Positions 1 to 64,000 of a stretch of 64,000 bases of DNA are shown one piece after another. Numbering within the stretch: the stretch's first letter is position 1; every line of letters begins with the position of its first letter. The stretch lies in contig NZ_MQWA01000001.1 of assembly GCF_002954445.1 (NCBI RefSeq), positions 3,741,780 through 3,805,779 on the forward strand. The letters run 5' to 3'. A program made the position numbers and the translations under genes. The notes beneath the pieces were generated by a model, which was not told where the DNA came from, searched no databases, and worked only from the letters and a program-made list of their open reading frames with translations. Source of the DNA: Rubritalea profundi (lineage in GTDB: Bacteria; Verrucomicrobiota; Verrucomicrobiia; Verrucomicrobiales; Akkermansiaceae).

Positions 1-2
1 GC

Positions 3-71
3 TTGCTGGCGGAGATCTGGCCCCGAGTCTACCAGGATAGAATGCGTGGCAGTCTGAATGTGTACCGATGA
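3..71 (+). CDS. Possible C-terminal end of an unidentified protein (partial)
   Basis: The window opens inside an open frame of 22 codons ending in TGA at 69-71. The visible tail reads LLAEIWPRVYQDRMRGSLNV plus two residues, which has a protein-like composition but is too short to assign. Upstream sequence is outside the window. The 225 bases from here to the recN start hold no recognised gene and presumably include the recN promoter. Confidence 0.3.
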   Translation: MLAEIWPRVYQDRMRGSLNVYR

Positions 72-296
72 ACGCATGCGATCATTTTTGGGGTCGTCTG
101 AGCTGCAGCTGGCGCAATCACAGCCGATGACGGGAATGCCGACCGAGGTAGATGTGCCGAGGAAAGTGAGAGTCGTTTTCAATATGCTCTGAGCATAGAG
201 GTGTGTAGTACCAATTGAAAAGAGTGATTTCTCAGAGATGTGCAGTTGCTATGTGCAGCGGGGCTTGCATACTCACGTAGATCTTACATAGAACGC

Positions 297-1949
297 ATGC
301 TTACTCATATTTTCATCAAAAATTTGGCTTTGGTTGATCAGCTCACTTGGCAACTCGGTAAAGGACTCATCGGTGTGACTGGTGAAACTGGGGCTGGAAA
401 GTCGGTGATAGTGGGGGCTTTGAAATTGGTTTTAGGCGAGCGCGCTGTGAAAGGAATGATCCGTACGGGTGAAGTCTCATGCACCGTGGAAGCTGTGTTC
501 GAGCTAGATGAGCTAGAGGAAGTGAATCGTCTGTTAGAAGATGCCGGCGTGGAGCCCTGCGATGGCGAGCAATTGCTGATCCGAAGAGTGATAGGTCAAA
601 GCTCTAACAAGCAATTCGTCAATAACTCACCCGCAACATTGTCGGTTCTTAAAAATTTGGGTGACCATTTGGTTGATCTTCATGGCCCACATGACCACCA
701 ATCATTACTTTCAGTAGAGCGTCAGCTTTCCATGCTCGACGCCTACGCTGTCGCGCAAAAGGATCGTGAGGCTTATCGTTCGATCTATTCTCAATGGAGA
801 AACAAGCTTACCGAATTAGAGAGCCTGCAAAAGAGCGAACAGGCAAACGAGCAAGAAATAGATTTACTAAGATTTCAGGTCGAAGAAATTGATGTGGCTG
901 ACATTCGTCCCGAGGAAGAGTCTGAGATAGAAGAGCGCTATAAGCGGGCATCGAACAGCTCTAGGCTAGTCGAGGGAAGTGGCCAAATTGCTGGTATTTT
1001 GGGGCGCGAAGTCAATGAGCGCCTCTGCGAGGTCCAGCGACTTGCGCGCGAGTTAGAACGCCTAGACCCTGCAACTCTAGAGTTGTTGGGTGGTCTAGAT
1101 TCAGCCTTGGTAGAGCTCCAAGAACTAGAGCGAAGCATGGCGGACTACACTGAGAGCTTAGAGATTGATCCAGCCGAGGCTTCTGCCCTAGAAGGACGAA
1201 TTAATACATTTGAAACCTTGAAGCGTAAGTACGGACCAAGCCTAGAGGATGTTTGCTCTCACCATGCACGAGCGAGCGAGCGCCTTAGCGCCATTGAAAA
1301 CCGTGGGGGATTGATCGAGCAACTCCGAGCCGAGGCTGAGAAACTCAAAGCGAAGTTAGAATCAGCTGGGCTTAAACTCAGCACCAAGCGCAAAAAGTCA
1401 GCACCACGCCTGGCGAAAGAAATTTCTAAACACATCAAGGAGTTGGGGTTCAAACAGGCATCATTCGAGGTGGCTGTGCTGCAAAATGAAACACCGAGCA
1501 CAAGTGGGCTAGAGTCGGTTGATTTTCAGTTTGGTCCTAATCCTGGTGAACCGCTCAAGCCACTGCGCCAAGTCGCATCAAGTGGTGAAATTTCACGCGT
1601 GATGCTAGCCGTGAAGAGTGCGCTAGCAGATCAAGACGCCACACCGCTTATGGTATTCGATGAAATCGATGCCAATGTTGGCGGTGAGATTGCCCGCGCA
1701 GTGGGTGAGAAGATGGCTGTGTTAGGCGAGAAGCACCAAGTAATTTCCATCACCCACTTCCCACAAGTTGCAGCAGTTGCCGCGGAGCATTTTGTGGTCG
1801 ATAAATTAGTCGAAGACGGCAGGACACGTTCCACACTGCGTCAAGTTGAAGGTGAGCAACGCATCGATGAATTGGTGCGGATGCTTGGTGGTGGTGACGG
1901 TGAGCAAGCAAGAGCAATGGCTCTGAGTCTAATGCCTCAAGGCGTCTAG
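297..1949 (+). CDS. recN: DNA repair protein RecN
   Basis: RecN is an SMC-like ATPase that acts in the cytoplasm in recombinational repair of double-strand breaks, where it helps hold broken DNA ends. The 550-residue product has the family length. The Walker A motif GETGAGKS is at residues 29-36 and a long charged coiled-coil region fills the middle. The C-terminal half carries the ABC signature-like SSGEISRVMLA segment and the Walker B region VFDEIDANVGGE, followed by ITHFPQVAA. I placed the start at the ATG at 297 (MLTHIFIKNLAL), because RecN proteins begin with such an I-x-N-hydrophobic strand. An in-frame ATG at 240 would add 19 unrelated residues. It converges on the ybaB-dnaX unit, with a terminator hairpin and an hsdR fossil between them. 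Confidence 0.95.
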   Translation: MLTHIFIKNLALVDQLTWQLGKGLIGVTGETGAGKSVIVGALKLVLGERAVKGMIRTGEVSCTVEAVFELDELEEVNRLLEDAGVEPCDGEQLLIRRVIGQSSNKQFVNNSPATLSVLKNLGDHLVDLHGPHDHQSLLSVERQLSMLDAYAVAQKDREAYRSIYSQWRNKLTELESLQKSEQANEQEIDLLRFQVEEIDVADIRPEEESEIEERYKRASNSSRLVEGSGQIAGILGREVNERLCEVQRLARELERLDPATLELLGGLDSALVELQELERSMADYTESLEIDPAEASALEGRINTFETLKRKYGPSLEDVCSHHARASERLSAIENRGGLIEQLRAEAEKLKAKLESAGLKLSTKRKKSAPRLAKEISKHIKELGFKQASFEVAVLQNETPSTSGLESVDFQFGPNPGEPLKPLRQVASSGEISRVMLAVKSALADQDATPLMVFDEIDANVGGEIARAVGEKMAVLGEKHQVISITHFPQVAAVAAEHFVVDKLVEDGRTRSTLRQVEGEQRIDELVRMLGGGDGEQARAMALSLMPQGV

Positions 1950-1955
1950 TCGGCA

Positions 1956-2048
1956 CTAGCCGAGTGGTGGAACCCAACCGGCAGCTTTGACCGCTGGGGT
2001 GATAAATTTGGTGCGGATGTCGGTCTCGCTGAGGTCTTTCTTATTCAC
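1956..2048 (-). pseudogene. Remnant of hsdR, N-terminus of a type I restriction endonuclease subunit
   Basis: The minus strand here encodes 30 residues from a GTG at 2048 to a TAG at 1956. The opening MNKKDLSETDIRTKFITP followed by AVKAAGW matches the conserved start of type I restriction HsdR subunits, which are normally around 800-1000 residues. The match stops abruptly after GW and the frame closes six codons later, so about 97% of the gene is missing. No HsdM, HsdS or helicase sequence is nearby. I infer a deletion relic of a lost type I restriction-modification locus. The identification rests on memory of the family's N-terminal signature; 25 matching residues make chance unlikely but not impossible. 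Confidence 0.6.
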
Positions 2049-2085
2049 GAAGTGAGGAGATGGGAGTTGTTAAGAGGGTTGACAC

Positions 2086-2118
2086 AAAAAGGCACTCAAC
2101 TAGTAGTCGAGTGCCTTT
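2086..2118 (-). terminator. Intrinsic terminator of the ybaB-dnaX unit
   Basis: A perfect 10-bp stem (AAAGGCACTC with GAGTGCCTTT) encloses an 11-base loop. Read on the minus strand it is followed by five T residues, so it should end transcription coming from dnaX and ybaB. Its plus-strand side has only three T residues, making it weaker for recN. Confidence 0.75.
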
Positions 2119-2149
2119 GGGAAAATTAAGTTGTGAATTTGTTAGGCGC

Positions 2150-2458
2150 TTAGCTCAAGCCGGGGATGTTCATTCCGCCGGTGAGTTTGGACATCTCGCC
2201 GCTGGCCATATCTTTGCCTTTGGTGATGGCTTCTTGGACACCTTTGAGGACGAGTTCTTGGAGGAATTCGGCGTCGTCTGGGTCGATGATTGAGGGATCG
2301 ATCTTGATGTCTTGGACATCGCCTGCGCCGGTGGCTACGACGACGACTTTGCCGCCGCCGACGGATGCTTCGACGGTTTGTGTTGCGAGCTCTTCTTGAG
2401 CTTTCTGCATGCCAGCTTGCATTTGCTGGGCTTGCTTCATGAGTTTGTTGATGTCCAT
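2150..2458 (-). CDS. YbaB/EbfC family nucleoid-associated protein
   Basis: This 102-residue protein belongs to the YbaB/EbfC family of small dimeric DNA-binding nucleoid proteins. The N-terminal helix has the family pattern MDINKLMKQAQQMQ and the central strands read GGGKVVVVATGAGDVQDIKI. The helix with ELVLKGVQEAI is also typical, and the C-terminus is Gly/Met-rich. It lies 86 bases downstream of dnaX on the same strand, the usual dnaX-ybaB order in bacteria. recR, which often follows, is absent here. A terminator directly follows the gene. Confidence 0.93.
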   Translation of the reverse strand: MDINKLMKQAQQMQAGMQKAQEELATQTVEASVGGGKVVVVATGAGDVQDIKIDPSIIDPDDAEFLQELVLKGVQEAITKGKDMASGEMSKLTGGMNIPGLS

Positions 2459-2466
2459 TTTTTTTA

Positions 2467-2500
2467 GTTATTGGTTAATCGTTATTGGTTAATCGTTATT
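2467..2500. repeat. 14-bp tandem repeat between dnaX and ybaB
   Basis: The unit gttattggttaatc occurs twice in a row, followed by six bases of a third copy. It lies immediately upstream of the ybaB start codon, so it falls in the leader between the two genes. It is too short and unspaced to be a CRISPR. Confidence 0.7.
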
Positions 2501-2544
2501 TGTGAATGGTTGAGTGTGGCTCTGGGGAGCCAGTTGATGAATAA

Positions 2545-4188
2545 TTAGGCGGTCTTGAGGGTGGCCTCGAAGATTACCAAGGCCTTTTTGATAAGTGGGT
2601 CTTTGTAGAATTCGTTATCGTCGATTTTCGCTACCTTTGGTTCTTCGGCTTCTGCTTTAGCTGCGGGTTTTGGCTTAGGTGAGTCGGCAGAGTCTGGCTG
2701 AAGCATTGGTGGTGCTTCTGAGACTTCTGGGGCGGACTCTATGAATGCATCTAGTCCACTGATAGTCTCATTAGCTGAGCGCTTCTTCAGCGGCTCTGGT
2801 GTGAATTCCTCTTGCGGGGCAGGGGGGGCTTGCTGGGCTGGCTCCGGAGTCGGCTCTGATGGAGTTACAACTACTGCTGAAGCCTCGATGACTGGCTCAG
2901 GTGCTGGTGTCTCAACTACTTTTTGCTGAGTTGGGCTAGCTGCTGGCTGAGGGGTGGGGGCTTCTGTCTCTGGAGCTGGCTGAACCTTAACTGCTGGAGT
3001 GGCTGGGGCTGGGGGCTTTGCGGGTTCAATGGCTTCGAGCTGTGCGCTGTCGAGTGTTCCGGCGCCCGCTAGAGCTGAAATGACATCGCTGATACGCGCG
3101 TCATTGAGTGATTGGATCGCTTTGATGATGCCAATTTCAAAATGGAGTTTCTTGTTACTAGCCCATTTCATCCGAGCTTCTGTGTCGGCGAAGATCTCAA
3201 CGAGATTGAGCAAGCGGTCCGTCGATACGGGCTTGCTGGCATCCATGAGTGCATCCCACAAATCCTGCGGGATGCCGTCGTTGTTGGCATTGGGGTCAAT
3301 TTTCGCGACGAGGAGGGCGCGCAAGCAACCGATAGTGTCTTCAAGCAGTCGGCTGAGCTCTTTGCCATCGCTGGCTTGTTCATTGAGAAGAGTGAGCGCT
3401 GATGAGGCATTTTTAGCTAAAATGCTCTGGGTGAGTGACGCGACAGTTTCTCTGGATGTGTATCCGAAGACGCTGAGTACATCTTTTTCTGTGATTTTAC
3501 TGCCACAGAATGCGACAAGCTGGTCCAGCATCGACTGGGCGTCACGCATGCCTCCATCTGCTCCTTTGGCTACCGCCCAAGCTGCAGCGGGGTCCAATGT
3601 GACTTTCTCGTTGTTCGCAATGAAGGTGAGTTGATCGGCTATGGTCTGGGTGTTGATAGGCCGCAGGTCAAAGCGCTGACAACGTGAAATGATAGTAGGG
3701 AGAATCTTGTTTGGCTCAGTGGTGGCGAAGATGAACTTTACATGTGCAGGTGGTTCCTCGAGTGTCTTGAGTAGTGCATTGAATGCTGAGGTGGAAAGCA
3801 TGTGAACCTCATCAATGTAGTAAATTTTAAACTTACCTTGAGTGGGTGCGTATTGCACGTTTTCACGCAAGTCACGGATGTGATCCACGCCGTTGTTGGA
3901 AGCTCCATCGATTTCGATGACGTCTAGTGATGTGCCATCGGCAATCTCTTTACAGATCTCGCAATCAGGGTCGAAGTTAGCATCGGGGCCGTCTGGGCAA
4001 TTGAGCGCTTTCGCTAAAATGCGTGCAGTGGTTGTCTTGCCTGTCCCCCTAGGACCAACAAACAAATAGGCGTGCGCAAGGCGATCTTGTTCAATAGCGT
4101 TGCGGAGGGTTTGGATGACATGGTCTTGACCTAATACGTCATTGAATGTCTTTGGGCGATATTTTCGCGCGAATACCTGATAACTCAC
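2545..4188 (-). CDS. dnaX: DNA polymerase III subunit gamma/tau
   Basis: DnaX is the ATPase of the clamp loader that places the beta sliding clamp on primed DNA and ties the replisome together. Over 547 residues it shows the N-terminal MSYQVFARKYRPKTF signature, Walker A GPRGTGKTTT (45-54), Walker B IDEVHMLS, the sensor-2 region SRCQRFDLRP and a long Pro/Ala-rich linker (about 380-500) before a short C-terminal segment. The zinc-module stretch after C64 has only C76 and C79, while the canonical module has four cysteines. An Asp sits where the missing one is expected. The next same-strand gene is ybaB. The 75 bases upstream of the start, before the dxs terminator, must hold its promoter. Confidence 0.95.
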   Translation of the reverse strand: MSYQVFARKYRPKTFNDVLGQDHVIQTLRNAIEQDRLAHAYLFVGPRGTGKTTTARILAKALNCPDGPDANFDPDCEICKEIADGTSLDVIEIDGASNNGVDHIRDLRENVQYAPTQGKFKIYYIDEVHMLSTSAFNALLKTLEEPPAHVKFIFATTEPNKILPTIISRCQRFDLRPINTQTIADQLTFIANNEKVTLDPAAAWAVAKGADGGMRDAQSMLDQLVAFCGSKITEKDVLSVFGYTSRETVASLTQSILAKNASSALTLLNEQASDGKELSRLLEDTIGCLRALLVAKIDPNANNDGIPQDLWDALMDASKPVSTDRLLNLVEIFADTEARMKWASNKKLHFEIGIIKAIQSLNDARISDVISALAGAGTLDSAQLEAIEPAKPPAPATPAVKVQPAPETEAPTPQPAASPTQQKVVETPAPEPVIEASAVVVTPSEPTPEPAQQAPPAPQEEFTPEPLKKRSANETISGLDAFIESAPEVSEAPPMLQPDSADSPKPKPAAKAEAEEPKVAKIDDNEFYKDPLIKKALVIFEATLKTA

Positions 4189-4263
4189 AAAGTGAGATTA
4201 CTGGTGAACTCTGAAATGCCAATGGAAAAGTAGTCGGGAGGTCGGATATTTTACGTGGCCGTG

Positions 4264-4298
4264 AAAAACAAAAAAAGACGCAGAAGTCTGCGCCTTTT
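4264..4298 (-). terminator. Intrinsic terminator downstream of dxs
   Basis: On the minus strand GGCGCAGA and TCTGCGTC form an eight-pair stem (one G-T pair) with a minimal loop, followed by a run of seven T residues and then GTTTTT. It lies 25 bases beyond the dxs stop codon and would end the kinase-to-dxs transcript. Confidence 0.75.
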
Positions 4299-4322
4299 GA
4301 TGGGTTACAATTTTCGTACGAT

Positions 4323-6218
4323 TTACCCGAGATGTTTGCTCACGAGTTGGATGGCATTTTCGGCTGTGATACCGTGAATTTCCCTGAGGATATCTACTTT
4401 GCCGTGTTCGACAAATGCGTCGGGCCAGCCGATGCGCTCGACCTTTGTTGGGATGTCGGCATCGCTAAGAAGTTCAATGATACTCGCTCCGAACCCGTTA
4501 GGCAGAACGTGATCCTCAAAGGTGCATACAACTTTACATTGTGCTGCCTTTTCAGTGATTAGCTTTGCATCAAGAGGTTTGATCCAACGTGGATTGATGA
4601 GGCAGACAGAATACCCTTGGGCTTCAAGTTTATCTTTGGCCTCTACAGCCAACTCGAAGAGATGACCAAGCCCGATAAGACAGACGTCAGTGCCTTCTTG
4701 TATAAGCTCCGCTTCACCGATAGTGAGGAGCGCTGGCTCGTCCTTTACTTTAGCTCCAACACCCGCACCACGTGGGTAGCGGATAGCTGTCGGGCCATCG
4801 TCATAATTTGCCATTGTCCAAAGCATGTCGACGAATTCGTCTTCATCTTTTGGCTGCATGTGGATGATGCCGGGGACGACACGAAGGTAGCCGATGTCAA
4901 AAAGTCCGTGGTGAGTAGGGCCGTCGTCACCAGAAAGGCCAGCGCGATCCATGCAGAGCCTTACTGGAAGTGACTGCAGCGCCATGTCATGAATGATCAT
5001 ATCGTAGGCGCGCTGCATGAATGTAGAGTATATCGTAAGGAATGGGCGAAATGACTCACAAGCCTGGCCGCAGGCAAAGAGGGCTGCGTGTTCTTCCGCG
5101 ATACCTACATCGAAATAGCGCTCGTTGAGCTCATCCTTGAAGATGTCTAACTTTGTGCCACCAGGCATTGCTGCGGTGATAGCGGTGATTTTAGGATCCT
5201 TTTTTGCGAAGTTTGTGAGCTTGCGTCCGAAAATTTCTGAGAATGTTGGGAGGCTAGCCGCAGCAGTCGAACCATCTTCAATCTTATAGGCACCAAGCCC
5301 ATGAAATTTCCCAGGGTTGTCGAGTGCTGGAGTGTAGCCACGTCCTTTTTCTGTGATGATATGAAGTACGACGGGCTCATCTTGATCGCGCAAATATTCG
5401 AAAGTGTCGACCAATATCCCGATATTGTGACCATCGATTGGGCCGAAGTAGCGAATGCCAAATTTTTCGAACAGGACACTGGGTGCGAGTAAGTTCTTAG
5501 CTCCTTGCTCAAGCTTGTGGGCGAGCTTGCGCGCACCCATGCCTCCAAATTTCTCTACGATGTCAGCGGTTTTACTGCGAACAGATGAGTAGGTGGCACT
5601 TGTTTGGAGACCATTGAAGTGTCTAGCTAGGGCTCCAACATTCTTGTCGATCGACCATTCATTGTCATTGAGTACAACGATAAACTTCTTGGTCGTGTCT
5701 GTAATATTGTTAAGGGCTTCAAGCGTGATTCCACAGGTGAAGGCTGCATCGCCTGCGACGGCGACCACGTCGAAATCTTTACCCGCTAGATCGCGTGCAG
5801 ATGCCATTCCAAGCGCTGCGGATACGGCTGTGCCTGCATGTCCCGCTCCATAGCAATCGTGCTCGGATTCGGTACGTAGCAGGTAACCATTGAGTCCATC
5901 GTGAGTGCGGATGGTGTGAATCTCGCTAGCGCGCCCCGTGAGCATCTTGTGGACGTATCCCTGGTGGGAAACATCAAAGGTGAATTTGTCCGTCGGAGAG
6001 TCGAAGACGTAGTGAAGCGCGATTGAGAGCTCTACTACACCTAAGTTCGGTCCGAGGTGACCGCCAGTAACTGAAAGCCTAGAAATCAGAACATCACGGA
6101 TTTCCTGAGCTAGCTCGGGAAGATCTGATCTATGGAGTTTCTTGAGGTCTACTGGAGATTGGATCGTAGAGAGTAGGCGCGGAAGCGGTTCTGGTGATTT
6201 AGAAGAGTCTGATTTCAT
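4323..6218 (-). CDS. dxs: 1-deoxy-D-xylulose-5-phosphate synthase (divergent motif set)
   Basis: DXS condenses pyruvate and glyceraldehyde-3-phosphate to DXP using thiamine diphosphate, the first step of the MEP isoprenoid pathway. From the ATG at 6218 the protein has 631 residues, the normal length. An upstream in-frame ATG (6362) would add 48 residues that only mirror xseB. The C-terminal half is canonical (FDVGIAEEHAALFACG, DRAGLSGDDGPTHHG). The thiamine-binding half is unusual: YGAGHAGTAVSAALG replaces the common GTGHSSTS block, AGDAAFTCGITLEALNN replaces GDGALTGG, and LNDNEWSIDKNVGAL is present. The start overlaps the end of xseB by 20 bases, so translation is probably coupled. Confidence 0.93.
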   Translation of the reverse strand: MKSDSSKSPEPLPRLLSTIQSPVDLKKLHRSDLPELAQEIRDVLISRLSVTGGHLGPNLGVVELSIALHYVFDSPTDKFTFDVSHQGYVHKMLTGRASEIHTIRTHDGLNGYLLRTESEHDCYGAGHAGTAVSAALGMASARDLAGKDFDVVAVAGDAAFTCGITLEALNNITDTTKKFIVVLNDNEWSIDKNVGALARHFNGLQTSATYSSVRSKTADIVEKFGGMGARKLAHKLEQGAKNLLAPSVLFEKFGIRYFGPIDGHNIGILVDTFEYLRDQDEPVVLHIITEKGRGYTPALDNPGKFHGLGAYKIEDGSTAAASLPTFSEIFGRKLTNFAKKDPKITAITAAMPGGTKLDIFKDELNERYFDVGIAEEHAALFACGQACESFRPFLTIYSTFMQRAYDMIIHDMALQSLPVRLCMDRAGLSGDDGPTHHGLFDIGYLRVVPGIIHMQPKDEDEFVDMLWTMANYDDGPTAIRYPRGAGVGAKVKDEPALLTIGEAELIQEGTDVCLIGLGHLFELAVEAKDKLEAQGYSVCLINPRWIKPLDAKLITEKAAQCKVVCTFEDHVLPNGFGASIIELLSDADIPTKVERIGWPDAFVEHGKVDILREIHGITAENAIQLVSKHLG

Positions 6219-6477
6219 CGTCATCTGATGATGATGGGGTGTTGTTGGATGGTTTTGAGGCCGTTTTAGTGGACCCTTTGGTGCCACCATTTTTGATAGT
6301 TTCAAGTCGCTTTTTTGCTGATGTGAGAGTTGTTTCACATTCAGAGAGTAGCTTGGCACCACGCTCGTAGTGGCTAATCAGTTCTTCGAGAGGGAGTTGG
6401 TCTGATTCCATTTGGTTGACGAGGCTGTCGAGTTCTTCCATGGCTTCCTCGAATGATGGCGTTGATTTCTTTGGCAT
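6199..6477 (-). CDS. xseB: Exodeoxyribonuclease VII small subunit
   Basis: XseB is the small helical subunit that coats the XseA catalytic subunit of exonuclease VII, which degrades single-stranded DNA. The 92-residue product has the family core SFEEAMEELDSLVNQMES, then LPLEELISHYERG and AKLLSECETTLTSAKKRL. The C-terminal tail is Ser/Thr/Asp-rich and probably disordered. The xseB-dxs neighbourhood is common in bacteria. It begins 22 bases after the membrane glycosyltransferase-like gene and overlaps dxs by 20 bases. xseA is not in this window. Confidence 0.9.
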   Translation of the reverse strand: MPKKSTPSFEEAMEELDSLVNQMESDQLPLEELISHYERGAKLLSECETTLTSAKKRLETIKNGGTKGSTKTASKPSNNTPSSSDDDEIRLF

Positions 6478-6499
6478 GATGAAAAGAGGTGAAGTTTGC

Positions 6500-8269
6500 T
6501 TAGTTTCTCACACGTATTTTAGTGCGAGAGTAGTAGGTGGATGGTTCGAAAAGTCCGGAGAGTGAAGCTTTGTGCGGGTATCTTCCGATTTGTGGGTCAA
6601 TCAATGGAGCTATACTTGCATTTTTACTCATAATGGACGCGCTTTCGTTGCGTGTGAAGTAAGTAATCCATGGGATATAGGCCAATGCTGCGAGGTCACG
6701 GTTCTTGTAGAGCGATGTCTGGATATCCTCGCCGCGGTAGCTCATGCTGGAAATGTGTAGTCCTGCGATAGGATTGCCTCCCTCTGCAATGGCTTCAATC
6801 TTAGAGAAGTCATCGTAGGACTGAGGTAGCCAGATTGCGTGTCTATCAGCATACCAAGCCACAGCCCATGGTTGGTCGGAAATGATGATGTCCTCGTTAT
6901 CTGTGACCTTGTGTAATGGCCCGTTGAGACTGTACATGTCCACTCCGTTTATGCTGGTGCTGGGACGCTTATTGTCACTCAATTGCTTGATGTGCAGTAT
7001 GAGTGGTGCGGCTGTTATCAAGAGAATAACGGCAATATGTAGGTTGCCGAGGAAGCCCGCTTGTTGGCTTAATGGGCAGTGCGACCAAATAATACTAATG
7101 AGAGCAATTCCGTAGCCACACATGAGTGGGGCAAATAAGAGGTGGAGTTGGTTTGGGTCGAGCTGGCTCTTAGTAAGTCCATAGATACCCATGCCTATCG
7201 AGGCGAAAATCCACATAATGAGTATGTTCCATCGGAAAATAGCGATGCTGGAGCGCTTGAACGGGTGAGCTAAGCAAAGGAAGAATGCTGGAGCGAGTAT
7301 GAGTCCACCCAGGTAGTTGTGAACATTGGAGATCTGCAAGAGTGTTGATTGTGCAGTTCTAGCAAGGATGCCCTTGACGTTGAAAGTTCCGTCAAACTGG
7401 CGCATGGCATTATCTGCCCCTCCGGCGTGAATGGCATGGAAGGCTGTTCCCTTAGCGTCACCCGTTTGAGTCCAATAGAAAATGATGGGGCCAGCAATGA
7501 AGAAGAGCATGATGAGAGCTAACCCAATAGCGATCACTCCGCGTGGGCGGAAGTAGAAGCAAGCGAAGATGAAGTAGCCGATGAAAATCCACAAGGTCAT
7601 CCAGTGAGAGAGAGCAAGTAGGCCGAAAAAGAATCCTGAGAGTAGAGCTGGAACGAGCGGTTTGCGTTCAGCCTCCTGGGCTTCCACGGCGCGCCACGCT
7701 AGGTAGCACGCTGCGGAGAACAGCGTGAGCATCAGCATCTGCGGTAGACCAGTCTGGGTGATTTTCCACATATAGTCGGAGAATACCATGATGAGCGCTA
7801 CAATGGAGGCTATCTTCGCATCAAATATGCGCGAAATAAGGAGGTAGTTGAGACCTATAGCAATTAAGAAAAAAGTGGCACAGGTGATAGCGATGATTCG
7901 GTCTAATTTATAGAGCTTATCATTTACCTCCATCTTGTAGTTTTCAAAATCATCGGCACCGACCATTTTTAGAACGCCGGCGTAAACAAGAATATTAAGT
8001 GGAGAGTGATAGGTTTCAGGAATATGCAGGAGGTTGATTTCCTTTTCATTTTCGATCATTTGCTGAAGAGTGATGGGACGAATGAACTTCGTGGTAAGTC
8101 CATTCCCTCTGGCTACTTCACGTCCAACCTGAGCCTGATCGATGCCTGTCCTGCTGGTGAGTCCGTCAAAGCTGAATACTGTGTGAAGTATAAAAAGGCC
8201 GATGAGGAGGGCTGCGAAAATGGCGCGGCGGAAGAAGTTGCCGGAGTCGAATGCTGATTTTGCGTTCAT
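6500..8269 (-). CDS. Polytopic membrane protein, GT-C/ArnT-like glycosyltransferase fold (putative)
   Basis: The 589-residue protein opens with a transmembrane helix (about 15-33). An extracytoplasmic stretch follows with the acidic motif GIDQAQVGREVARG, then roughly ten further hydrophobic segments and a soluble C-terminal part of about 150 residues. A first-loop acidic residue just after helix 1 and this topology are typical of GT-C transferases (PMT/ArnT/GT39), which use polyprenyl-linked sugars outside the membrane. I do not recognise a specific family and the acceptor is unknown. It starts 9 bases after the sigma-54 regulator and sits 22 bases before xseB, so it is likely in their operon. 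Confidence 0.6.
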   Translation of the reverse strand: MNAKSAFDSGNFFRRAIFAALLIGLFILHTVFSFDGLTSRTGIDQAQVGREVARGNGLTTKFIRPITLQQMIENEKEINLLHIPETYHSPLNILVYAGVLKMVGADDFENYKMEVNDKLYKLDRIIAITCATFFLIAIGLNYLLISRIFDAKIASIVALIMVFSDYMWKITQTGLPQMLMLTLFSAACYLAWRAVEAQEAERKPLVPALLSGFFFGLLALSHWMTLWIFIGYFIFACFYFRPRGVIAIGLALIMLFFIAGPIIFYWTQTGDAKGTAFHAIHAGGADNAMRQFDGTFNVKGILARTAQSTLLQISNVHNYLGGLILAPAFFLCLAHPFKRSSIAIFRWNILIMWIFASIGMGIYGLTKSQLDPNQLHLLFAPLMCGYGIALISIIWSHCPLSQQAGFLGNLHIAVILLITAAPLILHIKQLSDNKRPSTSINGVDMYSLNGPLHKVTDNEDIIISDQPWAVAWYADRHAIWLPQSYDDFSKIEAIAEGGNPIAGLHISSMSYRGEDIQTSLYKNRDLAALAYIPWITYFTRNESASIMSKNASIAPLIDPQIGRYPHKASLSGLFEPSTYYSRTKIRVRN

Positions 8270-8278
8270 CGATTGGGG

Positions 8279-9712
8279 TTAGATGTCGAGTTCTTTGAGT
8301 TTGCGCTGAAGTGTGCGACGGCTGATACCTAGCAGTTCAGCTGCAGCAGTGCGATTATTATTTGTGTGTTTCAATGCTTGCTGAATCATTTCTGACTCAA
8401 GGGTGTGCAGATTGAAGCTGAGCGGGGATGTCTGAAGCTCGGGGAGTGCGTTTTGCTGGCTGTCGGTATTTGAGTCATCTGAGGACGGCGGAATAAGATG
8501 GGCGCCGGATTGAATGTTGAAAGGGAGATGGATAGATTCGATGCTCGTGCCATTACTCATGACGACTCCATGCTCAATGGCGGTGCGCAGTTCGCGGACG
8601 TTGCCTGGCCAGTTATAGTGTTGAATTTGTCTAGAGGCCTCAATCGAGATGGAGCTCACTTGTTTGTTGTTCTCTTGATTAAACTCTTTGAGGAATACAT
8701 TTGCTAGAAGGATGATGTCTTCTTTGCGGTTCCTTAAGGGGGGGAGCACCATCTTGACTACATTGAGCCTAAAAAAAAGATCTTCGCGGAAGTCTCCTTT
8801 TGCGACCATTCTCGCAAGATTTTTGTTAGTGGCAGTAATGACTCTTACATCTATGTTGATGGTCGAGTTAGATCCGACGCGCTCGATAGTGCGCTCGGAG
8901 AGGACTCGTAGTAGTTTGACCTGTGTTGCTTGATCAACTTCCCCGATTTCATCCAGAAAAAGTGTTCCACCATCAGCTTGCTCGAAGCGACCAATGCGTC
9001 TTTGGCTGGCACCGGTGAATGCGCCTTTCTCGTGGCCAAAAAGTTCGCTTTCTAGTAGTTGAGGAGAGAGGGCTGCGCAGTTGACCGTAATTATTTTGTC
9101 TTTGGCGCGGCCGCTGAGTGAATGGATGGCATTGGCTACCACCTCTTTTCCCGTTCCAGATTCGCCTTCGATGAGGACGGTGGCTTTCGTGGGTGAGATC
9201 TGTGTGATCATCGCATGGATTTGCGCCATTGCTGGTGAGTTGCCTATGAGCGGCTCTAGCCCGTGCGGTTGTTTACCAACCTTTTTACGAAGCTCTTGGT
9301 TTTCAGTCTCTAGTTTTTGGTTATTCGACTCAAGTGATCTGCTACGCAATGCGCGTTTGATCATGAATTCCACCTCATCAATATTGAGGGGTTTGGTGAC
9401 AAAATGCCAAGCTCCCCGGCGCATCGCTTCGACCGCTGTATCGACTGACCCATAGGCGGTCATCATGATGGCTATGGGAGCATGTGGAAGCTTCAGTATG
9501 TTATCTAGAAGATCCATCCCACTGTCTCCACCCATGCGTAGATCTGTGAGGACGAGGTCTATTTTCTCTGAGTTGAGAATATTTGTAGCCTCTCTGATAT
9601 CTGAGGCTACGTAGCAGTCGAATTCATCTTCGAGAGCCATGCGGAGGCCGTCTCGGGTAGATTTTTCGTCGTCGACGATGAGGATAGTGGCGTCCATAGG
9701 GTAGGTGATCAA
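8279..9712 (-). CDS. Sigma-54-dependent response regulator (NtrC family)
   Basis: This 477-residue activator has three domains. The receiver domain (about 7-120) shows the acidic pair DD at 14-15 and the phospho-acceptor D57 in [10 protein letters not shown]. The AAA+ domain (about 154-390) has Walker A GESGTGKE (183-190), the sigma-54 contact loop GAFTGA (230-235) and Walker B DEIGEV. A Fis-type HTH lies at the C-terminus ([20 protein letters not shown]). It is expected to switch on sigma-54 promoters when phosphorylated by the kinase encoded directly upstream. Its ATG overlaps the kinase stop codon (ATGA), which is why I kept the start at 9712 rather than the internal Met at residue 6. Confidence 0.93.
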
Positions 9713-10893
9713 TGTTCTAGATCGATAATTTCCGATTGATTGTCTGGTAGGAGGCGTAGATGGCGCTCCTCTCGTGGGAAGTGAAGCTTGATTGTAGTGC
9801 CTTCATCAAGCTCACTTTGTACTTCTATTTCACCTCCGTGTTCACGAATGATGCGCCTGACCACAATGAGTCCGAGTCCGGTCCCAGAGCTCTTGGTGGT
9901 TTTGTAGGGTTCGTAGAGAGATCCCATATGCTCTGGTGAGATTCCTGAGCCGTTGTCGCGGATGCTTAGGGTGACTTCGTAGTCTGATGTATCGGTGTTG
10001 ATCCAGAGGTTTCCTCCCGACGCGGGTAAAGCTTGGGCTGCATTGCGAATGAGATTGTAGAGGGCTTGTTGGATTTGGTCAGCATCTAGATCGAGGAGAG
10101 GTAAACTTCCCGCTAAGTCTAGAGTTATTTGAGCATGCCTACTTTGTAGTTCTGCCTCTAGTGTGCTTAGCGTGGTTTTTAAAATGTCATGGAGTTGACG
10201 TTTTTCTCTAACGGGGGAGGTGGGCCGTACAGCGTGGAGGAATTGCTTGAGGATAGAGTCGAGTCTCTTGATTTCTCCTTGGGCGGTAGAGAGAAGTGCT
10301 CCTAACTCATTTTTATCACCTTTCGGGAGTTTGCGTAATTTGCGCTGCATGAGCTGCAGGTGAATGTCCAGAGAGTTGAGTGGGTTTCCGATTTCATGAG
10401 CGACACCAGCGGCGAGTAAAGTGAGCGCGTTGAGCTTTTCGCTCTCGAGGAATTCTGCTGCCTCTTGCTTGGATTTCGTGACATCCCTAACGAGCATGAC
10501 ATACCCTAAATGCTCGTCATTTTCTACGATGTGACTTTTTATGGGTGATATGTAAAAATTGAGCGTGAGTTGTTCTGGGTAAAATACTTCTAGATCTCTA
10601 TTTGTGACACTGTCTGGTCTAGCGACAGAGTTCCAATCGAAACCGCGGATGGCTGTATTGATGTGCTGCCCAATACATTTTTGGTGCTCAATTCCAAAGA
10701 AATTGAGCACCGATTGGTTAGCGAATGTGATGATTCCCTCGGGCGAAAGAATGAGTAAACCTTCTTTGAGCGCTTCAAAAACGTTCTCTAAAAATCCTTT
10801 ATCGCGGACCAGACGACTCACCAGATTTTGTACCTCACTGGGAGAAAATCTATCTAAGCGCGTGATGAGCTTGTCTAGGAAGCCGTCTTTCAT
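9709..10893 (-). CDS. PAS-containing sensor histidine kinase (NtrB-like)
   Basis: This 394-residue kinase has no transmembrane segment, so it probably senses a cytoplasmic signal. A PAS domain (about 35-140) precedes the dimerisation region with the phospho-accepting His166 in AHEIGNPLNSLD. The ATPase domain shows the N box (LYNLIRNAAQAL), G1 (DNGSGI) and G2 (GTGLGL) motifs. It is translationally coupled to the NtrC-type regulator by a 4-base overlap. The gene is divergent from cutA with only 13 bases between the start codons, so each promoter must lie inside the other gene or be shared. Confidence 0.93.
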   Translation of the reverse strand: MKDGFLDKLITRLDRFSPSEVQNLVSRLVRDKGFLENVFEALKEGLLILSPEGIITFANQSVLNFFGIEHQKCIGQHINTAIRGFDWNSVARPDSVTNRDLEVFYPEQLTLNFYISPIKSHIVENDEHLGYVMLVRDVTKSKQEAAEFLESEKLNALTLLAAGVAHEIGNPLNSLDIHLQLMQRKLRKLPKGDKNELGALLSTAQGEIKRLDSILKQFLHAVRPTSPVREKRQLHDILKTTLSTLEAELQSRHAQITLDLAGSLPLLDLDADQIQQALYNLIRNAAQALPASGGNLWINTDTSDYEVTLSIRDNGSGISPEHMGSLYEPYKTTKSSGTGLGLIVVRRIIREHGGEIEVQSELDEGTTIKLHFPREERHLRLLPDNQSEIIDLEH

Positions 10894-10906
10894 CTATAGT
10901 GTGAGA

Positions 10907-11230
10907 ATGGAAGTTATTTTAGTGTATATCAATTTCCCGAATAGGGAGAGTGCGCGTCAGATTGGCACAGGGCTGATAGAAAAGCAACTGGCGGCTTGTG
11001 TCAACATCATCCCTGAAGTTGAGTCAATCTACCAATGGAAAGGTGAGGTCAAAGTCGAGAATGAGGTGATGGTCATTGTTAAGACCACTGCGAGCCGCTA
11101 CAAGCAACTCGAGGCGTTCGTGCTTGAAAAACACCCTTATGATGTGCCTGAGGTAATTAGCCTCCCTTTATCGCAGGGTTCGGAGTCATACCTCAACTGG
11201 GTGCAGGATAAAATGGAGGGCTATCATTAG
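10907..11230 (+). CDS. cutA: CutA family divalent-cation tolerance protein
   Basis: CutA is a small trimeric, ferredoxin-like protein linked to divalent metal tolerance; its biochemical job is still debated. The 107-residue product has the hallmark stretches LIEKQLAACVNIIPEVESIY, QWKGEV and KHPYDVPEVISLP. I chose the ATG at 10907 because the family begins with a hydrophobic strand (EVILVYINFPN). The frame stays open upstream to 10604, but that part is antisense to the kinase gene. It ends 9 bases before the convergent CII-like gene. Confidence 0.92.
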   Translation: MEVILVYINFPNRESARQIGTGLIEKQLAACVNIIPEVESIYQWKGEVKVENEVMVIVKTTASRYKQLEAFVLEKHPYDVPEVISLPLSQGSESYLNWVQDKMEGYH

Positions 11231-11239
11231 AGGTGAGCT

Positions 11240-11749
11240 CTAGTAGAGGGTTTTTCGTGGCTCCTCAACGGTCGGCTGTGGCGGTGCCGGTTGTTCGACC
11301 ATGATCTCAAAATCACCCTCTTCGCAGCAGCGAACAAATCCTTCTGCATAACCTTTGAGCTGATCCCAAACTCTACGAATTTCATCAGCTTCATTGCTGG
11401 TGATTGAGTTATCGAGAGCTGCGGCTGAGATTTGCGATAGAAGATGAGAGAACTGGCCAACGATTTCATTGGTTGCTGGTAGGTATTGAAATCCCTTCTT
11501 GCAGTGGCTTTCGGGATTACGGACGAAGTAACCTCCGCATTGTTCAGCTAAATGTTCGATGATGGCATGATGGCCAGTGAGTTCGAAAATATTTACAATG
11601 CGGTCAATCGGGTTTCTGCTGCCAGATCCTAGACCCGATTGATCCTGAGCCCACTTATAAACGAGTGAAAGCGAGACTCCTAATTCTGAGGCGACGACTT
11701 TTGGGGACGTTTCTTTGAAAGCAATTTTTAACACTTCATGGGATTCCAT
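11240..11749 (-). CDS. CII/CP76-like helix-turn-helix protein (putative regulator)
   Basis: This 169-residue protein starts with a helix-turn-helix (about 15-35, PKVVASELGVSLSLVYKWAQ). The segments GSRNPIDRIVNIFELTG and EQCGGYFVRNP follow, a pattern I associate with the phage CII/CP76 regulator family. The middle is helical and the last 20 residues are Pro/Glu-rich. No other phage gene is nearby, so it may be a domesticated regulator; its targets cannot be told from the sequence. Assignment to the family is from memory of its conserved blocks. Confidence 0.6.
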   Translation of the reverse strand: MESHEVLKIAFKETSPKVVASELGVSLSLVYKWAQDQSGLGSGSRNPIDRIVNIFELTGHHAIIEHLAEQCGGYFVRNPESHCKKGFQYLPATNEIVGQFSHLLSQISAAALDNSITSNEADEIRRVWDQLKGYAEGFVRCCEEGDFEIMVEQPAPPQPTVEEPRKTLY

Positions 11750-11857
11750 ACGGTTGTTTTAGGAAGAAGCTTTATATTTTCAAGGATCATATTTTAAGAG
11801 TCGAGTCTAGACGGTTAGCAATGCTTGTGAAATGGTGGGTTTAGAACTTAAGTAACT

Positions 11858-13819
11858 ATGAAGACCATCCATGTAGCAGCAGGCAGTGTGAATCAAACTC
11901 CATTAGATTGGGAAGGGAATCTATCTCGCCTCATCGCCGTGATCAACGAAGCTAAGCAGAGCGGGGTGCAAGTTTTGTGCCTCCCTGAATTGGCGGTTAC
12001 AGGCTACGGCTGCGAAGATGCTTTTTTGATGCCTAATACAGTGGAACGCGTGGAGAGTGTGTTAGCTGAACTACTACCGCACAGCTGTGGTATGGTGGTG
12101 AGCGTAGGTCTCCCATGGCGTCACAATCACGCGCTATTTAACGTAGTAGCAGTGCTAGTAGATGGTGAGTTACTAGGCCTTGTGGGTAAGCAACACCTTG
12201 CTGGTGATGGACTTCACTACGAGCCTAGATGGTTTAACCCTTGGCCACGTGGTGAGGTGGCTGTGACTCAGTGTTTGAGGCAAGACGTGCTACTGGGTGA
12301 TCTTTTATTTGATGTGAGCGGTGTCCGTATAGGCTTTGAGATTTGCGAGGACGCATGGTCGGCAAATCGTCCAGGAGCTACTCTTTCCGCCTATGGATTA
12401 GACTTATTACTCAACCCTAGTGCGAGTCATTTCGCTTTCGGTAAGCAACGACTACGTGAGCGCTTTATCAATGAAGGTACGAGGAGTTGTGGCTGCGCCT
12501 ACTTGTACGCAAATTTACTAGGAAATGAATCTGGACGGGTCATTTTTGATGGTGGTCCACTGATTTCAAATCAAGGCGAGCTGGTAGCACATGGTGAGAG
12601 ATTTAGTTTTATGGATCATACACTTGTGTCTGCATTGATTGATATTGAAGTCAATCGCAGCAAGGTCGCCTCGACGGCTAGTCGCTTAGTTGATGTGAGT
12701 GACCCCATTGGCCTAGTGCGGTCAGATTGGCAGCCAGAATTTTTGCTCGCAGCACCCAGCCTGCATATCGAACGGTCAGCTTGGAGCAAAGAAGAAGAGT
12801 TTACGCATGCGGTGGGTTTAGCTTTATTCGACTATTTACGTAAAAGTTATTCGCAGGGTTTCGTGGTGTCTCTGAGTGGTGGAGCGGATTCCTCGGCTGT
12901 GAGTTGCCTCGTCTATATTGGGCTGCGTCTAGCTCTAGCTGAGTTAGGCGAGGCAGGGGTGCGTGAGCGTTTGCCTCACATTGAGCTGCCGCAGAATGTT
13001 GATGAATGGATGTCTCAGTTATTGGCCTGCGTTTATCAAGCATCCGAGAACAGCGGCGGGGCCACCGAGTTGAGCGCTAAAGAACTAGCTGAATACCTAG
13101 GGGCAGATTATCAAAGCTGGCTCATCGCGCCATTAGTAGAGGGCTACACCTCAATGGTTAGTGATGGCATCGGCCGTGAACTTACTTGGACTAAAGACGA
13201 TCTGGCCCTACAAAATATCCAGGCGCGAGTTCGCTCTCCTGGGATCTGGATGTTAGCTAATATTAGAAATTCACTATTACTCGCTACCAGCAATCGCTCT
13301 GAAGTGGCAGTTGGGTACGCTACGATGGATGGCGACACCTCTGGCGGATTGAGCCCCATCGGAGGAATAGACAAAGCTTTCCTCCGCAACTGGTTAGTCT
13401 GGCTAGAGAATGAGGGCTCCGAGCTGATTCAGCCGATCCCAGCCTTGAAATCCGTCAACAGATTACAGCCGACTGCCGAGCTGCGCCCATCTGATCAAGG
13501 TCAGACGGATGAAAGCGATCTCATGCCGTATCCCGTTCTCGATGCTATTGAGCGAGCAGCCATTAGAGATAAGCGAGCTCCGCTGGCTATTTACATTCTG
13601 ATTCGGGAGCTATTCCCAGATTATCCAGCCGAGCAATTGAAGGAGTGGGTTTTGAAGTTTTTCCGACTCTGGTGTCGCAATCAATGGAAGCGTGAGCGCT
13701 GCGCTCCATCATTCCATGTTGATGATGAAAACCTCGACCCCAAGACATGGTGCCGTTTCCCCATCCTCTCAAGTGGCTTCGCTGTTGAGTTGAAGGAGTT
13801 AGAAGGGTTTTCTGAGTAG
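11858..13819 (+). CDS. nadE: Glutamine-dependent NAD+ synthetase
   Basis: This enzyme makes NAD+ from deamido-NAD+, ATP and glutamine in the cytoplasm. The 653-residue protein has the two-domain architecture. An N-terminal nitrilase-type glutaminase carries its Glu in LCLPELAVTGYG, Lys in GKQHLAGDG and Cys in GFEICEDAW. A C-terminal synthetase carries the ATP-pyrophosphatase loop SLSGGADSSAVS. The downstream ANIRNSLLLATSNRSEVAVGYATMDGD region, split here as NIRNSLLLATSNRSE and AVGYATMDGD, is also typical. The length fits the long glutamine-using form, not the short ammonia-only enzyme. It is divergent from the CII-like gene, with a 108-base intergenic region that must contain both promoters. 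Confidence 0.95.
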   Translation: MKTIHVAAGSVNQTPLDWEGNLSRLIAVINEAKQSGVQVLCLPELAVTGYGCEDAFLMPNTVERVESVLAELLPHSCGMVVSVGLPWRHNHALFNVVAVLVDGELLGLVGKQHLAGDGLHYEPRWFNPWPRGEVAVTQCLRQDVLLGDLLFDVSGVRIGFEICEDAWSANRPGATLSAYGLDLLLNPSASHFAFGKQRLRERFINEGTRSCGCAYLYANLLGNESGRVIFDGGPLISNQGELVAHGERFSFMDHTLVSALIDIEVNRSKVASTASRLVDVSDPIGLVRSDWQPEFLLAAPSLHIERSAWSKEEEFTHAVGLALFDYLRKSYSQGFVVSLSGGADSSAVSCLVYIGLRLALAELGEAGVRERLPHIELPQNVDEWMSQLLACVYQASENSGGATELSAKELAEYLGADYQSWLIAPLVEGYTSMVSDGIGRELTWTKDDLALQNIQARVRSPGIWMLANIRNSLLLATSNRSEVAVGYATMDGDTSGGLSPIGGIDKAFLRNWLVWLENEGSELIQPIPALKSVNRLQPTAELRPSDQGQTDESDLMPYPVLDAIERAAIRDKRAPLAIYILIRELFPDYPAEQLKEWVLKFFRLWCRNQWKRERCAPSFHVDDENLDPKTWCRFPILSSGFAVELKELEGFSE

Positions 13820-13928
13820 TTTTCTCGCTTAAATCACACGAAGCGACAATTTCACAACTCCAAGCCCTCCTGCTTGGGTGTTCTCCAATAGGCAGCTTCA
13901 CTGGACTTATTGCCGTCTAGTGTAAGTC

Positions 13929-13975
13929 ATAAACAAAAAGACGCGATGAGTGGAACTCCGTGCGCTTTTGTTTAT
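13929..13975 (-). terminator. Probable terminator downstream of leuB
   Basis: Flanking arms ATAAACAAAA and TTTTGTTTAT are perfectly complementary, and GC-rich bases inside can partly pair. On the minus strand the inner stem is followed by five T residues. It lies about 20 bases past the leuB stop codon. Its right side shares 19 of 20 bases (13961-13980) with 61501-61520, which is likewise downstream of a minus-strand gene. Confidence 0.6.
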
Positions 13976-13992
13976 AGCAATAGAGGGTCAGC

Positions 13993-15102
13993 TTACGCTT
14001 GGATTGCTGCGACGACTGCAGTGCCCATTTCGGCAGTGCCTACTTTGGTTTCATTGCCGGCACCTGTATACAAGTCGCCGGTGCGGAGCCCCTGATCAAT
14101 GACGCTTTTGACTGCTTTATCGATCGCATCTGCCGCATCATCTTCACCCAGTGAGTAACGTAGAAGCATGGAGACTGAAAGGATTTGAGCAATTGGGTTG
14201 GCGATGCCTTGGCCTGCGATGTCTGGAGCTGAGCCACCAGATGGCTCGTACATTCCATAATAGAGTCCGTTGTCCTTCTGGTTCCCCAAGGATGCAGATG
14301 GGAGCATGCCAAGTGAACCTGAAAGCATCGCCATTTCGTCTGATAGGATATCGCCGAAGAGATTGCCTGTAACGATGACGTCGAATGAGTTGGGCTGCTT
14401 AATGAGCTGCATTGCTGCGTTGTCCACGTAGAGATGTGAGAGTTCTACTTCTGGGAATTCTTTAGACATTTCAGTGGCAACTTCGCGCCAGAGGATAGAG
14501 CATTGGAGGACGTTTGCTTTGTCCACGGAGCAAAGTCGTTTATCGCGACCCATTGCTGCGACGAATGCCACGCGGCAGATACGCTCGATCTCGTGCTTAC
14601 TGTATACCATGGTGTCGTACGCAGTCGGATTATCCTGGTTGTCATCACGGCCTTTCGGGGTGCCAAAGTAGATCCCACCTGTGAGTTCCCGGACGCAAAG
14701 AACATCAAAACCATTCGGAATGAGCTCATTCTTTATAGGCGATGCGTGCTGGAGTGCGGGTAGGCAAACGCCTGGGCGAAGGTTAGCGTAGAGGTTAAAA
14801 TGTTTACGGAGAGGGAGGAGGGCACCGCGCTCGGGTTGGTCATCGGGAGCGAGGTTTACCCATTTAGGCCCACCGACGGAGCCAAACAGGATGGCGTCAG
14901 CTTGTTCGCAAGCTTTGACTGTTTCTTCAGGGAGTGGGCAACCTTTTGCATCAATAGCGGCGCCACCAACGAGGCACTCCTCGGTGCTTACTGTGAAGTC
15001 GAAGCGGTCAGATGTGGCTTGCAGCACTTTGAGCGCTTGCTTCATAACTTCAGGGCCGATTCCGTCGCCAGAGAGGACGGTGATGCTGTGGTTGCGGTTC
15101 AT
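13993..15102 (-). CDS. leuB: 3-isopropylmalate dehydrogenase
   Basis: LeuB oxidatively decarboxylates 3-isopropylmalate with NAD+ in leucine biosynthesis. The 369-residue protein shows [11 protein letters not shown] at the N-terminus and the substrate/metal region YVDNAAMQL. The conserved block [20 protein letters not shown] is followed by [18 protein letters not shown], which distinguishes LeuB from isocitrate dehydrogenase. The length is normal for the family. It appears to be a single-gene unit: the flanking genes are on the other strand and leuC/leuD are not nearby. Confidence 0.96.
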
Positions 15103-15207
15103 GCGCGGGGTTTAGCAAAGCACTAGGCTCTTGAGAACCCTCATTTTTAAAAATCTTCTATCATATTGTAATTGTACATTGAGTGAGGAGTATTCACCTT
15201 CTGTGGC

Positions 15208-16179
15208 GTGGAACTTTTTCAAGATATTTGCCTTATTATTGTTGGATTTATTGCACTGTATTTCGGTGCTGAATGGTTAGTGAAAGGAGCATCCGAGATA
15301 GCGATCAAAATGGGCATTTCACCTTTGGTTGTTGGCCTTACTGTGGTGGCTTTTGGTACCAGCACTCCTGAGTTACTCGTCTGTCTTGAGGCAAATGCTG
15401 ACGGCCATCCAGATGTAGCTCTAGGGAATATCATCGGATCGAATATATGTAATATTGCTCTCATCTTAGGGATAGCGGCAGTGATGAAGCCTATTGAAAT
15501 TCATCGGCAAATTATTCGTCGCGAAATGCCAATCTTGATCGCGGTGACAATGGGTTTCATAGGTATGCTTTGGAATGGTAGTGTCTCACAAATTGAAGGC
15601 GGAGTCTTATTTCTTTGTGTAGTGACTTATGTGGTAGTGAGTATTGTCCAATCGCGAAAGGAGCAGGGCCGGGATGATTATGGTGAGTTTAGTGCGGGAG
15701 AGGTTGCGGCAGTTCAGCAGTCAGGTGCTAAGAAATCGGCAATCAGCGTGGTGTTTATTTTAGTCGGGCTAGGCGTGTTGAAGTTTGGGTCAGAATGGTT
15801 AGTGGAAGGTGGAGAAAATGTAGCCACTGCGATGGGTATTGAGGAGGCGATTATCGCGCTCTTCCTCTTCGCGTTTGGAACATCATTGCCAGAGCTCGCT
15901 ACTTCTATCGTCGCAGTACGTAAGGGCGAGGGAGATATTATTACGGGCAATGCGATAGGCTCATGCATTTTCAATATTTTAGCGGTGATTGGTATCACGG
16001 CGATGGTAAAACCGATTGCTCAAGGTGAGATTGAGCTCCTTGACAAGATGGTTATGCTGGGGGTGACAGTTGGTATCTTCTTTTTCATGTGGAGTAGAAT
16101 GCGCCTCAATAGGATCGAAGGAGTTATTCTATTAGTCGGCTATGCTGTGTACTGTGTTGTTCGTTACAATATTGGTTAA
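15208..16179 (+). CDS. CaCA-family cation antiporter (YrbG-like Na+/Ca2+ exchanger)
   Basis: This 323-residue inner-membrane protein exchanges calcium or a related cation against sodium or protons. The two inverted alpha repeats that form the ion pathway are clear. The first has FGTSTPELLVC and GNIIGSNICNIALILG; the second has FGTSLPELATS and GNAIGSCIFNILAVIG. About ten hydrophobic segments are present. The start is a GTG at 15208; a GAGGAG lies 18 bases upstream, too far for an ideal ribosome site, so the start is less certain than the product. Its stop overlaps the next start by one base (TAATG). Confidence 0.9.
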   Translation: MELFQDICLIIVGFIALYFGAEWLVKGASEIAIKMGISPLVVGLTVVAFGTSTPELLVCLEANADGHPDVALGNIIGSNICNIALILGIAAVMKPIEIHRQIIRREMPILIAVTMGFIGMLWNGSVSQIEGGVLFLCVVTYVVVSIVQSRKEQGRDDYGEFSAGEVAAVQQSGAKKSAISVVFILVGLGVLKFGSEWLVEGGENVATAMGIEEAIIALFLFAFGTSLPELATSIVAVRKGEGDIITGNAIGSCIFNILAVIGITAMVKPIAQGEIELLDKMVMLGVTVGIFFFMWSRMRLNRIEGVILLVGYAVYCVVRYNIG

Positions 16180-16887
16180 TGGATTGCCTGAGTCAGATTG
16201 CGCATCGGCCTTACCCGATCCCGGAGGGTAAGCCGCGCTGGCGGCAAAAATGGTTGGACCTTGCTTTCTTTCATTGGCCTGTCGAGGCAACTCTATTTGA
16301 GCGCTTACTATCTGACGGGCTTCAACTCGATCTCTATGATGGAACGGCTTGGGTAAGCGTGGTTCCATTCCGTATGGAAGATGTGATGCTGCGTGGCCTG
16401 CCAGCCGTTCCAAGAGTTTCTAACTTTCCCGAGCTTAATCTCAGAACTTATGTCACCAAAGATGGGAAACCGGGCATCTGGTTTTTCAGTCTTGATGCTG
16501 ATCAGTACCTTGCTGTTTGGGCAGCTAGGAGATTTTTCCATCTACCCTACTTCAAGGCTAATATGCGCTGTGAATTGGAAGATGAAGGGGTAGTTTATTC
16601 CTCTAGAAGAGAGTTGGATGACACTCGTTTTGTGGCTAATATCAACCTGTGAGTGAGGTTTATTACGCAAGGTCAGGGACTTTAGAATGTTAGCTTACTG
16701 AGCGATATTGCTTGTACTCATGCGATGGGGTTCATCTCTACCGTGGCCGCTCCAAGAAATTCGATTTGAGATCTCACAGATTGACTTGGGTGTTGAAGAG
16801 GGTATCGGTTTTAGTTCTCCACCCGTTTGTGCTCAGTTTGCGCGCGAGCTAGAGGAGGCTGTGTGGCCTCTGGAACGCTGCGACTGA
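16179..16887 (+). pseudogene. Decayed DUF2071 (YqjF-like) gene with two frameshifts and an internal stop
   Basis: The first 157 codons (16179-16652) encode the N-terminal two thirds of a DUF2071 protein (FFHWPVEATLFERLLSDGLQ, then VSVVPFRMEDVMLRG and SNFPELNLRTYV). The reading frame ends at a TGA. The missing part continues in other frames: SEVYYARSGTLE just after the stop, then an in-frame TAG near 16694, then LTERYCLYSCDGVHLYRG. After another shift near 16750 comes PWPLQEIRFEIS and the family tail FARELEEAVWPLERC, ending at the TGA 16885-16887. Joined together these give about 236 codons, the usual family length. Three separate lesions argue for true decay. The family's function is not established. 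Confidence 0.8.
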
Positions 16888-16889
16888 AT

Positions 16890-16923
16890 AAAAAAAGGCT
16901 CCGCAGCAATTAAGTGCGGAGCC
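16890..16923 (-). terminator. Strong intrinsic terminator of the AP2-like gene
   Basis: A perfect 9-bp GC-rich stem (GGCTCCGCA with TGCGGAGCC) has a 9-base loop. On the minus strand it is followed by seven T residues. It lies 30 bases past the stop codon of the minus-strand AP2-like gene and could also stop transcripts arriving through the DUF2071 remnant. Confidence 0.85.
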
Positions 16924-16952
16924 TGAATGCATAGTTGGAATTGGTGCAGGGT

Positions 16953-17369
16953 TTAAGCTGCGTCAGTAATTTTCTTGGCTTTTTTGAGTGTGGTTTGGCT
17001 TAGTTTGCCATTCACACGACGAGAATTGTCGACCAGATCTTTAAGTTCTTTTAGGCATTCCTCAGCGGCTTTCATGGCTTTACGTGGACCACCGTATTTC
17101 TTGTCAGAGAAATATTTAGTGAAAGTGGTTCCCGCACGGCTAAGACACAATCTCCAACCTTGGAAGGCTGTAGTCTCGTATGTGAATCGTGTTAAATTCT
17201 TTTTTGATTTCATGATGATTTCATTGGTTAGGATTTTCTGATGAGTCCTAACATTAAAACCCATTTCTAACCAAATGTCAACTACTCTTCGATTCACAAG
17301 TGGCTTCAAATCAATGAATGACCGTTTAAAGTTGGGTGTTTCAGTTAAACTATTAGACGCTGAATCCAT
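16953..17369 (-). CDS. Small basic protein with an AP2-like DNA-binding domain (putative)
   Basis: The 138-residue open frame is Lys-rich. Its central part (about 63-115) reads TTAFQGWRLCLSRAGTTFTK, then YFSDKKYGGPRKAMKAAEEC. This resembles the strand-strand-strand-helix layout of AP2-type DNA-binding domains, in which a conserved W-R contact strand is followed by an alpha helix. The lysine-rich C-terminus fits DNA binding. The gene may really begin at the internal Met53 (17213), where the recognisable domain starts; neither candidate start has a clear ribosome site. It stands alone with a strong terminator behind it. The family call is from pattern only. Confidence 0.5.
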   Translation of the reverse strand: MDSASNSLTETPNFKRSFIDLKPLVNRRVVDIWLEMGFNVRTHQKILTNEIIMKSKKNLTRFTYETTAFQGWRLCLSRAGTTFTKYFSDKKYGGPRKAMKAAEECLKELKDLVDNSRRVNGKLSQTTLKKAKKITDAA

Positions 17370-17627
17370 TACATATCAATGGATCTTTTGTTTCACGATT
17401 GTGGTTAAATCGTCACAATCGTGAGCAGAATAAAAATTCCAAAATGTTTGCTAAATTTCTTAATGAAATCGGATGTTGCTAGACTCTAGATCATGAACAT
17501 TTGTTAAGCACATCTAGGTGACAAAGTTAGGAAATTGAAAAATAGTGGGAAATAAAGTGAATATTGTTCACCCAGAAACCCACAATGTCAGCGATCTACG
17601 CTGTGAGCACGTGAGATAATGGACACC

Positions 17628-17741
17628 GGGAAACGTCGTAAGGCTTTTGCAAGGAAGGAGTTCGCGTGTGGCACCAGTGAGCTGCTGCAAGACCGAGATC
17701 CGCCCCTAACTTAAACACTAGGCAGACACCGGAGGTTTCCC
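17628..17741. ncRNA. Possible structured RNA next to tRNA-Leu (identity unknown)
   Basis: A 7-bp closing stem (GGGAAAC at 17628-17634 with GTTTCCC at 17735-17741) brackets about 100 bases. Inside are further pairings: TTGCA/TGCAA near 17647 and 17686, and a GC-rich hairpin around 17698-17726 (CCGCCCCTA with TAGGCAGA). No convincing coding frame covers it. It lies 19 bases from tRNA-Leu. I compared it by eye with 6S, SRP, tmRNA and RNase P signatures and found no match. Strand is undetermined. The remaining bases 17370-17627 upstream show nothing recognisable apart from a CAGCG/CGCTG hairpin near 17590. Confidence 0.35.
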
Positions 17742-17760
17742 TACAGATAAACAACTCAAA

Positions 17761-17845
17761 TGGTGCGCACGAGAGGAATCGAACCTCCACGCCCTAAGGC
17801 ACATGAATCTGAATCATGCGCGTCTACCAATTCCGCCACGTGCGC
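17761..17845 (-). tRNA. tRNA-Leu, anticodon CAG
   Basis: The minus strand folds as an 85-base class II tRNA. It has a 7-bp acceptor stem (GCGCACG with CGTGCGC), discriminator A and an encoded CCA end. The leucine-type D arm reads GGCGGAATTGGTAGACGC. The anticodon stem CATGA/TCATG encloses the loop TTCAGAT (anticodon CAG, plus-strand positions 17809-17811). A variable arm and a T arm with TTCGATT complete it. It reads CUG codons. The 95 bases between it and the sulfatase gene hold no feature I can name. Confidence 0.96.
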
Positions 17846-17940
17846 ACATAGCTAATAGAACTTGAAGCTAGAATGGGATCAGGTTGGTTGGCAAGTGTGA
17901 TTTACCACTAATTGTAGAAATTTGCTACGAAGGGGACGGC

Positions 17941-19722
17941 CTAACGATGTTGCATGCGGACTTGATAACTCGCTACAAATTCTTTGCCATCGGGGGAGAT
18001 GAAGGATGCCTTGAGTAGGTGCTTACCTTTTGTGAAGTTAAGGGCTGGAAAAACATAGTGTTTATCTTTGTTTGCAATCTTTTGGGTATACTTTTGTTTT
18101 CCTATAATGAGGTGTGCGGTCCAGCCTGAGAGGTCACGATTGAATGTGTTGGGGAACTCGAGGCGAATATCGCAGCGGCCATCGTGTTGGAAGTGGAGCT
18201 TCCAGAAGCCGTTTTCGTTGTAGGACCAATCTTTAGCAATACGGTCCTGCCAGGTGAGGACTAGCGGATTCTCTTTGGATCGGTCGACTAGGATGTAAGG
18301 GGTTCCTAGGTCTCTGAGGCGCGTCTCATTCACGTCTTCGAACCAGAGGTCGTATTCCTTGAGTAGGGAGTCAACGCGACCCTTATTTGAATCAGCGAGA
18401 TTGCTGGTTTCGGCTGGGTCGTTCGAGAGATTATAGAGTTCGTAGTTCTCGCTATCTCTACGTGGCGAGCTGCTGTTGGATGGATTGAGGAGTTTCCAGT
18501 CTCCCTTGCGAATCATGAAGTTGTGCCTGCTGGTAGGTGTGGCACCACGGTGCCATTGTATGATGATGGGGCGCTCTGGGAATTTGGTTCCAGGTTTGAG
18601 TATTTGCGGGGCAAGGCTGCGGCCGTCAAATTCGAATGCTTCGGGGACGCCAAGGTCGCAAATGTCGAGAATGGTGGGCATTAGGTCAATGTGTGCCGCT
18701 ACATTTTCGTTTATATTTCTGCCTTTTTTGATTTTTTCTGGCCAATGGATCCAGAGAGGGGAGCGCACACCGCCTTCATAGACTTGGCCTTTTTTGCCGC
18801 GGAGACCATCGTTGTAGCGTAGGGTGTTAGCGCCATTGTCATTGATGAAGATAATAACGGTGTTATTGAGTAGCTCTTCTTGTTTGAGGAATTCGGTGAG
18901 TTTGCCGATGTTGGTGTCGAGATTATCGAGCATGGCTGCGATCTTTGGGAGTATTTCTTTATCCTCCCCCCAGCCGCTAAAATCTTTGTCTTGGTATTTT
19001 TTTAAGAGATCTTCGGGGACGTCATAGAATGGCCCATGCGGTACGTTGACTGTGATCGCTGCAAAAAAGGATTGTTGGTTATTTTTAGATCGTTTTATGA
19101 AGTTTTTGGCCGCATCAAAAAAGACGTCGGTGCAGTAGCCGTTAGTTTGCACTTCTTTATCATTATGAAAGAGGATGGGGTTGGTGTAGCGTCCTTCGTT
19201 TTCGATCGGGTCGCTGGGTTGCCCTAGTCCGCCACCACGGTGAACGAGAGATGTGTCAAATCCTTGGTCGCTGGGGCGCATCGGGTAGTTGTCGCCTAAA
19301 TGCCATTTTCCGAAGAGACCCGTTTTGTAACCGGCACCGCTGAGGGCTTCGGCAATCGTAACCTCGTCAGCTGCCATCATGGAGCGTCCAAGGTAGGTAT
19401 CCATACATTTTGTTCGTATATAGTACCGGCCTGTGAAGACGGACGAGCGGGTAGGGGAGCAGACCGGATTGACGTAGAAGTTTTTCCAGCGCGCACTGTT
19501 ACTAGCGAGTTGGTCAAGGCTTGGAGTTTGAATCCATTGGTTACCGTGAAAACTGAAGTCGCCGTAGCCCATGTCATCAGTCACGACCAGTATGACATTA
19601 GGACTTTGCTGGGTTAGATCTCCGATGTTTTCAGCTGGAGGTTCACTGTCGCTGGAGGCATCTTGGGCATGGAGTGCTGCGCAGGTGAAGGTGGTGAGAA
19701 AAAGCAATTTAAAGAAAGACAT
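17941..19722 (-). CDS. Secreted formylglycine-dependent sulfatase
   Basis: This 593-residue arylsulfatase-family enzyme hydrolyses sulfate esters, most likely on algal or mucin-type polysaccharides. The catalytic motif CSPTRSSVFTGR contains the C-x-P-x-R signature, with Cys88 to be converted to formylglycine. The metal-site DD occurs in VTDDMGYGD, and GLFGKWHLGD and INDNGANTLRYNDG are further family blocks. The Ser/Cys type needs a maturase, which is not in this window. I chose the Met at 19722 because a signal peptide starts there (a hydrophobic run ending in LHAQ); an in-frame ATG at 19779 would add 19 residues before it. The C-terminal 100 residues form an additional beta-rich domain. The exact substrate cannot be deduced. 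Confidence 0.9.
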   Translation of the reverse strand: MSFFKLLFLTTFTCAALHAQDASSDSEPPAENIGDLTQQSPNVILVVTDDMGYGDFSFHGNQWIQTPSLDQLASNSARWKNFYVNPVCSPTRSSVFTGRYYIRTKCMDTYLGRSMMAADEVTIAEALSGAGYKTGLFGKWHLGDNYPMRPSDQGFDTSLVHRGGGLGQPSDPIENEGRYTNPILFHNDKEVQTNGYCTDVFFDAAKNFIKRSKNNQQSFFAAITVNVPHGPFYDVPEDLLKKYQDKDFSGWGEDKEILPKIAAMLDNLDTNIGKLTEFLKQEELLNNTVIIFINDNGANTLRYNDGLRGKKGQVYEGGVRSPLWIHWPEKIKKGRNINENVAAHIDLMPTILDICDLGVPEAFEFDGRSLAPQILKPGTKFPERPIIIQWHRGATPTSRHNFMIRKGDWKLLNPSNSSSPRRDSENYELYNLSNDPAETSNLADSNKGRVDSLLKEYDLWFEDVNETRLRDLGTPYILVDRSKENPLVLTWQDRIAKDWSYNENGFWKLHFQHDGRCDIRLEFPNTFNRDLSGWTAHLIIGKQKYTQKIANKDKHYVFPALNFTKGKHLLKASFISPDGKEFVASYQVRMQHR

Positions 19723-19798
19723 GATTCGATAACGGTAGAGACTAAGGGGGCCTGCGCCAACTCTTTTTAGGAAAGCCACAGATTACAAGTTGGTGAGA

Positions 19799-20209
19799 TT
19801 ACTTCCCGAGTGGGGCAGATTCAGCCCAGGTGACGATTTCTTCATCAAGAAATGCTTCAGCGAGCACTTCTTGCGCCCAAGCTTCCTTTTGAGCAATGTG
19901 GCTGAGCAGTCGGTGAGCCATGGCTTGTTGAGCTGGAAATTCACTCCAGATAAGTTCCGCTAGAATTCCGCGCCATGCGCTTCCAACGATCGATCGAGGT
20001 CTCTGGATTTGCTCCAAAACGCTTTCAGATACTAAGAGACACTTGTTGATATCTGGTTTACTGGGCACCGGCTCTACCTCGTAGGTTTTTAGCGGTACTC
20101 CAGATTCTCCGCTGAGCTCACATTTTGATTTTGCTCTACGAGCTAGATCTTTACCTAGCAGTGATAGAGCCTCGATTCGAGCTTGGTTGTCGTCGTATCC
20201 TTTTGCCAT
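19799..20209 (-). CDS. PhnA-domain-like protein
   Basis: The 136-residue product matches the pattern of PhnA-domain proteins. It has an N-terminal helix GYDDNQARIEALSLLGKDLA, a CELSG motif where the family usually has a zinc-type CxxCG, and YEVEPVP. The conserved second half reads IWSEFPAQQAMAHRLLSHIA, followed by AWAQEV and LDEEIVTWA. Loss of at least one expected cysteine suggests it may not bind zinc in the usual way. The function of the family is poorly defined. I placed the start at MAKGYDDN (20209), 10 bases after the stop of the upstream membrane gene. An upstream ATG at 20266 would overlap that gene. Confidence 0.6.
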   Translation of the reverse strand: MAKGYDDNQARIEALSLLGKDLARRAKSKCELSGESGVPLKTYEVEPVPSKPDINKCLLVSESVLEQIQRPRSIVGSAWRGILAELIWSEFPAQQAMAHRLLSHIAQKEAWAQEVLAEAFLDEEIVTWAESAPLGK

Positions 20210-20219
20210 AAATTTTCTT

Positions 20220-20837
20220 TTATAGGTTGCGAAGCTTGATGAGCACGGAGGTGAGTAGTGCTCCACAGAGGTTAGCGGTCATGTTTTTGCATATGTTGCC
20301 GAAATCCGCTACACGCTCAGAGCTAAAGCAATAATCGACTAAGAGTACTGCGATCTCGCCGATTGCCCCGTAACCAATGGCAGAGGTGATCACTAAAAGC
20401 AGTAAGCCAGCGCTGGGCATAAGTCGCCTTTGGTAACGACTATGGATGATATTACACATTGTCTGCCAGTTTGCCCAAGTGATTACCCCTAGCCCATAGA
20501 CATGCACGCAGGTGCTGTAACTAAGCCATTCTCTTGAGACCCAGAGCTCATTTAAATAATAGGGAACCCCCTCGCTGCCATCTGTTGAGGGGAGGGTGGT
20601 GATTCCGCCTGCTAGATTTAAAAGGCCCAAGAAACTTAAGCACCATATAAGGGGAAGTGCGTAATGGATTCGTTTGTGAGCAACGTACACAAACAGCATC
20701 AAAGCTAACTGCGCCCCAAGGCTGGGGAGCGCGCTGAAGTTCTCCTGACTCAATGATAAAGCAAGAAACCCCAAGGTGTACAAAATTGTAAATGAGGCTA
20801 CTCCTGTGATTTTGGGGCTTTTGGTCTGAATGAACAT
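20220..20837 (-). CDS. Hypothetical polytopic membrane protein
   Basis: This 205-residue protein has about five or six hydrophobic segments, starting near residue 12. The C-terminal part ends DFGNICKNMTANLCGALLTS, a D-x(6)-NM-x2-NL-x-GAL arrangement. That loosely recalls small membrane families of the DUF2238/VanZ type, but I cannot assign it. It is followed 10 bases later by the PhnA-like gene, so the two are probably co-transcribed. The LysR gene is divergent, with 91 bases between the starts. Confidence 0.5.
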   Translation of the reverse strand: MFIQTKSPKITGVASFTILYTLGFLALSLSQENFSALPSLGAQLALMLFVYVAHKRIHYALPLIWCLSFLGLLNLAGGITTLPSTDGSEGVPYYLNELWVSREWLSYSTCVHVYGLGVITWANWQTMCNIIHSRYQRRLMPSAGLLLLVITSAIGYGAIGEIAVLLVDYCFSSERVADFGNICKNMTANLCGALLTSVLIKLRNL

Positions 20838-20928
20838 AGATGCGTGGCGTAGTGCATGACTACCAAACCCACACTCTGTTGCAAAGATAAAGCTGTTGGG
20901 TCTGCTAGATTATTGGTATGCGTCAGCG

Positions 20929-21822
20929 ATGAATGTACATCATCTTGAACTCTTCTACTACGTTGCTAAGTACGAAGGCATCACTGCCGCTGTTAGGAAA
21001 ATGCCATACGGCATCCAACAACCGGCTGTAAGTGGTCAGATTCTCCAGTTAGAAGATGAGCTAGGTGTGAAGCTCTTCAATCGTCGACCCTTTGCTCTTA
21101 CTCCAGCAGGTGAGATGCTTTATGATTTTGCCTATCCCTTTTTTGCCGGACTTCCAGATGTGGAGGAGCGCTTGAAGGGGGAAGACAGTCAACATTTACG
21201 CATATCGGCATCGGCATCGGTGCTGGGAAATCATCTTCCACAGGTGTTAGAAAATCTGAAACTCAACACACCTGAGCTTAAACTCACCTTAAAAGAGGTG
21301 GCACCTTCCGATGTGTATAACCAACTCACTACTCAGCAGGCCGATATTGCGCTAACTGTGCTCCATGGGAGGTTGGATGAAGGACTCAGATCGATCGAGC
21401 TCATGACGATACCGCTTGTATTACTTGTCCCTTCAACCTGCAAAGTGAGCACTCTAGACGATCTTTTACGAGAAGGTGAAAACGGCAGGCTCGAGTCAAA
21501 ACTACCACTTGTTGGGCTTCCTTCGCATGAGGCGCTGAGCCAAATTTTTCAGGACGGCCTTGATAAGTTGAATGTTGACTGGAAGCCATCGATGGAGGTA
21601 AACGCTCTAGATGTCATTCAAAAATACGTCAGCCGCGGCTTCGGGGCTGGCATCGGCGTCGGCATTCCTGGTGTGGATCCTATTGATGGTGTAGATGTTA
21701 TATCGCTCGATACCTTCCCTCCACTTGTCATTGGAGGGATCTACCAGGGGAAGATGAAGCCTATTGTTCAAGAATTTTTGAGAATTACCCAGAAGTACGT
21801 CGAAAACTTCCAAAGCAGATAG
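20929..21822 (+). CDS. LysR-type transcriptional regulator
   Basis: The 297-residue protein has the LysR winged HTH at its N-terminus (VHHLELFYYVAKYEGITAAV, then QQPAVSGQILQLEDELG and LFNRRPFALTPAG) and a two-lobed periplasmic-binding-like effector domain behind it. I set the start at the Met at 20929 (MNVHHLE), since LysR proteins begin close to the first helix; the frame is open from 20896. The effector is unknown. LysR proteins commonly control the divergent gene, here the membrane/PhnA-like pair, but that is inference. The helix contains an unusual insertion, RKMPYGIQQP, in place of the typical short turn. Confidence 0.88.
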   Translation: MNVHHLELFYYVAKYEGITAAVRKMPYGIQQPAVSGQILQLEDELGVKLFNRRPFALTPAGEMLYDFAYPFFAGLPDVEERLKGEDSQHLRISASASVLGNHLPQVLENLKLNTPELKLTLKEVAPSDVYNQLTTQQADIALTVLHGRLDEGLRSIELMTIPLVLLVPSTCKVSTLDDLLREGENGRLESKLPLVGLPSHEALSQIFQDGLDKLNVDWKPSMEVNALDVIQKYVSRGFGAGIGVGIPGVDPIDGVDVISLDTFPPLVIGGIYQGKMKPIVQEFLRITQKYVENFQSR

Positions 21823-21883
21823 ATTGAGCGAATCCCCGGTTTCAGCTTGCGCTGGGAGCTTCGAGCACTACACTTCCGCGCCT

Positions 21884-22516
21884 ATGGCAACTGAGAGCAA
21901 AAGTAAACGCCCGGCAATCCTTATCCTTGGAGCTCCAGGCTCAGGTAAGGGGACTCAAGGTAAAGCGCTGGGAATGCTCCCGCGCTTTTTCCATTGCGCC
22001 TGCGGCGACGTATTCCGTTCACTCGACACCCGCACTGAACTAGGACAAAAATTTGTAGAATATTCCAGCAAGGGACAACTCGTCCCGGATGAACTCACGA
22101 TCCAACTCTGGGAAGCACAAATTCAAAACTGGAAAGATAGCCACGTCTATTTCCCAGACACTGACTTCCTTATTCTCGACGGCATTCCACGCAATGTGAA
22201 GCAAGCTGAAATCCTCGAGGAGCACATCAACGTGCATCACATCTTCCATCTTTCATGCCCAGACCGTAATGAACTTGCTCGTCGCATGCGTAAGCGTGCT
22301 CTCCGTGAGAACCGTATGGATGACGCATCAGATTCAGTGATTGAAGACCGCATTCGCACTTACGAAGCTGAGACCAAGCCGATCCTCGATTTCTATCCGG
22401 ATGATATACGTACTGACATCGATGCCTCGCAGCAGCCGATCAAAGTAATGCACGACATCATTGCTAAGATCACAACGCTTCCAGCTTTCAAGGAGATGGA
22501 CAAAATTTCAGTCTAA
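21884..22516 (+). CDS. Adenylate kinase family nucleoside monophosphate kinase
   Basis: The enzyme transfers phosphate between nucleotides in the cytoplasm. The 210-residue product has the P-loop GAPGSGKGTQGKAL, the NMP-binding region with CGDVFRSLDTRTELG and GQLVPDEL, and DGIPRNVKQAE. The short lid region is RMRKRALRENRMDDASDSVI, without the long cysteine-containing LID of zinc adenylate kinases. The substrate (AMP, UMP or CMP) is not certain, so no symbol is given. I chose the ATG at 21884 because the P-loop follows at the usual distance; the frame remains open to a TTG at 21824. A terminator follows directly, so it is separate from fmt. Confidence 0.85.
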   Translation: MATESKSKRPAILILGAPGSGKGTQGKALGMLPRFFHCACGDVFRSLDTRTELGQKFVEYSSKGQLVPDELTIQLWEAQIQNWKDSHVYFPDTDFLILDGIPRNVKQAEILEEHINVHHIFHLSCPDRNELARRMRKRALRENRMDDASDSVIEDRIRTYEAETKPILDFYPDDIRTDIDASQQPIKVMHDIIAKITTLPAFKEMDKISV

Positions 22517-22539
22517 CTAGATCTCAGTTTATCTTTCTA

Positions 22540-22567
22540 AAAGGGCTGCATCGGCAGCTCTTTTTTG
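22540..22567 (+). terminator. Intrinsic terminator after the adenylate kinase gene
   Basis: AAGGGCTGC, the loop ATCG and GCAGCTCTT form a compact hairpin with one G-T pair, followed by six T residues. It ends the adenylate kinase transcript and lies before the fmt start, supporting the downstream start chosen for fmt. Confidence 0.85.
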
Positions 22568-22591
22568 TATAACAAATCACCAAGCATTCCT

Positions 22592-23548
22592 ATGCCAAGC
22601 AAACGCATCGTCTACATGGCCACCGGGGATATCGCGATCCCGGCCTTCCAAGCTCTTATTAGCGAGAAAGTCTACAACACTGTGGCTCTCATCACCCAGC
22701 CAGATAAGCCTATTGGGCGGAAGCAGGTTCTCACACCCCCAAAGATCAAAACGATTGCAGAAGAGGCTACCATCCCAACCCTACAGCCTGCTCGCGTCAA
22801 AAATGAAGAAGTGCTTCAGTTGCTGCGTGATCTGGAACCAGACATTATTGTCGTCATGGCGTATGGTCAGATCTTGCCTAAAGCACTGCTTGAAATCCCT
22901 AAAGTGGCCATCATCAATCTTCACGCTAGTCTTTTACCTAAACATCGAGGCGCATCTTGCATTCAGGCTGCCATCGATCAAGGTGATTTAGAGTCCGGTA
23001 TGACTGTAATGCACGTTACAGAAGGACTCGATGAGGGTGACGTCATTCTCAAGAAGCCATTTAAACTGCCCCCGGAGATAACCGGCGGTGAGCTTCACGA
23101 GATTCTAGCAGATGACGGACCATCCGCATTGCTTGAGGCGCTTGAGTTGCTCTTTTCTGGCGAAGCTCCGCGCCAGCCACAAGACGACTCACTCTCTAAT
23201 TATGTGTCTAAACTGATGCGTAGCGATGGTGAGATCGACTGGAATCAGCCAGCGGAAATTATAGAACGCAGGATTCGCGCCTATGACCCATGGCCGGGGG
23301 CATCCACTAGTTTCAAAGACACCAAAGGGCGGGCAAAGCGGCTCAAGATTTTCCCACAAACTCAAATAATCTCAGACTTAAATGGAGTGCCAGGAGAGGT
23401 GTTGTCAATCGACGATGGACTCACAGTCGCTTGCTCGGTTGGCGCACTCCGCATTTCTGAGCTTCAGCCAGATGGCAAGCGTCGTATGGCTGCTGGGGAC
23501 TTCCTGAGAAATGGCCAGATCACCATCGCTTGCATCCTTGGTGAATAG
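22592..23548 (+). CDS. fmt: Methionyl-tRNA formyltransferase
   Basis: Fmt formylates initiator Met-tRNA using 10-formyltetrahydrofolate. The 318-residue protein carries the catalytic region INLHASLLPKHRGASCIQAA, with the N-x-H pair, and SGMTVMHVTEGLDEGDVI. The C-terminal anticodon-stem domain includes IRAYDPWPGA. I began at the ATG at 22592 (MPSKRIVYMATGD), because the earlier in-frame ATG at 22565 lies inside the T-tract of the preceding terminator. def, its usual partner, is not next to it. A small TPR gene follows after 36 bases. Confidence 0.95.
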   Translation: MPSKRIVYMATGDIAIPAFQALISEKVYNTVALITQPDKPIGRKQVLTPPKIKTIAEEATIPTLQPARVKNEEVLQLLRDLEPDIIVVMAYGQILPKALLEIPKVAIINLHASLLPKHRGASCIQAAIDQGDLESGMTVMHVTEGLDEGDVILKKPFKLPPEITGGELHEILADDGPSALLEALELLFSGEAPRQPQDDSLSNYVSKLMRSDGEIDWNQPAEIIERRIRAYDPWPGASTSFKDTKGRAKRLKIFPQTQIISDLNGVPGEVLSIDDGLTVACSVGALRISELQPDGKRRMAAGDFLRNGQITIACILGE

Positions 23549-23584
23549 CTTGCAGAAATAATTATCTCCATTAGAAATAGACCC

Positions 23585-24004
23585 ATGAAAGATTTAGAAC
23601 CAGAACTCAAGGCGCAAGTCGTTGAGCTTTGCAATAAGGCTGTAGAAGCCCAGGAAGAAGAGCGTTTCCACGCATCCAATCGCGACCTCCAGAAGGTTTA
23701 CGAACTTCTCCAAGAACCTAAAGCTGAATGGAAAGCTTACACATGGCTTATCTCAAGCATGGCGGATAATCATTTTGAACAAGATGAGTATCTCGCTGCC
23801 TTTGAGAAGTTTGAGGAAGTTTTCACACTCGATGCTGAATCGAATAAGAATGCCTACCTTTGCCTTCGTCGCGGTCAATGCGCGCTGGAATTGGAGCACG
23901 CCGAACTCGCAGAACAACTTCTCAGCCGAGCTTTCGAGCTAGAAGGGAAAGAACTTTTCGAAGACGAGCATTCAAAATACCTCAAGCTCGCTAAACAGGC
24001 GTAA
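23585..24004 (+). CDS. Small TPR-like helical protein
   Basis: This 139-residue acidic protein is almost entirely helical. Helix pairs such as AYTWLISSMADNHFEQDEYL with AAFEKFEEVFTLDAE, and AYLCLRRGQCALELEHAELA with EQLLSRAFELEG, have the spacing of tetratricopeptide repeats. There is no signal peptide, so it is cytoplasmic. It lies between fmt and the helicase gene, 7 bases before the latter, and is likely co-transcribed. No specific function can be assigned. Confidence 0.6.
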   Translation: MKDLEPELKAQVVELCNKAVEAQEEERFHASNRDLQKVYELLQEPKAEWKAYTWLISSMADNHFEQDEYLAAFEKFEEVFTLDAESNKNAYLCLRRGQCALELEHAELAEQLLSRAFELEGKELFEDEHSKYLKLAKQA

Positions 24005-24011
24005 CAAGACC

Positions 24012-26036
24012 ATGGCGCGCGAATACAAACTCAAACCGAAGCAAAATGCCGGAACTCAATCAGGAATTGATTATCGAGCTGAGCTCAATGACCAGCAGTA
24101 CGCTGCCGTAACATCGCGCCCTGGGCACGCCCTCGTTATCGCTGGTGCTGGGAGTGGTAAGACGCGCGCATTGACCTACAGAGTTGCCTACCTACTCGAT
24201 CAGGAAGTGCCGGCTAAAAGTATTCTATTGCTCACTTTCACCAATAAAGCATCTCGCGAGATGCTGGAGCGCGTCAAAGAACTCATCCCGCAAGACACAT
24301 CTGACCTCTGGGGGGGGACATTCCACTCTATATGTAACCGTATTCTGCGCCGTCACGCGGACGAACTTGGCTTCACCCGCAACTTTTCTATCCTCGACAC
24401 CGATGACCAAAAGTCGCTGATGAAGCAACTCATTGCATCGGCAAAGATCGAAACCAAGAACCGTCGCTTCCCCAAGCCCGATGTTCTGCTGAGCATCTTC
24501 AGCCTCAGCGAAAACACTAAGACGAGCATCGAGGACATCATAGATGCCAACTATCCTTACTTCGAAGAATGGCTCGATGAGATAATACTTCTAAAGCGTA
24601 ATTATACGTCTAAGAAGCTCGAAACCAACTGCATGGACTTTGATGACCTTTTATTGTTAGCTTTAAAGTTACTCAAGCAAGATGAAGACCTTCGCCAGCT
24701 CTACCAGCGAAAATTCCGCTACGTGTTAGTGGACGAATACCAGGACACCAACGCGACCCAGTGCGAGTTGATAGACCTCTTTGTTGGAAAGAAAAATAGC
24801 CTGATGGTGGTGGGTGACGATGCGCAGTCTATCTATTCATGGCGCGGTGCCGACATGGGGAATATCCTCACATTTCACGGTCGCTACCCAGACGCCTGCA
24901 TCTATAAAATTGAAACCAACTACCGCAGTCGCCCAGAAATTCTAGAACTCTCTAATGCTGCGATCAAAGCGAATGTAAGCCAAATCCCCAAAGAGCTCCG
25001 TGCCTCACGCGAGAAGGGGAGCATGATACCGGCGGTTATTCCACTCAGCGATCCGCGCGCTCAGGCAGACTTCGTCACCCAGCGCATTCAAGATCTGATC
25101 GACGAGGGTATCGAACCCAACGAAATAGCCGTTCTCTACCGCGCTCACTACCAGAGCATGGAAGTCCAGATGGAACTCACCTCACGCGATATTCCATTTC
25201 AGATCACCTCCGGACTGCGCTTCTTCGAGCAAGCCCACATTAAGGACGTCTCAGCCTTTATTCGCTTCGTGGTAAACCGACGCGATGAAATCAGCTTCAA
25301 GCGCATGGCTGGTATGTTGCCTGGTATTGGCCCCAAGAGCGCTGATAACTTGTGGCGAGCATGGGTCGCACTGCCTATCAGCAAGCAAGAAGAGCCACCT
25401 TTAGCATTCTCAGAATACCTGCTTGAATTCAAGGTGCCAAAGAAAGCCTCAGCGCACTGGGAGCAACTTTGCTACACGCTCGACGAGCTCGTCACCCGCG
25501 ATGGATTTCAAATGCCATCGGAAATGATCCTAAGTATCACCGGAGGTGTCTACGATGACTACATGCGCGAAAGCTTCGATAATTTCGAACAGCGCAAGCA
25601 AGACATCCAGCAACTCATGCAATACGCTCGGGGCTACACTGACATCAACGAATTCCTCTCCCAGCTCTCGCTGATGAGCACCGCCGATGGCGACCCAAAA
25701 GCTAACAGGAAAGAGGAAAAGAACGAAGACGCGGTAACTCTCAGCTCCATCCACCAAGCCAAAGGGTTGGAGTGGAAGGTCGTCTTCCTTATCTGGCTCG
25801 CCGATGGCATGTTTCCGATTAAGAAAATCATAGAAACGGAAAACAACGACCAACTCGAAGAAGAACGTCGCTTATTCTACGTCGCCCTAACACGAGCCAA
25901 GGACGAACTCTACCTCACCTACCCGACACTCAACCCCAGGAGTTACACCGGCGAAATCCTGCAAACTCCTTCCCGCTTTTTTGATGACTTCTCTCAAGAC
26001 CTAGTCGAAGAATGGCAAGTGCATTCAGGTTGGTAG
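24012..26036 (+). CDS. UvrD/PcrA/Rep-type superfamily 1 DNA helicase
   Basis: The 674-residue protein is a 3'-5' DNA helicase of the UvrD group, used in repair or replication restart. Motifs appear in order: the Q motif LNDQQYAAV, Walker A GAGSGKT, motif Ia TFTNKASREML, motif II VDEYQDTN, motif III GDDAQSIYSWRGAD, motif IV NYRS, motif V TLSSIHQAKGLEWKVVFLI and motif VI VALTRAKDELYLTYP. The length is slightly under typical UvrD (about 720), and the C-terminal tail that binds partners is short. Choosing between UvrD, PcrA and Rep is not possible from motifs alone. The stop codon is the end of a three-gene run with fmt and the TPR gene. Confidence 0.9.
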   Translation: MAREYKLKPKQNAGTQSGIDYRAELNDQQYAAVTSRPGHALVIAGAGSGKTRALTYRVAYLLDQEVPAKSILLLTFTNKASREMLERVKELIPQDTSDLWGGTFHSICNRILRRHADELGFTRNFSILDTDDQKSLMKQLIASAKIETKNRRFPKPDVLLSIFSLSENTKTSIEDIIDANYPYFEEWLDEIILLKRNYTSKKLETNCMDFDDLLLLALKLLKQDEDLRQLYQRKFRYVLVDEYQDTNATQCELIDLFVGKKNSLMVVGDDAQSIYSWRGADMGNILTFHGRYPDACIYKIETNYRSRPEILELSNAAIKANVSQIPKELRASREKGSMIPAVIPLSDPRAQADFVTQRIQDLIDEGIEPNEIAVLYRAHYQSMEVQMELTSRDIPFQITSGLRFFEQAHIKDVSAFIRFVVNRRDEISFKRMAGMLPGIGPKSADNLWRAWVALPISKQEEPPLAFSEYLLEFKVPKKASAHWEQLCYTLDELVTRDGFQMPSEMILSITGGVYDDYMRESFDNFEQRKQDIQQLMQYARGYTDINEFLSQLSLMSTADGDPKANRKEEKNEDAVTLSSIHQAKGLEWKVVFLIWLADGMFPIKKIIETENNDQLEEERRLFYVALTRAKDELYLTYPTLNPRSYTGEILQTPSRFFDDFSQDLVEEWQVHSGW

Positions 26037-26262
26037 GGGAGTTCTGCTCAGTCGACTCGCTACCATCAGCTGATGACCAACTCCTACGCACGTTCCCATC
26101 GTGGACTTTCTCACCGCGCATAGGTGCTTCCGTAGGACGTATTGGTAGAGAGTTCCACACTTAGCTTCGAAGAGGTTGCTGGTATGCTTCTCTGGGAGTC
26201 CCGAACCTTGCACTTCTTCGATCATCTTCTGAAAACAATCGAGGTAGTCGTGGCGGGTTCTA

Positions 26263-27189
26263 TTAATGCGAAACAAGAAGATCAGTCGGGATTTCGCTGA
26301 CGTACTGGCGGTATTGCCTAGGGGACTCACCGGCAAACTTAAGGAAGCAGCGGTTGAAGTGAGAGAGGGACTGGAAGCCCACTGCGTAGGCTATTTCGGT
26401 GACCGGCTTGCCAGTTTTTTTAAGCTCTCCCTTGGCTAGCTCGATGCGCTGCCGGTTGACATACTCAGTGAATGTCATACCAGTGGATTGCTTGAAAACT
26501 TTACAGAAATAGAATACACTGACGTGGACTTCACTGGAGATGTCACCCAGCGTTATTTTTTCGTCAATATGATCGGCGATGATGGACTTGGCCTTTCGAA
26601 TTATTTCAGGCTCGTCACTCATGACCTCTAATAGAAGTCGATTGAGGAATTCGGTGAGCTGGAGTGAGATGATACTGAGAAGGGTGATCGTGCTGCTGTA
26701 TTTCCCCTGGTCGTATACGGGGGTTTTCTTGTGCTTTTCTAGGGTTTTCTTCAGCTCAGTTTTTGAATATCCAGCAGCGTCTAAGCAATCGGTTGCGGCT
26801 TTGACTTGTTCCGGGGTGGGATGCTCAGTAAAGACTTGTCCTGTTCTGAGGAATCCTATGGTTCTGTGGCCGAGCCTCAAAGGGACGGCTGACTCCTTCA
26901 GGCCAGCGAAGCAGGTGTGAGTGAATGCCTTCTCCATAGAATGAGAAAACAGATCATCTTGATCCATCACACACTGAGCGCACGGCCCGTGGGAGGAGTT
27001 GATCAGTTGACAAAACGAGTTCTGGTTCTTACTGGCGTGGCAGGGGTTAAAATCTGGCTCGTGCGCGTACTGAACAATGAGGGGTAGACCCGTTCCATCA
27101 CGGAACGCATTTTGGCAGGCCTGATAGAAGGGCGAGGCCTTGAGTCGCTCGATGAGGTGTTTTTCGGAGTCGTTTTTCGTATTATTCAT
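26263..27189 (-). CDS. AraC-family regulator with PocR sensory domain
   Basis: The 308-residue protein joins a PocR-type sensory domain to an AraC HTH. The PocR part (about 12-185) has the cysteine pattern NPCHASKNQNSFCQLI followed by GPCAQC, and THTCFAGLKESAVPL. The AraC part (last 105 residues) has a double HTH: ITLGDISSEVHVSVFYFCKV and PVTEIAYAVGFQSLSHFNRC with FAGESPRQYR. PocR domains are thought to bind small hydrocarbon-type ligands such as propanediol. It is a lone gene and its targets are not evident. The 226 bases between its stop and the helicase gene hold no recognised feature. Confidence 0.88.
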   Translation of the reverse strand: MNNTKNDSEKHLIERLKASPFYQACQNAFRDGTGLPLIVQYAHEPDFNPCHASKNQNSFCQLINSSHGPCAQCVMDQDDLFSHSMEKAFTHTCFAGLKESAVPLRLGHRTIGFLRTGQVFTEHPTPEQVKAATDCLDAAGYSKTELKKTLEKHKKTPVYDQGKYSSTITLLSIISLQLTEFLNRLLLEVMSDEPEIIRKAKSIIADHIDEKITLGDISSEVHVSVFYFCKVFKQSTGMTFTEYVNRQRIELAKGELKKTGKPVTEIAYAVGFQSLSHFNRCFLKFAGESPRQYRQYVSEIPTDLLVSH

Positions 27190-27879
27190 GATGAAGCACT
27201 ATTGTGGGTGGGGGGACTGGATTTTCCCCAGGGTTTTCGTTTTCTGAAAAGATAGACCGAATGCAACGGGTTCTCGTATCTAACACCTTGAGCCATAATC
27301 TTGAGGTAGACAAGGAGAAAGGAGATTAATCAGATCTAGGATCTCCTTGGGCTAAAATGAAAATGGGTGTTGTCGCTCATCGGATGGGGCTAGACCTTTG
27401 ATGGTGAACCCTTAAGAGTCTGTTATACCATTCTCCCAGTTATATTGTCGGAATGATGGGTTTGTAGGTTTCAATTTAGTAGCAGAGCATGAATCATGCG
27501 AGGGCTGAGCCTTTCAAATTCTTATTGATATTTCGACAACCTAACAGATTTGATAGACTTACTCCTTGAATGCTATGAAAAACATCTCGATCATTGTAGA
27601 AGTATGCGCGTATGCGCTGTGGTTGTATGTGGTCGCCTGCAGTAGCTAGAAGAAGGAGTTGTCTCGCCGATGCCCGCAATGAATGACCCCATGACGTCGT
27701 GTCAGCTGATTGACACTGTTGAGTTTTGGCACGCACGCTAAGTCAAGCTAGTGTTTATAAGAAGAGTCCTATGATAATCTCAACAACTCAGTAGCGTATT
27801 GATATCTGACCTTTATTGTACTGCGCGACTAGGTTGTGGGAGAAGGTGGCCAAACGAGTGAAGAAATTCACAGTAGTAT
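27190..27879. other. Gene-poor 690-bp region
   Basis: The stretch lies between the araC-type start and the end of the nucleotide-sugar dehydrogenase. Short open frames exist on both strands, but none has protein-like composition or a recognised motif. An 8-bp inverted repeat (AAGGAGAT at 27319-27326 with ATCTCCTT at 27341-27348) sits about 130 bases upstream of the regulator gene. It could be an operator or a weak hairpin; it has no T-tract. Otherwise I see nothing. Confidence 0.4.
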
Positions 27880-29180
27880 CTACGCTGACACGACTCGTGC
27901 TTTTCGGTCTTTCGGGGCGACATTGCAAGCATCGACAATCAGAGGGATTTCATCTGCCAACTGACCGTATTCCACTTCATGGTGAGCGGTGCAGATCACG
28001 GCGGCTGCGTAACGTTTCAATTCGTTTTGATCCCATCGGATTGATTGGCGTCCTGACCATTGGCCGCGATTAGCAGCAATGGAGAGGATGTGTGGGTCAT
28101 AATAATCCACCTCCGCACCTTTGGCCTTGAGGATGTCCATGACCTGGTAGGAAGGCGACTCACGATCATCGGAGATATTGGCTTATATGCCACGCCAATA
28201 ACTAGCACGGCATTCCCATGGAGGGCTTTGCCGGCATCGTTCATAGCCTCTAGCAGGTGGCTGGCCACATAGTCGGGCATTGAGCGGTTGACTTGTCCAG
28301 CCAATTCAATGAAGCGGCAGTCGATGTTAAATTCTAGAGCCTTCCACGTTAGATAATAAGGGTCGATGGGAATACAATGCCCGCCGACGCCAACCCCAGG
28401 GTAGAAGGGCATGAAGCCGAAGGGTTTTGTTTTGGCCGCCTCAACTACTTCCCAAACATCAATGCCTAAGGGCGCGTAGATGGTCTTAAGTTCGTTGACT
28501 AATGCAATATTGGTGAAACGAAATATATTCTCAGTCAATTTTACGGCTTCGGCTGTATCGCAATCGCGCACTGGTACAATTTGATCGATTGCTTTTTCAT
28601 AAAGTTCGGTTGCCCGTTCAAGGCATCCAGCCGTGAGCCCCCCGATGACCTTGGGTATTTTTCGGAGTTTACTCAGTGAATTGCCCGGGTCTTCACGCTC
28701 CGGAGAGAAGGTTAGATGAAAATCTGCGCCGGCTTGTAATCCTGAATGTCGCTCCAACATCTCGCGGAATTCGACACGGGTGGTCCCAGGGTAAGTGCTC
28801 GATTCTAGGGATACGAGCATGCCGCGTCTGAGGTGCGGAGCGACTTCCTCTGCTACCCCGAGAATGTAGGAGAGGTCTGGTTCATGATGCTGCCGCAGCG
28901 GGGTTGGCACGCAAATAATAATGGCCTCGCTCTCGGACAAGAGGCCTCGGTTGGTGGTGAATTCCAAGGTCCCGTCGCTGAGCGCACTAGCCAACTGTTC
29001 AGACGGAATATGGGGAAATGGGGAATGCCCTTGTTGTAACTCTAAGACTCTGTTGCTTTTGGCATCGAATCCGAGTGTTCGACACCCAGCCTCTGCGAAT
29101 CCTAGAGCGAGAGGAATGCCGACATAACCGAGGCCTACAACTGCTACATCAAAGCGTGCATGGGATGGTTTAATGATCAT
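27880..29180 (-). pseudogene. Nucleotide-sugar dehydrogenase (UDP-sugar 6-dehydrogenase type), frameshifted
   Basis: Such enzymes oxidise a UDP-hexose to the UDP-hexuronic acid with NAD+. Residues 1-340 read normally from 29180. They show the NAD-binding VVGLGYVGIPLALGF, the SSTYPGTTR region, the substrate domain AEAVKLTENIFRFTNIALVN and the catalytic-cysteine block GVGVGGHCIPIDPYY. After VIGVAYKP the frame fails near 28178. The expected NISDDRESPSYQVMDILKAK continues one frame away and runs to a stop at 27880. Restoring one base (AAGCCAATATC to AAGCCAAATATC on the coding strand) gives about 433 residues, the family norm. The ATG overlaps the synthase stop (ATGA). One lesion only, so a sequencing error is possible. 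Confidence 0.8.
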
Positions 29181-30592
29181 ATCGAAGCTGATGGGGTGGG
29201 TTTGCGCTCCATCGGGGCCCCTAAATCGCGACGGCGAAGTATAAAGTATTCGAAGGTCGCCAGCAGGCTAACAAAAACCCGGATTTGGTGCCACCCCAGA
29301 GCATCGGTGAAAATGGCAATAACCTCCTTCCAGTAATCTTTCCATGATGTGGAGCGCTGATTGGATTTTTCTGTAATGTAGATAGTCATTAATGTGAGGA
29401 ATACATTCACGCTGTATGCTAGGAACATGAGTATCAGGATTTCTTTGAACGTTGTTAGTCCCAATACCAAAAAGGTAACAGCTAGGGTGTAAGCGGCAAC
29501 CTCCACTAGCGGTGCTAAGGCTTCAAAGAGTAAAAAATAAGGCATACCGAAGAGTCCAGTAGTTCCATATCGAGGGTTGAAAATCATCCGCCAATTGCGA
29601 AAGACCGCTTGCAGTGTACCTCGTTGCCAGCGGTTGCGCTGTGGCAGATATTGGCTAATTTTTTCAGGAACCTCGGTGTAGCAAACAGCATCGGGAATAA
29701 AAGCTATCTTTAGGTTCCTCTTGTTCCGGCGGTCAAATAGATATCCATGGAGACGAATGGTGAACTCGATGTCATCAGTGATAGCCTTAGGCCAAGGTCC
29801 ACCGACCTCTTCTAAAGCCTCTTTTTTAATCAATAGCAGGGCGCCAGAGATGCAGAGCATGCTATGTAAACTGTTCAGGCCGTTGCGCGCCCATTGGAAG
29901 CTACGGGCGTATTCGACCTCCTGATTCAGGCCTAGCCAGCTCTTGGGTAAGCCCCTCGCTACTATGGTGCCGTTCTTTACGACTAATCCGTTAGATGGTC
30001 GGACCACACCAGAAGAAACAGCTAGGCTTGGGTTCAATAAGAAGGGGCGAGCCATGTGCTGCAAGCCATCGGTTTCTATCACGCAGTCTGCATCAATTAC
30101 ACAGAGTAGGGAATAGCGGCTCAGGTTCACAGCGGCATTGATCGCGTCAGCTCGCTGACCGTTCTCCTTCGATATCACCACGAGGTTCGGGTAATCTGGA
30201 GATTCGTAAACTGCATGAATTGGCCGCGTCTCGATCTGAGTGGCGCCGTGCCTCTCCAAGGGCTGGAGCTTGAAGCGCTGATGAAGTACGCAGATGGTTT
30301 CATCAGTGGACCCGTCATCGACGACGATGACCTCATGGCAAGGATAATTGAGCTTGAGCAGATTTTCCACCGTACCAATGATGATAGCGGCTTCGTTAAA
30401 GGCTGGAACAATAACAGAGACTGGTGTGGAAAGTTCCGATTGAGCTATATGGTCGAATTCCGCGATCGTGATCTCCTTGTTGTATTTATGTATTTGTAAA
30501 GCTCCAAGAATCACCAGCAGCAGGCTGGTCATGCTTAAAGCTATGAAATAAACGAAAATGGAAAATCCACAGATGTAGAGGATGGTAATCAT
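29177..30592 (-). CDS. Membrane glycosyltransferase family 2, processive polysaccharide synthase-like
   Basis: The 471-residue protein resembles PgaC/hyaluronan/cellulose-type synthases. A TM segment lies at about 5-33, followed by a cytoplasmic GT-A domain. Its residues are VSVIVPAFNEAA, VVDDGSTD (D92-D93), IDADC (D167, D169), AITDDIE (T272-D274) and the QRNRW signature of processive enzymes at 318-322. Three or more TM segments follow (about 350-400 and 440-455). It should polymerise a nucleotide sugar and extrude the chain across the inner membrane. It is translated in tandem with the dehydrogenase (4-base overlap) and starts 2 bases after the HEAT gene's stop. The polymer may contain uronic acid, given the neighbouring enzymes. 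Confidence 0.88.
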   Translation of the reverse strand: MITILYICGFSIFVYFIALSMTSLLLVILGALQIHKYNKEITIAEFDHIAQSELSTPVSVIVPAFNEAAIIIGTVENLLKLNYPCHEVIVVDDGSTDETICVLHQRFKLQPLERHGATQIETRPIHAVYESPDYPNLVVISKENGQRADAINAAVNLSRYSLLCVIDADCVIETDGLQHMARPFLLNPSLAVSSGVVRPSNGLVVKNGTIVARGLPKSWLGLNQEVEYARSFQWARNGLNSLHSMLCISGALLLIKKEALEEVGGPWPKAITDDIEFTIRLHGYLFDRRNKRNLKIAFIPDAVCYTEVPEKISQYLPQRNRWQRGTLQAVFRNWRMIFNPRYGTTGLFGMPYFLLFEALAPLVEVAAYTLAVTFLVLGLTTFKEILILMFLAYSVNVFLTLMTIYITEKSNQRSTSWKDYWKEVIAIFTDALGWHQIRVFVSLLATFEYFILRRRDLGAPMERKPTPSASI

Positions 30593-30594
30593 AG

Positions 30595-31680
30595 TTAGTT
30601 TTTCTTTGTATCGAGGATCATATGTTCCTCAAGAACTTCGCAGCATATTTCACGGGCGTGCTCGTCGCTGGTATTTTTCATTACCTTTTGGAGCTCTGTG
30701 ATGCCGACTTGACCGAGAGAGTGAAGCGCTTGTGCGGCTGAAAATCGCACCCACCACGAGGAATCGCTTAGGGCGTTAGAGAGCATAGGTATCTGCCTGT
30801 CTGCATGCAATTTACCTATAGCCTTCATCGCTTTCTTGCGGACCCTCCATGCTGGGTCATTGGCCAGTGCCGCGACAGGCGATATGGCTGCAGGATCACC
30901 AATCTCTCCGAGGGCACGTGCCGCGCATAGGCGCACACTCTCCTGGGGGTTTTTGAGTAGCCTAATCAGTGGTTGCACTGCTTCCGAGGTGCGGAGCATA
31001 CCCAGAACTCGGGCCGCCACGATTATAGCATTGGCAGAATACTTTCCAATGGGGCTTTCTAACATGGTGAGAAGGGTTGGCACCGCAGAGGGACCGTAAT
31101 CGGAAATGGCCTCGGCCTCTCGGCGATTGTCTAATTCGTTTGGCAAATCTAGGGCCTGAAGGATAGGTTTGATCGCTTCTGTCTTGCCCTGTATGGCCAA
31201 AGAGCGTGCTGCACAGAGGCGGATCGCTGGGATCTTGTCTTCTAGAGCGTCGAGAAGCGCAGCTGTTGATGCTTCATTATTGAGGAAGCCGAGGCGTTCC
31301 GTGGCTAGCAGGCGTCGTTTCAATTGATTACTTTTCAGAGCGTCAATTTCTTCATCAATAAATATCAGCCCGGTAAACAAGGGTTGGAGGCGAGGACGGG
31401 AGCTAGATTCTAGCTCATGGGCGAGATGAATCAGCAAACTAAGAGCCTCCGTCGGATCCTCCTGCATGGCCTTGATCGCGGTCTCCTCCGTAGCCTCGCC
31501 TCGAAGGAACCTCCATATGAGAGGTATGATGGCTTTGCCGAATGTCGAGTTGTGTTGTTGACGACGATCGATCATCCAGTGCTCAACAGTGATATACAGC
31601 AGCAGAACTAGGCTCAAGACTGACAAAGCTAGCGCAATATTGAGCACTATGGGTATAAAATTAGGACCTAGAATTTCCAT
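30595..31680 (-). CDS. Membrane-anchored HEAT-repeat protein of the polysaccharide locus
   Basis: The 361-residue protein has one N-terminal transmembrane helix (about 10-34) and then a chain of HEAT/PBS-lyase-type repeats from about residue 120. The repeats are recognisable by recurring VRLCAARALGEIGDPAAISP- and WVRFSAAQALHSLG-like units of 30-32 residues. Such scaffolds mediate protein contacts. Its position between the outer-membrane barrel gene (13-base overlap) and the synthase gene suggests it links the synthase to the envelope export part, a role played by TPR proteins in the Pga and alginate systems. That role is inference. Confidence 0.75.
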   Translation of the reverse strand: MEILGPNFIPIVLNIALALSVLSLVLLLYITVEHWMIDRRQQHNSTFGKAIIPLIWRFLRGEATEETAIKAMQEDPTEALSLLIHLAHELESSSRPRLQPLFTGLIFIDEEIDALKSNQLKRRLLATERLGFLNNEASTAALLDALEDKIPAIRLCAARSLAIQGKTEAIKPILQALDLPNELDNRREAEAISDYGPSAVPTLLTMLESPIGKYSANAIIVAARVLGMLRTSEAVQPLIRLLKNPQESVRLCAARALGEIGDPAAISPVAALANDPAWRVRKKAMKAIGKLHADRQIPMLSNALSDSSWWVRFSAAQALHSLGQVGITELQKVMKNTSDEHAREICCEVLEEHMILDTKKN

Positions 31681-32618
31681 ACTAATCCGATGGTTGGGGT
31701 GATACTTTGATAGAGTTCCTTGTCGTTATCTGGACGCAGGCGATAGACATATTCTAAGCCCGCAAAGACGCTGAGATTGGGCTTAATAGGTTCTTTGTAG
31801 AAGACCGAGGCTATGTAGGCATCAGAAAGTGCGGCAAAAGGCGCACCGAAATCGAGTTCAGGATCTGTTCCGTAGGCAAAACCGAAGGTTAATTGCCCGT
31901 CTCTAGGCATATCACCGAAGTTAACCGCAGCACTATAGTAGTCATAGTCAACCTCGTCGTGGACCCAGCCGTGGGCGTAGCGGAGTGTGACAAATGACTT
32001 TTCCGTAAACCAGTACGATACACCTGGTTTGATCTGTGTGATGTCATATTCGGCGCTGCTATAGTTAGTGTCAAAATAGAGTTGTTCAACATCGAGTAGT
32101 AAGGTCACTTTCGGATTCAGTATGTATTGAAATCCAGCGGAATAGACATTGTTAGGCAAAAAGTTAGCATCTGGCGTGTGAGATATTTCGCCGTGCACTT
32201 CGAGTTCCTTGAGTGGATACCACGAGGCGTTAAAGCTATACATGATGTCATCATCGTTTGGTGGTCTCTGTACAAAATCAACGCTGCCACCTAACAGTAG
32301 GTATTTGTCTGGTTGATAGAAAATGTCGAGTGTTTCCCTTTGCCAATCCTCGCGTCCTTTGTTGAAAAAGGTATGGCTGTATGAAGGAACGACAATCCAG
32401 GGGTAGAAGGGCTTGTCTTGAATGACCTCTTTACCATCAAAGGAGGCGCCCTCGCCGTTGGCTCGATTCTCCATCTCTAAGTGGGCACTGCTTGTGAGTC
32501 GTTGCTGCGACTTTCTATCGACATAAGTGTTGGCGGCCGATTGGCAGAAACTATCCACTCGAAGGCAGAATAGAGCCAGAACAACTAGTGATGTGCGCGT
32601 ATTCATTATAATTTTCAT
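31668..32618 (-). CDS. YaiO-like outer-membrane beta-barrel protein
   Basis: The 316-residue product has a signal peptide (after MKIIMNTRTS, a hydrophobic run ending near SFCQ). About 250 residues of alternating aromatic beta strands follow, ending in the outer-membrane signal IGLVWKF with terminal Phe. The strands YSFNASWYPLKELEVHGEIS and SYWFTEKSFVTLRYAHGW are typical of YaiO-family barrels associated with polysaccharide loci. I set the start at the ATG overlapping the epimerase stop (TAATG at 32618), not the earlier in-frame ATG at 32681. It is the likely outer-membrane exit or anchor for the polymer made by the synthase. Confidence 0.75.
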   Translation of the reverse strand: MKIIMNTRTSLVVLALFCLRVDSFCQSAANTYVDRKSQQRLTSSAHLEMENRANGEGASFDGKEVIQDKPFYPWIVVPSYSHTFFNKGREDWQRETLDIFYQPDKYLLLGGSVDFVQRPPNDDDIMYSFNASWYPLKELEVHGEISHTPDANFLPNNVYSAGFQYILNPKVTLLLDVEQLYFDTNYSSAEYDITQIKPGVSYWFTEKSFVTLRYAHGWVHDEVDYDYYSAAVNFGDMPRDGQLTFGFAYGTDPELDFGAPFAALSDAYIASVFYKEPIKPNLSVFAGLEYVYRLRPDNDKELYQSITPTIGLVWKF

Positions 32619-33613
32619 TAGAGGGTAGCTTCCTGACGGATGTGTTTGAGTAAATCGTCGATGGTTTCTTCCAGCGTCCATTGCGGGCTAAAGCCGGTGA
32701 GTCGCTCAAGCTTTTCTACTATCGGTTTGCGCTGAGTAATGTGATCAAAATGTTCGCCGTATGCTTGATCGAAAGGTACAAACTGGATGGTTGAGGAGCT
32801 GCCGGCGCGAGCGATAACTAGTTTAGCCAGTTCAAGAATACTGATTTCACGGGTGTTGCCCACGTTGACGACTTCGCCATTTTGGACTTCTCCAGGGTCG
32901 TCCCCAATGGCAGCAAGCTTATCCAACGCGGCCATGGTGTCTCGAACATCACAAAATGATCGTATCTGGCTACCGTCTCCGAAGACGGTAAGCGGCACCC
33001 CGTCTAACGCTTGCTGGATGAATCTCGGAATGACGAAGCCATAATTCCCAGACTGATGCGGCCCCACGACATTGAACAGACGGGGAATGACTACCTTAAT
33101 TCCACATTGCTCATGGTAAGCTTGGGCCTGGATCTCATTGGTCAATTTACTCAATGCATAGCCAGTCAAACCTCCTCGCTCTATTGAAAATGCGAGGTCA
33201 ATGCCCTCGCTCAGTGCGAGCTGATCGCTCGAATGTCCGTAAACCGAAGAGCTTGAAGCGATGATGATCTGAGGGTTGTTTGGTCCATTGGCGGCGGCTT
33301 CCAGCACACGTTCGGTCGCTCCAACATTGATGCGAGTCACTGCCACGGATTCCTTAAGTACGCGGAACATGCCGACTACTGCGGCAAGATGATAGATGCG
33401 GTCTGCCTTGGTCACCTCGGCAGCGAGATCGGTCCAGCTCAGAAGATCTGCTTTGACAAAGGAAAAGCACTCCTGTCCTATCAGCGCGGCAAGATTCTCC
33501 TTTCTCCCCGTGCTCAGGTCATCGACCGCAACAACTGTGTCACCCCGGTTGATGTGAAATTCGCTCAGATTTGAGCCGATGAATCCAGCTCCTCCTGTAA
33601 TTAAGATATTCAT
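32618..33613 (-). CDS. NAD-dependent epimerase/dehydratase (extended SDR)
   Basis: The 331-residue enzyme is an extended short-chain dehydrogenase acting on nucleotide sugars. It has the Rossmann motif TGGAGFIGSN, the cofactor Asp in VAVDDLSTG, the catalytic Ser region SSSSVYGH and the Tyr-Lys pair in YALSKLTNE. Residues further on (RLFNVVGPHQ, PLTVFGDGSQIRSFCDVRD) match UDP-sugar epimerases and 4,6-dehydratases. It heads a five-gene minus-strand run, so its promoter should be in the 437 bases upstream. Together with the nucleotide-sugar dehydrogenase it presumably prepares the sugar precursor. Exact substrate unknown. Confidence 0.88.
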   Translation of the reverse strand: MNILITGGAGFIGSNLSEFHINRGDTVVAVDDLSTGRKENLAALIGQECFSFVKADLLSWTDLAAEVTKADRIYHLAAVVGMFRVLKESVAVTRINVGATERVLEAAANGPNNPQIIIASSSSVYGHSSDQLALSEGIDLAFSIERGGLTGYALSKLTNEIQAQAYHEQCGIKVVIPRLFNVVGPHQSGNYGFVIPRFIQQALDGVPLTVFGDGSQIRSFCDVRDTMAALDKLAAIGDDPGEVQNGEVVNVGNTREISILELAKLVIARAGSSSTIQFVPFDQAYGEHFDHITQRKPIVEKLERLTGFSPQWTLEETIDDLLKHIRQEATL

Positions 33614-34050
33614 TATAACGTCAATTTTCTACATCCCTTTGGGAGATATGGGTGAACTCGTTTTAGTTTTTTAGGCAGACTCAGTAATTATATGAATTCG
33701 GATCTTTTTCATGACATTACCAGCTTCTAACAGATCCTATTATTTAATCATCAAGGTTGTCTAACTGCTACTATTATTGGATAGTTATCAAAGATTCACT
33801 GCCCATCGATTGTCCTATAGTGCTCTTATCTTGTCTTACTTAGCGTAAGGCCTATTTTAGCCGTAATTTACGACAATCTAAACCCACTTTTAAGAGTATC
33901 TTATTGCAGGGGGATTTAGACTTTCACTCTATATGTAGCGACGTCGCACCTCCCTTTTTGGCCCCACCACGATGCCCTCAGCCACCTCACTCAAAAAGCA
34001 AATACCTAGCAGTATTGTTTAGTCAGCTCAGCACGGGAAATCTAACCAGG
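33614..34050. other. Intergenic region, probable promoter area of the polysaccharide locus
   Basis: The 437 bases between the epimerase start and the PHP gene's stop are AT-rich and contain no convincing open frame, tRNA or strong terminator. I looked for a sigma-54 promoter pattern (GG then GC ten bases apart with flanking consensus) on the minus strand and saw none. The region should contain the locus promoter. Confidence 0.4.
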
Positions 34051-34857
34051 CTATAAAGCCTCGTAGCTTCTCTGACCTTGATTGATCAAGGTGGTCTCGA
34101 CGTAACCTGCGGCTTTAGCGATTGCTATAGCTTTGGTGAAATCTCTGGCGACTTCATCTGGGTGGTGTGCGTCTGAAGAGATGACGAGGTCGACCCCTCC
34201 ATCGCGGGCGAGCCCGAGAAAGTCGCTGTGTGGGTATTGTTCAGCACAGGGCTTGTGCCAACCTGCAGTGTTGAGCTCTATGATGGCGCCTGAGGTGGCG
34301 ATTGCGTCAATCACAGGTTCGTAGAAGCGATTGAGTTCGCCATCTGGCCTGTAGCCAAATTTCTTGATCAGGTCTGGGTGGGCTAAAATATCGAACAAGC
34401 CGCTATCGGCCATGTCGATGTAACTTTGCCAGTATCTCGTCCAAACTTGCTCGATGTCCGCTTCAGCCCACTTTGAGCCGACCCACTTTGGGTTATCAAA
34501 ATTCCAGTTCGACCCGTCATTGATGTAGTGAACGGAACCGATGAGGTAGTCCCATCTGTGACGGTCTCGCAGATTGGTAATCCAGCCCTCACAGTCAGGT
34601 AGCCAATCACACTCTAGGCCGACACGTACCGGTATTTTATCGCCAGCATGCGCCTTGGCGCGCTCAACCCAGTCGAAGTACTCCGGGAGTTGAGAGTCGA
34701 GCATTCGCCAGTCGTCGAAAAATTCTTTACCGACAGGTGCGTGGTCCGAAATTCCATACTCAGTCACTCCCGCGGCAATTGCCGCATCGATGAATGCTTC
34801 AGGTTCCCCCTCAGCATGCATGCAGAGCGGCGTGTGAGTGTGGTAGTCGGCAGGCAT
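34051..34857 (-). CDS. PHP-domain phosphatase, histidinol-phosphatase (HisJ/HisK) type
   Basis: This 268-residue cytoplasmic enzyme starts with the PHP metal motif YHTHTPLC and continues with GISDHAPV, LECDW, GSVHY, LAHPDLIKKFG and the late motif ISSDAHHPDEV. These supply the trinuclear metal site. The length and order agree with histidinol-phosphatases of the HisK family, which dephosphorylate L-histidinol phosphate in histidine biosynthesis. I used the ATG at 34857 (MPADYHTH); an in-frame ATG at 35022 would add 55 proline- and arginine-rich residues overlapping rlmI. No other his gene is nearby, so the substrate is not certain. Confidence 0.82.
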   Translation of the reverse strand: MPADYHTHTPLCMHAEGEPEAFIDAAIAAGVTEYGISDHAPVGKEFFDDWRMLDSQLPEYFDWVERAKAHAGDKIPVRVGLECDWLPDCEGWITNLRDRHRWDYLIGSVHYINDGSNWNFDNPKWVGSKWAEADIEQVWTRYWQSYIDMADSGLFDILAHPDLIKKFGYRPDGELNRFYEPVIDAIATSGAIIELNTAGWHKPCAEQYPHSDFLGLARDGGVDLVISSDAHHPDEVARDFTKAIAIAKAAGYVETTLINQGQRSYEAL

Positions 34858-34904
34858 GGGGATTGAGTGATGAGGGAAAAATGGGAGATCTCTTAATTGG
34901 AGCG

Positions 34905-36068
34905 CTAGCGACTCGGTGCTAGTTCGAAGGTGAAGCCTTTGAGGTATTCGGTTTCTGGGATTCCGGGGAGGATAGGGTGGTCGAGGCGCTGGCTGTGATT
35001 CTGGATGAGACGTAGTGTGCACTTAGCATCCACAGATGCTGACACTACGTTTTCCAAGAAAAGCTCACGTGTGGCGTGGTGAGAGCAACAGAAGGTGGAA
35101 AGGATACCGTTGCGCGCTAGAATCTTAAGTCCACGGAGGTGGATTTCTTTGTATCCACGCATAGCGTCCTTCAGGGTCTTCTTGTTACGGGTGAATGAAG
35201 GGGGGTCGAGGATGATGAGGTCGTACTCGTCTTCGCAATGTTTGAGGAAATCAAAGGCGTTGTGCTTGATCGCATTGATCTCGACACCATTGAGTTCAGC
35301 ATTGCGCAGAGTGGCCGCGATGGCACTTTCTGATGAATCCACAGCTGTGACACTTTCCGCACCAGCCTTGGCGCAAGCGAGGGCGAACCCACCTTGATTA
35401 CAGAATACATCGAGCACTCTCTTGCCTTTGGCCATATTCGCGATCGCTGCGTGAGCTTCGAGTTGGTCGAGGTAGAGGCCAGTCTTCTGACCGTCCAATA
35501 GGTCAACTTCGAAAATTACTCCGTTTGCTTCTACCGTGAATGGACCTGGGTTCTCACCGTGTACGAGTGTAATCTCAGGCTCGATTCCTTCAGCTTTGAG
35601 CATTGGCGAGTCGTTGCGGAGGATGATGGTCTTCGGCTCTAGCAATTTAATGATAGCTTCGATGATGATGTCTTTGCGCTGGTGCATAGCCAATGTCAGC
35701 GTCTGCAGCACAAAGTGGTCACCGTATCGGTCCAGTATTACACCGGGGAGGGCGTCGGACTCGCTCCAAACCATGCGGCAGAGGTTGATGTCGACGCTTT
35801 CAGCGCGCTCACGCACATCAATGGCTTGCTGAATGCGGCGTTCGAAGAATTCGATCTCAAGCTTTTGCTTACGGCGGGAAATGCGGCGGGCAACAATCTG
35901 TGAATCCGGGTTGTAAATAGCGGTTCCGAGTGGTCTATCGCGGAAATCCTTGAGGGAAATGACATCGCCGGGCTCAGGATTACCAAAAGTTTTTTGGATT
36001 TCAGATGCGTAGACCCAGTCGTGGCCATGAAAGATGCGTGCGCGTGGTTTTACAATAATTCCAGCCAT
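34905..36068 (-). CDS. Class I SAM-dependent rRNA methyltransferase, RlmI-like
   Basis: RlmI methylates cytosine 1962 of 23S rRNA; this 387-residue protein has the same layout. A PUA domain is at the N-terminus (VKPRARIFHGHDWVYASEI). A middle domain includes WSESDALPGVILDRYGDHFV. The Rossmann methyltransferase domain shows VLDVFCNQGGFALACAKAGA, VDSSESA, the catalytic LDPPSFTRNKK and FCCSHH. It lies 47 bases upstream of the PHP gene on the same strand. Which cytosine is modified is inferred from the family. Confidence 0.88.
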   Translation of the reverse strand: MAGIIVKPRARIFHGHDWVYASEIQKTFGNPEPGDVISLKDFRDRPLGTAIYNPDSQIVARRISRRKQKLEIEFFERRIQQAIDVRERAESVDINLCRMVWSESDALPGVILDRYGDHFVLQTLTLAMHQRKDIIIEAIIKLLEPKTIILRNDSPMLKAEGIEPEITLVHGENPGPFTVEANGVIFEVDLLDGQKTGLYLDQLEAHAAIANMAKGKRVLDVFCNQGGFALACAKAGAESVTAVDSSESAIAATLRNAELNGVEINAIKHNAFDFLKHCEDEYDLIILDPPSFTRNKKTLKDAMRGYKEIHLRGLKILARNGILSTFCCSHHATRELFLENVVSASVDAKCTLRLIQNHSQRLDHPILPGIPETEYLKGFTFELAPSR

Positions 36069-36249
36069 GATGTTGTTAATATTTAGTGAGTTAAGTGCTG
36101 TTTGTGAGTGCGTTCGAATCCTAATGGAAGGATTAGCGATGCAAGAGCTAATTCCTAGCTAGCCTATGGTCAACACCCGAGCAAGGACATTAGGTGCATT
36201 TTCAGCTTGATAGAGTCGATCAATAAAACTATTTATGCGTCACAATATT

Positions 36250-36504
36250 ATGGGACAACAAAGTAATAAGAATCTAAAGCGCCGCCGTCGTAAGGAATAC
36301 CTCCGCCGTAAAAAAGCAGCAGCCTCCACTCCTACAGCTTCTGTAGCGAAAAAAGCTACTGCTGAGAAGCCCGCTGCTAAAAAAGCACCAGCCAAGAAAG
36401 CGGCAAAGAAGGCTCCTGCTAAGAAGGCTGCCAAGAAAGCACCAGCTAAGAAAGCACCTGCTAAGAAAGCAGCTAAAAAGGCTGCCAAGAAAACTGAGGA
36501 GTAA
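36250..36504 (+). CDS. Lys/Ala/Pro-rich histone H1-like protein
   Basis: The 84-residue protein begins with a basic segment (SNKNLKRRRRKEYLRRKK). It then consists of repeated AKKA, KKAPAKKA and PAKKAAKK units that mimic the C-terminal tail of eukaryotic histone H1 and bacterial H1-like proteins such as HU tails or Hc1. It should be disordered and strongly positively charged (estimated pI above 11), binding DNA or RNA without sequence specificity. I chose the ATG at 36250; the ATG at 36235 adds five residues. A strong terminator follows, so it is monocistronic. The repeats are also low-complexity DNA, and the reverse strand carries a spurious alanine-rich frame. Confidence 0.75.
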   Translation: MGQQSNKNLKRRRRKEYLRRKKAAASTPTASVAKKATAEKPAAKKAPAKKAAKKAPAKKAAKKAPAKKAPAKKAAKKAAKKTEE

Positions 36505-36520
36505 GACTAGTCTTTATAAG

Positions 36521-36558
36521 ATAAAAAACCACCCTGTGAACCAGGGTGGTTTTTTTTA
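36521..36558 (+). terminator. Strong intrinsic terminator after the H1-like gene
   Basis: A 14-bp perfect stem (AAAAAACCACCCTG with CAGGGTGGTTTTTT) with the loop TGAAC is followed by two more T residues. It is nearly symmetrical and could act on both strands. It lies 17 bases after the H1-like stop codon. Confidence 0.9.
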
Positions 36559-36626
36559 TACCCCCAAACTCACTTTGCAGTTTGTGTCAGCGTGCAGCAT
36601 GCGCTAAATAGTAAAGTATCCCTTTT

Positions 36627-39323
36627 ATGAAGCTTTTCACTATTATCATCACACTTGGTCTCGCGTGCTCTACGCTAGCAGACGCTATTATTGCTGTTGA
36701 GAAGCCTAAATCTATCGATGAGCTTATTGTTCAGCTCAAGTCTGATGCGTACAAGGTCCGAGAACTCGCTAGTCACCAATTATGGCAACTAGGTGAGGAT
36801 AGCTTAGCCCAGCTTAAAACGGTAGTAGACTCAGACGACCCAGAACAAGTGAGCCGAGCTGAAGCCTTGATTCGTAATATCGAGGCTGGAGTTCTCCCTT
36901 CAACTGACAAGAAAGTGATCGAAGCGATTGATCGTTATCGCTCCACTGTGTCGTCGACAGAAAAGCTCCGAGCTCTTGAGGGGTTAGTTAAACTGAGAGC
37001 CTTCAAACAAGTGTTATTCCTCCTTCACAGGGAGGAGGATGCTAAAACCCGTGAGTGGTTGAGTAAACGCAGTGGGATACATGGTGTAGCATCACTCGCA
37101 GCCAAACAAGCTCTCACTGATGGTCATATTGAGGAGGCCACCCAACTCCTTCGCATAGCTCCAAAAAATGAAGCTAATTACCGAGCATTAGCGCACGTGC
37201 TCAAGTGTTCAGATCAATTAGACGCTGAAATCGAGGCTACAAAAAAACGACTACCGGCCAAGGATGCTCAAAAATGGCTACTCACTCAGCTTAGAAAAAG
37301 AGGTGACCTTAAGCAGGCGAAAATCTTGGCAAAAAAAACTAAGAGCGAACAGGCCCTTGCGACATTTGCTGTACTAGACGGCAATCCAATACCATTCCTG
37401 GAATACTACAAAAGCCGTAGCTCAAACACCAATCACACTATTGTCCTGAATTTACTAAAACGTCTCCACTTGCAGAACGATCCGACCGACATCCACGAAG
37501 TGATAACGGAATTAGCAAAGCAGGTAGACGGCGAGGCTGATGAAAAGGAAAAACTCGAGTACATCACCCGTGTCGCGCTGCTTATGGGAGATCGTGCGGT
37601 GGGCGAAAAATTACTCAAGCGTTACAATGATGCGCACGCTCTTGCCTACTTCAGCGCTCAGGGATATTCAGAAGAAGAATTTGAATTATTGGGTACTCCG
37701 AATCCAGTCACGCAAGCCGAAGAATTTGAAGCTTGGATGAAAGAAGAAATTGAACGCGAACTAGATATCGATCTTGGACTTCTCGCTGAGCAATCTAGTG
37801 AAATCGAGGAACTGGCTCATTTTTATTTCAATCGTGGAGAGCGCGAGCAAAGCCTCAGCATCCTCAAACCTCTACTCAAATCTCTGCTAGATGACGGCGA
37901 TGACCGTTGGTTTGAAATTGTAGGGGCGCTACCAATGTATGGGATGGGTGAATTTGTCGCCCAGCTAGCCAGTGATCGAGGCAACAAAGATAATACCTAC
38001 CACCGTCTCAGCTATGAGATTTTTGGGAACGTGCCAGAGATGGACTTCATTTGGAAGCAAGTCGAGGAACTGCATGCCAACGCCGCAGACCTGGAGCACT
38101 TCCTGAGTGTTTTAGAGGTGATGGGGGTACGCCCCGACACCAAATCAAATAGGAAATCAAGTCTAAGCCAGATAGAAGCTCTCCTAGAATCAACAAAGGG
38201 GGACGCGCGAATCGATCTACTGGTAGCTCTAGCATACGTTGCTGAAAGCCGTAATGATTTCGAGTCGATGCTGCGGCATTATAAAGAGCTTTGTAAAGAT
38301 CGAGAGCTTGCTGATAAACGCCAATTCTACCTCAAGTACCAACGTGCTGCGGAAGTTATTTTTGATTGGCAAGAAATCGTAGCGTCCTACGATCTTAAGC
38401 CAGAAACCTACATCAACAACCCGATACGGTTAGCTCGCTACGCGATAGCAAAGCGTAGGCTAGGTGAGGGAGAGTTAGCTGATACGTTACTCAAACGCGC
38501 GCTGCTCCGAACTTTGGGTGGCACCCAGGAGCTTAATGCGTTGGCAACAGTGCTTCATGAATGCGGTGCCCGAAAGGAAGCGAAAGCTATCTGGCTTGAG
38601 CATATTGCCTGTTTAGATGTCAGTAGCGTGGAGTTTTACTACGCCCTTAACTTCATCAACCACCAATCGGGCTTCGCTATAGAGGAAGGCAACTGGGAGC
38701 TCGCTTCTTCGTTCTCCCTCGCTGAGATGATATTTCTTGTTCAACCTAGTTTTAGGCTAAGCCGCTACTACATCACCCTCCGTAGCGGCTACACGTCCAA
38801 CTATGTTGCGGGGATGCGATTACTTGAGCAGGGGAATAAAGCGGGGGCTTTAGAGATGCTCGAATACGCACACAACACTCTCACGGGAGACGGAACCTTA
38901 GCCGATAACTTCTTCCCGAGTTTGATGAACTCCCCGCTTAAAAAAGATGCAGAGAAGTGGTTCGAAGCGTCCTGGAACCATATAGAAAGGGGGATTGAAC
39001 TCTACCCAAATGACCACAACACTCGCAATACAGCAGCATGGCTTGGCGCTAGAACTGGTATGAGGTTAGATGATTCCCTTAAACACGCGAAGTTAGCATT
39101 GCGGTCTCAACCCAAGCAACCAGCTTACTTGGACACTCTGGCTGAGATCTACTTTGCTAAGCGAGATCGAGTCAGCGCCGTTAAACACAGCAATAAATCT
39201 CTAGAATACATAAAATCAGGGGCGTATGCCTATATTAGAACTGCCGCCAGCTCGGCCAATATGTTCAGTGAACTTACTCAACAAAACACACGCTTTAAGA
39301 ATGAAGTGTTCCCAAGTCGTTAG
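36627..39323 (+). CDS. Large secreted HEAT/TPR-repeat protein, function unknown
   Basis: The 898-residue protein has a signal peptide (hydrophobic stretch at about 4-18 ending in LADA) and is predicted to be periplasmic or secreted. Residues 30-90 form HEAT-like helices (SIDELIVQLKSDAYKVRELA with SHQLWQLGEDSLAQL), resembling repeat units of planctomycete and verrucomicrobial envelope proteins. Repeated helical pairs with TPR spacing follow throughout. The end reads AWLGARTGMRLDDSLKHAKL and YLDTLAEIYFAKRDRVSAVK, a clear TPR. No enzymatic motif is visible. It is followed by a small membrane gene after 24 bases, which may be its partner. Confidence 0.7.
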   Translation: MKLFTIIITLGLACSTLADAIIAVEKPKSIDELIVQLKSDAYKVRELASHQLWQLGEDSLAQLKTVVDSDDPEQVSRAEALIRNIEAGVLPSTDKKVIEAIDRYRSTVSSTEKLRALEGLVKLRAFKQVLFLLHREEDAKTREWLSKRSGIHGVASLAAKQALTDGHIEEATQLLRIAPKNEANYRALAHVLKCSDQLDAEIEATKKRLPAKDAQKWLLTQLRKRGDLKQAKILAKKTKSEQALATFAVLDGNPIPFLEYYKSRSSNTNHTIVLNLLKRLHLQNDPTDIHEVITELAKQVDGEADEKEKLEYITRVALLMGDRAVGEKLLKRYNDAHALAYFSAQGYSEEEFELLGTPNPVTQAEEFEAWMKEEIERELDIDLGLLAEQSSEIEELAHFYFNRGEREQSLSILKPLLKSLLDDGDDRWFEIVGALPMYGMGEFVAQLASDRGNKDNTYHRLSYEIFGNVPEMDFIWKQVEELHANAADLEHFLSVLEVMGVRPDTKSNRKSSLSQIEALLESTKGDARIDLLVALAYVAESRNDFESMLRHYKELCKDRELADKRQFYLKYQRAAEVIFDWQEIVASYDLKPETYINNPIRLARYAIAKRRLGEGELADTLLKRALLRTLGGTQELNALATVLHECGARKEAKAIWLEHIACLDVSSVEFYYALNFINHQSGFAIEEGNWELASSFSLAEMIFLVQPSFRLSRYYITLRSGYTSNYVAGMRLLEQGNKAGALEMLEYAHNTLTGDGTLADNFFPSLMNSPLKKDAEKWFEASWNHIERGIELYPNDHNTRNTAAWLGARTGMRLDDSLKHAKLALRSQPKQPAYLDTLAEIYFAKRDRVSAVKHSNKSLEYIKSGAYAYIRTAASSANMFSELTQQNTRFKNEVFPSR

Positions 39324-39347
39324 ATCGGTGATCAACTTGTAATTCTT

Positions 39348-39992
39348 ATGTGGCGACTTTTCATTATCTCCACCCTGGTTCCTTTTTTGGCAGGGGGAGC
39401 GCTGGCGCACCTCTTCGGTGTTAGAGTGTGGGCAACTAATCCTGAACTCAGCGAAAGCGTGGGTAGCATTCTCAGCCGCCTGTTAGCTCGGCTCGACCGA
39501 GGTGACATCAAGCTCAGTTATGGCAAGGTGAGTCCGTGGATGATCCACAGCGAAGGCTCTATTCGACTTCCTGAATCCTACTTGGAGAGCAGGAAGTCCT
39601 CACACGCAGCCCGCGCGATGATCCAGATTGGTATGTATTTACTCCATGAGAAGCATCCATCCACTGTTGATTGGCGGCTCAAGGTGATAAAGACTGGCTA
39701 CATACTACCCGTCTTCGTCCTACTGATAGTAACCTTCTCTTTCGTTGTGGCAAAGCTCCCTGCGCTTATTGTTGTGGCCGCGCTGGCTGGATCTCTAGGT
39801 CTCAGCTCTATTTTACTATGGCTTAGCCTAGCGGTGGAAAAAGAAGCAGCCCTCCTAATGGTGAGCCGCATTGAAAAGTTACGATTGATGCGTCGATTAC
39901 GCGATGAGGAATCGCTCGTCTCATCCACTCTAGCAGCACCCTGGGTATCATTGATCCCAGGGGTGTTACTTAAGCTTATCGTTAGAGATTAG
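39348..39992 (+). CDS. Small membrane protein, possibly degenerate YugP-like
   Basis: This 214-residue protein has an N-terminal TM segment (about 2-22). A soluble part follows, then a pair of TM helices (about 115-158, GYILPVFVLLIVTFSFVVAK and LIVVAALAGSLGLSSILLWL) and a basic C-terminal region. The arrangement, with an amphipathic AARAMIQIGMYLL where a zinc peptidase would carry HExxH, loosely resembles the YugP membrane metallopeptidase family with its catalytic site lost. I do not regard this as established. It starts 24 bases after the large repeat protein and overlaps the convergent lysA by 11 bases. Confidence 0.45.
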   Translation: MWRLFIISTLVPFLAGGALAHLFGVRVWATNPELSESVGSILSRLLARLDRGDIKLSYGKVSPWMIHSEGSIRLPESYLESRKSSHAARAMIQIGMYLLHEKHPSTVDWRLKVIKTGYILPVFVLLIVTFSFVVAKLPALIVVAALAGSLGLSSILLWLSLAVEKEAALLMVSRIEKLRLMRRLRDEESLVSSTLAAPWVSLIPGVLLKLIVRD

Positions 39993-41280
39993 CAATTTCA
40001 GCTGCGAGGATATCCTCAACCGTCTGACGTGGGCGAATCACTTTGGAGCTGGCTCCGTCGATCAAAATTTCAGCAGGGAGGCCGCGCGTATTGTAGTTAG
40101 AAGCCATCACGAAACCGTAAGCACCAGCACTCAGAAGAGCGATGTATTCACCTTCGGCGAAGTCAGGAAGATCGCGATTCTGGCAGAAAAAGTCTCCAGT
40201 CTCACAGATAGGTCCCACCACATCCATCGGGATGTGTGCAGTCACCTTCGTCGGTTCCTTGATCGGTACAATCTCGTGGTGACCTTCGTAGAGAGCTGGG
40301 CGGATCAGATCATTCATCCCAGCATCCACTATTTTAAATGTCTTAGCTGCCCCTTTCTTCTCATACAGGCACTCCGTCAAAAGAACGCCAGCATTTCCAG
40401 CGATGTAACGACCAGGCTCAACAAGAATCTTGAGGCCCAGATCCTTGAGGAATGGAATGACACCGGCAGCGTACTTCTCAGGAGTAAGCGGACGGGCTTC
40501 CTCGGTGTGACTTTCCCACCACTCAGCTGTGCCCGAGGCCAGAGCAGGGGAGTAAACTATGCCAACGCCGCCGCCAACTGAGAAGAATTCGATATCATAG
40601 AGTTCCTTAAGCTTGGCAGCCAGAGGAGCCACCTTTTCAGCAGCCTCGATGAATGGTTTTACATCGGTAAGCTGTGAGCCAATGTGCATCTGCAGACCAC
40701 GCAACGTGATATTCTCAAGCTTCGACGCGCGCTCGTAGGCCGCTTCGATGGATTCAAAATCGACACCAAACTTATTCTCAGACTTACCAGTAGAAATGTA
40801 CTTGTGGGTCTTAGCGTCAACATTCGGGTTCACCCGAAGAGCTACAGGGGCAATGAGCCCAAGATCGCCAGCAACCTGGTCGATGAATGTTACTTCAGCT
40901 TCACTCTCAGCATTGAAGCAATAGATGCCTTGGCGGATTGCGTATTCAATCTCAGGACGAGTTTTACCAACGCCTGCAAAAGTACACTTAGCTGGGTCGC
41001 CACCAGCTGCGATCACGCGCTGAAGCTCACCGCCAGAAACGATATCAAAGCCGCTACCGAGTTCAGCCAGAAGCTTGAGTACAGACAAGTTAGAGTTGGC
41101 TTTCACTGCGTACTCTACTCCGTGATCTAAGCCTTCGAGCGCTTGATCTAGGCGCGTGTAGTTATCGCGCAATGTTGCTGTGCTGTACACATAACTTGGA
41201 GTGCCGTGTTCTTCAGCAATCTGCTGAAGGTTCACATCTTCACAATGAAGCGAACCATTTAGGTAATGAAATGAATGCAT
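39982..41280 (-). CDS. lysA: Diaminopimelate decarboxylase
   Basis: LysA decarboxylates meso-diaminopimelate to lysine with pyridoxal phosphate. The 432-residue protein has the PLP-lysine motif YAVKANSNLSVLKLL, GSGFDIVSGGEL, LRVNPNVDAKTHKYISTG and the glycine loop VGGGVGIVYSP. EPGRYIAGNAG and the C-terminal substrate motif GPICETGDFF are also present. Length and order are typical. It lies 18 bases after pheA's stop on the same strand, so the two amino-acid genes likely share a transcript. Diaminopimelate also supplies peptidoglycan, so the gene bears on both pathways. Confidence 0.96.
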   Translation of the reverse strand: MHSFHYLNGSLHCEDVNLQQIAEEHGTPSYVYSTATLRDNYTRLDQALEGLDHGVEYAVKANSNLSVLKLLAELGSGFDIVSGGELQRVIAAGGDPAKCTFAGVGKTRPEIEYAIRQGIYCFNAESEAEVTFIDQVAGDLGLIAPVALRVNPNVDAKTHKYISTGKSENKFGVDFESIEAAYERASKLENITLRGLQMHIGSQLTDVKPFIEAAEKVAPLAAKLKELYDIEFFSVGGGVGIVYSPALASGTAEWWESHTEEARPLTPEKYAAGVIPFLKDLGLKILVEPGRYIAGNAGVLLTECLYEKKGAAKTFKIVDAGMNDLIRPALYEGHHEIVPIKEPTKVTAHIPMDVVGPICETGDFFCQNRDLPDFAEGEYIALLSAGAYGFVMASNYNTRGLPAEILIDGASSKVIRPRQTVEDILAAEIANL

Positions 41281-41298
41281 AATAGTAATTTTGTTAGT

Positions 41299-42369
41299 TT
41301 AAATTTGGATATCTGGATAGCTGCCGAGGATTTTCACCAAGGAACAATGCTTCCTGAGTTCATCGAGAGCGGCTGAAACATCTGTATCTTCAACGTGTCC
41401 AGCGAGATCAACATAGAAGAAGTACTCCCAATCTTGTTGCTTAGATGGGCGGGACTCAATCTTGGACATGTTGATGGCGCAGTCGTCAAATGCCTGCAGA
41501 GCCTTCACCAGTGAGCCCGGGTTATCCTTGATAGAAAAGAGCAGGGAAGTCCTGTCGTTACCAGTCGCTGGGCAGGTTTTCTCGCCAATCACGAGGAACC
41601 GCGTGGTGTTCGTAGCGCGATCTTGAATACAAGGATTGAGCATTGTAAGCCCGTACATTTCAGCAGCGAGCGGTCCACCCATAGCGGCAGCACCTTCAGA
41701 GGCTTTTTCCTTTGCTATTCGAGCAGCCTTTGTAGTTGAAGAAACCTCAACGAGATCAGCGTGCGGGAAATTCTGTAAAATCCAGCCGCGACATTGACCA
41801 AATACCTGTGGGTGTGAATAAAGAGTCTTGATCTGCTCGCGTGGTATATCAGCCATCAGGCCATTTTCGATACGCATCAAAATCTGCGCGCAGATTTTAA
41901 GCGGGGAATCAACAAAAAGATCAAGCGTGTGTGACACAGCTCCTTCAGTGGAGTTCTCGATCGGTACAACTCCATAGCTCGCTTGGCGACGTGCCACACA
42001 GTCGAACACGTCAGCAAAGTTTGGCTGTGATAAATATTCCACGCTGTGGCCGAATTTAGAAATAGCGGCTTGGTGTGTCCAAGTGCCTTCAGGTCCTAAA
42101 TACGCAATTTTTAGATCGTCCTCAAGCGCCAGTGCAGCCGACATAATTTCACGGTAGATCGCACGAATCGATTTCTCAGGCAAGCGGCCATCACTCATAG
42201 CGGAAAGTTTGCGGAGTAAACTTTCTTCACGCTCAGGAGCGTAGATCTGCAAACCTTCTTTTTTCTTAATTTCACCAACCACATGAACACAGTCAGCGCG
42301 CTGGTTCAAAAGTTGAAGAAGTTGAGCATCAATCTCATCAATGCGTGTTCGAATGTCGTTGAGTGGCAC
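41299..42369 (-). CDS. pheA: Bifunctional chorismate mutase/prephenate dehydratase
   Basis: The 356-residue enzyme converts chorismate to prephenate and on to phenylpyruvate for phenylalanine synthesis. The N-terminal chorismate mutase domain (about 1-85) shows RTRIDEIDAQLLQLLNQRA and GEIKKKEG. The prephenate dehydratase domain shows YLGPEGTWTHQAA, VVPIENSTEGAVSHTLD and the catalytic NTTRFLVIGE. A C-terminal ACT domain (NPGSLVKALQAF, KIESRPSK) probably gives feedback control by phenylalanine. It starts the pheA-lysA pair and is divergent from the giant macroglobulin-like gene. Confidence 0.95.
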   Translation of the reverse strand: MPLNDIRTRIDEIDAQLLQLLNQRADCVHVVGEIKKKEGLQIYAPEREESLLRKLSAMSDGRLPEKSIRAIYREIMSAALALEDDLKIAYLGPEGTWTHQAAISKFGHSVEYLSQPNFADVFDCVARRQASYGVVPIENSTEGAVSHTLDLFVDSPLKICAQILMRIENGLMADIPREQIKTLYSHPQVFGQCRGWILQNFPHADLVEVSSTTKAARIAKEKASEGAAAMGGPLAAEMYGLTMLNPCIQDRATNTTRFLVIGEKTCPATGNDRTSLLFSIKDNPGSLVKALQAFDDCAINMSKIESRPSKQQDWEYFFYVDLAGHVEDTDVSAALDELRKHCSLVKILGSYPDIQI

Positions 42370-42820
42370 GGGAATCTAATTCGTTGTGGTTTATCGCGCA
42401 AACAGCACTCGAGCTGCGATGCGACTTGCTCACACTCATTAGATATGGATCGGACTCCAATCAAGCCTTCAGTGGCACAACGATTCAGATTTAACCACAT
42501 AATGGCCCAATTAGTGGATTTCTGCTACATTCAACCAGCAACCTTAGTAGATGGACAATTCAATAACTTTACACAATGTATGTAATGCGGAATTGAATGG
42601 TCTAATTATGCTACCTCGTAGTAACCCTCTCATTTTACTCCCCCGCCAGCCTACGTTTTGAACTCACACCATTATCAGTGAGATGAAATCCATCATCACT
42701 AGGATTTGTTTCGGTGGAATGCTGGTAGAGCGCATTCTATTTAAAATCATTTGTCGTATAGGTTGGTTACTTGAGCATTTTCCTCGACGGGTGCCATAGC
42801 TTAGACGTAGAATTTCTAAC
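42370..42820. other. Divergent intergenic region of 451 bp
   Basis: The stretch separates pheA (minus) from the giant macroglobulin-like gene (plus) and must contain both promoters. Short open frames on both strands here lack recognisable motifs. I saw no tRNA, terminator or riboswitch signature. The sequence near pheA lacks an obvious phenylalanine-codon leader peptide followed by an attenuator, so attenuation control is not supported. Confidence 0.4.
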
Positions 42821-45800
42821 ATGAATATACGTGTCCTAGCTGCCTTCACCGCGTTACTGAGTAGCAGCGCTCTTGCCGATTTTCAGAGCCCACTGGATGA
42901 GCAATGGGTGCTGTCTAAAGATAAGGCAATTTTCCTAAAAACCCTAACACCTGGGACTGATAATCATTTCTTCTACCACGCGCTGCACCAGCAGCAATCA
43001 GGGCAGACGGAATTGTTCCGCAAGACGATGGCGGATTGGCGAGGTCTTCACAAAAGTGGCGCTATCCCAGGGCCGAGGGCCGCCCAGTTACTCAATCGCC
43101 AGACATTGCTCGATTATGAAGCTGGTGTGACGGGTGCTAATGAAGCGCTCAGGAAAGTTTTTGGGTTGTCGCAGCCTAAGGCAAGAACGGATCTAGCGGA
43201 GCGCAAAGAGCTGCCGAGCATTCTGGATGCCGAAGCCATTTCTAACGATGCCTTCGTAAAAGAATTAGGCCTAATCACGGAGATCAGGCGCATCAAGTCA
43301 GCATCGAAACGGCAGTTGTTACGCCTCGCTGCCGAGGATAAAAAGCGGCCCAAGCTAAGCCGCGACATTTTCCTGCGCAGGATAGACCACGCTGGACTAC
43401 CTAACATAGAGAAGTTGATACTTGCCAACTTCAAAGAGTCGCGACCATTACCGATCTCTCAGATTTCCTGCGCAAAGAATCTCTCGCGATCACAACTCCA
43501 GAGCTTAGCCGATATCGAACCAGACCTACTCAATGATCGATCCTTTGTCGGGCTAATCATCCAGTCCATGCAACCGGAAGACAGGAGCATCTTCAAGCGT
43601 AACCCCGAAAAACATCTGGCGTGGTTGGTGAAGCTAGATGGGTTTACCCGCACTCTTTCTCCATCACATAATTCGCTCAAGGCGCATGTCCTCTACCACA
43701 GATTACGTATTGCCTCGGAGGTGGATCAATTTCCTAGCAAGACCTTCGTCCGCTACCTCAATCTACCGCGCCGAAAGACCCCTATCTGGAGTAAGCATGC
43801 TGTTGACACGAAGCACCCAGGTGTCTCATTCAACCAATCGTTCTACAAGTACACTGAATGCGCTCCCATCGGTAACGAGTTAAAATTAATTGAAAAATTC
43901 CTAGATAATAATCTCGTGGAAGCTGCTCAGCAGGAGTTGTTAGCAAAGTATTTTGACGCACAATACTTCAAGGAAAGAACCTCGCGGTCTCAACTTTTAG
44001 CGGGTGTGGATAGCGACAAATTAGATCATCCCCTCAGTGCCACAGACTATGAAGTTTTGAGGGATCTAAAGGAACTCAGTATAGCGGATTCGACCAGCCG
44101 TCAGTGGAGTCATGACTCGCTGGTGAAGTTGAATGTAGACCTGAAGAATGTGGATAATCTCACGGTGTCTATCTACGCTCTCGATAGCCTTCGATACACT
44201 AAAGAGACAGGCAAGGAAATCGGCCATGAGTTAGACCTCAGCAGTATGATTCCTAACACATCACGCACGATAGAGACAAAGGAATCCCCTTTCCTTCGCC
44301 ACCGTAAAGTCATCGAGCTGCCAGAGTTGAGTAATGTGGGAAGTTGGATGGTAGAGCTTCATGGCAATGGTCAGAGAGTCACGGCCTTGATTCACAAGGG
44401 TGAAATCCACCATTGCGTGCGCGACACTGGTGACGGTCAAGAGGTCTTTGTGAGCGATTTCGAGGGACACCCATTGAAGGGCGTGCAGGTCTATGTGGGA
44501 GGAAAGCAATGGGTCAGCGACGACGATGGACTGGTGCAAATGCCATACTCCCCTAACGTATCTCGGACAAACATGCGCTTGCACCTTGCCAGTGAAGATC
44601 GCGAGAATGGCATCACCCGCGTGGTCAAGCTCAACCGAAGAGGTGCAGCCACAAGTCTCGAGATCGCTAGCATTTCTCATCCTGAGCAATGGCTGGCAGA
44701 CCAAAAAGCGACCTTCTACTACAAGCCGAGTTTTCTGGTGAACGGAAAGTCGGGCTCGCTCGATAGAATAGAGAGCAGTCAGGTAATCTTGAGCGCTACT
44801 CTAAGAGACGGCCAGGAGATTGAGCTGGTTAGAAAATCTATCAAACTATCTTCTAACGATTTCCTCCCACTCAGCTTCACAGTTCCGCAGAGTCTCTTTC
44901 AACTAAAGATAGAGGTCACCAGCACGCTCAAGCCGATTGCTGGACGCGAGACCCCCAAGGTGAGCGCGACTAAGCAACTTGTGGTGACACCTGCGCCAGA
45001 CGCGAATACCCTAGTCTACCCTTACTTTTATCAGGAAGGTGAAAAATGGTTTATTCAATGCCTTGGTCGCAATGGTGAACCGTGGCCCAATTTCACAGTC
45101 TCCGCGCAGTTCAACCATCTAGATTTCAATCAAGAAATCCGCCACGAGCTCAAAACTGACGATAATGGAGTCATCGACTTGGGCGAACTGAGAGACATCA
45201 CCCATGTCAGTGTTTTGACGTATATAAAATCTCCAGCAGCAAAGCTGGATCTCACTGTTCAAGAAGACAATTTAGCATTGGCTGACTACTACCCAGCAGG
45301 TGAAGAAATCGAGTGCTTTCTCAACCACGTCTCCCCTCTCAATCCGTATGATTACAGCCTCCGTGGCGCAGGATCTGACAAGAAAGATTATTTCTCAGCA
45401 CTTTCCCTCAAGGGTAACAAGCTCAGTTGCGGGCAGCTTGCTGCGGGAAAATACATTCTAAAAACTCCACATAGTCCGGCACAGCAGTTTGAAATTCTAG
45501 ACGCTAACACACATGGGCAATGGCTCACGCTTCAAGGTCAAGCAGTGGAACTGCCACCAAAAAAGGCTGCTCAAATTAGTAAGGTCACACACTCCGAGGG
45601 TAAGCTGAAAATAAAACTCAGCCATTCGGGCCCATACACACGGATCCACCTTATCGCTTCACAATTCACTGAAACGACGAATCCCTATCAACCAGCACTG
45701 CCGAAGACACTTGGCCAGGCGCATTTCGGATTCGGGTTTATCCCTAGCATTTATTCGAATGGTGGCACGCTCTCTGGTGAGCATCAATATATCCTCAGCC

Positions 45801-48800
45801 GTCGACTCGCGGGAAACAAACTAGGAGTCATGCTGGAACGCCCAGCTTGGCATCTACAACCGTGGAAAACTGAAGCATCTGAGTCCTACCTTTCAGAGTT
45901 GGGGGAAGGTGGGGCTGGTGGTCGTGGTCGCTTTGGATCCTTGTCACAGAAAAAATCTAGCAAGCGAGGCTCAGCTGCGAAGAACGAGGAATTTGGCTCT
46001 AGCCCAATCGAATTTCTTGAGAATCAGGCCATCGTGCTAGCGAACCTCACTGCTGATAAGGAAGGTAACTACGAACTCAATCTCGACAAACTGGCTGGTC
46101 ATATGCGAGTGGATGTCATCGTCACTCAGGGGGGAAATGTCGACAGCATGCGTATTGCCCTGCCCGAGACTGAGCTCAAAACTATCGATCTCCGCCTGGC
46201 TAAATCGTTTGACAGCTCCAAGCAATTCCGTGCTGGTGAGACCAATGCCGTGCTCAAGGCTGGCGCCTCGGCAAGTATTGAAAATGTGGTGGATGCAGAC
46301 TGGAAAGCCTACAGCACGCTCGAAGACGCCTATAGCTATTTCTTCACCCACATCAAAGACGAGCATCACTCCAAAGCATTACGCGCTATTGCTCCTATCC
46401 TCCACTGGCCAAAGTTAGATCAAGAAGATCGACTCGAGTTGCTAGAAAATGCGGGCAGCCATGAACTCCACCTCTTCATCAAGAACCGTGACCCAGAGTG
46501 GTTCCAGGCGCACGTGGCTCCGATGTTAGAGAATAAGCGTCGCAAGCAATTCTTCGATCACTACCTGCTCGACCACGATCTCTCATCCTACGCCACTGCT
46601 GGCAAATTCCACACGCTCAACACTATGGAACAAGCCTTGTTAGCCCAGAGTCTAAAGAGCGCCCCAATAGCAAAAAAACTGGAGTCCGACTACCTTCGTG
46701 TGCGTCCCGACACAGAGGCGGAGACCGAGCTCTTCACCTCCTTGCTAAAACAAGGATTCGATAGCGAACTGGATGAGGTCAAGCGAAGCGTGGCGATCGA
46801 TTCAAACGCTTTAAAGATAAGAAGAAAATTACAGAACATCATTATTCCTGTGATCGACTTTCAAGACGTCACAGTGGATCAAGCCATAGACATTCTACGC
46901 CAACGCACTAGAGAACTCGATTCCATACAGCTCGACCCTGCGAAAAAAGGAGTCAACTTTGTCGTCCGTACTCCTACTGTAATGGGCTCCGGTATTGATG
47001 ATGAAGCTGGAGAGTTTGGTGGTGCGGCTCAACCTGGCTCAAAAACCATCAGTTCACTGCAGCTGCGTAATGTGCCACTCGAAGTTGTGGTCAAACAGAT
47101 CTGTGATGTAACGCAACTACGTTACAAGGTAGAGGAACACGCCGTCATTCTCCTCCCAGCGACAGACTTTGATGACTCAGAACTCTACACTCGAAGCTTC
47201 AATGTGCCAGCAGACTTCATGGATTTGATCAGCACTGGAGGAGGTGGTGGCGGGGCTTCTGATGATCCATTCGCGGATGACGATCATGGTTCATCTGGAA
47301 TACGCGCGACTCCTCCAGTAAAATATTTACTGGAGGAGTCCGGTGTTGTGTTCCCTGAGGGTTCCACAGCTTCATTTAACCGACGCACAGGAGTACTAAC
47401 AGTCAGAAATACAGCTAATAACCTGGATATCATGGAGCAACTCACTTCATCTTTGGACGGAGCTTCATCTAATGACGGACTACTCAGCGCTCTTGGCTCA
47501 AAGGCACTTCCTCAACAGCCTAACGAGAGCCTTGAATTACCTGAAAGCGCGCTTGCGAAACGTACATCAGCTTCAAATTTTTCAGATAACTCTTCGCTAG
47601 CATTTTCCGGAGCTGCCTCTGATGATTCTGGCGGAGATAGTGGACTAGCTGCATTGGTCGACCCGTCCGCCCTACCCCACGAAACCAAAGCCTACGCTGA
47701 GAGTAATTACTACAAACGCCAAGCGAGCGACGGAGCACTAACTATCGCGCCGAATGCCTTCTGGGTGGATGTGGCGAAGTGGGATGGGAAATCCGAGTTT
47801 CTTTCACCCCGTTTTGCTGAATGCCGCGACAACGCCCATGAATCCTTGATTGCTCTAGCCTTGCTAGACTTGCCATTTGAGGCGGTGAAACCAGAGATAA
47901 CACTGGATAAATCCAACATGCGCATCACGGCAAAGCAGGCGATGTTACTCTACTACCGCGATCTCAAATCTACAAAAAAAGTGGATCTGAACAAAGGGCT
48001 GCTTAGTTCCCTACGTTATTTCCGTAGTGGCGACATTCTCAGAGAGGACGCCGACGGCAAAGTCTCGGAAAACGCCATCACTGGAAAATTCCAAATCCAC
48101 ACTCCCTACGAGGCGCACCTGACACTGACCAATCCAACAGGCGTGGCGCGTGAGGTGGATATTCTTCGCCAAATCCCAGCCGGAGCCATCCGCCTAGACA
48201 CATCCGATACCATCAGCGCCCTACGCACCACTATCGCGCCGCATGGCAGTTGGCAGCATGTCGTCCAGTTCTACTTCCCTAGTGCTGGAAGCTGGCAGCA
48301 CTATTCTCCACGGATTCATGAGGGTGCTACTTTACTGAGTCAGATGGAGGATAAAACACTGGAGGTGGCTGACACCTTGCCGGAGGAGTTTGCAAACAGC
48401 TGGGCGCAGTTGGTGGTGGAGGGTTCCAATGAGGAAATTCTCAACGCTTTAAAATCACGTCCATTGCAGTTGATAGAGATCGATTGGCTCGACGAGCACA
48501 TGGCGGAAAAGGCCTTCTACACGCCTGCTATCCAAACGCTGCAAGAGCGCATGGTCGACACCTCCGTCTTTGCTACCCAGGCAATCGAGCACCGAGATAT
48601 ACCGACCCTCACGCATTTCCTCGGCGACTCGGTGCATTGCACCAACCAATTTGGCTATTACTTTAAGAGCGAGTCGATAGACACCACTCCCTACTCCATG
48701 CGTCAGTTCGAAGACATCGAATGGCGACCGTTGATCAATGAGAGAAGTTTCCCACTGGTTACAGAAAATAGAGTCAGCAATGAGAAAGTCTGGAGTGACT

Positions 48801-49741
48801 ACCTCAGGCTACTCACCCAACTGGCATGGAAAACTGAACTAGCTAGTGAGGAGAAACTCACGCTCGCCTACCACCTCTTCCTACACGATCGTAACGACGA
48901 AGCCATCGCGCTCATAGCGGATTGCAAGCGCGATGAGACTGGGGCCAAGATGCAGTTCGATTACCTAACAAGCTACATCCATTTCCTCAAAGGTGAGCCA
49001 GCCAAAGCGAAAGAAATCGCACAAATCTGGCTCAAGTCAGCCAAGGCTCCGTGGCTCCAGCGTTTCTCAGATATTGCGACGCAGGCGGACCAGATTTCCA
49101 ATGCTGCCTTGCTCAAACCGCATGAGGTAAACCAACATGCAGATCGCTTCTGGTCAGCCTCATTGAGTAAAGGTAACACGCTAAGAATCGAGCATAAACA
49201 AATGGAAGACGTTGTGGTACAGATCTACCCAGTCGACCTCGAATTTCTCTTTTCTAACGCACCCTTCCTCGGCTCTAACGATGCCAGCTACAAAGCTCTC
49301 CGCCCCTTACAGGAATTTGTAGTAAAGCTGGATGAAGAAAAATCTACCACTGAATTCAAGCTCCCTGAGTCCTACCAATCTGGTAACCGCTTGTTAGTGA
49401 TCGATGATGGTGAGAAGGAATGGCTCCACCCACTGCAGAGCACTAAGCTGAGCACCACGATCAATAGTGCCAGCGGGATGCTCCAGTCCCTCTCCCAAGG
49501 AAAACCGATGCCGCGCTGCTACGTCAAGGTCTACGCTCTAACCAAAGACGGTTCTGTAAACTTCTTTAAAGACGGCCACACCGACCTGCGTGGGATGTTT
49601 GACTACCGTAGCCACAACGTCCACGCACCAGCAGACGTTCAGAGCTTTGCGCTGTTCATCAGCCACCCAGAGCTCGGCAGTATTACTAAGATCATCGGGG
49701 ACGCTAGACCGAACGAGAATTTACATCCTCCTCTAGATTAG
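42821..49741 (+). CDS. Giant macroglobulin-like secreted protein with secretin-type N domain
   Basis: The 2306-residue product has a signal peptide (residues 1-19, ending SSALA). A helical N-terminal part (about 20-400) is followed by MG-type beta domains (about 400-1120), including GHPLKGVQVYVGG with VSDDDGLVQMPY. A Gly-rich hinge (about 1026-1060) leads into LTADKEGNYELNLDKLAG, matching the macroglobulin segment after a bait region. Where a thioester domain is expected there is none. Residues about 1339-1546 instead resemble a secretin/STN-type N domain (IIPVIDFQDVTVDQAIDILR, LQLRNVPLEVVVKQICD), with a Gly/Asp-rich linker. A long tail with MG-like and TPR-like parts ends the protein. It is encoded 61 bases before an ABC ATPase in a co-directional run with a thioester macroglobulin and pbpC, suggesting an envelope role. 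Confidence 0.75.
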   Translation: MNIRVLAAFTALLSSSALADFQSPLDEQWVLSKDKAIFLKTLTPGTDNHFFYHALHQQQSGQTELFRKTMADWRGLHKSGAIPGPRAAQLLNRQTLLDYEAGVTGANEALRKVFGLSQPKARTDLAERKELPSILDAEAISNDAFVKELGLITEIRRIKSASKRQLLRLAAEDKKRPKLSRDIFLRRIDHAGLPNIEKLILANFKESRPLPISQISCAKNLSRSQLQSLADIEPDLLNDRSFVGLIIQSMQPEDRSIFKRNPEKHLAWLVKLDGFTRTLSPSHNSLKAHVLYHRLRIASEVDQFPSKTFVRYLNLPRRKTPIWSKHAVDTKHPGVSFNQSFYKYTECAPIGNELKLIEKFLDNNLVEAAQQELLAKYFDAQYFKERTSRSQLLAGVDSDKLDHPLSATDYEVLRDLKELSIADSTSRQWSHDSLVKLNVDLKNVDNLTVSIYALDSLRYTKETGKEIGHELDLSSMIPNTSRTIETKESPFLRHRKVIELPELSNVGSWMVELHGNGQRVTALIHKGEIHHCVRDTGDGQEVFVSDFEGHPLKGVQVYVGGKQWVSDDDGLVQMPYSPNVSRTNMRLHLASEDRENGITRVVKLNRRGAATSLEIASISHPEQWLADQKATFYYKPSFLVNGKSGSLDRIESSQVILSATLRDGQEIELVRKSIKLSSNDFLPLSFTVPQSLFQLKIEVTSTLKPIAGRETPKVSATKQLVVTPAPDANTLVYPYFYQEGEKWFIQCLGRNGEPWPNFTVSAQFNHLDFNQEIRHELKTDDNGVIDLGELRDITHVSVLTYIKSPAAKLDLTVQEDNLALADYYPAGEEIECFLNHVSPLNPYDYSLRGAGSDKKDYFSALSLKGNKLSCGQLAAGKYILKTPHSPAQQFEILDANTHGQWLTLQGQAVELPPKKAAQISKVTHSEGKLKIKLSHSGPYTRIHLIASQFTETTNPYQPALPKTLGQAHFGFGFIPSIYSNGGTLSGEHQYILSRRLAGNKLGVMLERPAWHLQPWKTEASESYLSELGEGGAGGRGRFGSLSQKKSSKRGSAAKNEEFGSSPIEFLENQAIVLANLTADKEGNYELNLDKLAGHMRVDVIVTQGGNVDSMRIALPETELKTIDLRLAKSFDSSKQFRAGETNAVLKAGASASIENVVDADWKAYSTLEDAYSYFFTHIKDEHHSKALRAIAPILHWPKLDQEDRLELLENAGSHELHLFIKNRDPEWFQAHVAPMLENKRRKQFFDHYLLDHDLSSYATAGKFHTLNTMEQALLAQSLKSAPIAKKLESDYLRVRPDTEAETELFTSLLKQGFDSELDEVKRSVAIDSNALKIRRKLQNIIIPVIDFQDVTVDQAIDILRQRTRELDSIQLDPAKKGVNFVVRTPTVMGSGIDDEAGEFGGAAQPGSKTISSLQLRNVPLEVVVKQICDVTQLRYKVEEHAVILLPATDFDDSELYTRSFNVPADFMDLISTGGGGGGASDDPFADDDHGSSGIRATPPVKYLLEESGVVFPEGSTASFNRRTGVLTVRNTANNLDIMEQLTSSLDGASSNDGLLSALGSKALPQQPNESLELPESALAKRTSASNFSDNSSLAFSGAASDDSGGDSGLAALVDPSALPHETKAYAESNYYKRQASDGALTIAPNAFWVDVAKWDGKSEFLSPRFAECRDNAHESLIALALLDLPFEAVKPEITLDKSNMRITAKQAMLLYYRDLKSTKKVDLNKGLLSSLRYFRSGDILREDADGKVSENAITGKFQIHTPYEAHLTLTNPTGVAREVDILRQIPAGAIRLDTSDTISALRTTIAPHGSWQHVVQFYFPSAGSWQHYSPRIHEGATLLSQMEDKTLEVADTLPEEFANSWAQLVVEGSNEEILNALKSRPLQLIEIDWLDEHMAEKAFYTPAIQTLQERMVDTSVFATQAIEHRDIPTLTHFLGDSVHCTNQFGYYFKSESIDTTPYSMRQFEDIEWRPLINERSFPLVTENRVSNEKVWSDYLRLLTQLAWKTELASEEKLTLAYHLFLHDRNDEAIALIADCKRDETGAKMQFDYLTSYIHFLKGEPAKAKEIAQIWLKSAKAPWLQRFSDIATQADQISNAALLKPHEVNQHADRFWSASLSKGNTLRIEHKQMEDVVVQIYPVDLEFLFSNAPFLGSNDASYKALRPLQEFVVKLDEEKSTTEFKLPESYQSGNRLLVIDDGEKEWLHPLQSTKLSTTINSASGMLQSLSQGKPMPRCYVKVYALTKDGSVNFFKDGHTDLRGMFDYRSHNVHAPADVQSFALFISHPELGSITKIIGDARPNENLHPPLD

Positions 49742-49802
49742 TGAGCCATTGCCTTATTTTGTCCTAACACTCCCCATCAAATCATGGTAGAACTTACTTT
49801 CT

Positions 49803-50795
49803 ATGCCTGCCACATCGGAAAGATCAATGGAGCAAACGGGGCCCCCGCTGATGGAGCCCCCCGCCATCTCCATACAGGATCTTAGGATCGACTACGGTTC
49901 ACACCTCGCGGTGGACAACATGAACCTCGATATACCCAAGGGGATCATCTATGGATTAGTCGGTCCAAATGGTGCGGGAAAGACCTCCACCTTCAAAGCT
50001 CTCGCCTCCCTTCTCAAGCCCACGATTGGTAAAATATTCATCGATGGCCACGACATCGTCACCCATCAGAGACTCGCGCAGTCCAACATTGGCTACATGC
50101 CTGACATGGCTCCCGTGGCATCCGATCTGAAAGTCTGGGAATTCCTCGATATGTTTGCTGGCGCACATGGGCTGAGCGGGAGTGAAAAATCGACGAGAAT
50201 CGATGAATGCATCGCGATGGTAAACCTCCACTCAGAGTACCATGCCATGTGTAACTCACTTTCTCGCGGCATGATGCAAAGGCTCGTGTTAGCCAAGACC
50301 ATGCTCCATCGTCCACGTCTACTCATCCTCGATGAACCAGCGAGTGGGATGGACATCAAATCAAGGGTCGGTCTGCGTCAGATACTCAGAAACCTTTGTA
50401 AAGAAGGCTCCACCGTACTTATCAGCTCGCACATTCTGCCCGAACTCACTGAAATGTGTGACATGCTGGGGATTCTACACCGAGGGAAATTACTCGACTC
50501 TGGCAGCGTCCATGGAGTGCTTCACAGAATGACTGGATTGCTCCCCGAAATTCAAATCCGTCTAGCAGTCCCGCCAGGTATGCACTGGAAAGAGTGGCTC
50601 GCTGAGCAAGATTTCGTCTCCAACATCATGGGCCAAGATGTCAAAAAATACAGCTTCCACTATGAAGGTGAAGATGACGACCTAGCCGAACTTCTACAGA
50701 AAATGGTGGCAGCCGGCTACCTCGTTTGCCGCGTTTCTGAACGCAAACGAAGCCTAGAAGAAATCCTCCTCGATTTAGAATACGACGGTCACTAA
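49803..50795 (+). CDS. ABC transporter ATP-binding protein
   Basis: This 330-residue cytoplasmic ATPase energises an ABC transporter. It has Walker A GPNGAGKTSTFKAL, the signature-like NSLSRGMMQRLVLAKTM, Walker B RLLILDEPASGMD and the H-loop in ISSHILPE. The additional C-terminal 80 residues are typical of ABC-2/CcmA-type ATPases. It starts 61 bases after the giant protein and ends 20 bases before the permease, so these form an exporter pair. The substrate is unknown, but its position between two macroglobulin-like genes hints at envelope work. The first 20 residues are proline-rich, and an internal start (residue 9 or 17) is possible. Confidence 0.9.
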   Translation: MPATSERSMEQTGPPLMEPPAISIQDLRIDYGSHLAVDNMNLDIPKGIIYGLVGPNGAGKTSTFKALASLLKPTIGKIFIDGHDIVTHQRLAQSNIGYMPDMAPVASDLKVWEFLDMFAGAHGLSGSEKSTRIDECIAMVNLHSEYHAMCNSLSRGMMQRLVLAKTMLHRPRLLILDEPASGMDIKSRVGLRQILRNLCKEGSTVLISSHILPELTEMCDMLGILHRGKLLDSGSVHGVLHRMTGLLPEIQIRLAVPPGMHWKEWLAEQDFVSNIMGQDVKKYSFHYEGEDDDLAELLQKMVAAGYLVCRVSERKRSLEEILLDLEYDGH

Positions 50796-50815
50796 CCACC
50801 TTCGACCCACTAATC

Positions 50816-52480
50816 ATGTCCGACAAAGTACAAGCTGAAAGACTCAAGGCCCTGCCTCAATGTTGGGAACTATGGAGGAATCCTATTTTCCACCGCTATC
50901 GACGCTCGCGCTTACGTCTTAGTTCGTTGATCACGGGAGTTTTACTCTATGGAGGCACCTCCCTGTTATTCTACCTCATGGCACTAGGCTTCACCGTCAC
51001 TCAGACGGACTTACCCTTTGAGCAAACTGCTGTCTATCCGTTCGGATTCTTGGTTTTACTTCAGATCTTCATCCTCAACTTCGTAGGAACTGGGGAAGTC
51101 GCAGCAGGCATGGCTAGAGAATCTGTAGATGAAGTCCTTACTTACCAGCGACTTACTCCTCTCGGTCCCGCCACCAAAATCATAGGTTACCTCTTTGGGC
51201 TTCCGGTGAGACAATTCTATCACTTCATCCTCACCCTCCCCGTCACTGTCATCATCATAGTCACGGGTCAAATCCCAGCCGAGATATGGATTCCCATTTA
51301 TGCTGTGCTCTTCACCTCTACCTTTATGTTCTACCTGTTAGCCATGTCGGTGGGATTCATTATGGGAAAACGCTTTTCCGCGCTTATCTCCCAGGGCTTG
51401 GTTGCTCTGCTTTATTTCGCTCTCCCCCAGCTCTCAAATTTCGGATTCATCATCTTCGAATACTTTACGATTCGCCCCGCACTTTTCGCAGCTGCTAATA
51501 AAATGCTGCCTAAGATAAAGATGTTTGAGCATGACCAATACGCGTTATTCTATAATTGGGAGATCTCTCACACCATCTATAGTATCGTGCTGCAATGTCT
51601 GATTGGCTGGGTATTCTACAGCCTCATGCTGCGCCGCTGGCGGCTAGAAAGCTCTCACCTCCTCAGTAAGGTTCAATGTGTGGCAACCGTCATCATCCTT
51701 CACGTCATCATCCTCGGAGGAGTTTGGGCGAACACCTCTAACGGATCCATGCTTGATGTAAAAATCCAGGCGAGGACACCAGAGATGGCAGTCCTCCAAC
51801 AAACGATATCTGAAAATGTAGAGCTCATTGCAGCAACCGTTCTCTCGCTCTACGGGCTGATCGGTTTCTCCTTCGCTATACTACTTCAATACATCTACAC
51901 CCCAGATAAATTCCGCTACCTCGCGGGGCTGCGTGAGCGCAAAAACCAAGCTCGAACTCCCTACGCTGTCCTATCGGACTCAGCCAGCGGCATCCCCACT
52001 AGCGTACTCATCACAGTTATTACCACGGTAGCCTGGCTGGTATACAGCGAGCACCTTTCGAGGTCACCTGAAGTCGCTGAATTCATAGCTGGAGAATCAT
52101 GGGCACCTGTAGATTACATGCTCATCGCCGTCTCTGTCACGACTCTGCTCGCTCACGGGTTTTCACTCGAGTATCTCGGCAAAAAACTCACCGCCACGAT
52201 TGCCTGCTTCACGTGGGTCATCCCCTTAGCTGTCGCGCTTTTGCTTTCTACATGGAGTTTTGGAGAAAAAGCATCGGGCTTTATTTATGGCTTCTCACCT
52301 TTATCAATGAATTTTTCTCCAGGCTACATCATGGCGAGTGTTCATAACGCCGAAGACCCCACCCTCTTCATCTATGGGTGTAAGCTCGGCATCCTGTTCT
52401 ACTTGGTTATATGCCTCTATTGCCTCAGTAGGATCATCCTTCGTCACAAGCACTACATGCTACTTCGTGATAGTGTCTAA
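50816..52480 (+). CDS. ABC transporter permease (ABC-2-like), polytopic
   Basis: The 554-residue membrane protein has about twelve hydrophobic segments in two groups: about 40-240 and 290-550. The first set includes ITGVLLYGGTSLLFYLMALG and VYPFGFLVLLQIFILNFVGT, and a conserved soluble stretch EVAAGMARESVDEVLTYQRL with TPLGPATKIIGYLFG. This arrangement matches the membrane part of ABC exporters whose ATPase is encoded just upstream. The middle soluble region (about 300-360) is non-conserved. It is followed 100 bases later by the thioester macroglobulin gene. The transported molecule cannot be deduced. Confidence 0.8.
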   Translation: MSDKVQAERLKALPQCWELWRNPIFHRYRRSRLRLSSLITGVLLYGGTSLLFYLMALGFTVTQTDLPFEQTAVYPFGFLVLLQIFILNFVGTGEVAAGMARESVDEVLTYQRLTPLGPATKIIGYLFGLPVRQFYHFILTLPVTVIIIVTGQIPAEIWIPIYAVLFTSTFMFYLLAMSVGFIMGKRFSALISQGLVALLYFALPQLSNFGFIIFEYFTIRPALFAAANKMLPKIKMFEHDQYALFYNWEISHTIYSIVLQCLIGWVFYSLMLRRWRLESSHLLSKVQCVATVIILHVIILGGVWANTSNGSMLDVKIQARTPEMAVLQQTISENVELIAATVLSLYGLIGFSFAILLQYIYTPDKFRYLAGLRERKNQARTPYAVLSDSASGIPTSVLITVITTVAWLVYSEHLSRSPEVAEFIAGESWAPVDYMLIAVSVTTLLAHGFSLEYLGKKLTATIACFTWVIPLAVALLLSTWSFGEKASGFIYGFSPLSMNFSPGYIMASVHNAEDPTLFIYGCKLGILFYLVICLYCLSRIILRHKHYMLLRDSV

Positions 52481-52580
52481 CCCACCCCAAAAAAACTAAT
52501 TGCAGCTTTTTTAACATTTAGTGTAATTTATTTGAACTCCAGCCACGTATCTAAAGTTTAGAACAAACCATCAAAGTGCC

Positions 52581-55500
52581 ATGAAAACCCTCCTCCTAGC
52601 CACCCTGTTATCAGCACCGATCGTCTGGGCGCAGCCGATCCTAAATCTCAGTTCCACTGAGCTCCTACCAGAAACCCGCTACGAACTCATCTTTGAGCAA
52701 TCGGTGGTAAGTAAGGATCAACTCAACCAACCACAAGCGAATGCTTACCTAAAAATAAGTCCTCAGCTAAAAGGTGAAATCGTCTGGACCCAGCGGAACA
52801 TCGCCCAGTTTCTCCCCAGCGAGGCTCCAAAATTAGGCACAAACTACACCTTTAGTACCACGCGTGGAATCAACTACGAAAATGGCAAGGCCATTCCTAC
52901 GGTGAAGCTTAAGACCACTTCCTCACCTGACTTTAAAACCACCTACCACAGGCGTTACAGTAAGAAGAACAACCGGATGCCCTATAGCTATTTGCGTTTC
53001 AATGACGACATCAAGCAAAGCAAGGTCCAAACCAAATTTTACTACATCAACAAAGAAGGCACAGCGACACCTGCTGCAGTAAGACAAGCTGAGTGGGCTG
53101 ACCTAGAAAGCACCTACTACATAAAACCTAGTTGGCAGCAAAGGTTTAAAAATATTCTCAATAAACGTGGCGGCATCGATGTTGAAAGCACTACTGAGTG
53201 GGCTAAAAATAAATCCATTTCTAACGGACTCATAATCACTCCAAAATACCCACTTTCAATCGGCGAAGATTGGGCCTTGGTGATGAAGAAAAACACACCC
53301 AACGCATCAGCCTCAGACAAAACAAAAGCTGATGGGAACTACCACATCTGGGACATTGATCCATTCGATATTGACAAAATCATTCCAGCTGTGATCGCAG
53401 ATAAAGCGCGCTCGATATATGTCGAATTTAGTACCGACTTGCCTGAAGAGTTAGACCTCGAACTTCTTAAAGAAGTTGTGCATGTTCACCCGATTCCAAA
53501 GAACCTATCATTTAAGCGCCGCTACAATGACACCCTCCAAATAACTGGTGATTTCCAGCAGCGAAATGACTGGAAAGTGACTGTCGACAAAGAATTTGAA
53601 GCCCGCAATGGATTGATGCTCGGCACCCCACTGACCAAAGATATAAAATTCCACTATGTCCCCTCTGGAGTCGCCATGGCTAGTTACGATTCCGCCCAAC
53701 TGGCAAAAGGCGACAGATCATTCAAAATCAATACAGTCAACATGCGTGAAGTGCGGGTGCAGATAAAATCACTTCACAACGAGCAAGCCATCCGAGCAAC
53801 TCAAGGGTACCGCCACTACTCAGGCAATGGTCCCAACTACAACGACATCAAGGATACTGCTCCGCTGCCCTTCGAACTCATCAGTGGAACTACAGTCTAC
53901 GACGAAGTCATCACACTCGATAACGCGGTAGACACATCTAGAGACATCCACCTCTCGTGGAATAAGATTCTTCCTAATAAATTACGTAATGCCACGTTGT
54001 TCATTTCAGTCACGGGACAGCCCAAGGCTAGGCTCGACAGGAAAGCTTCACTCAAGCGCCGTGTCCAGTCGCTCGTTCAACTCACCGACATCGGGCTAGC
54101 GTGGAAACTCAATGGCGCGAAAGCCTGGGTTTATGCTTACTCGTTAGAAACTGGAAAACCATTGAGTGGAGTTGAACTCAGCATGTATGGAGAAGACGCC
54201 AGCAAGCTCCATTCAGCTACGACCGATGCACAAGGCCTCGCTGTCGCTGATTGTTCGAAAGGTGATCGTCATCTCATGGCTCGGACTAGTGATGATCAGT
54301 TTTCTGTGACATTTGACAATTCACTCTCGACTGTATCGATGTGGCGGTTCCCTGTCGATTTCACCTGGAACTCTAGTGACGACTGGCAACACAAAGTCAT
54401 GCTCTTCACCGACCGAAATCTTTATCGCCCTGGCGCGACTGTGCGGCTCAAAGGAATTGTGCGAGAGTACAATGACAATGCGATCCGTAAGAGTGGCCAG
54501 ACCTCTATGCGTCTTTCAATCAGAGATCCCAGGAACAAAGAGATCGCCACATCCGACCTCAGCATCAGCAAAGCTGGTGGATTTGACCATAGCTTCACTC
54601 TGCCCGTTGGACTCGTCGGCCAGTTCACTCTGCGCTGCGCACTCACCGGTGAAGGAATCGAAGGCGACAACGCCTTCAGCCATCGATTCCAAGTCCAAGA
54701 TTTCCGCCGCAATGCCTTTGAACTCAAACCCAACCTCCCAGCTCCAGCCAACGCGGATAAGGATGTCCAGTTTGATATCGAAGCCAAATACTACCAAGGC
54801 ACACCGGTGGCCGAGGGCACACTCCATTGGTATGCGTCCTCATCGAAAATAGGGTTCTACCCAGAAAAGTTTCGCGACTTCCAATTTGGTGACCACCGCG
54901 ACTACGACCCCTACTATTGGAGCCACTACTTTGGCTACGGTGACGCAAATAGGTTTCGCGACACCCAACAATCCAATGGCACAACTACCCTCACTAGTGA
55001 AGGAACAGCATCGATCACAGCTGCTATTCCCCAGATCGAATTCCCTGCACCTCAGCACATCAGCATCACTGGTGAAGTCACCGACTCACGCGACCAAACG
55101 CTTTCTTGCGTCCGCAGCACCACCTATTTCCCCTCTGACTATTTCATCGGCATACAGAGAAGTGACGCCCTAATTCGCGTCGGCAACCAGAAAAAACTCA
55201 ACATCGTCGCAGTCAACACCAAGGGTGAATACCTCGATGAAACTCAGACTATCGAGATAGAAATCGAACGTGAATACTACGAATCAGTTAAGATTTTAGC
55301 TAAGGATGGAACCACCCGGACACACAACGAAAAACGCAGCGAAAAAATCAGCACCGAGTCCTTTCAGTTGATTGCGGGAAAACCTAGCCCGTATGCGTTT
55401 AGCCCAGAGAAATCGGGCCGCTACATTTTCACACTCAATGGCACTGACGGCCAAGGCCATACTACCCGCACCGCGTCCAGATACTACGTCTACGGTAGTC

Positions 55501-58283
55501 GCGAGTACCCATGGGCCACCGAGGATGGACTTCGGATCAAACTCGTGAGCGAACAAAAGAACTACAAGCCAGGCGATACTGCCCGCATCCTAGTCATGAC
55601 ACCGATCGAGGGCACGGCACTGGTAACGGTGGAGCGCCAAGGAGTCATCGAAAGCTTCCGTAGAGAGCTCAAAGCTGACAAGCCAGTGCTAGAGTTCCCT
55701 ATCAGCAAGGACTTTGCACCAAACGCATTCGTCTCAGTCCTGATCATTCGCGGCTCAGATGTTAGTCCACGGAAATTTAAACAACCCGCGCTCAAGTTAG
55801 GCTTCTGTGAAATCAAAGTCACAGACCGCGGCAAAGAGCTCGCAGTAAGCATCGACAAATTGAGCTCCAGTGTGCTTCCCGGTCGGGAAATCACCCTCAC
55901 TGGCATGGTCAAAGACCATAACGGCAAACCCTGTAAGGATGCCGAAATCGTTCTTTTCGCTGAAGATGAAGGAACCCTCGCCGTGATGGGATTTACCACT
56001 CCTGACCCACTCAAGTTCTTCCACTCGCCACTCCGACTCTCGCTCAGAACTGGTGTATCACTCGGCTACATTATCGATGACAATCCAGACCACCGCTACA
56101 TGGGAAATAAAGGATTCACCATTGGCGGCGGCGGAGAGGTCCTAGCTGCGATGATGGATATGGATGCCATCAAGAATCGGGCAAACTTCGATCCCTGTGC
56201 CGCCTGGTTCCCGACGGTGAGCAGCAACTCTGAAGGTGCATTCTCAGCGACATTTAAAACCCCCGACACACTCACACGCTACCGCATCATCGCGGTCGCC
56301 CACCGCGCTGGGGACCAATTTGGCTCCAGTGAATCCTCGTTCATGGTCAACAAGGACATCATGTTAGAACCAAAGCCACCACGCTTTGCCCATGAAGGAG
56401 ATTCGTTAGAAACCAAAGTCCTCATAGAAAACACTAGCAACTACGCCGGATTGTGGGATGTCACACTCAAGACTGATAGCCTTTGCTCCATCCCCGAGGG
56501 AATAAACAACACACTAACAAAAACAGTTCAGCTGAAACCAAACAGCTCCGCCACATTGAGTTTCCCCGTCAGCTTCATCAACACTGGTGAAACGACTTGG
56601 ACATGGTCGGCAAGCCCGCGCACCATAGAAAACCAGCCACTCACCATCGCGCTTAAAAAACAACTCAGCGACGGCATAGAGAACACCTTCAACGTAGCCT
56701 ACCCAAGGCCACTGCTCCACCAGGCGGACTTTGCCCGACTCGAGGACAATACCCCAACAAACCTCGTGGCTAACATGACTCCTATGATCATGAATGGCCG
56801 AGGCCACATGGATTTAGAGTTCTCTAACTCACTGCTTCTCGAAGCCGGTGGCGCCTCTGACTACTTGCTCAAATATCCCTATGGATGCGTAGAGCAAACA
56901 ACCTCCAGCCTGATTCCATGGTTTGCTGTGCGTGATCTCAAAGGAATCGTTCCAGGCTTCTCTGAGAAGTCCGCTGGTCAAGTGGCTGAGGCCATTCAGA
57001 AAGGCGTCGATCGGCTCCTAAGCATGCAGACATCTGATGGCGGCCTCGCCTACTGGCCAGGCGGTGAGCGCTCCGAGGACTGGGCCAGCGTCTACGGCGG
57101 CATGGGCCTACTCCTAGCTCTAGAGCAAGGAGCCCATGCTCCAGAAGACTCTATAGAAGCTCTCTCTAGCTACCTCCAATCTATTGCTAGAAATCCAGTC
57201 AAGAATGGCAACTATCGTTCTTGGAGAAATGACACACGCGCTCGTGCACTCTATGTCCTCGCCCTTGCTGGAGCTGCCGATAAGGCGACACAGAATAAGC
57301 TCTACGACGAGCGCCACACCCTCAGCACCTCAGCCCGCAGCTTCCTCGCACTAGCCATCCATCACAGTGGCGGCAATGCCAAATTAGCCAACGAACTGAT
57401 CAGCAATGCTGGAACCTCCCCAGATAAAGGCCACTGGATGCGCTACCGTAGTGATATCCCAGTCCAGCTGCTCGCATGGTCCACCATCGCACCACGAGAT
57501 ATCCAGACTGAGAAAATGATGCAAAACTTACTCACCCAGAGAAACCCTCAGGGCCACTGGCGCACCACTTGGGTCAATGGTTGGGCGATGCACTCAATGG
57601 CTGCCTACGCCCGCTTCGTCGAGTCCGGCCGCCCTGATAGCAACATTACCCTGCAGACCAGCAGCGGCAAAAAAACCATCAAACTCACCAAAGACAAACC
57701 ACTCCAGCACCTCCGCTTACCGCTCGATGAGGCGCAAACTCTCATCGCGTCGTGTGAAGGCAAAGCCTACGCCCGCATCTTAGCTGCATCAAAACCTGAA
57801 GTCGCTCCATCTGGCCCAACATCTAACGATGGCATCACCATCACTCGTCGCTACGAGCGGATCAACGACAAAGGCGAAGCTAGCCCGCTGGACCAACCGC
57901 AAGTCGGAGATCTAATTCAAGTGACACTGACAGTAGGTATCCCGGCCAATGCCATGTACGTATCTATCGATGACCCATTGCCCAGCATCCTAGAATCGGT
58001 CAACGACGACTTCGCTTCGCAATCCAGCGTCCACAGCAAAAAGCTCAAACGCAACTACCGGATTTCACGCAGTGAGTTTAGAAATGAACGTAGTCTATTC
58101 TTCCTTAATCGTTCATGGGGAACGAAGAAGCAAGAAATCCAGTACCTCGCAAGAGTGACCGCAGCTGGAACCGTACACGCGCCGCCGGCAAAGGCGGAAT
58201 CGATGTACAATCCATCACAGTATGGACTCTCCGAAGCCCACACCTTCACAACGGTTAACAAAGCTGCCATGGCTGGCGAGTAG
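52581..58283 (+). CDS. Bacterial alpha-2-macroglobulin with thioester
   Basis: The 1900-residue protein has a type I signal peptide (MKTLLLATLLSAPIVWAQ; no lipobox cysteine seen, unlike E. coli YfhM). MG domains follow, including LYRPGATVRLKG (MG2-type, about residue 613). A Gly-rich bait-like segment (IGGGGEVLAAMM, about 1181) leads to AWFPTVSSNSEGAF and the A2M core (FKTPDTLTRYRIIAVAHRAG). The thioester motif is YPYGCVEQTTS with Cys1436, and the helical thioester domain follows (LLSMQTSDGGLAYWPGG). Bacterial macroglobulins trap proteases by cleavage-induced collapse and covalent capture. A plausible promoter (TTGCAG, 18 bases, TAATTT) lies at 52500-52529. pbpC follows after 13 bases. Confidence 0.92.
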   Translation: MKTLLLATLLSAPIVWAQPILNLSSTELLPETRYELIFEQSVVSKDQLNQPQANAYLKISPQLKGEIVWTQRNIAQFLPSEAPKLGTNYTFSTTRGINYENGKAIPTVKLKTTSSPDFKTTYHRRYSKKNNRMPYSYLRFNDDIKQSKVQTKFYYINKEGTATPAAVRQAEWADLESTYYIKPSWQQRFKNILNKRGGIDVESTTEWAKNKSISNGLIITPKYPLSIGEDWALVMKKNTPNASASDKTKADGNYHIWDIDPFDIDKIIPAVIADKARSIYVEFSTDLPEELDLELLKEVVHVHPIPKNLSFKRRYNDTLQITGDFQQRNDWKVTVDKEFEARNGLMLGTPLTKDIKFHYVPSGVAMASYDSAQLAKGDRSFKINTVNMREVRVQIKSLHNEQAIRATQGYRHYSGNGPNYNDIKDTAPLPFELISGTTVYDEVITLDNAVDTSRDIHLSWNKILPNKLRNATLFISVTGQPKARLDRKASLKRRVQSLVQLTDIGLAWKLNGAKAWVYAYSLETGKPLSGVELSMYGEDASKLHSATTDAQGLAVADCSKGDRHLMARTSDDQFSVTFDNSLSTVSMWRFPVDFTWNSSDDWQHKVMLFTDRNLYRPGATVRLKGIVREYNDNAIRKSGQTSMRLSIRDPRNKEIATSDLSISKAGGFDHSFTLPVGLVGQFTLRCALTGEGIEGDNAFSHRFQVQDFRRNAFELKPNLPAPANADKDVQFDIEAKYYQGTPVAEGTLHWYASSSKIGFYPEKFRDFQFGDHRDYDPYYWSHYFGYGDANRFRDTQQSNGTTTLTSEGTASITAAIPQIEFPAPQHISITGEVTDSRDQTLSCVRSTTYFPSDYFIGIQRSDALIRVGNQKKLNIVAVNTKGEYLDETQTIEIEIEREYYESVKILAKDGTTRTHNEKRSEKISTESFQLIAGKPSPYAFSPEKSGRYIFTLNGTDGQGHTTRTASRYYVYGSREYPWATEDGLRIKLVSEQKNYKPGDTARILVMTPIEGTALVTVERQGVIESFRRELKADKPVLEFPISKDFAPNAFVSVLIIRGSDVSPRKFKQPALKLGFCEIKVTDRGKELAVSIDKLSSSVLPGREITLTGMVKDHNGKPCKDAEIVLFAEDEGTLAVMGFTTPDPLKFFHSPLRLSLRTGVSLGYIIDDNPDHRYMGNKGFTIGGGGEVLAAMMDMDAIKNRANFDPCAAWFPTVSSNSEGAFSATFKTPDTLTRYRIIAVAHRAGDQFGSSESSFMVNKDIMLEPKPPRFAHEGDSLETKVLIENTSNYAGLWDVTLKTDSLCSIPEGINNTLTKTVQLKPNSSATLSFPVSFINTGETTWTWSASPRTIENQPLTIALKKQLSDGIENTFNVAYPRPLLHQADFARLEDNTPTNLVANMTPMIMNGRGHMDLEFSNSLLLEAGGASDYLLKYPYGCVEQTTSSLIPWFAVRDLKGIVPGFSEKSAGQVAEAIQKGVDRLLSMQTSDGGLAYWPGGERSEDWASVYGGMGLLLALEQGAHAPEDSIEALSSYLQSIARNPVKNGNYRSWRNDTRARALYVLALAGAADKATQNKLYDERHTLSTSARSFLALAIHHSGGNAKLANELISNAGTSPDKGHWMRYRSDIPVQLLAWSTIAPRDIQTEKMMQNLLTQRNPQGHWRTTWVNGWAMHSMAAYARFVESGRPDSNITLQTSSGKKTIKLTKDKPLQHLRLPLDEAQTLIASCEGKAYARILAASKPEVAPSGPTSNDGITITRRYERINDKGEASPLDQPQVGDLIQVTLTVGIPANAMYVSIDDPLPSILESVNDDFASQSSVHSKKLKRNYRISRSEFRNERSLFFLNRSWGTKKQEIQYLARVTAAGTVHAPPAKAESMYNPSQYGLSEAHTFTTVNKAAMAGE

Positions 58284-58296
58284 CACTCTAATATCC

Positions 58297-60600
58297 ATGA
58301 TTCTCCTTACCCAAGCATTCTTGGATAGAAACTCTCTAGCACGTTATCGTGTGGCGAGAATTTCTATCAGAATCATGGCTGTGCTCTCAGCACTCTGCCT
58401 CATGCTTTGGTATCTAGTTCCTTTAGCGTTCCCTCTCAATGAAGATGCTCTCGCAGGCCCTCCACCCTCAGTACTCATCCTCGATAACCAAGGGAACCCG
58501 CTCCACCATCAAGCTCGCAAGGACTACTACCTCAGCGAGTCGACTCCACTCGATGGCATCCCTCAATCGCTGATAGATGCCACATTAGCAGCCGAAGATA
58601 AACGTTTTCACGACCACGGAGGTGTGGATATTCTCGCTAACTTACGCGCTATAAAAGACTCAATAGAAGCTGAGAGGTTAGTAAGTGGAGCATCAACCGT
58701 GACCCAGCAAACCATCAAACTCACCACCGGTTCCCCCGCCAGAACCTTTAAAACAAAAATCATAGAAGCTCTCAGCGCTCGTCATTTAGAAATCAGCTAC
58801 ACCAAGCAAGAAATTCTTGCCTGCTACCTTAACCACCTCGACTACGGCAATCTCACTCAAGGGCCACGACAGGCATCACTGCACTATTTCGGCAAAGAAC
58901 TCAGCGAGCTCTCACTCGCTCAAACAGCTCTGCTCGCAGGCCTACCACAGGCTCCCTCACGCCACAACCCCAGAAGGAATCCGAATAATGCGAAGAAGCG
59001 GCGCGACTGGGTGTTAGAACGAATGCAGATCACTTGCGACTACCCGAGCACCCAAATCCAGCGCGCGATCAACGAGCCAATCCAACTCATACCCAGGAGA
59101 TCACACCAACTGCAAACTCAACTAGCCCAACTTGCAGTCGCCCACCGCACACCGGGTTCACGCACCATTCGCACCAGCATCGACAGCAAGCTTCAAGCCA
59201 CTGTAGAACGCACCCTAGCTGAAGAAGTGGCCAAGCTCCATCACCAGCATGTCAACAATGGCGCGGTCGTGGTCATCGACAACCACACGCGGCAGGTCTC
59301 AGCTCTCGTCGGTACCGCTGATTTTTCTGCTGAGAGTGGCCAGATCAATGCAGCGCTCACTCCACGTTCTCCGGGATCGGTGCTCAAGCCCTTCACCTAC
59401 CTGTTAGCAATTGAAAAACTACACTACTCCCCGGCCACCATTCTAGCCGATGTTCCCACTCAGTATGCTGGAATCCGAGGCCCAGAGGCTTTTGTCAACT
59501 ACGACCGCAAACACCGTGGTCCCGTTAGCCTCCATTCAGCACTTGGAAACTCACTCAATGTGCCCGCAGTGCGAACTCTAAATGCCCTAGGCGGCCCACG
59601 TGCACTCCACAGCTTCCTCCAACAGTTAGGCTTCAGCACCCTCACAGAAAAACCTAGCCACTACGGGCTCGGACTGACACTCGGCAGCGGTCCAGTCACC
59701 TTGATCGATGTGACCAACGGCTTTGCGAGCATAGCCTGCCAAGGAAGCCACACCGACTACATCCTTTTCCCTGATGACCAAACCACCATGCCCAAACGCG
59801 TCTGCTCAGCTGAATCAGCTTACCTCATAGCCAGCATCCTCACCGACAACCTCGCTCGATCAGCCACTTTTGGAAATAATTCCCAGCTCAGACTCCCCTT
59901 TCCCTGCGCTGTGAAGACTGGTACTTCATCTGACTTTCGGGACAATTTCTGCGTCGGATTCACCACTGATTTCACAGTTGGCGTCTGGGTGGGGAATCTA
60001 TCTAACCAACCTATGAAAGGCACCTCAGGAGTCACTGGAGCTGGCCCAGTTTTCCACCAAGTCATGCTGGATCTGCATAAAAACCGACCAGCCCATTGGC
60101 TGAAGAAACCCGCCAATGTGCTAGCTATCCAAATAGACCCACACACAGGCAAGCGGCTTGCTCCATCCCATCCACGCTTCCCTCTAAGCATCCACACCTT
60201 CACCAACAAAGACCGCATTCCTAAATGGGCAAACCACCTAGACTATTCTCAGAATGGCCAAGTCTACCTCAATGATCGCTTCACCCATTGGTTAAGTGAA
60301 ACTCCACAGCCTCCCTTCATTGCAGATCAAACGCGCCAGCATGACGTACCACTAAGAGTCCTCTCACCAGCCCGCGATGCCACCTACCTCTTAGACCCCG
60401 ACCTACCAGACAGAGGTGCCTATCTATCACTCATTTCTAACGACCCGGAATCTACCGAATGGTCCAGTACTAGTCTAGAAATCATAGACCACCACAAGTC
60501 CCCCACCCTCATCCTCACCGAAGGAGACCACCAAGTCACCGCCCACCACCGAGCCACTGGAAAATCCAGCACCATCCGATTCTCAGTTAGAGAACTCTAA
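58297..60600 (+). CDS. pbpC: Penicillin-binding protein 1C
   Basis: PBP1C is a bifunctional inner-membrane enzyme that polymerises and cross-links peptidoglycan. The 767-residue protein has a TM helix (about 22-45). The glycosyltransferase domain carries the catalytic Glu100 in LAAEDKRFHDHGGVD and the GASTVTQQTIKL and LARHLEI-like SARHLEISY regions. The transpeptidase domain has SPGSVLKPFTY (Ser361), SLN in GNSLNVPAV and KTGTS (Lys540). The C-terminal 90 residues match the extra BiPBP-type beta domain. I start at the ATG at 58297, after the macroglobulin stop at 58283; an earlier in-frame ATG overlaps that gene. The macroglobulin-pbpC pair is conserved in many bacteria. Confidence 0.94.
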   Translation: MILLTQAFLDRNSLARYRVARISIRIMAVLSALCLMLWYLVPLAFPLNEDALAGPPPSVLILDNQGNPLHHQARKDYYLSESTPLDGIPQSLIDATLAAEDKRFHDHGGVDILANLRAIKDSIEAERLVSGASTVTQQTIKLTTGSPARTFKTKIIEALSARHLEISYTKQEILACYLNHLDYGNLTQGPRQASLHYFGKELSELSLAQTALLAGLPQAPSRHNPRRNPNNAKKRRDWVLERMQITCDYPSTQIQRAINEPIQLIPRRSHQLQTQLAQLAVAHRTPGSRTIRTSIDSKLQATVERTLAEEVAKLHHQHVNNGAVVVIDNHTRQVSALVGTADFSAESGQINAALTPRSPGSVLKPFTYLLAIEKLHYSPATILADVPTQYAGIRGPEAFVNYDRKHRGPVSLHSALGNSLNVPAVRTLNALGGPRALHSFLQQLGFSTLTEKPSHYGLGLTLGSGPVTLIDVTNGFASIACQGSHTDYILFPDDQTTMPKRVCSAESAYLIASILTDNLARSATFGNNSQLRLPFPCAVKTGTSSDFRDNFCVGFTTDFTVGVWVGNLSNQPMKGTSGVTGAGPVFHQVMLDLHKNRPAHWLKKPANVLAIQIDPHTGKRLAPSHPRFPLSIHTFTNKDRIPKWANHLDYSQNGQVYLNDRFTHWLSETPQPPFIADQTRQHDVPLRVLSPARDATYLLDPDLPDRGAYLSLISNDPESTEWSSTSLEIIDHHKSPTLILTEGDHQVTAHHRATGKSSTIRFSVREL

Positions 60601-60615
60601 TAAAGGATCTCTGAA

Positions 60616-60740
60616 CTGCGCGTGGCTCGACACCGCTCCGAGACTGGGGCAGCTTGACGACCGCGGCGAGGCTTCATCGTCCATGCCAAGCACGATGAAG
60701 TATCTTTACCACGAATTTCACCAATCGCACGAATGAAGTG
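60616..60740. repeat. Direct repeat, left copy, flanking the UPF0158 gene
   Basis: This 125-base segment starts ctgcgcgtgg and contains the element cttgacgac, then a gcttcatcgt motif and a tail reading MPSTMKYLYHEFHQSHE if translated. A second copy is at 61315-61482. They align over the first 85 bases with roughly 80-85% identity; the left copy then lacks about 40 bases before the shared tctttacc-cgaatttcac tail. It lies 16 bases after the pbpC stop. It has no long open frame and looks like a dispersed intergenic element. Confidence 0.7.
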
Positions 60741-60880
60741 GCTTGGATTTTCTGCGAAATGTCAGAGGATGTTGACTTTATTTTGGCTTCAGCCTTCGAC
60801 TTGGCTAGTCGACGGAGAGAGCATTTTTTTGCAAGAGACTCTCGACTCACCCTTGGCAAGTATGCTAAGAATTTAAAATC

Positions 60881-61300
60881 ATGCTAAAATTATGTGATAT
60901 AGAAGAATCCTACGCGTACGTACATTTCGGTGATGAATACTCGAATACAGCTTATATCTCCAAGCTAACAGGAAAGACCTACTGGCACAGTGAGTTTGGG
61001 GACAATGAAGAAGAACTTCCTGAAAACATCGATGAAAATGATGAGTATGCCGTCATCCCCAGCAAGAGAGATCTCGATCTAGGTCAGACGCTTGTCTTTC
61101 GCTTTATGAGAAAAGTGGCTCCAGACCAGGAAGGCCAAGTGAGTAATTACTTTAGTAAGCGTGGCGCATACGCTCGATTTAGGGATTTTCTCGAACGTAA
61201 TAATTTACTTCAAAAATGGTACGACTTTGAAGATGAACAGACGAAATCGGCGCTAATAGCTTGGTGCGAAAGCAATGGAATCAAGCTAGTAGCTGACTGA
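60881..61300 (+). CDS. UPF0158 family protein
   Basis: The 139-residue acidic protein has the pattern of the uncharacterised UPF0158 family. It has an N-terminal AYVHFGDEYSNTAYISKLTG, then ENDEYAVIPSKRDLDLGQTL and a helical C-terminus (GAYARFRDFLERNNLLQKWY, then FEDEQTKSALIAWCESNGI). No function is known for the family. It stands alone between two direct repeats, with no gene of the same strand close by, which makes acquisition as a small cassette plausible. It is predicted to be cytoplasmic. Confidence 0.8.
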   Translation: MLKLCDIEESYAYVHFGDEYSNTAYISKLTGKTYWHSEFGDNEEELPENIDENDEYAVIPSKRDLDLGQTLVFRFMRKVAPDQEGQVSNYFSKRGAYARFRDFLERNNLLQKWYDFEDEQTKSALIAWCESNGIKLVAD

Positions 61301-61314
61301 TAAACACCTATGGG

Positions 61315-61482
61315 CTGCGCGTGGATCGACACCGATCTGAGGTAGGGTCGGCTTGACGACTGCGGCGGGGCTTCATCGTCGATGCCAAAAAGGATGAAGC
61401 TATTTCTACCGCGAAATGTAGCAAAGGCTGGGACAATGAAACATCTTTACCTCGAATTTCACAAATCACGAAATGAAGAGTG
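61315..61482. repeat. Direct repeat, right copy, flanking the UPF0158 gene
   Basis: This is the longer copy of the 60616 element, in the same orientation. It begins 15 bases after the UPF0158 stop codon. Inside lies a near-palindrome (gcttcatcgtc, a short loop, gatgaagc) that could form a hairpin. It retains about 40 bases missing from the left copy. About 20 bases on, the sequence tgcgcttttgtttttagcaa (61501-61520) matches a segment after leuB. The remaining bases to 61551 hold no gene. Confidence 0.65.
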
Positions 61483-61551
61483 CTGAGAAGCGTTCGTTAG
61501 TGCGCTTTTGTTTTTAGCAAACATACGTAATAAAAACCCAATCTCCCGATT

Positions 61552-62472
61552 TTATTCCGTCTTAGTTGATCCTAATCTCTCCACACCTAACATGACTGCG
61601 GCCCCTATAAAAATGATTAAGACAGCGATGGCTAGTTGAGCGTCGATTTGGGGTATATGGTTTGTGTAGCTGAGAATCTTTACTTCGCTATTTTTGATTA
61701 TTGTTTCTCCAGGGATCTTCCATGGCCAAATGATGACCAGTGAGCCAGCGACGAAGCCAGTGATGACTGACACAGCTATGTCGTGAAACCTCTTGAAGAG
61801 CCAGCTAAGGAAGTGAGAGAGTGCTATAAGACCGACGACAGCCCCCACTCCGACCGGAAGTAATATTGGGAGTGATTCTGCTAAATTCCCCTCACTTACC
61901 TTGTTGACGGAGGCAATCATGATGAGTTGGTAATTCCCCATCAAAAGAAGAACAAAGGATCCTGAGACTCCTGGAATAATCATGCTGCACATCGCAACAA
62001 CACCGCAAAGCATGAGATACAAGAGGTTGGTGTTCTCACTGGCTGAAGGAGTGAATGCCAAGCAGAGCGCTATCGCTAGACCGGCAGCTAATGCAACAAA
62101 CCGAGAGAGCGACCACTTCTTCACCATTTTTCCTACGGATGGGATGGATGCTACGATGAGGCCAAAAAACAAAGCTGCGACATAGATCGGGTATTTCTCG
62201 AAGCCAACTTCTAACACCTTCGCCAAAGTGAGCACACTGGTTAGTACTCCGACTCCAAGAGCTGCAAGAAACCAGAAGTCCACGTGCGCAATGAATTCCT
62301 TAACTTTGAATGAACCGAGTAACTTGATCGCTTTAAAATCAAACGATTTCAATGCGTTGATAAGTCTCTCGTAGATGCCAGTGATGAAGGCAACTGTGCC
62401 GCCTGAGACTCCAGGGACAACATTGGCTGCGCCCATGGCAAAGCCTTTTAAAAATACTCCGAATAAGTTCAT
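61552..62472 (-). CDS. DUF368 membrane protein, undecaprenyl-phosphate translocase (PopT) family
   Basis: Members of the DUF368 family are reported to flip the lipid carrier undecaprenyl phosphate back across the membrane for reuse in envelope synthesis. The 306-residue protein shows the family opening FLKGFAMGAANVVPGVSGGT and the internal repeat MIIPGVSGSFVLLLMGNYQ. About eight TM segments are present. The two P-G-V-S-G repeats form the transport core. It is a single minus-strand gene whose promoter lies within the 76 bases before the sucB stop. It converges with the UPF0158 region. Its function fits the neighbouring envelope genes. Confidence 0.88.
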   Translation of the reverse strand: MNLFGVFLKGFAMGAANVVPGVSGGTVAFITGIYERLINALKSFDFKAIKLLGSFKVKEFIAHVDFWFLAALGVGVLTSVLTLAKVLEVGFEKYPIYVAALFFGLIVASIPSVGKMVKKWSLSRFVALAAGLAIALCLAFTPSASENTNLLYLMLCGVVAMCSMIIPGVSGSFVLLLMGNYQLIMIASVNKVSEGNLAESLPILLPVGVGAVVGLIALSHFLSWLFKRFHDIAVSVITGFVAGSLVIIWPWKIPGETIIKNSEVKILSYTNHIPQIDAQLAIAVLIIFIGAAVMLGVERLGSTKTE

Positions 62473-62486
62473 AACGTGGGGATTGC

Positions 62487-62523
62487 ATAAAAACAGCGCA
62501 GCTCATTTCGAGTCTGCGCTGTG
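62487..62523 (-). terminator. Intrinsic terminator of sucB
   Basis: On the minus strand ACAGCGCAG and CTGCGCTGT form a perfect 9-bp stem with a 12-base loop, followed by five T residues. It lies 26 bases after the sucB stop codon and would separate sucB from the DUF368 gene. Confidence 0.85.
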
Positions 62524-62548
62524 GTAAATTTCAAGGTAAAATGTTGGA

Positions 62549-63973
62549 TTACATTTCGAGCATCATGCGAGTCGGATTCTCAAGGCATTCTTTGATGCGG
62601 ATGAGGAATGTTACTGCTTCTTTGCCGTCTACAAGGCGGTGATCGTAGCTGAGTGCTAGATACATCATCGGACGAATCTCAACCTGACCATTCACAGCAA
62701 CTGGGCGTTGCTGAATAGTGTGCATCCCAAGGATGCCAGATTGTGGTGAGTTGAGGATCGGTGTGGAAAGAAGTGAACCGTAGACGCCGCCATTGGAGAT
62801 AGTGAAGCTGCCACCCTGAAGGTCGGACATTTCAATTTTCCCTTCACGTGCCTTCGTAGCGTAATTGAGAATGTCCTTCTCAATAGTGGCGAAGCCTTTC
62901 TTGTCGCAATCGCGGAGAACTGGAACAACGAGACCTTTATCCGTTCCAATTGCGCAGCCGATATCGATGAAGTTGTTCTGGATGACGTCCGTGCCTTCGA
63001 TGCGACCATTGATGCTAGGCACATCCTTGAGTGCTTGAGAAACTGCTTTCACAAAGATGGACATGAAGCCGAGTTTGCAGCCGTGCTTCTTGACGAAGTC
63101 TTCCTGAACCTCTTTGCGGAGCTTCATAATGGCAGACATATCCACTTCATTGAAAGTAGTAAGAATAGCAGCACTTTGCTGAGCGTTAACGAGATGTGTT
63201 GCAATCTTGCGACGCAACATGGACATCTTCTTGCGCGTTGTGCGACCTTCTGTCACTGCAGCGCCAGCCTTCTCACCTGAACCAGCAGGTGCAGAGAGTG
63301 ATGGCTTTATCGCAGGAGTTGCGACTGCTTTAGCTGGTGCGGCGACTGATACAGGGGCTGCTGCCTTAGCGACAGGTGCAGGTGTTGCGACTACGGCAGC
63401 GGGTGCTGCGGCTCCAACTGTGATCTTAGCGATCAATGTGCCGATACCGACTTCTTCACCTTCTGGGGTGATGATTTCGATAGCGCCAGAAACCTCAGCT
63501 TCGAGCTCAGTGGAAACTTTATCAGTCTCGAGAGTTACTAGCACATCACCTTTAGTGACGACATCACCAGTGGATACTTGCCAGTTGGCAACATTCGCGG
63601 ATGTGACTGACTCACCTGCCGCAGGCACGAGCACTTCTACTACTTCACCGCCAGTGGATACTGGTGCGGCAGCGGCAGGAGCAGCAACTTCAGCCACAGG
63701 AGCTGGTGTTACTGGAGCGGCAGCAGGAGTAGATGCGCCAGCGGTATCGATCTTAGCTACCACTGTTCCGATGGCTACTTCTTCACCTTCAGGGATGAGA
63801 ATTTGAATAGTACCGGATTGCTCAGACTCGAGCTCAGATGAAACCTTATCGGTCTCGATGGTCAGGAGAATGTCGCCTTTTGAGACGCTCGCACCGTCGG
63901 CAACGTGCCACTGGGCGACGTTTGCTGACGTGACTGACTCACCTGCATTTGGGATAATTACTTCGAATGACAT
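62549..63973 (-). CDS. sucB: Dihydrolipoyllysine succinyltransferase (2-oxoglutarate dehydrogenase E2)
   Basis: E2 transfers the succinyl group to CoA in the TCA cycle. The 474-residue protein has two lipoyl domains (about 2-75, Lys43 in [10 protein letters not shown]; about 110-185, Lys151 in [10 protein letters not shown]). A long Ala/Pro linker (187-245) and the catalytic domain (246-474) with [12 protein letters not shown] (His445, Asp449) follow. The [18 protein letters not shown] start of the core and [17 protein letters not shown] are typical of OdhB/SucB. The linker reads [14 protein letters not shown] and I see no peripheral subunit-binding domain for E3, normally found here. The start lies 27 bases from the window edge, so sucA may be just outside. 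Confidence 0.92.
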
Positions 63974-64000
63974 ATGTCTAGTTGGATAAAGATTTGTGAG

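Follow-up and report, generated by a model that had tools for sequence, protein, structure and literature searches.

Repeated copying of pilus secretin domains into a giant protein of predicted macroglobulin-like fold in Rubritalea and its relatives

Introduction

In Escherichia coli, the gene of the alpha-2-macroglobulin (A2M) YfhM, a type I A2M with a CxEQ thioester, is located next to pbpC, which encodes penicillin-binding protein 1C (PBP1C). The type II A2Ms, such as MagD (YfaS) of the mag operon, have an A2M-type fold without CxEQ and are probably periplasmic. A third reference point for this study is the PilQ/Amuc_1098 family of pilus secretins (NF042912), one member of which exceeds every other outer-membrane protein of Akkermansia muciniphila in abundance (PMC4960237).

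The locus analyzed here brings elements of all three together. It belongs to Rubritalea profundi, and lies in a stretch of 64,000 nucleotides, which is called the window in the following. Five co-directional open reading frames (ORFs) on the + strand, P1 to P5, span positions 42821-60600. P4 and P5 correspond to the E. coli pair in their domains, the CxEQ thioester and the adjacency to pbpC. They differ from it in that P4 has no lipobox cysteine, and in that an unrelated cluster, formed by P1 and the ABC transporter P2-P3, is found directly upstream in this genome. P1 resembles MagD in its A2M-type fold (as predicted), the lack of CxEQ and a probably periplasmic location, but has no Pfam A2M matches and carries both a secretin graft and a second macroglobulin (MG)-like end. 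With the secretin family, P1 shares a copy of the N-domains (family positions 241-458); unlike the secretins it has no channel, being a recipient and not a secretin itself.

Results

Genes of the locus

The preliminary description of this DNA had listed five co-directional genes separated by 61, 20, 100 and 13 bases, and the ORF calls bore this out. P1 (42821..49741, + strand, 2306 aa) starts with an N-terminal signal-like sequence. P2 (49803..50795, +, 330 aa) is the ATPase of an ABC transporter, DrrA/GldA-like (ABC-2 type) according to profile matches. Its partner P3 (50816..52480, +, 554 aa) is a polytopic permease with no Pfam family match, and the P2-P3 pair is conserved in many relatives. 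P4 (52581..58283, +, 1900 aa) has a signal peptide, and a motif search located its CVEQ thioester motif at aa 1436-1439 (56886..56897, +). P5 (58222..60600, +, 792 aa) overlaps P4 when read from 58222, and the 13-base gap results from the in-frame alternative start, an ATG at 58297.

P4-P5 is a classic type I A2M-pbpC pair, as had been recognized from the proximity of a macroglobulin gene to pbpC. In P4, the Pfam domains MG2, A2M_BRD, A2M, bMG3 and bMG10 score above their cut-offs, while the TED domain remains below (18.0 vs 22). P4 is the sole match to the A2M domain PF00207 in the genome, and its closest solved relatives are the YfhM A2Ms of E. coli and Salmonella. P5 passes the PBP1C equivalog TIGR02073, with 505 bits vs a cut-off of 494.2. 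Of the 94 genomes examined from the order, at least 31 had an A2M gene within 2 kb of pbpC.

Predicted fold of P1

P1 had been described as a giant macroglobulin-like protein. The predicted fold agrees with this, but neither a Pfam macroglobulin match nor a CxEQ motif was found, so P1 as a Pfam macroglobulin was rejected. Searches for macroglobulin domains in Pfam (E up to 0.5) and in NCBIfam were negative, and a profile search of the PDB that started from 15 P1 sequences gave nothing at E<=1. The fold assignment therefore comes from predicted structures, namely AlphaFold2 models built from 38 homologues, with a mean pLDDT of 81 for aa 1-1140 and 74 for aa 1130-2306.

In these models, tandem MG-like domains, running from NIE-MG1 towards MG7 as in the E. 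coli and Salmonella A2Ms, would occupy aa ~410-1118 (44048..46174, +). The modeled first half matched two such A2M structures, 4rtd (Z 12.4, 273 residues, rmsd 7.8) and 4u48 (Z 12.0, 452 residues, rmsd 13.6). Towards the C-terminus, aa ~1724-2294 (47990..49702, +) are predicted to form an MG7/TED-like stretch similar to complement C3/C4, followed by an NIE-MG1-like end domain. Here, the modeled second half matched complement C4 (5jpn; Z 9.8, 105 residues, rmsd 2.7) and an A2M piece (4zjh; Z 12.0, 174 residues, rmsd 3.8). No CxEQ was found in P1 from any of 34 genomes, including some whose P1 sequence is incomplete. Taking the A2M-like predicted fold and the missing CxEQ together, P1 is A2M-like as modeled, and not a type I A2M. 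A scan of genome contigs with the P1 sequence alone returned no matches. Homologues of P1 are widespread among the 94 genomes of the order, and extend to Planctomycetota, Lentisphaerae and a small number of further groups.

Secretin N-domains within P1

Between its two MG-like parts, P1 contains the periplasmic N-domains of a pilus secretin (aa ~1318-1552; 46772..47476, +), as indicated by a profile match, the predicted fold and the tracking of the own-genome secretin described below. The profile match, to NF042912, covers aa 1321-1548 (5.6e-63) and profile positions 241-458 of 805. At 213 bits vs a family cut-off of 750, it does not amount to a full secretin with the channel domain. The predicted model of this region has the fold of secretin N-domains (3gr5, Z 9.8; PilQ 4av2, Z 9.5), with a pLDDT of ~90 over most of the module, after which a disordered linker follows. 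This secretin match had been overlooked in the preliminary description.

Among 80 P1 loci with organism names, the graft was found in the 18 nearest to the P1 of the window, including strains of Luteolibacter and Haloferula, and was absent from the other 62, which are more distant homologues. Within the family, the P1 loci closest to that of the window carry it, and among those scored it was missing only from one truncated by a contig end. The site and the near-identical borders (~241-458) are kept in P1 across several genera. In the P1 orthologues from other families, the site is occupied by a shorter linker that is mostly of low complexity. An assembly artefact was rejected, as the graft was found in many independent assemblies.

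Copying from the pilus secretin of the same genome

The sample comprised one genome per species, many of them metagenome bins. In this assembly, a frameshift interrupts the type-a secretin gene of the genome of the window, and pieces from the two frames were joined for the comparisons. In the module tree, the P1 copies pair with the type-a secretin of the same genome. Counting only its well-supported branches, at least 15 changes between the labels P1 and secretin are required, and none of the bootstrap trees (0%) separated the two. The own secretin was the best match of the P1 graft in 19 of 21 genomes of a first set, and in 10 of 13 of a second set fetched afterwards, where relatives ranked ahead of it in the other three, leaving it in second or third place. 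Overall, it ranked first in 29 of 34 genomes, in a ranking that ignores kinship. The mean identity of the graft was 0.671 to the own secretin and 0.505 to those of other genomes, a difference that none of 20000 permutations reached (kinship ignored).

The type-b secretin, a full paralogue encoded in the same genomes, served as control. Its identity was 0.429 to the own and 0.413 to the other secretins, with scattered own ranks, compared with 0.681 and 0.536 for P1 in the same 20 genomes. The own-other difference thus was 0.145 for P1 and 0.016 for the control, whose small own-genome bias was reached by 18 of 20000 permutations. Together with the module tree, this identity control also rejects the type-b secretin as donor.

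The trees of the P1 backbone and of the secretin C-terminal part agree in their main groups, and therefore it is only the module that behaves oddly. The backbone of P1 has been inherited vertically, and the secretin module inside it was overwritten repeatedly by secretin-to-P1 copying, as follows from the own-genome match of the graft combined with a backbone that follows the secretin tree. Secretin branches in the module tree are mostly shorter than P1 branches, which also suggests that copying went from the secretin to P1. The mechanism probably was gene conversion. We are highly confident in the anatomy of P1 and in the recurrence of the copying.

At the DNA level, the identity of P1 to the own secretin exceeded that to the nearest secretin of another species in 4 of 32 genomes, or in 12 of 32 if only the best 150-nt window was considered. 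The clearest case was Haloferula luteola (G168), where a 150-nt stretch is 92% identical to the own secretin gene, compared with 73% for any other species. Such a low number of winning tracts suggests that most events are old or that the copies diverge fast, and very recent conversion as a general rule was rejected.

A second recipient

P1 is not the only recipient. A protein that resembles anti-sigma factors and contains VWA and YfbK_C domains, encoded next to an ECF-sigma-like gene, also carries pieces of the own pilus secretin, and thus resembles P1 as a second, unrelated recipient. Here, the pieces come mainly from the TPR part of the secretin and, as short segments, from its channel domain, in a shuffled order that differs between species. 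They are located in linkers, and their number varies between species. The own secretin was the best match in 11 of 13 cases (0 of 20000 permutations, kinship ignored), and the tree of the pieces mixes the labels, with 12 changes for 13 sequences. In one genome (G064), a piece shares 88% of its protein and 82% of its DNA sequence with the own secretin.

Discussion

A possible look-alike of PilQ

The presence of secretin pieces in both a trap-like periplasmic protein and a protein of the envelope-regulator type suggests a maintained look-alike. A periplasmic P1 would meet whatever meets the N-domains of PilQ, and the graft may have been retained for its likeness to them. This could work in two ways, which we consider about equally probable. 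The graft could bind the periplasmic partners of PilQ itself and thereby dock P1 at the pilus port, or it could serve as a bait, so that agents attacking PilQ would hit the graft in the trap-like P1 instead. In both cases, re-copying would keep the look-alike matched while PilQ changes, and the shuffled PilQ pieces of the anti-sigma/VWA protein would be explained in the same way. That the graft functions as a maintained mimic falls a little short of an even chance in our judgment. For the explanation as a whole, consisting of two juxtaposed gene units, recurrent copying and a graft kept as a PilQ mimic, confidence and doubt are in balance, and it is the best that we can offer.

A more elaborate version appears unlikely. 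In plants, NLR receptors can contain integrated decoys, which are copies of a likely target built into a defence-type protein. P1 would be comparable, as a defence-type protein with a copy of a likely target, with the differences that its defence role is putative and that recombination renews its copy from the own gene. An integrated-decoy system would combine the secretin mimics in the P1 trap and in the anti-sigma/VWA sensor with the ECF sigma factor, all kept current by gene conversion. An attacker or binder of the secretin would then hit the mimic, upon which the trap would spring or the sigma factor would fire.

Alternative explanations

The main rival of the mimic reading is a neutral capture, which we regard as a real though less probable possibility. 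A highly expressed secretin gene would be a frequent recombination donor, tolerant linkers in P1 and in the VWA protein would accept in-frame pieces with no function, and, once inside, homology would let gene conversion recur. Several observations are in line with this. The recipient sites are linker-like, as seen from the low-confidence flank of the graft and from the linker in graft-free orthologues. The VWA proteins contain short and shuffled pieces, and A. muciniphila has very large amounts of the donor protein. Less easily reconciled with a capture free of function are the same N-domain unit, with near-equal borders, at the same P1 site across several genera, and its confidently predicted fold that was kept. 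Furthermore, the homologous type-b secretin has been neither a donor nor homogenised.

A different alternative, put forward in the preliminary description, concerns the locus as a whole: the ABC pair and P1 would be functional parts of an expanded A2M-PBP1C defence unit. The five genes are co-directional with short gaps, the P3-P4 gap showed no terminator-like site, and P1-P2-P3 are kept together in a congener (G104). However, the five-gene linkage occurred in no other genome searched. The proposed gene-neighbourhood search placed the ABC pair beside unrelated genes in relatives, which had been named in advance as a sign of coincidence. Relatives of P3 were found in 21 of the 94 genomes of the order. 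Twenty P1 neighbourhoods from outside the genus contained no relative of the P3 permease or of the P4 A2M beside the P1 orthologue. Among 260 genomes of the family, P1 and P3 were side by side in two, those of the window and of G104, and never together in the other 258 searched. In G104, the only recurrence of the P1-P2-P3 linkage, these genes (L100) are ~75 kb away from the A2M-pbpC pair (L392). Another member of the genus (G098) has A2M-pbpC, but its search with the C-terminal part of P1 gave no match. The separate neighbourhoods and the split in G104 indicate that in R. profundi the known type I pair merely follows the P1-ABC cluster. The locus consists of a P1-ABC cluster that is lineage-specific, with an ancient type I A2M-PBP1C pair juxtaposed as a second unit. 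Synteny thus rejects the expanded system, which we consider improbable, and the A2M-pbpC pair has not been extended by P1 or the ABC transporter.

It is very improbable that P1 and the secretin fused just once, long ago, with strictly vertical descent since then, and that sequence composition or errors in the trees produced the own-genome match: short modules do yield noisy trees and the type-b secretin also has a small own-genome bias, but this scenario predicts the separate P1 and secretin clades that no bootstrap tree contained, and the own-other difference of P1 far exceeds that of the control from the same genomes.

Significance of the copying

Parts of one surface machine were copied repeatedly, and from the current allele of the own genome, into unrelated envelope proteins. 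This is invisible in gene tables, which list the recipients merely as an unnamed giant protein and a VWA protein. We found no open-access title or abstract describing such copying in searches on secretin gene conversion, Verrucomicrobial macroglobulins with secretin, bacterial integrated decoys and ECF/VWA anti-sigma proteins. The case of P1 shows that proteins with an A2M fold, here a predicted one, can acquire a self domain. Selection for the match to the own secretin would point toward an unknown partner or attacker of the Verrucomicrobiota pilus secretin, and the graft could be used to fish for it. If the match is neutral, the two recipients offer a clean natural record of bacterial ectopic gene conversion.

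As for other donors to the second recipient, the VWA protein of one genome (G173) had only weak matches, at aa 157-245, to a multicopy family of ~450-aa proteins.

Shuffled pieces of the pilus secretin encoded in the same genome make patchworks of the ECF sigma-linked anti-sigma/VWA/YfbK_C proteins (loci L209-L224), as for example in genome G064 (L216:2117-5617). In the VWA protein of genome G173 (L211), residues 157-245 weakly match a multicopy family of ~450-aa proteins present in several genomes, and this family is possibly a second donor.

The type-a pilus secretin gene (PilQ/Amuc_1098) of the Rubritalea profundi genome itself (L103:7237-9800, corresponding to G000:C1:2060236-2062799) carries a frameshift, which splits it into two overlapping ORFs. 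The break may be genuine, or it may have arisen through a mistake in the assembly.

Secretin N-domain-like (STN) modules were also found towards the C-terminal ends of a BlaR1-type M56 membrane peptidase (L226:3150-4916, within the locus L226:1504-4916) and of similar-sized proteins from other genomes (L218, L225, and L217). Four secretin N-domain modules stand in tandem within a single 1069-aa protein of genome G254 (L215:3577-6786).

Outside the genus, the ABC ATPase and permease pair (P2-P3) is often adjoined by a ~310-aa protein (L108, L109, L113, and L115), which has a single hydrophobic helix at its start.

Follow-up and report, generated by a model that had tools for sequence, protein, structure and literature searches.

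Two diverged direct repeats that bracket a UPF0158 family gene in the genome of Rubritalea profundi belong to a dispersed family of short palindromic repeats that is associated with RAYT-type tyrosine transposases. The family is a RAYT/REP-like system whose tag is GGAGT, whereas GT[AG]G is the usual one among published REPs. We think it likely that the two copies at this gene are old, degraded REP-type copies, probably spread by RAYT, and that landings or rearrangement brought them to either side of the gene, rather than the excision and integration of a cassette as a unit. The bracket itself looks like an ordinary accident instead of a mobile cassette. What is worth keeping is the tag, which is clade-wide: GGAGT stands at hairpins beside most of the RAYT genes examined in the order.

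The locus lies in a 64,000-nucleotide stretch of the genome (hereafter the window), in whose numbering positions are given unless a contig or locus is named. The copies are noncoding composites on the same strand, covering 60609-60739 and 61308-61480, with a copy-to-copy spacing of 699 bp (Table 1). A preliminary description of this DNA had reported two noncoding copies in the same orientation, and a local self-alignment bears this out, matching 60616-60715 to 61315-61415 at 82% identity over 101 bp (E 4e-24); a tail piece at 60712-60738 also aligns with 61453-61478. Ungapped extension moves their starts to 60609 and 61308, 8 and 7 bases past the stop codons of the pbpC-like and UPF0158 genes, respectively. 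The same description had named the bracketed gene UPF0158, in agreement with its Pfam score. A search against Rfam gave nothing near the gathering score. Gene calls throughout are crude ORFs, and parts of some of the compared loci read N.

Table 1 Features of the bracketed locus in the window, and integron-integrase-like genes of the same genome (contig coordinates).
Feature	Position	Strand	Remarks
pbpC-like penicillin-binding protein gene (Transgly + Transpeptidase)	58222..60600	+	PF00912 178 bits, PF00905 56.9 bits; upstream of copy 1
Copy 1, module A	60609..60666	+	tag degraded to GAACT
Copy 1, hairpin 1	60618-60636		6/6 pairs kept; coordinates counted from module-A alignment
Copy 1, hairpin 2	60647-60662		2/5 pairs broken; coordinates counted from module-A alignment
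Copy 1, third short inverted repeat (CTTCATCGT / ACGATGAAG)	60672..60700	+	inverted-repeat search
Copy 1, module B unit (TACCACGAATTTCACCAATCGCACGAAT)	60689..60739	+	tail read as YLYHEFHQSHE
UPF0158 family gene, 139 aa	60881..61300	+	ORF; PF03682 28.7 bits, cut-off 21.1
Copy 2, module A	61308..61365	+	tag degraded to GGGCT
Copy 2, hairpin 1	61317-61335		outermost of 6 pairs broken; coordinates counted from module-A alignment
Copy 2, hairpin 2	61346-61361		5/5 pairs kept; coordinates counted from module-A alignment
Copy 2, two module B units (TACCGCGAAA type, then TACCTCGAATTTCAC type)	61392..61480	+
Terminator-like stem with T-run	61486..61509	+	chance level: 1 found vs shuffle mean 1.1
DUF368 / VCA0040-like (undecaprenyl phosphate translocase-like) gene	61552..62472	-	PF04018 269 bits; convergent with UPF0158
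Integron-integrase-like gene (L192)	C1:3003537-3004445
Integron-integrase-like gene (L047)	C1:1076349-1077203
Integron-integrase-like gene (L039)	C1:3197843-3198364

Used as a BLASTN query, copy 1 gave 45 matches in its own genome (E <= 0.01), so the element is dispersed well beyond the window, and these matches resolve into two separable modules. Module A is 58 bp long, and its fuller copies are inverted pairs; among the copies listed, 11 elements of 157-227 bp and one of 83 bp have the arrangement of a REPIN, whereas the two window copies are solo halves. In 20 evenly spaced 20-kb stretches of the genome (400 kb), we found 16 module-A half-sites, spread over 8 of the 20 stretches, with 12 of the 16 forming 6 inverted pairs, and also 16 module B units; extrapolated to the whole genome, this gives above ~150 half-sites. 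Half-sites are mostly intergenic: 40 of 50 lie between crude ORFs, compared to 946 of 4000 random 58-mers from the even sample, and at L034 at least the overlaps are with ORFs created by the repeat itself. Convergent gaps are over-represented among those with module A (13 of the 36 that could be placed, versus 119 of 771 for random segments). Units of module B measure ~50 bp and have repeats such as CACGAATNN at their end; they are also present without module A, in intergenic islands among other simple repeats. The tail translating to YLYHEFHQSHE, previously likened to dispersed repeats of other environmental bacteria, is one unit of this second family. An exact 28-base pattern of the module B core has 17 matches in its own genome and 0 in 193 other genomes drawn from the phylum. 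Element DNA was matched in 7 of 58 genomes, R. profundi included. The evidence thus supports the term dispersed repeat, and the window repeats belong to a genuine if slightly unusual family of this kind.

Each module-A half-site holds two tandem hairpins with GCTYGA loops, the pairing of which is conserved. In an alignment of 44 full-length rows (40 distinct; 6 of the 50 half-sites were omitted as partial), pairing holds in 220 of 240 cells for hairpin 1, where one pair was allowed either of two columns (a bulge), and in 176 of 198 for hairpin 2, with changes on both sides of the stem in 24 and 51 cells, respectively. These paired counts were reached by 0 of 1000 shuffles for either hairpin, for a structure derived from the same copies on which it was scored; in a control, hairpin 2 slid by +2 still pairs in 126 of 187 cells. 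Module A is, as REPs are, a short GC-rich palindrome with conserved pairing. The hairpin potential seen in the preliminary description therefore stands for two short stems that covary across the copies of the genome, but not for the window repeat regions as wholes, which fold no better than shuffles (z -0.19 and -0.48). The tag reads GGAGT in 26 of the 44 rows, GGACT in 13 and otherwise in 5, and the canonical GT[AG]G foot of REPs is absent from the module A family.

Three copies of the element flank a gene for a 180-aa Y1 transposase in the same genome (C1:4155484-4156023). Its product matches PF01797 (Y1_Tnp) with 24.6 bits (cut-off 23), and its best NCBIfam model is REP_Tyr_transpos (NF047646), at 74.8 bits, below the cut-off of 80. 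The protein has an NHYH motif and, in an alignment of 12 relatives, an invariant tyrosine, and a profile built from these relatives had one PDB match at E <= 0.01, to TnpArep (4er8_A, 2.5e-9). Relatives of this gene were found in 72 of 189 genomes of the order (1e-15) and in none of the 11 same-genus genomes searched (1e-10). One of the 7 genomes with element DNA, G041, has 10 matches to the element yet no RAYT match at 1e-10. Among the 12 further Y1 transposase loci of the R. profundi genome, one (L052) likewise has modules A and B in its flanks, which leaves the cognate enzyme uncertain.

The association of tag and transposase extends across the order. We scanned 39 RAYT loci (46 fetched, 7 duplicates dropped), all of them best matches of the relative searches, for strict sites, defined as GAGTGC with a stem of at least 6 after it. 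Such sites were present at 26 loci, with two or more at 22, and absent at 13. They number 77 in total, whereas 20 dinucleotide shuffles gave 0.80 on average and never more than 2; G precedes 71 of the 77, and 42 of the 69 for which the distance was measurable lie within 200 bp of the RAYT gene, with 0 inside it. Stems vary from locus to locus (GCGGTG, GCGGCG, GCTCCA, GCGCCG, GCTGTG and others) and the tag is constant. Without regard to the strict definition, GAGT is the top 4-mer hairpin foot near RAYT genes (80 of 1979 feet, versus 18 of 3741 in 400 kb of the R. profundi genome). Against a background drawn from this one genome, the density of GAGT feet is over fourfold higher near RAYT genes (0.788 versus 0.175 per kb), and around the 12 other Y1 loci of R. 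profundi it is near background (0.207). GTAG feet with a stem of 5 or more, present at 15 of the 39 loci, are enriched about twofold (0.245 versus 0.125 per kb), and hairpins overall are denser near RAYT genes (15.1 versus 9.4 per kb). At one RAYT locus (L124, G035:C46 ~90594-91115), the flanking repeats carry TAGAGTGC, with a different stem, and are regularly spaced, ~174-195 bp apart.

These features are those of REPs and REPINs with their RAYT (TnpA_REP) genes, known together as REPtrons: short, dispersed intergenic palindromes, often in inverted pairs, that cluster around HUH-Y transposase genes, with 50 half-sites in the loci sampled here. An HUH-Y1 gene flanked by its repeats is found both at the R. 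profundi locus and at 26 of the 39 loci of the order. The present family differs in its (G)GAGT tag directly before the stem, its tandem GCTYGA-loop hairpins and the second repeat joined to it. Opitutus terrae belongs to a different order from R. profundi. REPs are already known in Verrucomicrobia from GTAG repeats in O. terrae, which are unlike the GGAGT repeats described here in their tag; among the papers listed by our literature search on REPs and Verrucomicrobia, that source, in its available text, was the only one found to bear on the subject (PMC3733652). For canonical REPs the foot is given as GT[AG]G in the accessible parts of two sources (PMC6006769, PMC8266576), and another REP super-family has CGTC (PMC3733652, available text); the remaining classes in the sources consulted have atypical feet. 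The TnpA_REP proteins of subclass 2.8 are similar in the HYH form of their HUH motif and in a reported proline-rich N-terminus that the proline-containing start of the R. profundi protein (WPHAPPH) resembles, but their REPs are reported with GT[AG]G, unlike the tag here (PMC6006769, in the part available). RAYT-type genes with flanking repeats other than GTAG, some of them dispersed families, have also been described: in TIRtrons, RAYT-like genes (TIRYT) lie between long terminal inverted repeats that bear no relation to GTAG REPs. As described in the available text of that source, these inverted repeats are either mutually unrelated or share GGGGWSAS, and GGAGT hairpins are not seen, which sets them apart from the present family (PMC3733652). 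We found no paper describing a GAGT or GGAG tag with a RAYT in a search of freely readable main texts (subscription papers, figures and supplements lay outside it), and among 12 papers on REP sequences or RAYT, GGAG occurred in one, in connection with gal mRNA.

The tag may also bear on how these transposases choose their target. In the accessible text of PMC8266576, a model is supported whereby the tetranucleotide acts as a guide in selecting the dinucleotide for cleavage, with A3G4 of the guide linked to cleavage at CT. Read as a guide placed one base from the stem, GGAG would retain A3G4, and CT precedes the tag in 27 of the 36 R. profundi rows in which both bases align. A natural guide variant, shared by many transposase-repeat pairs in which the stem varies and the tag is fixed, makes the guide model testable.

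On the account that we favor, the REP-type family would be copied by a RAYT (a single-strand tyrosine transposase of the HUH type) whose gene lies elsewhere in the genome; the enzyme would bind the single-stranded hairpin that bears the GGAGT tag and nick beside it, and new copies would survive mainly in intergenic positions. In R. profundi the REP core is joined to module B, and two of the resulting composites follow the pbpC-like gene and UPF0158, the latter low in GC and sporadic. RAYT gives no account of module B. The window copies look like fossils that have lost their mobility; we read them so because the tag is lost in both (GAACT, GGGCT), pairing is broken at one or more positions in one hairpin of each, and both are solo halves on long branches, within an 8-row subfamily (96/88). 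They most likely represent two separate landings, or else an old repeat-mediated rearrangement around an acquired gene, and independent landings in two gaps are the simplest account.

The bracketed gene has a GC content of 0.422, compared to an ORF mean of 0.499, which places it in the lowest 2.1% of 331 ORFs. It is sporadic, being present in 2 of 30 genomes of relatives and, by PF03682, in 7 of 288 genomes of the order, R. profundi included in both. Confinement of the element to this spot, or the constant presence of the gene in relatives, had been named beforehand as outcomes that would speak against mobility; since the element is dispersed and the gene sporadic, neither occurred. Nonetheless, a repeat-bracketed mobile cassette finds no support, as the core of the bracket is a REP-type repeat tied to a tyrosine transposase, neither module accompanies UPF0158 elsewhere, and the copies are not mutual nearest relatives by identity. 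Specifically, modules A and B were not detected near 11 homologous UPF0158 genes (E <= 0.1) or in flanking-gene regions from two relatives, and 10 of the 11 loci had no shared repeat within 500 bp either side of the UPF0158 match, although at six of these 10 the match is the Pfam domain, and the flank may therefore be partly coding. Of the 11 same-genus genomes, only G006 has its PBP and DUF368 matches on a single contig, where they are not neighbors; in the others they fell on different contigs of draft assemblies, and no junction that could be compared as an empty site was found. The named relatives of the UPF0158 protein, 39-44% identical, are from Pseudoalteromonas, Colwellia and Shewanella. 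Matches were found in 41 plasmid records, 26 of them from Rhizobium, and no solved structure was matched at E <= 1. An origin as a phage gene was considered and dropped, with no relative found in viral contigs or phages.

The alternative with the strongest claim, though still an unlikely one, is that recombination between direct REP composites brought or amplified UPF0158, so that the copies are the joins of a duplication or capture. Such an event would suit a gene so low in GC and so sporadic, and there is a parallel at L031, where three direct module-A copies lie 734 and 792 bp apart (699 bp at the bracketed gene), with partial tandem copies of one small ORF (86% over 953 bp) between and after them. 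However, each window copy is 86% identical to the copy at 1440547 and 79% identical to its partner (ranks 12 and 7 of 43), and a self-comparison of 60400-61800 shows no second UPF0158 remnant. The pair may nevertheless have a common origin, since they share small features (CGAG/TGAG, ATGCCA) and a tree pairs them, if weakly (92/3, on 58 columns only). Recent local duplication of the copies is supported neither by the identity ranks nor by this 58-column tree. We give less credence to the repeats being kept as RNA elements that, whatever their origin, stabilize or terminate the 3' ends of the pbpC and UPF0158 mRNAs. The start of both copies so soon after stop codons and the enrichment of module A in convergent gaps would fit such a role, but the whole-region folds do not exceed those of shuffles, the sole terminator-like site is outside the repeat and at chance level, and each copy has broken pairing in one of its hairpins.

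An integron origin, with UPF0158 acquired as a gene cassette and the repeats serving as attC-like recombination sites, seems to us very improbable. There is a likeness: in integrons too a single gene lies between direct noncoding repeats that trail stop codons. As a weak lead toward a cassette, in an uncultured Colwellia MAG (L132:1-2150, CAJXUN010000046.1) a UPF0158 homologue with 42% identity is one cassette of an integron-like array, with a single ORF between each of five repeats which, from the features we associate with attC sites, we take to be attC-like; thus, this gene family can travel as a cassette, by a different repeat. Two integron-type integrases of R. profundi itself score above the TIGR02249 cut-off, and a third, which is shorter, scores below it. 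Yet the bracketed gene differs from integron cassettes in having no array, no attC-like site that our weak detector could see and a core that is tied to RAYT and tracks RAYT genes across the order. The window repeats do not fold as one long hairpin, and a folding scan for attC found no such fold at them; it gave 5 matches in the window, at 41388-41476 and 62923-62978, and 25 in the 400-kb sample. At the three integrase loci, a scan for strict 7-mers matched once, within a coding ORF, and where the sequence around the integrases can be read it shows no run of small ORFs with the composite between them. The attC negatives are weak because the scans recovered only one of the ~five sites in the L132 array. 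A variant of this idea concerns module B, for which the preferred account of RAYT-spread copies has no explanation: its units may be unrecognized recombination sites of the integrases, carried by RAYT-spread composites, with UPF0158 captured there. We regard this as the most speculative of the readings and scarcely credible at present. The nearest module B units lie 165, 201 and 36 bp from the integrase 3' ends at L192, L047 and L039, respectively. One region is present twice, as L047 and L039 (92% over 855 bp). What L192 has in common with these two is mainly its module B dimer, 96% identical over 124 bp.

Elsewhere in the genome, L031:6013-8241 (C1:3934012-3936240) is a decaying tandem array of repeat-plus-ORF units made by duplication. 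Among the ORF copies that share the C-terminal part, the longest encodes 156 aa (7846-8316, minus strand) and has no Pfam match. The intergenic islands at L031, L032, L037, L039, L041, L047, L049 and L050 are mosaics of simple repeats alongside module B, including TCCTAATTCCTAATTGGAGC, ACCACAGATTACACAGATT, GGGACGTTTCTCCGAAAACGTCC and CACGTAGAAGAGCGCTTCCAGCCTC.
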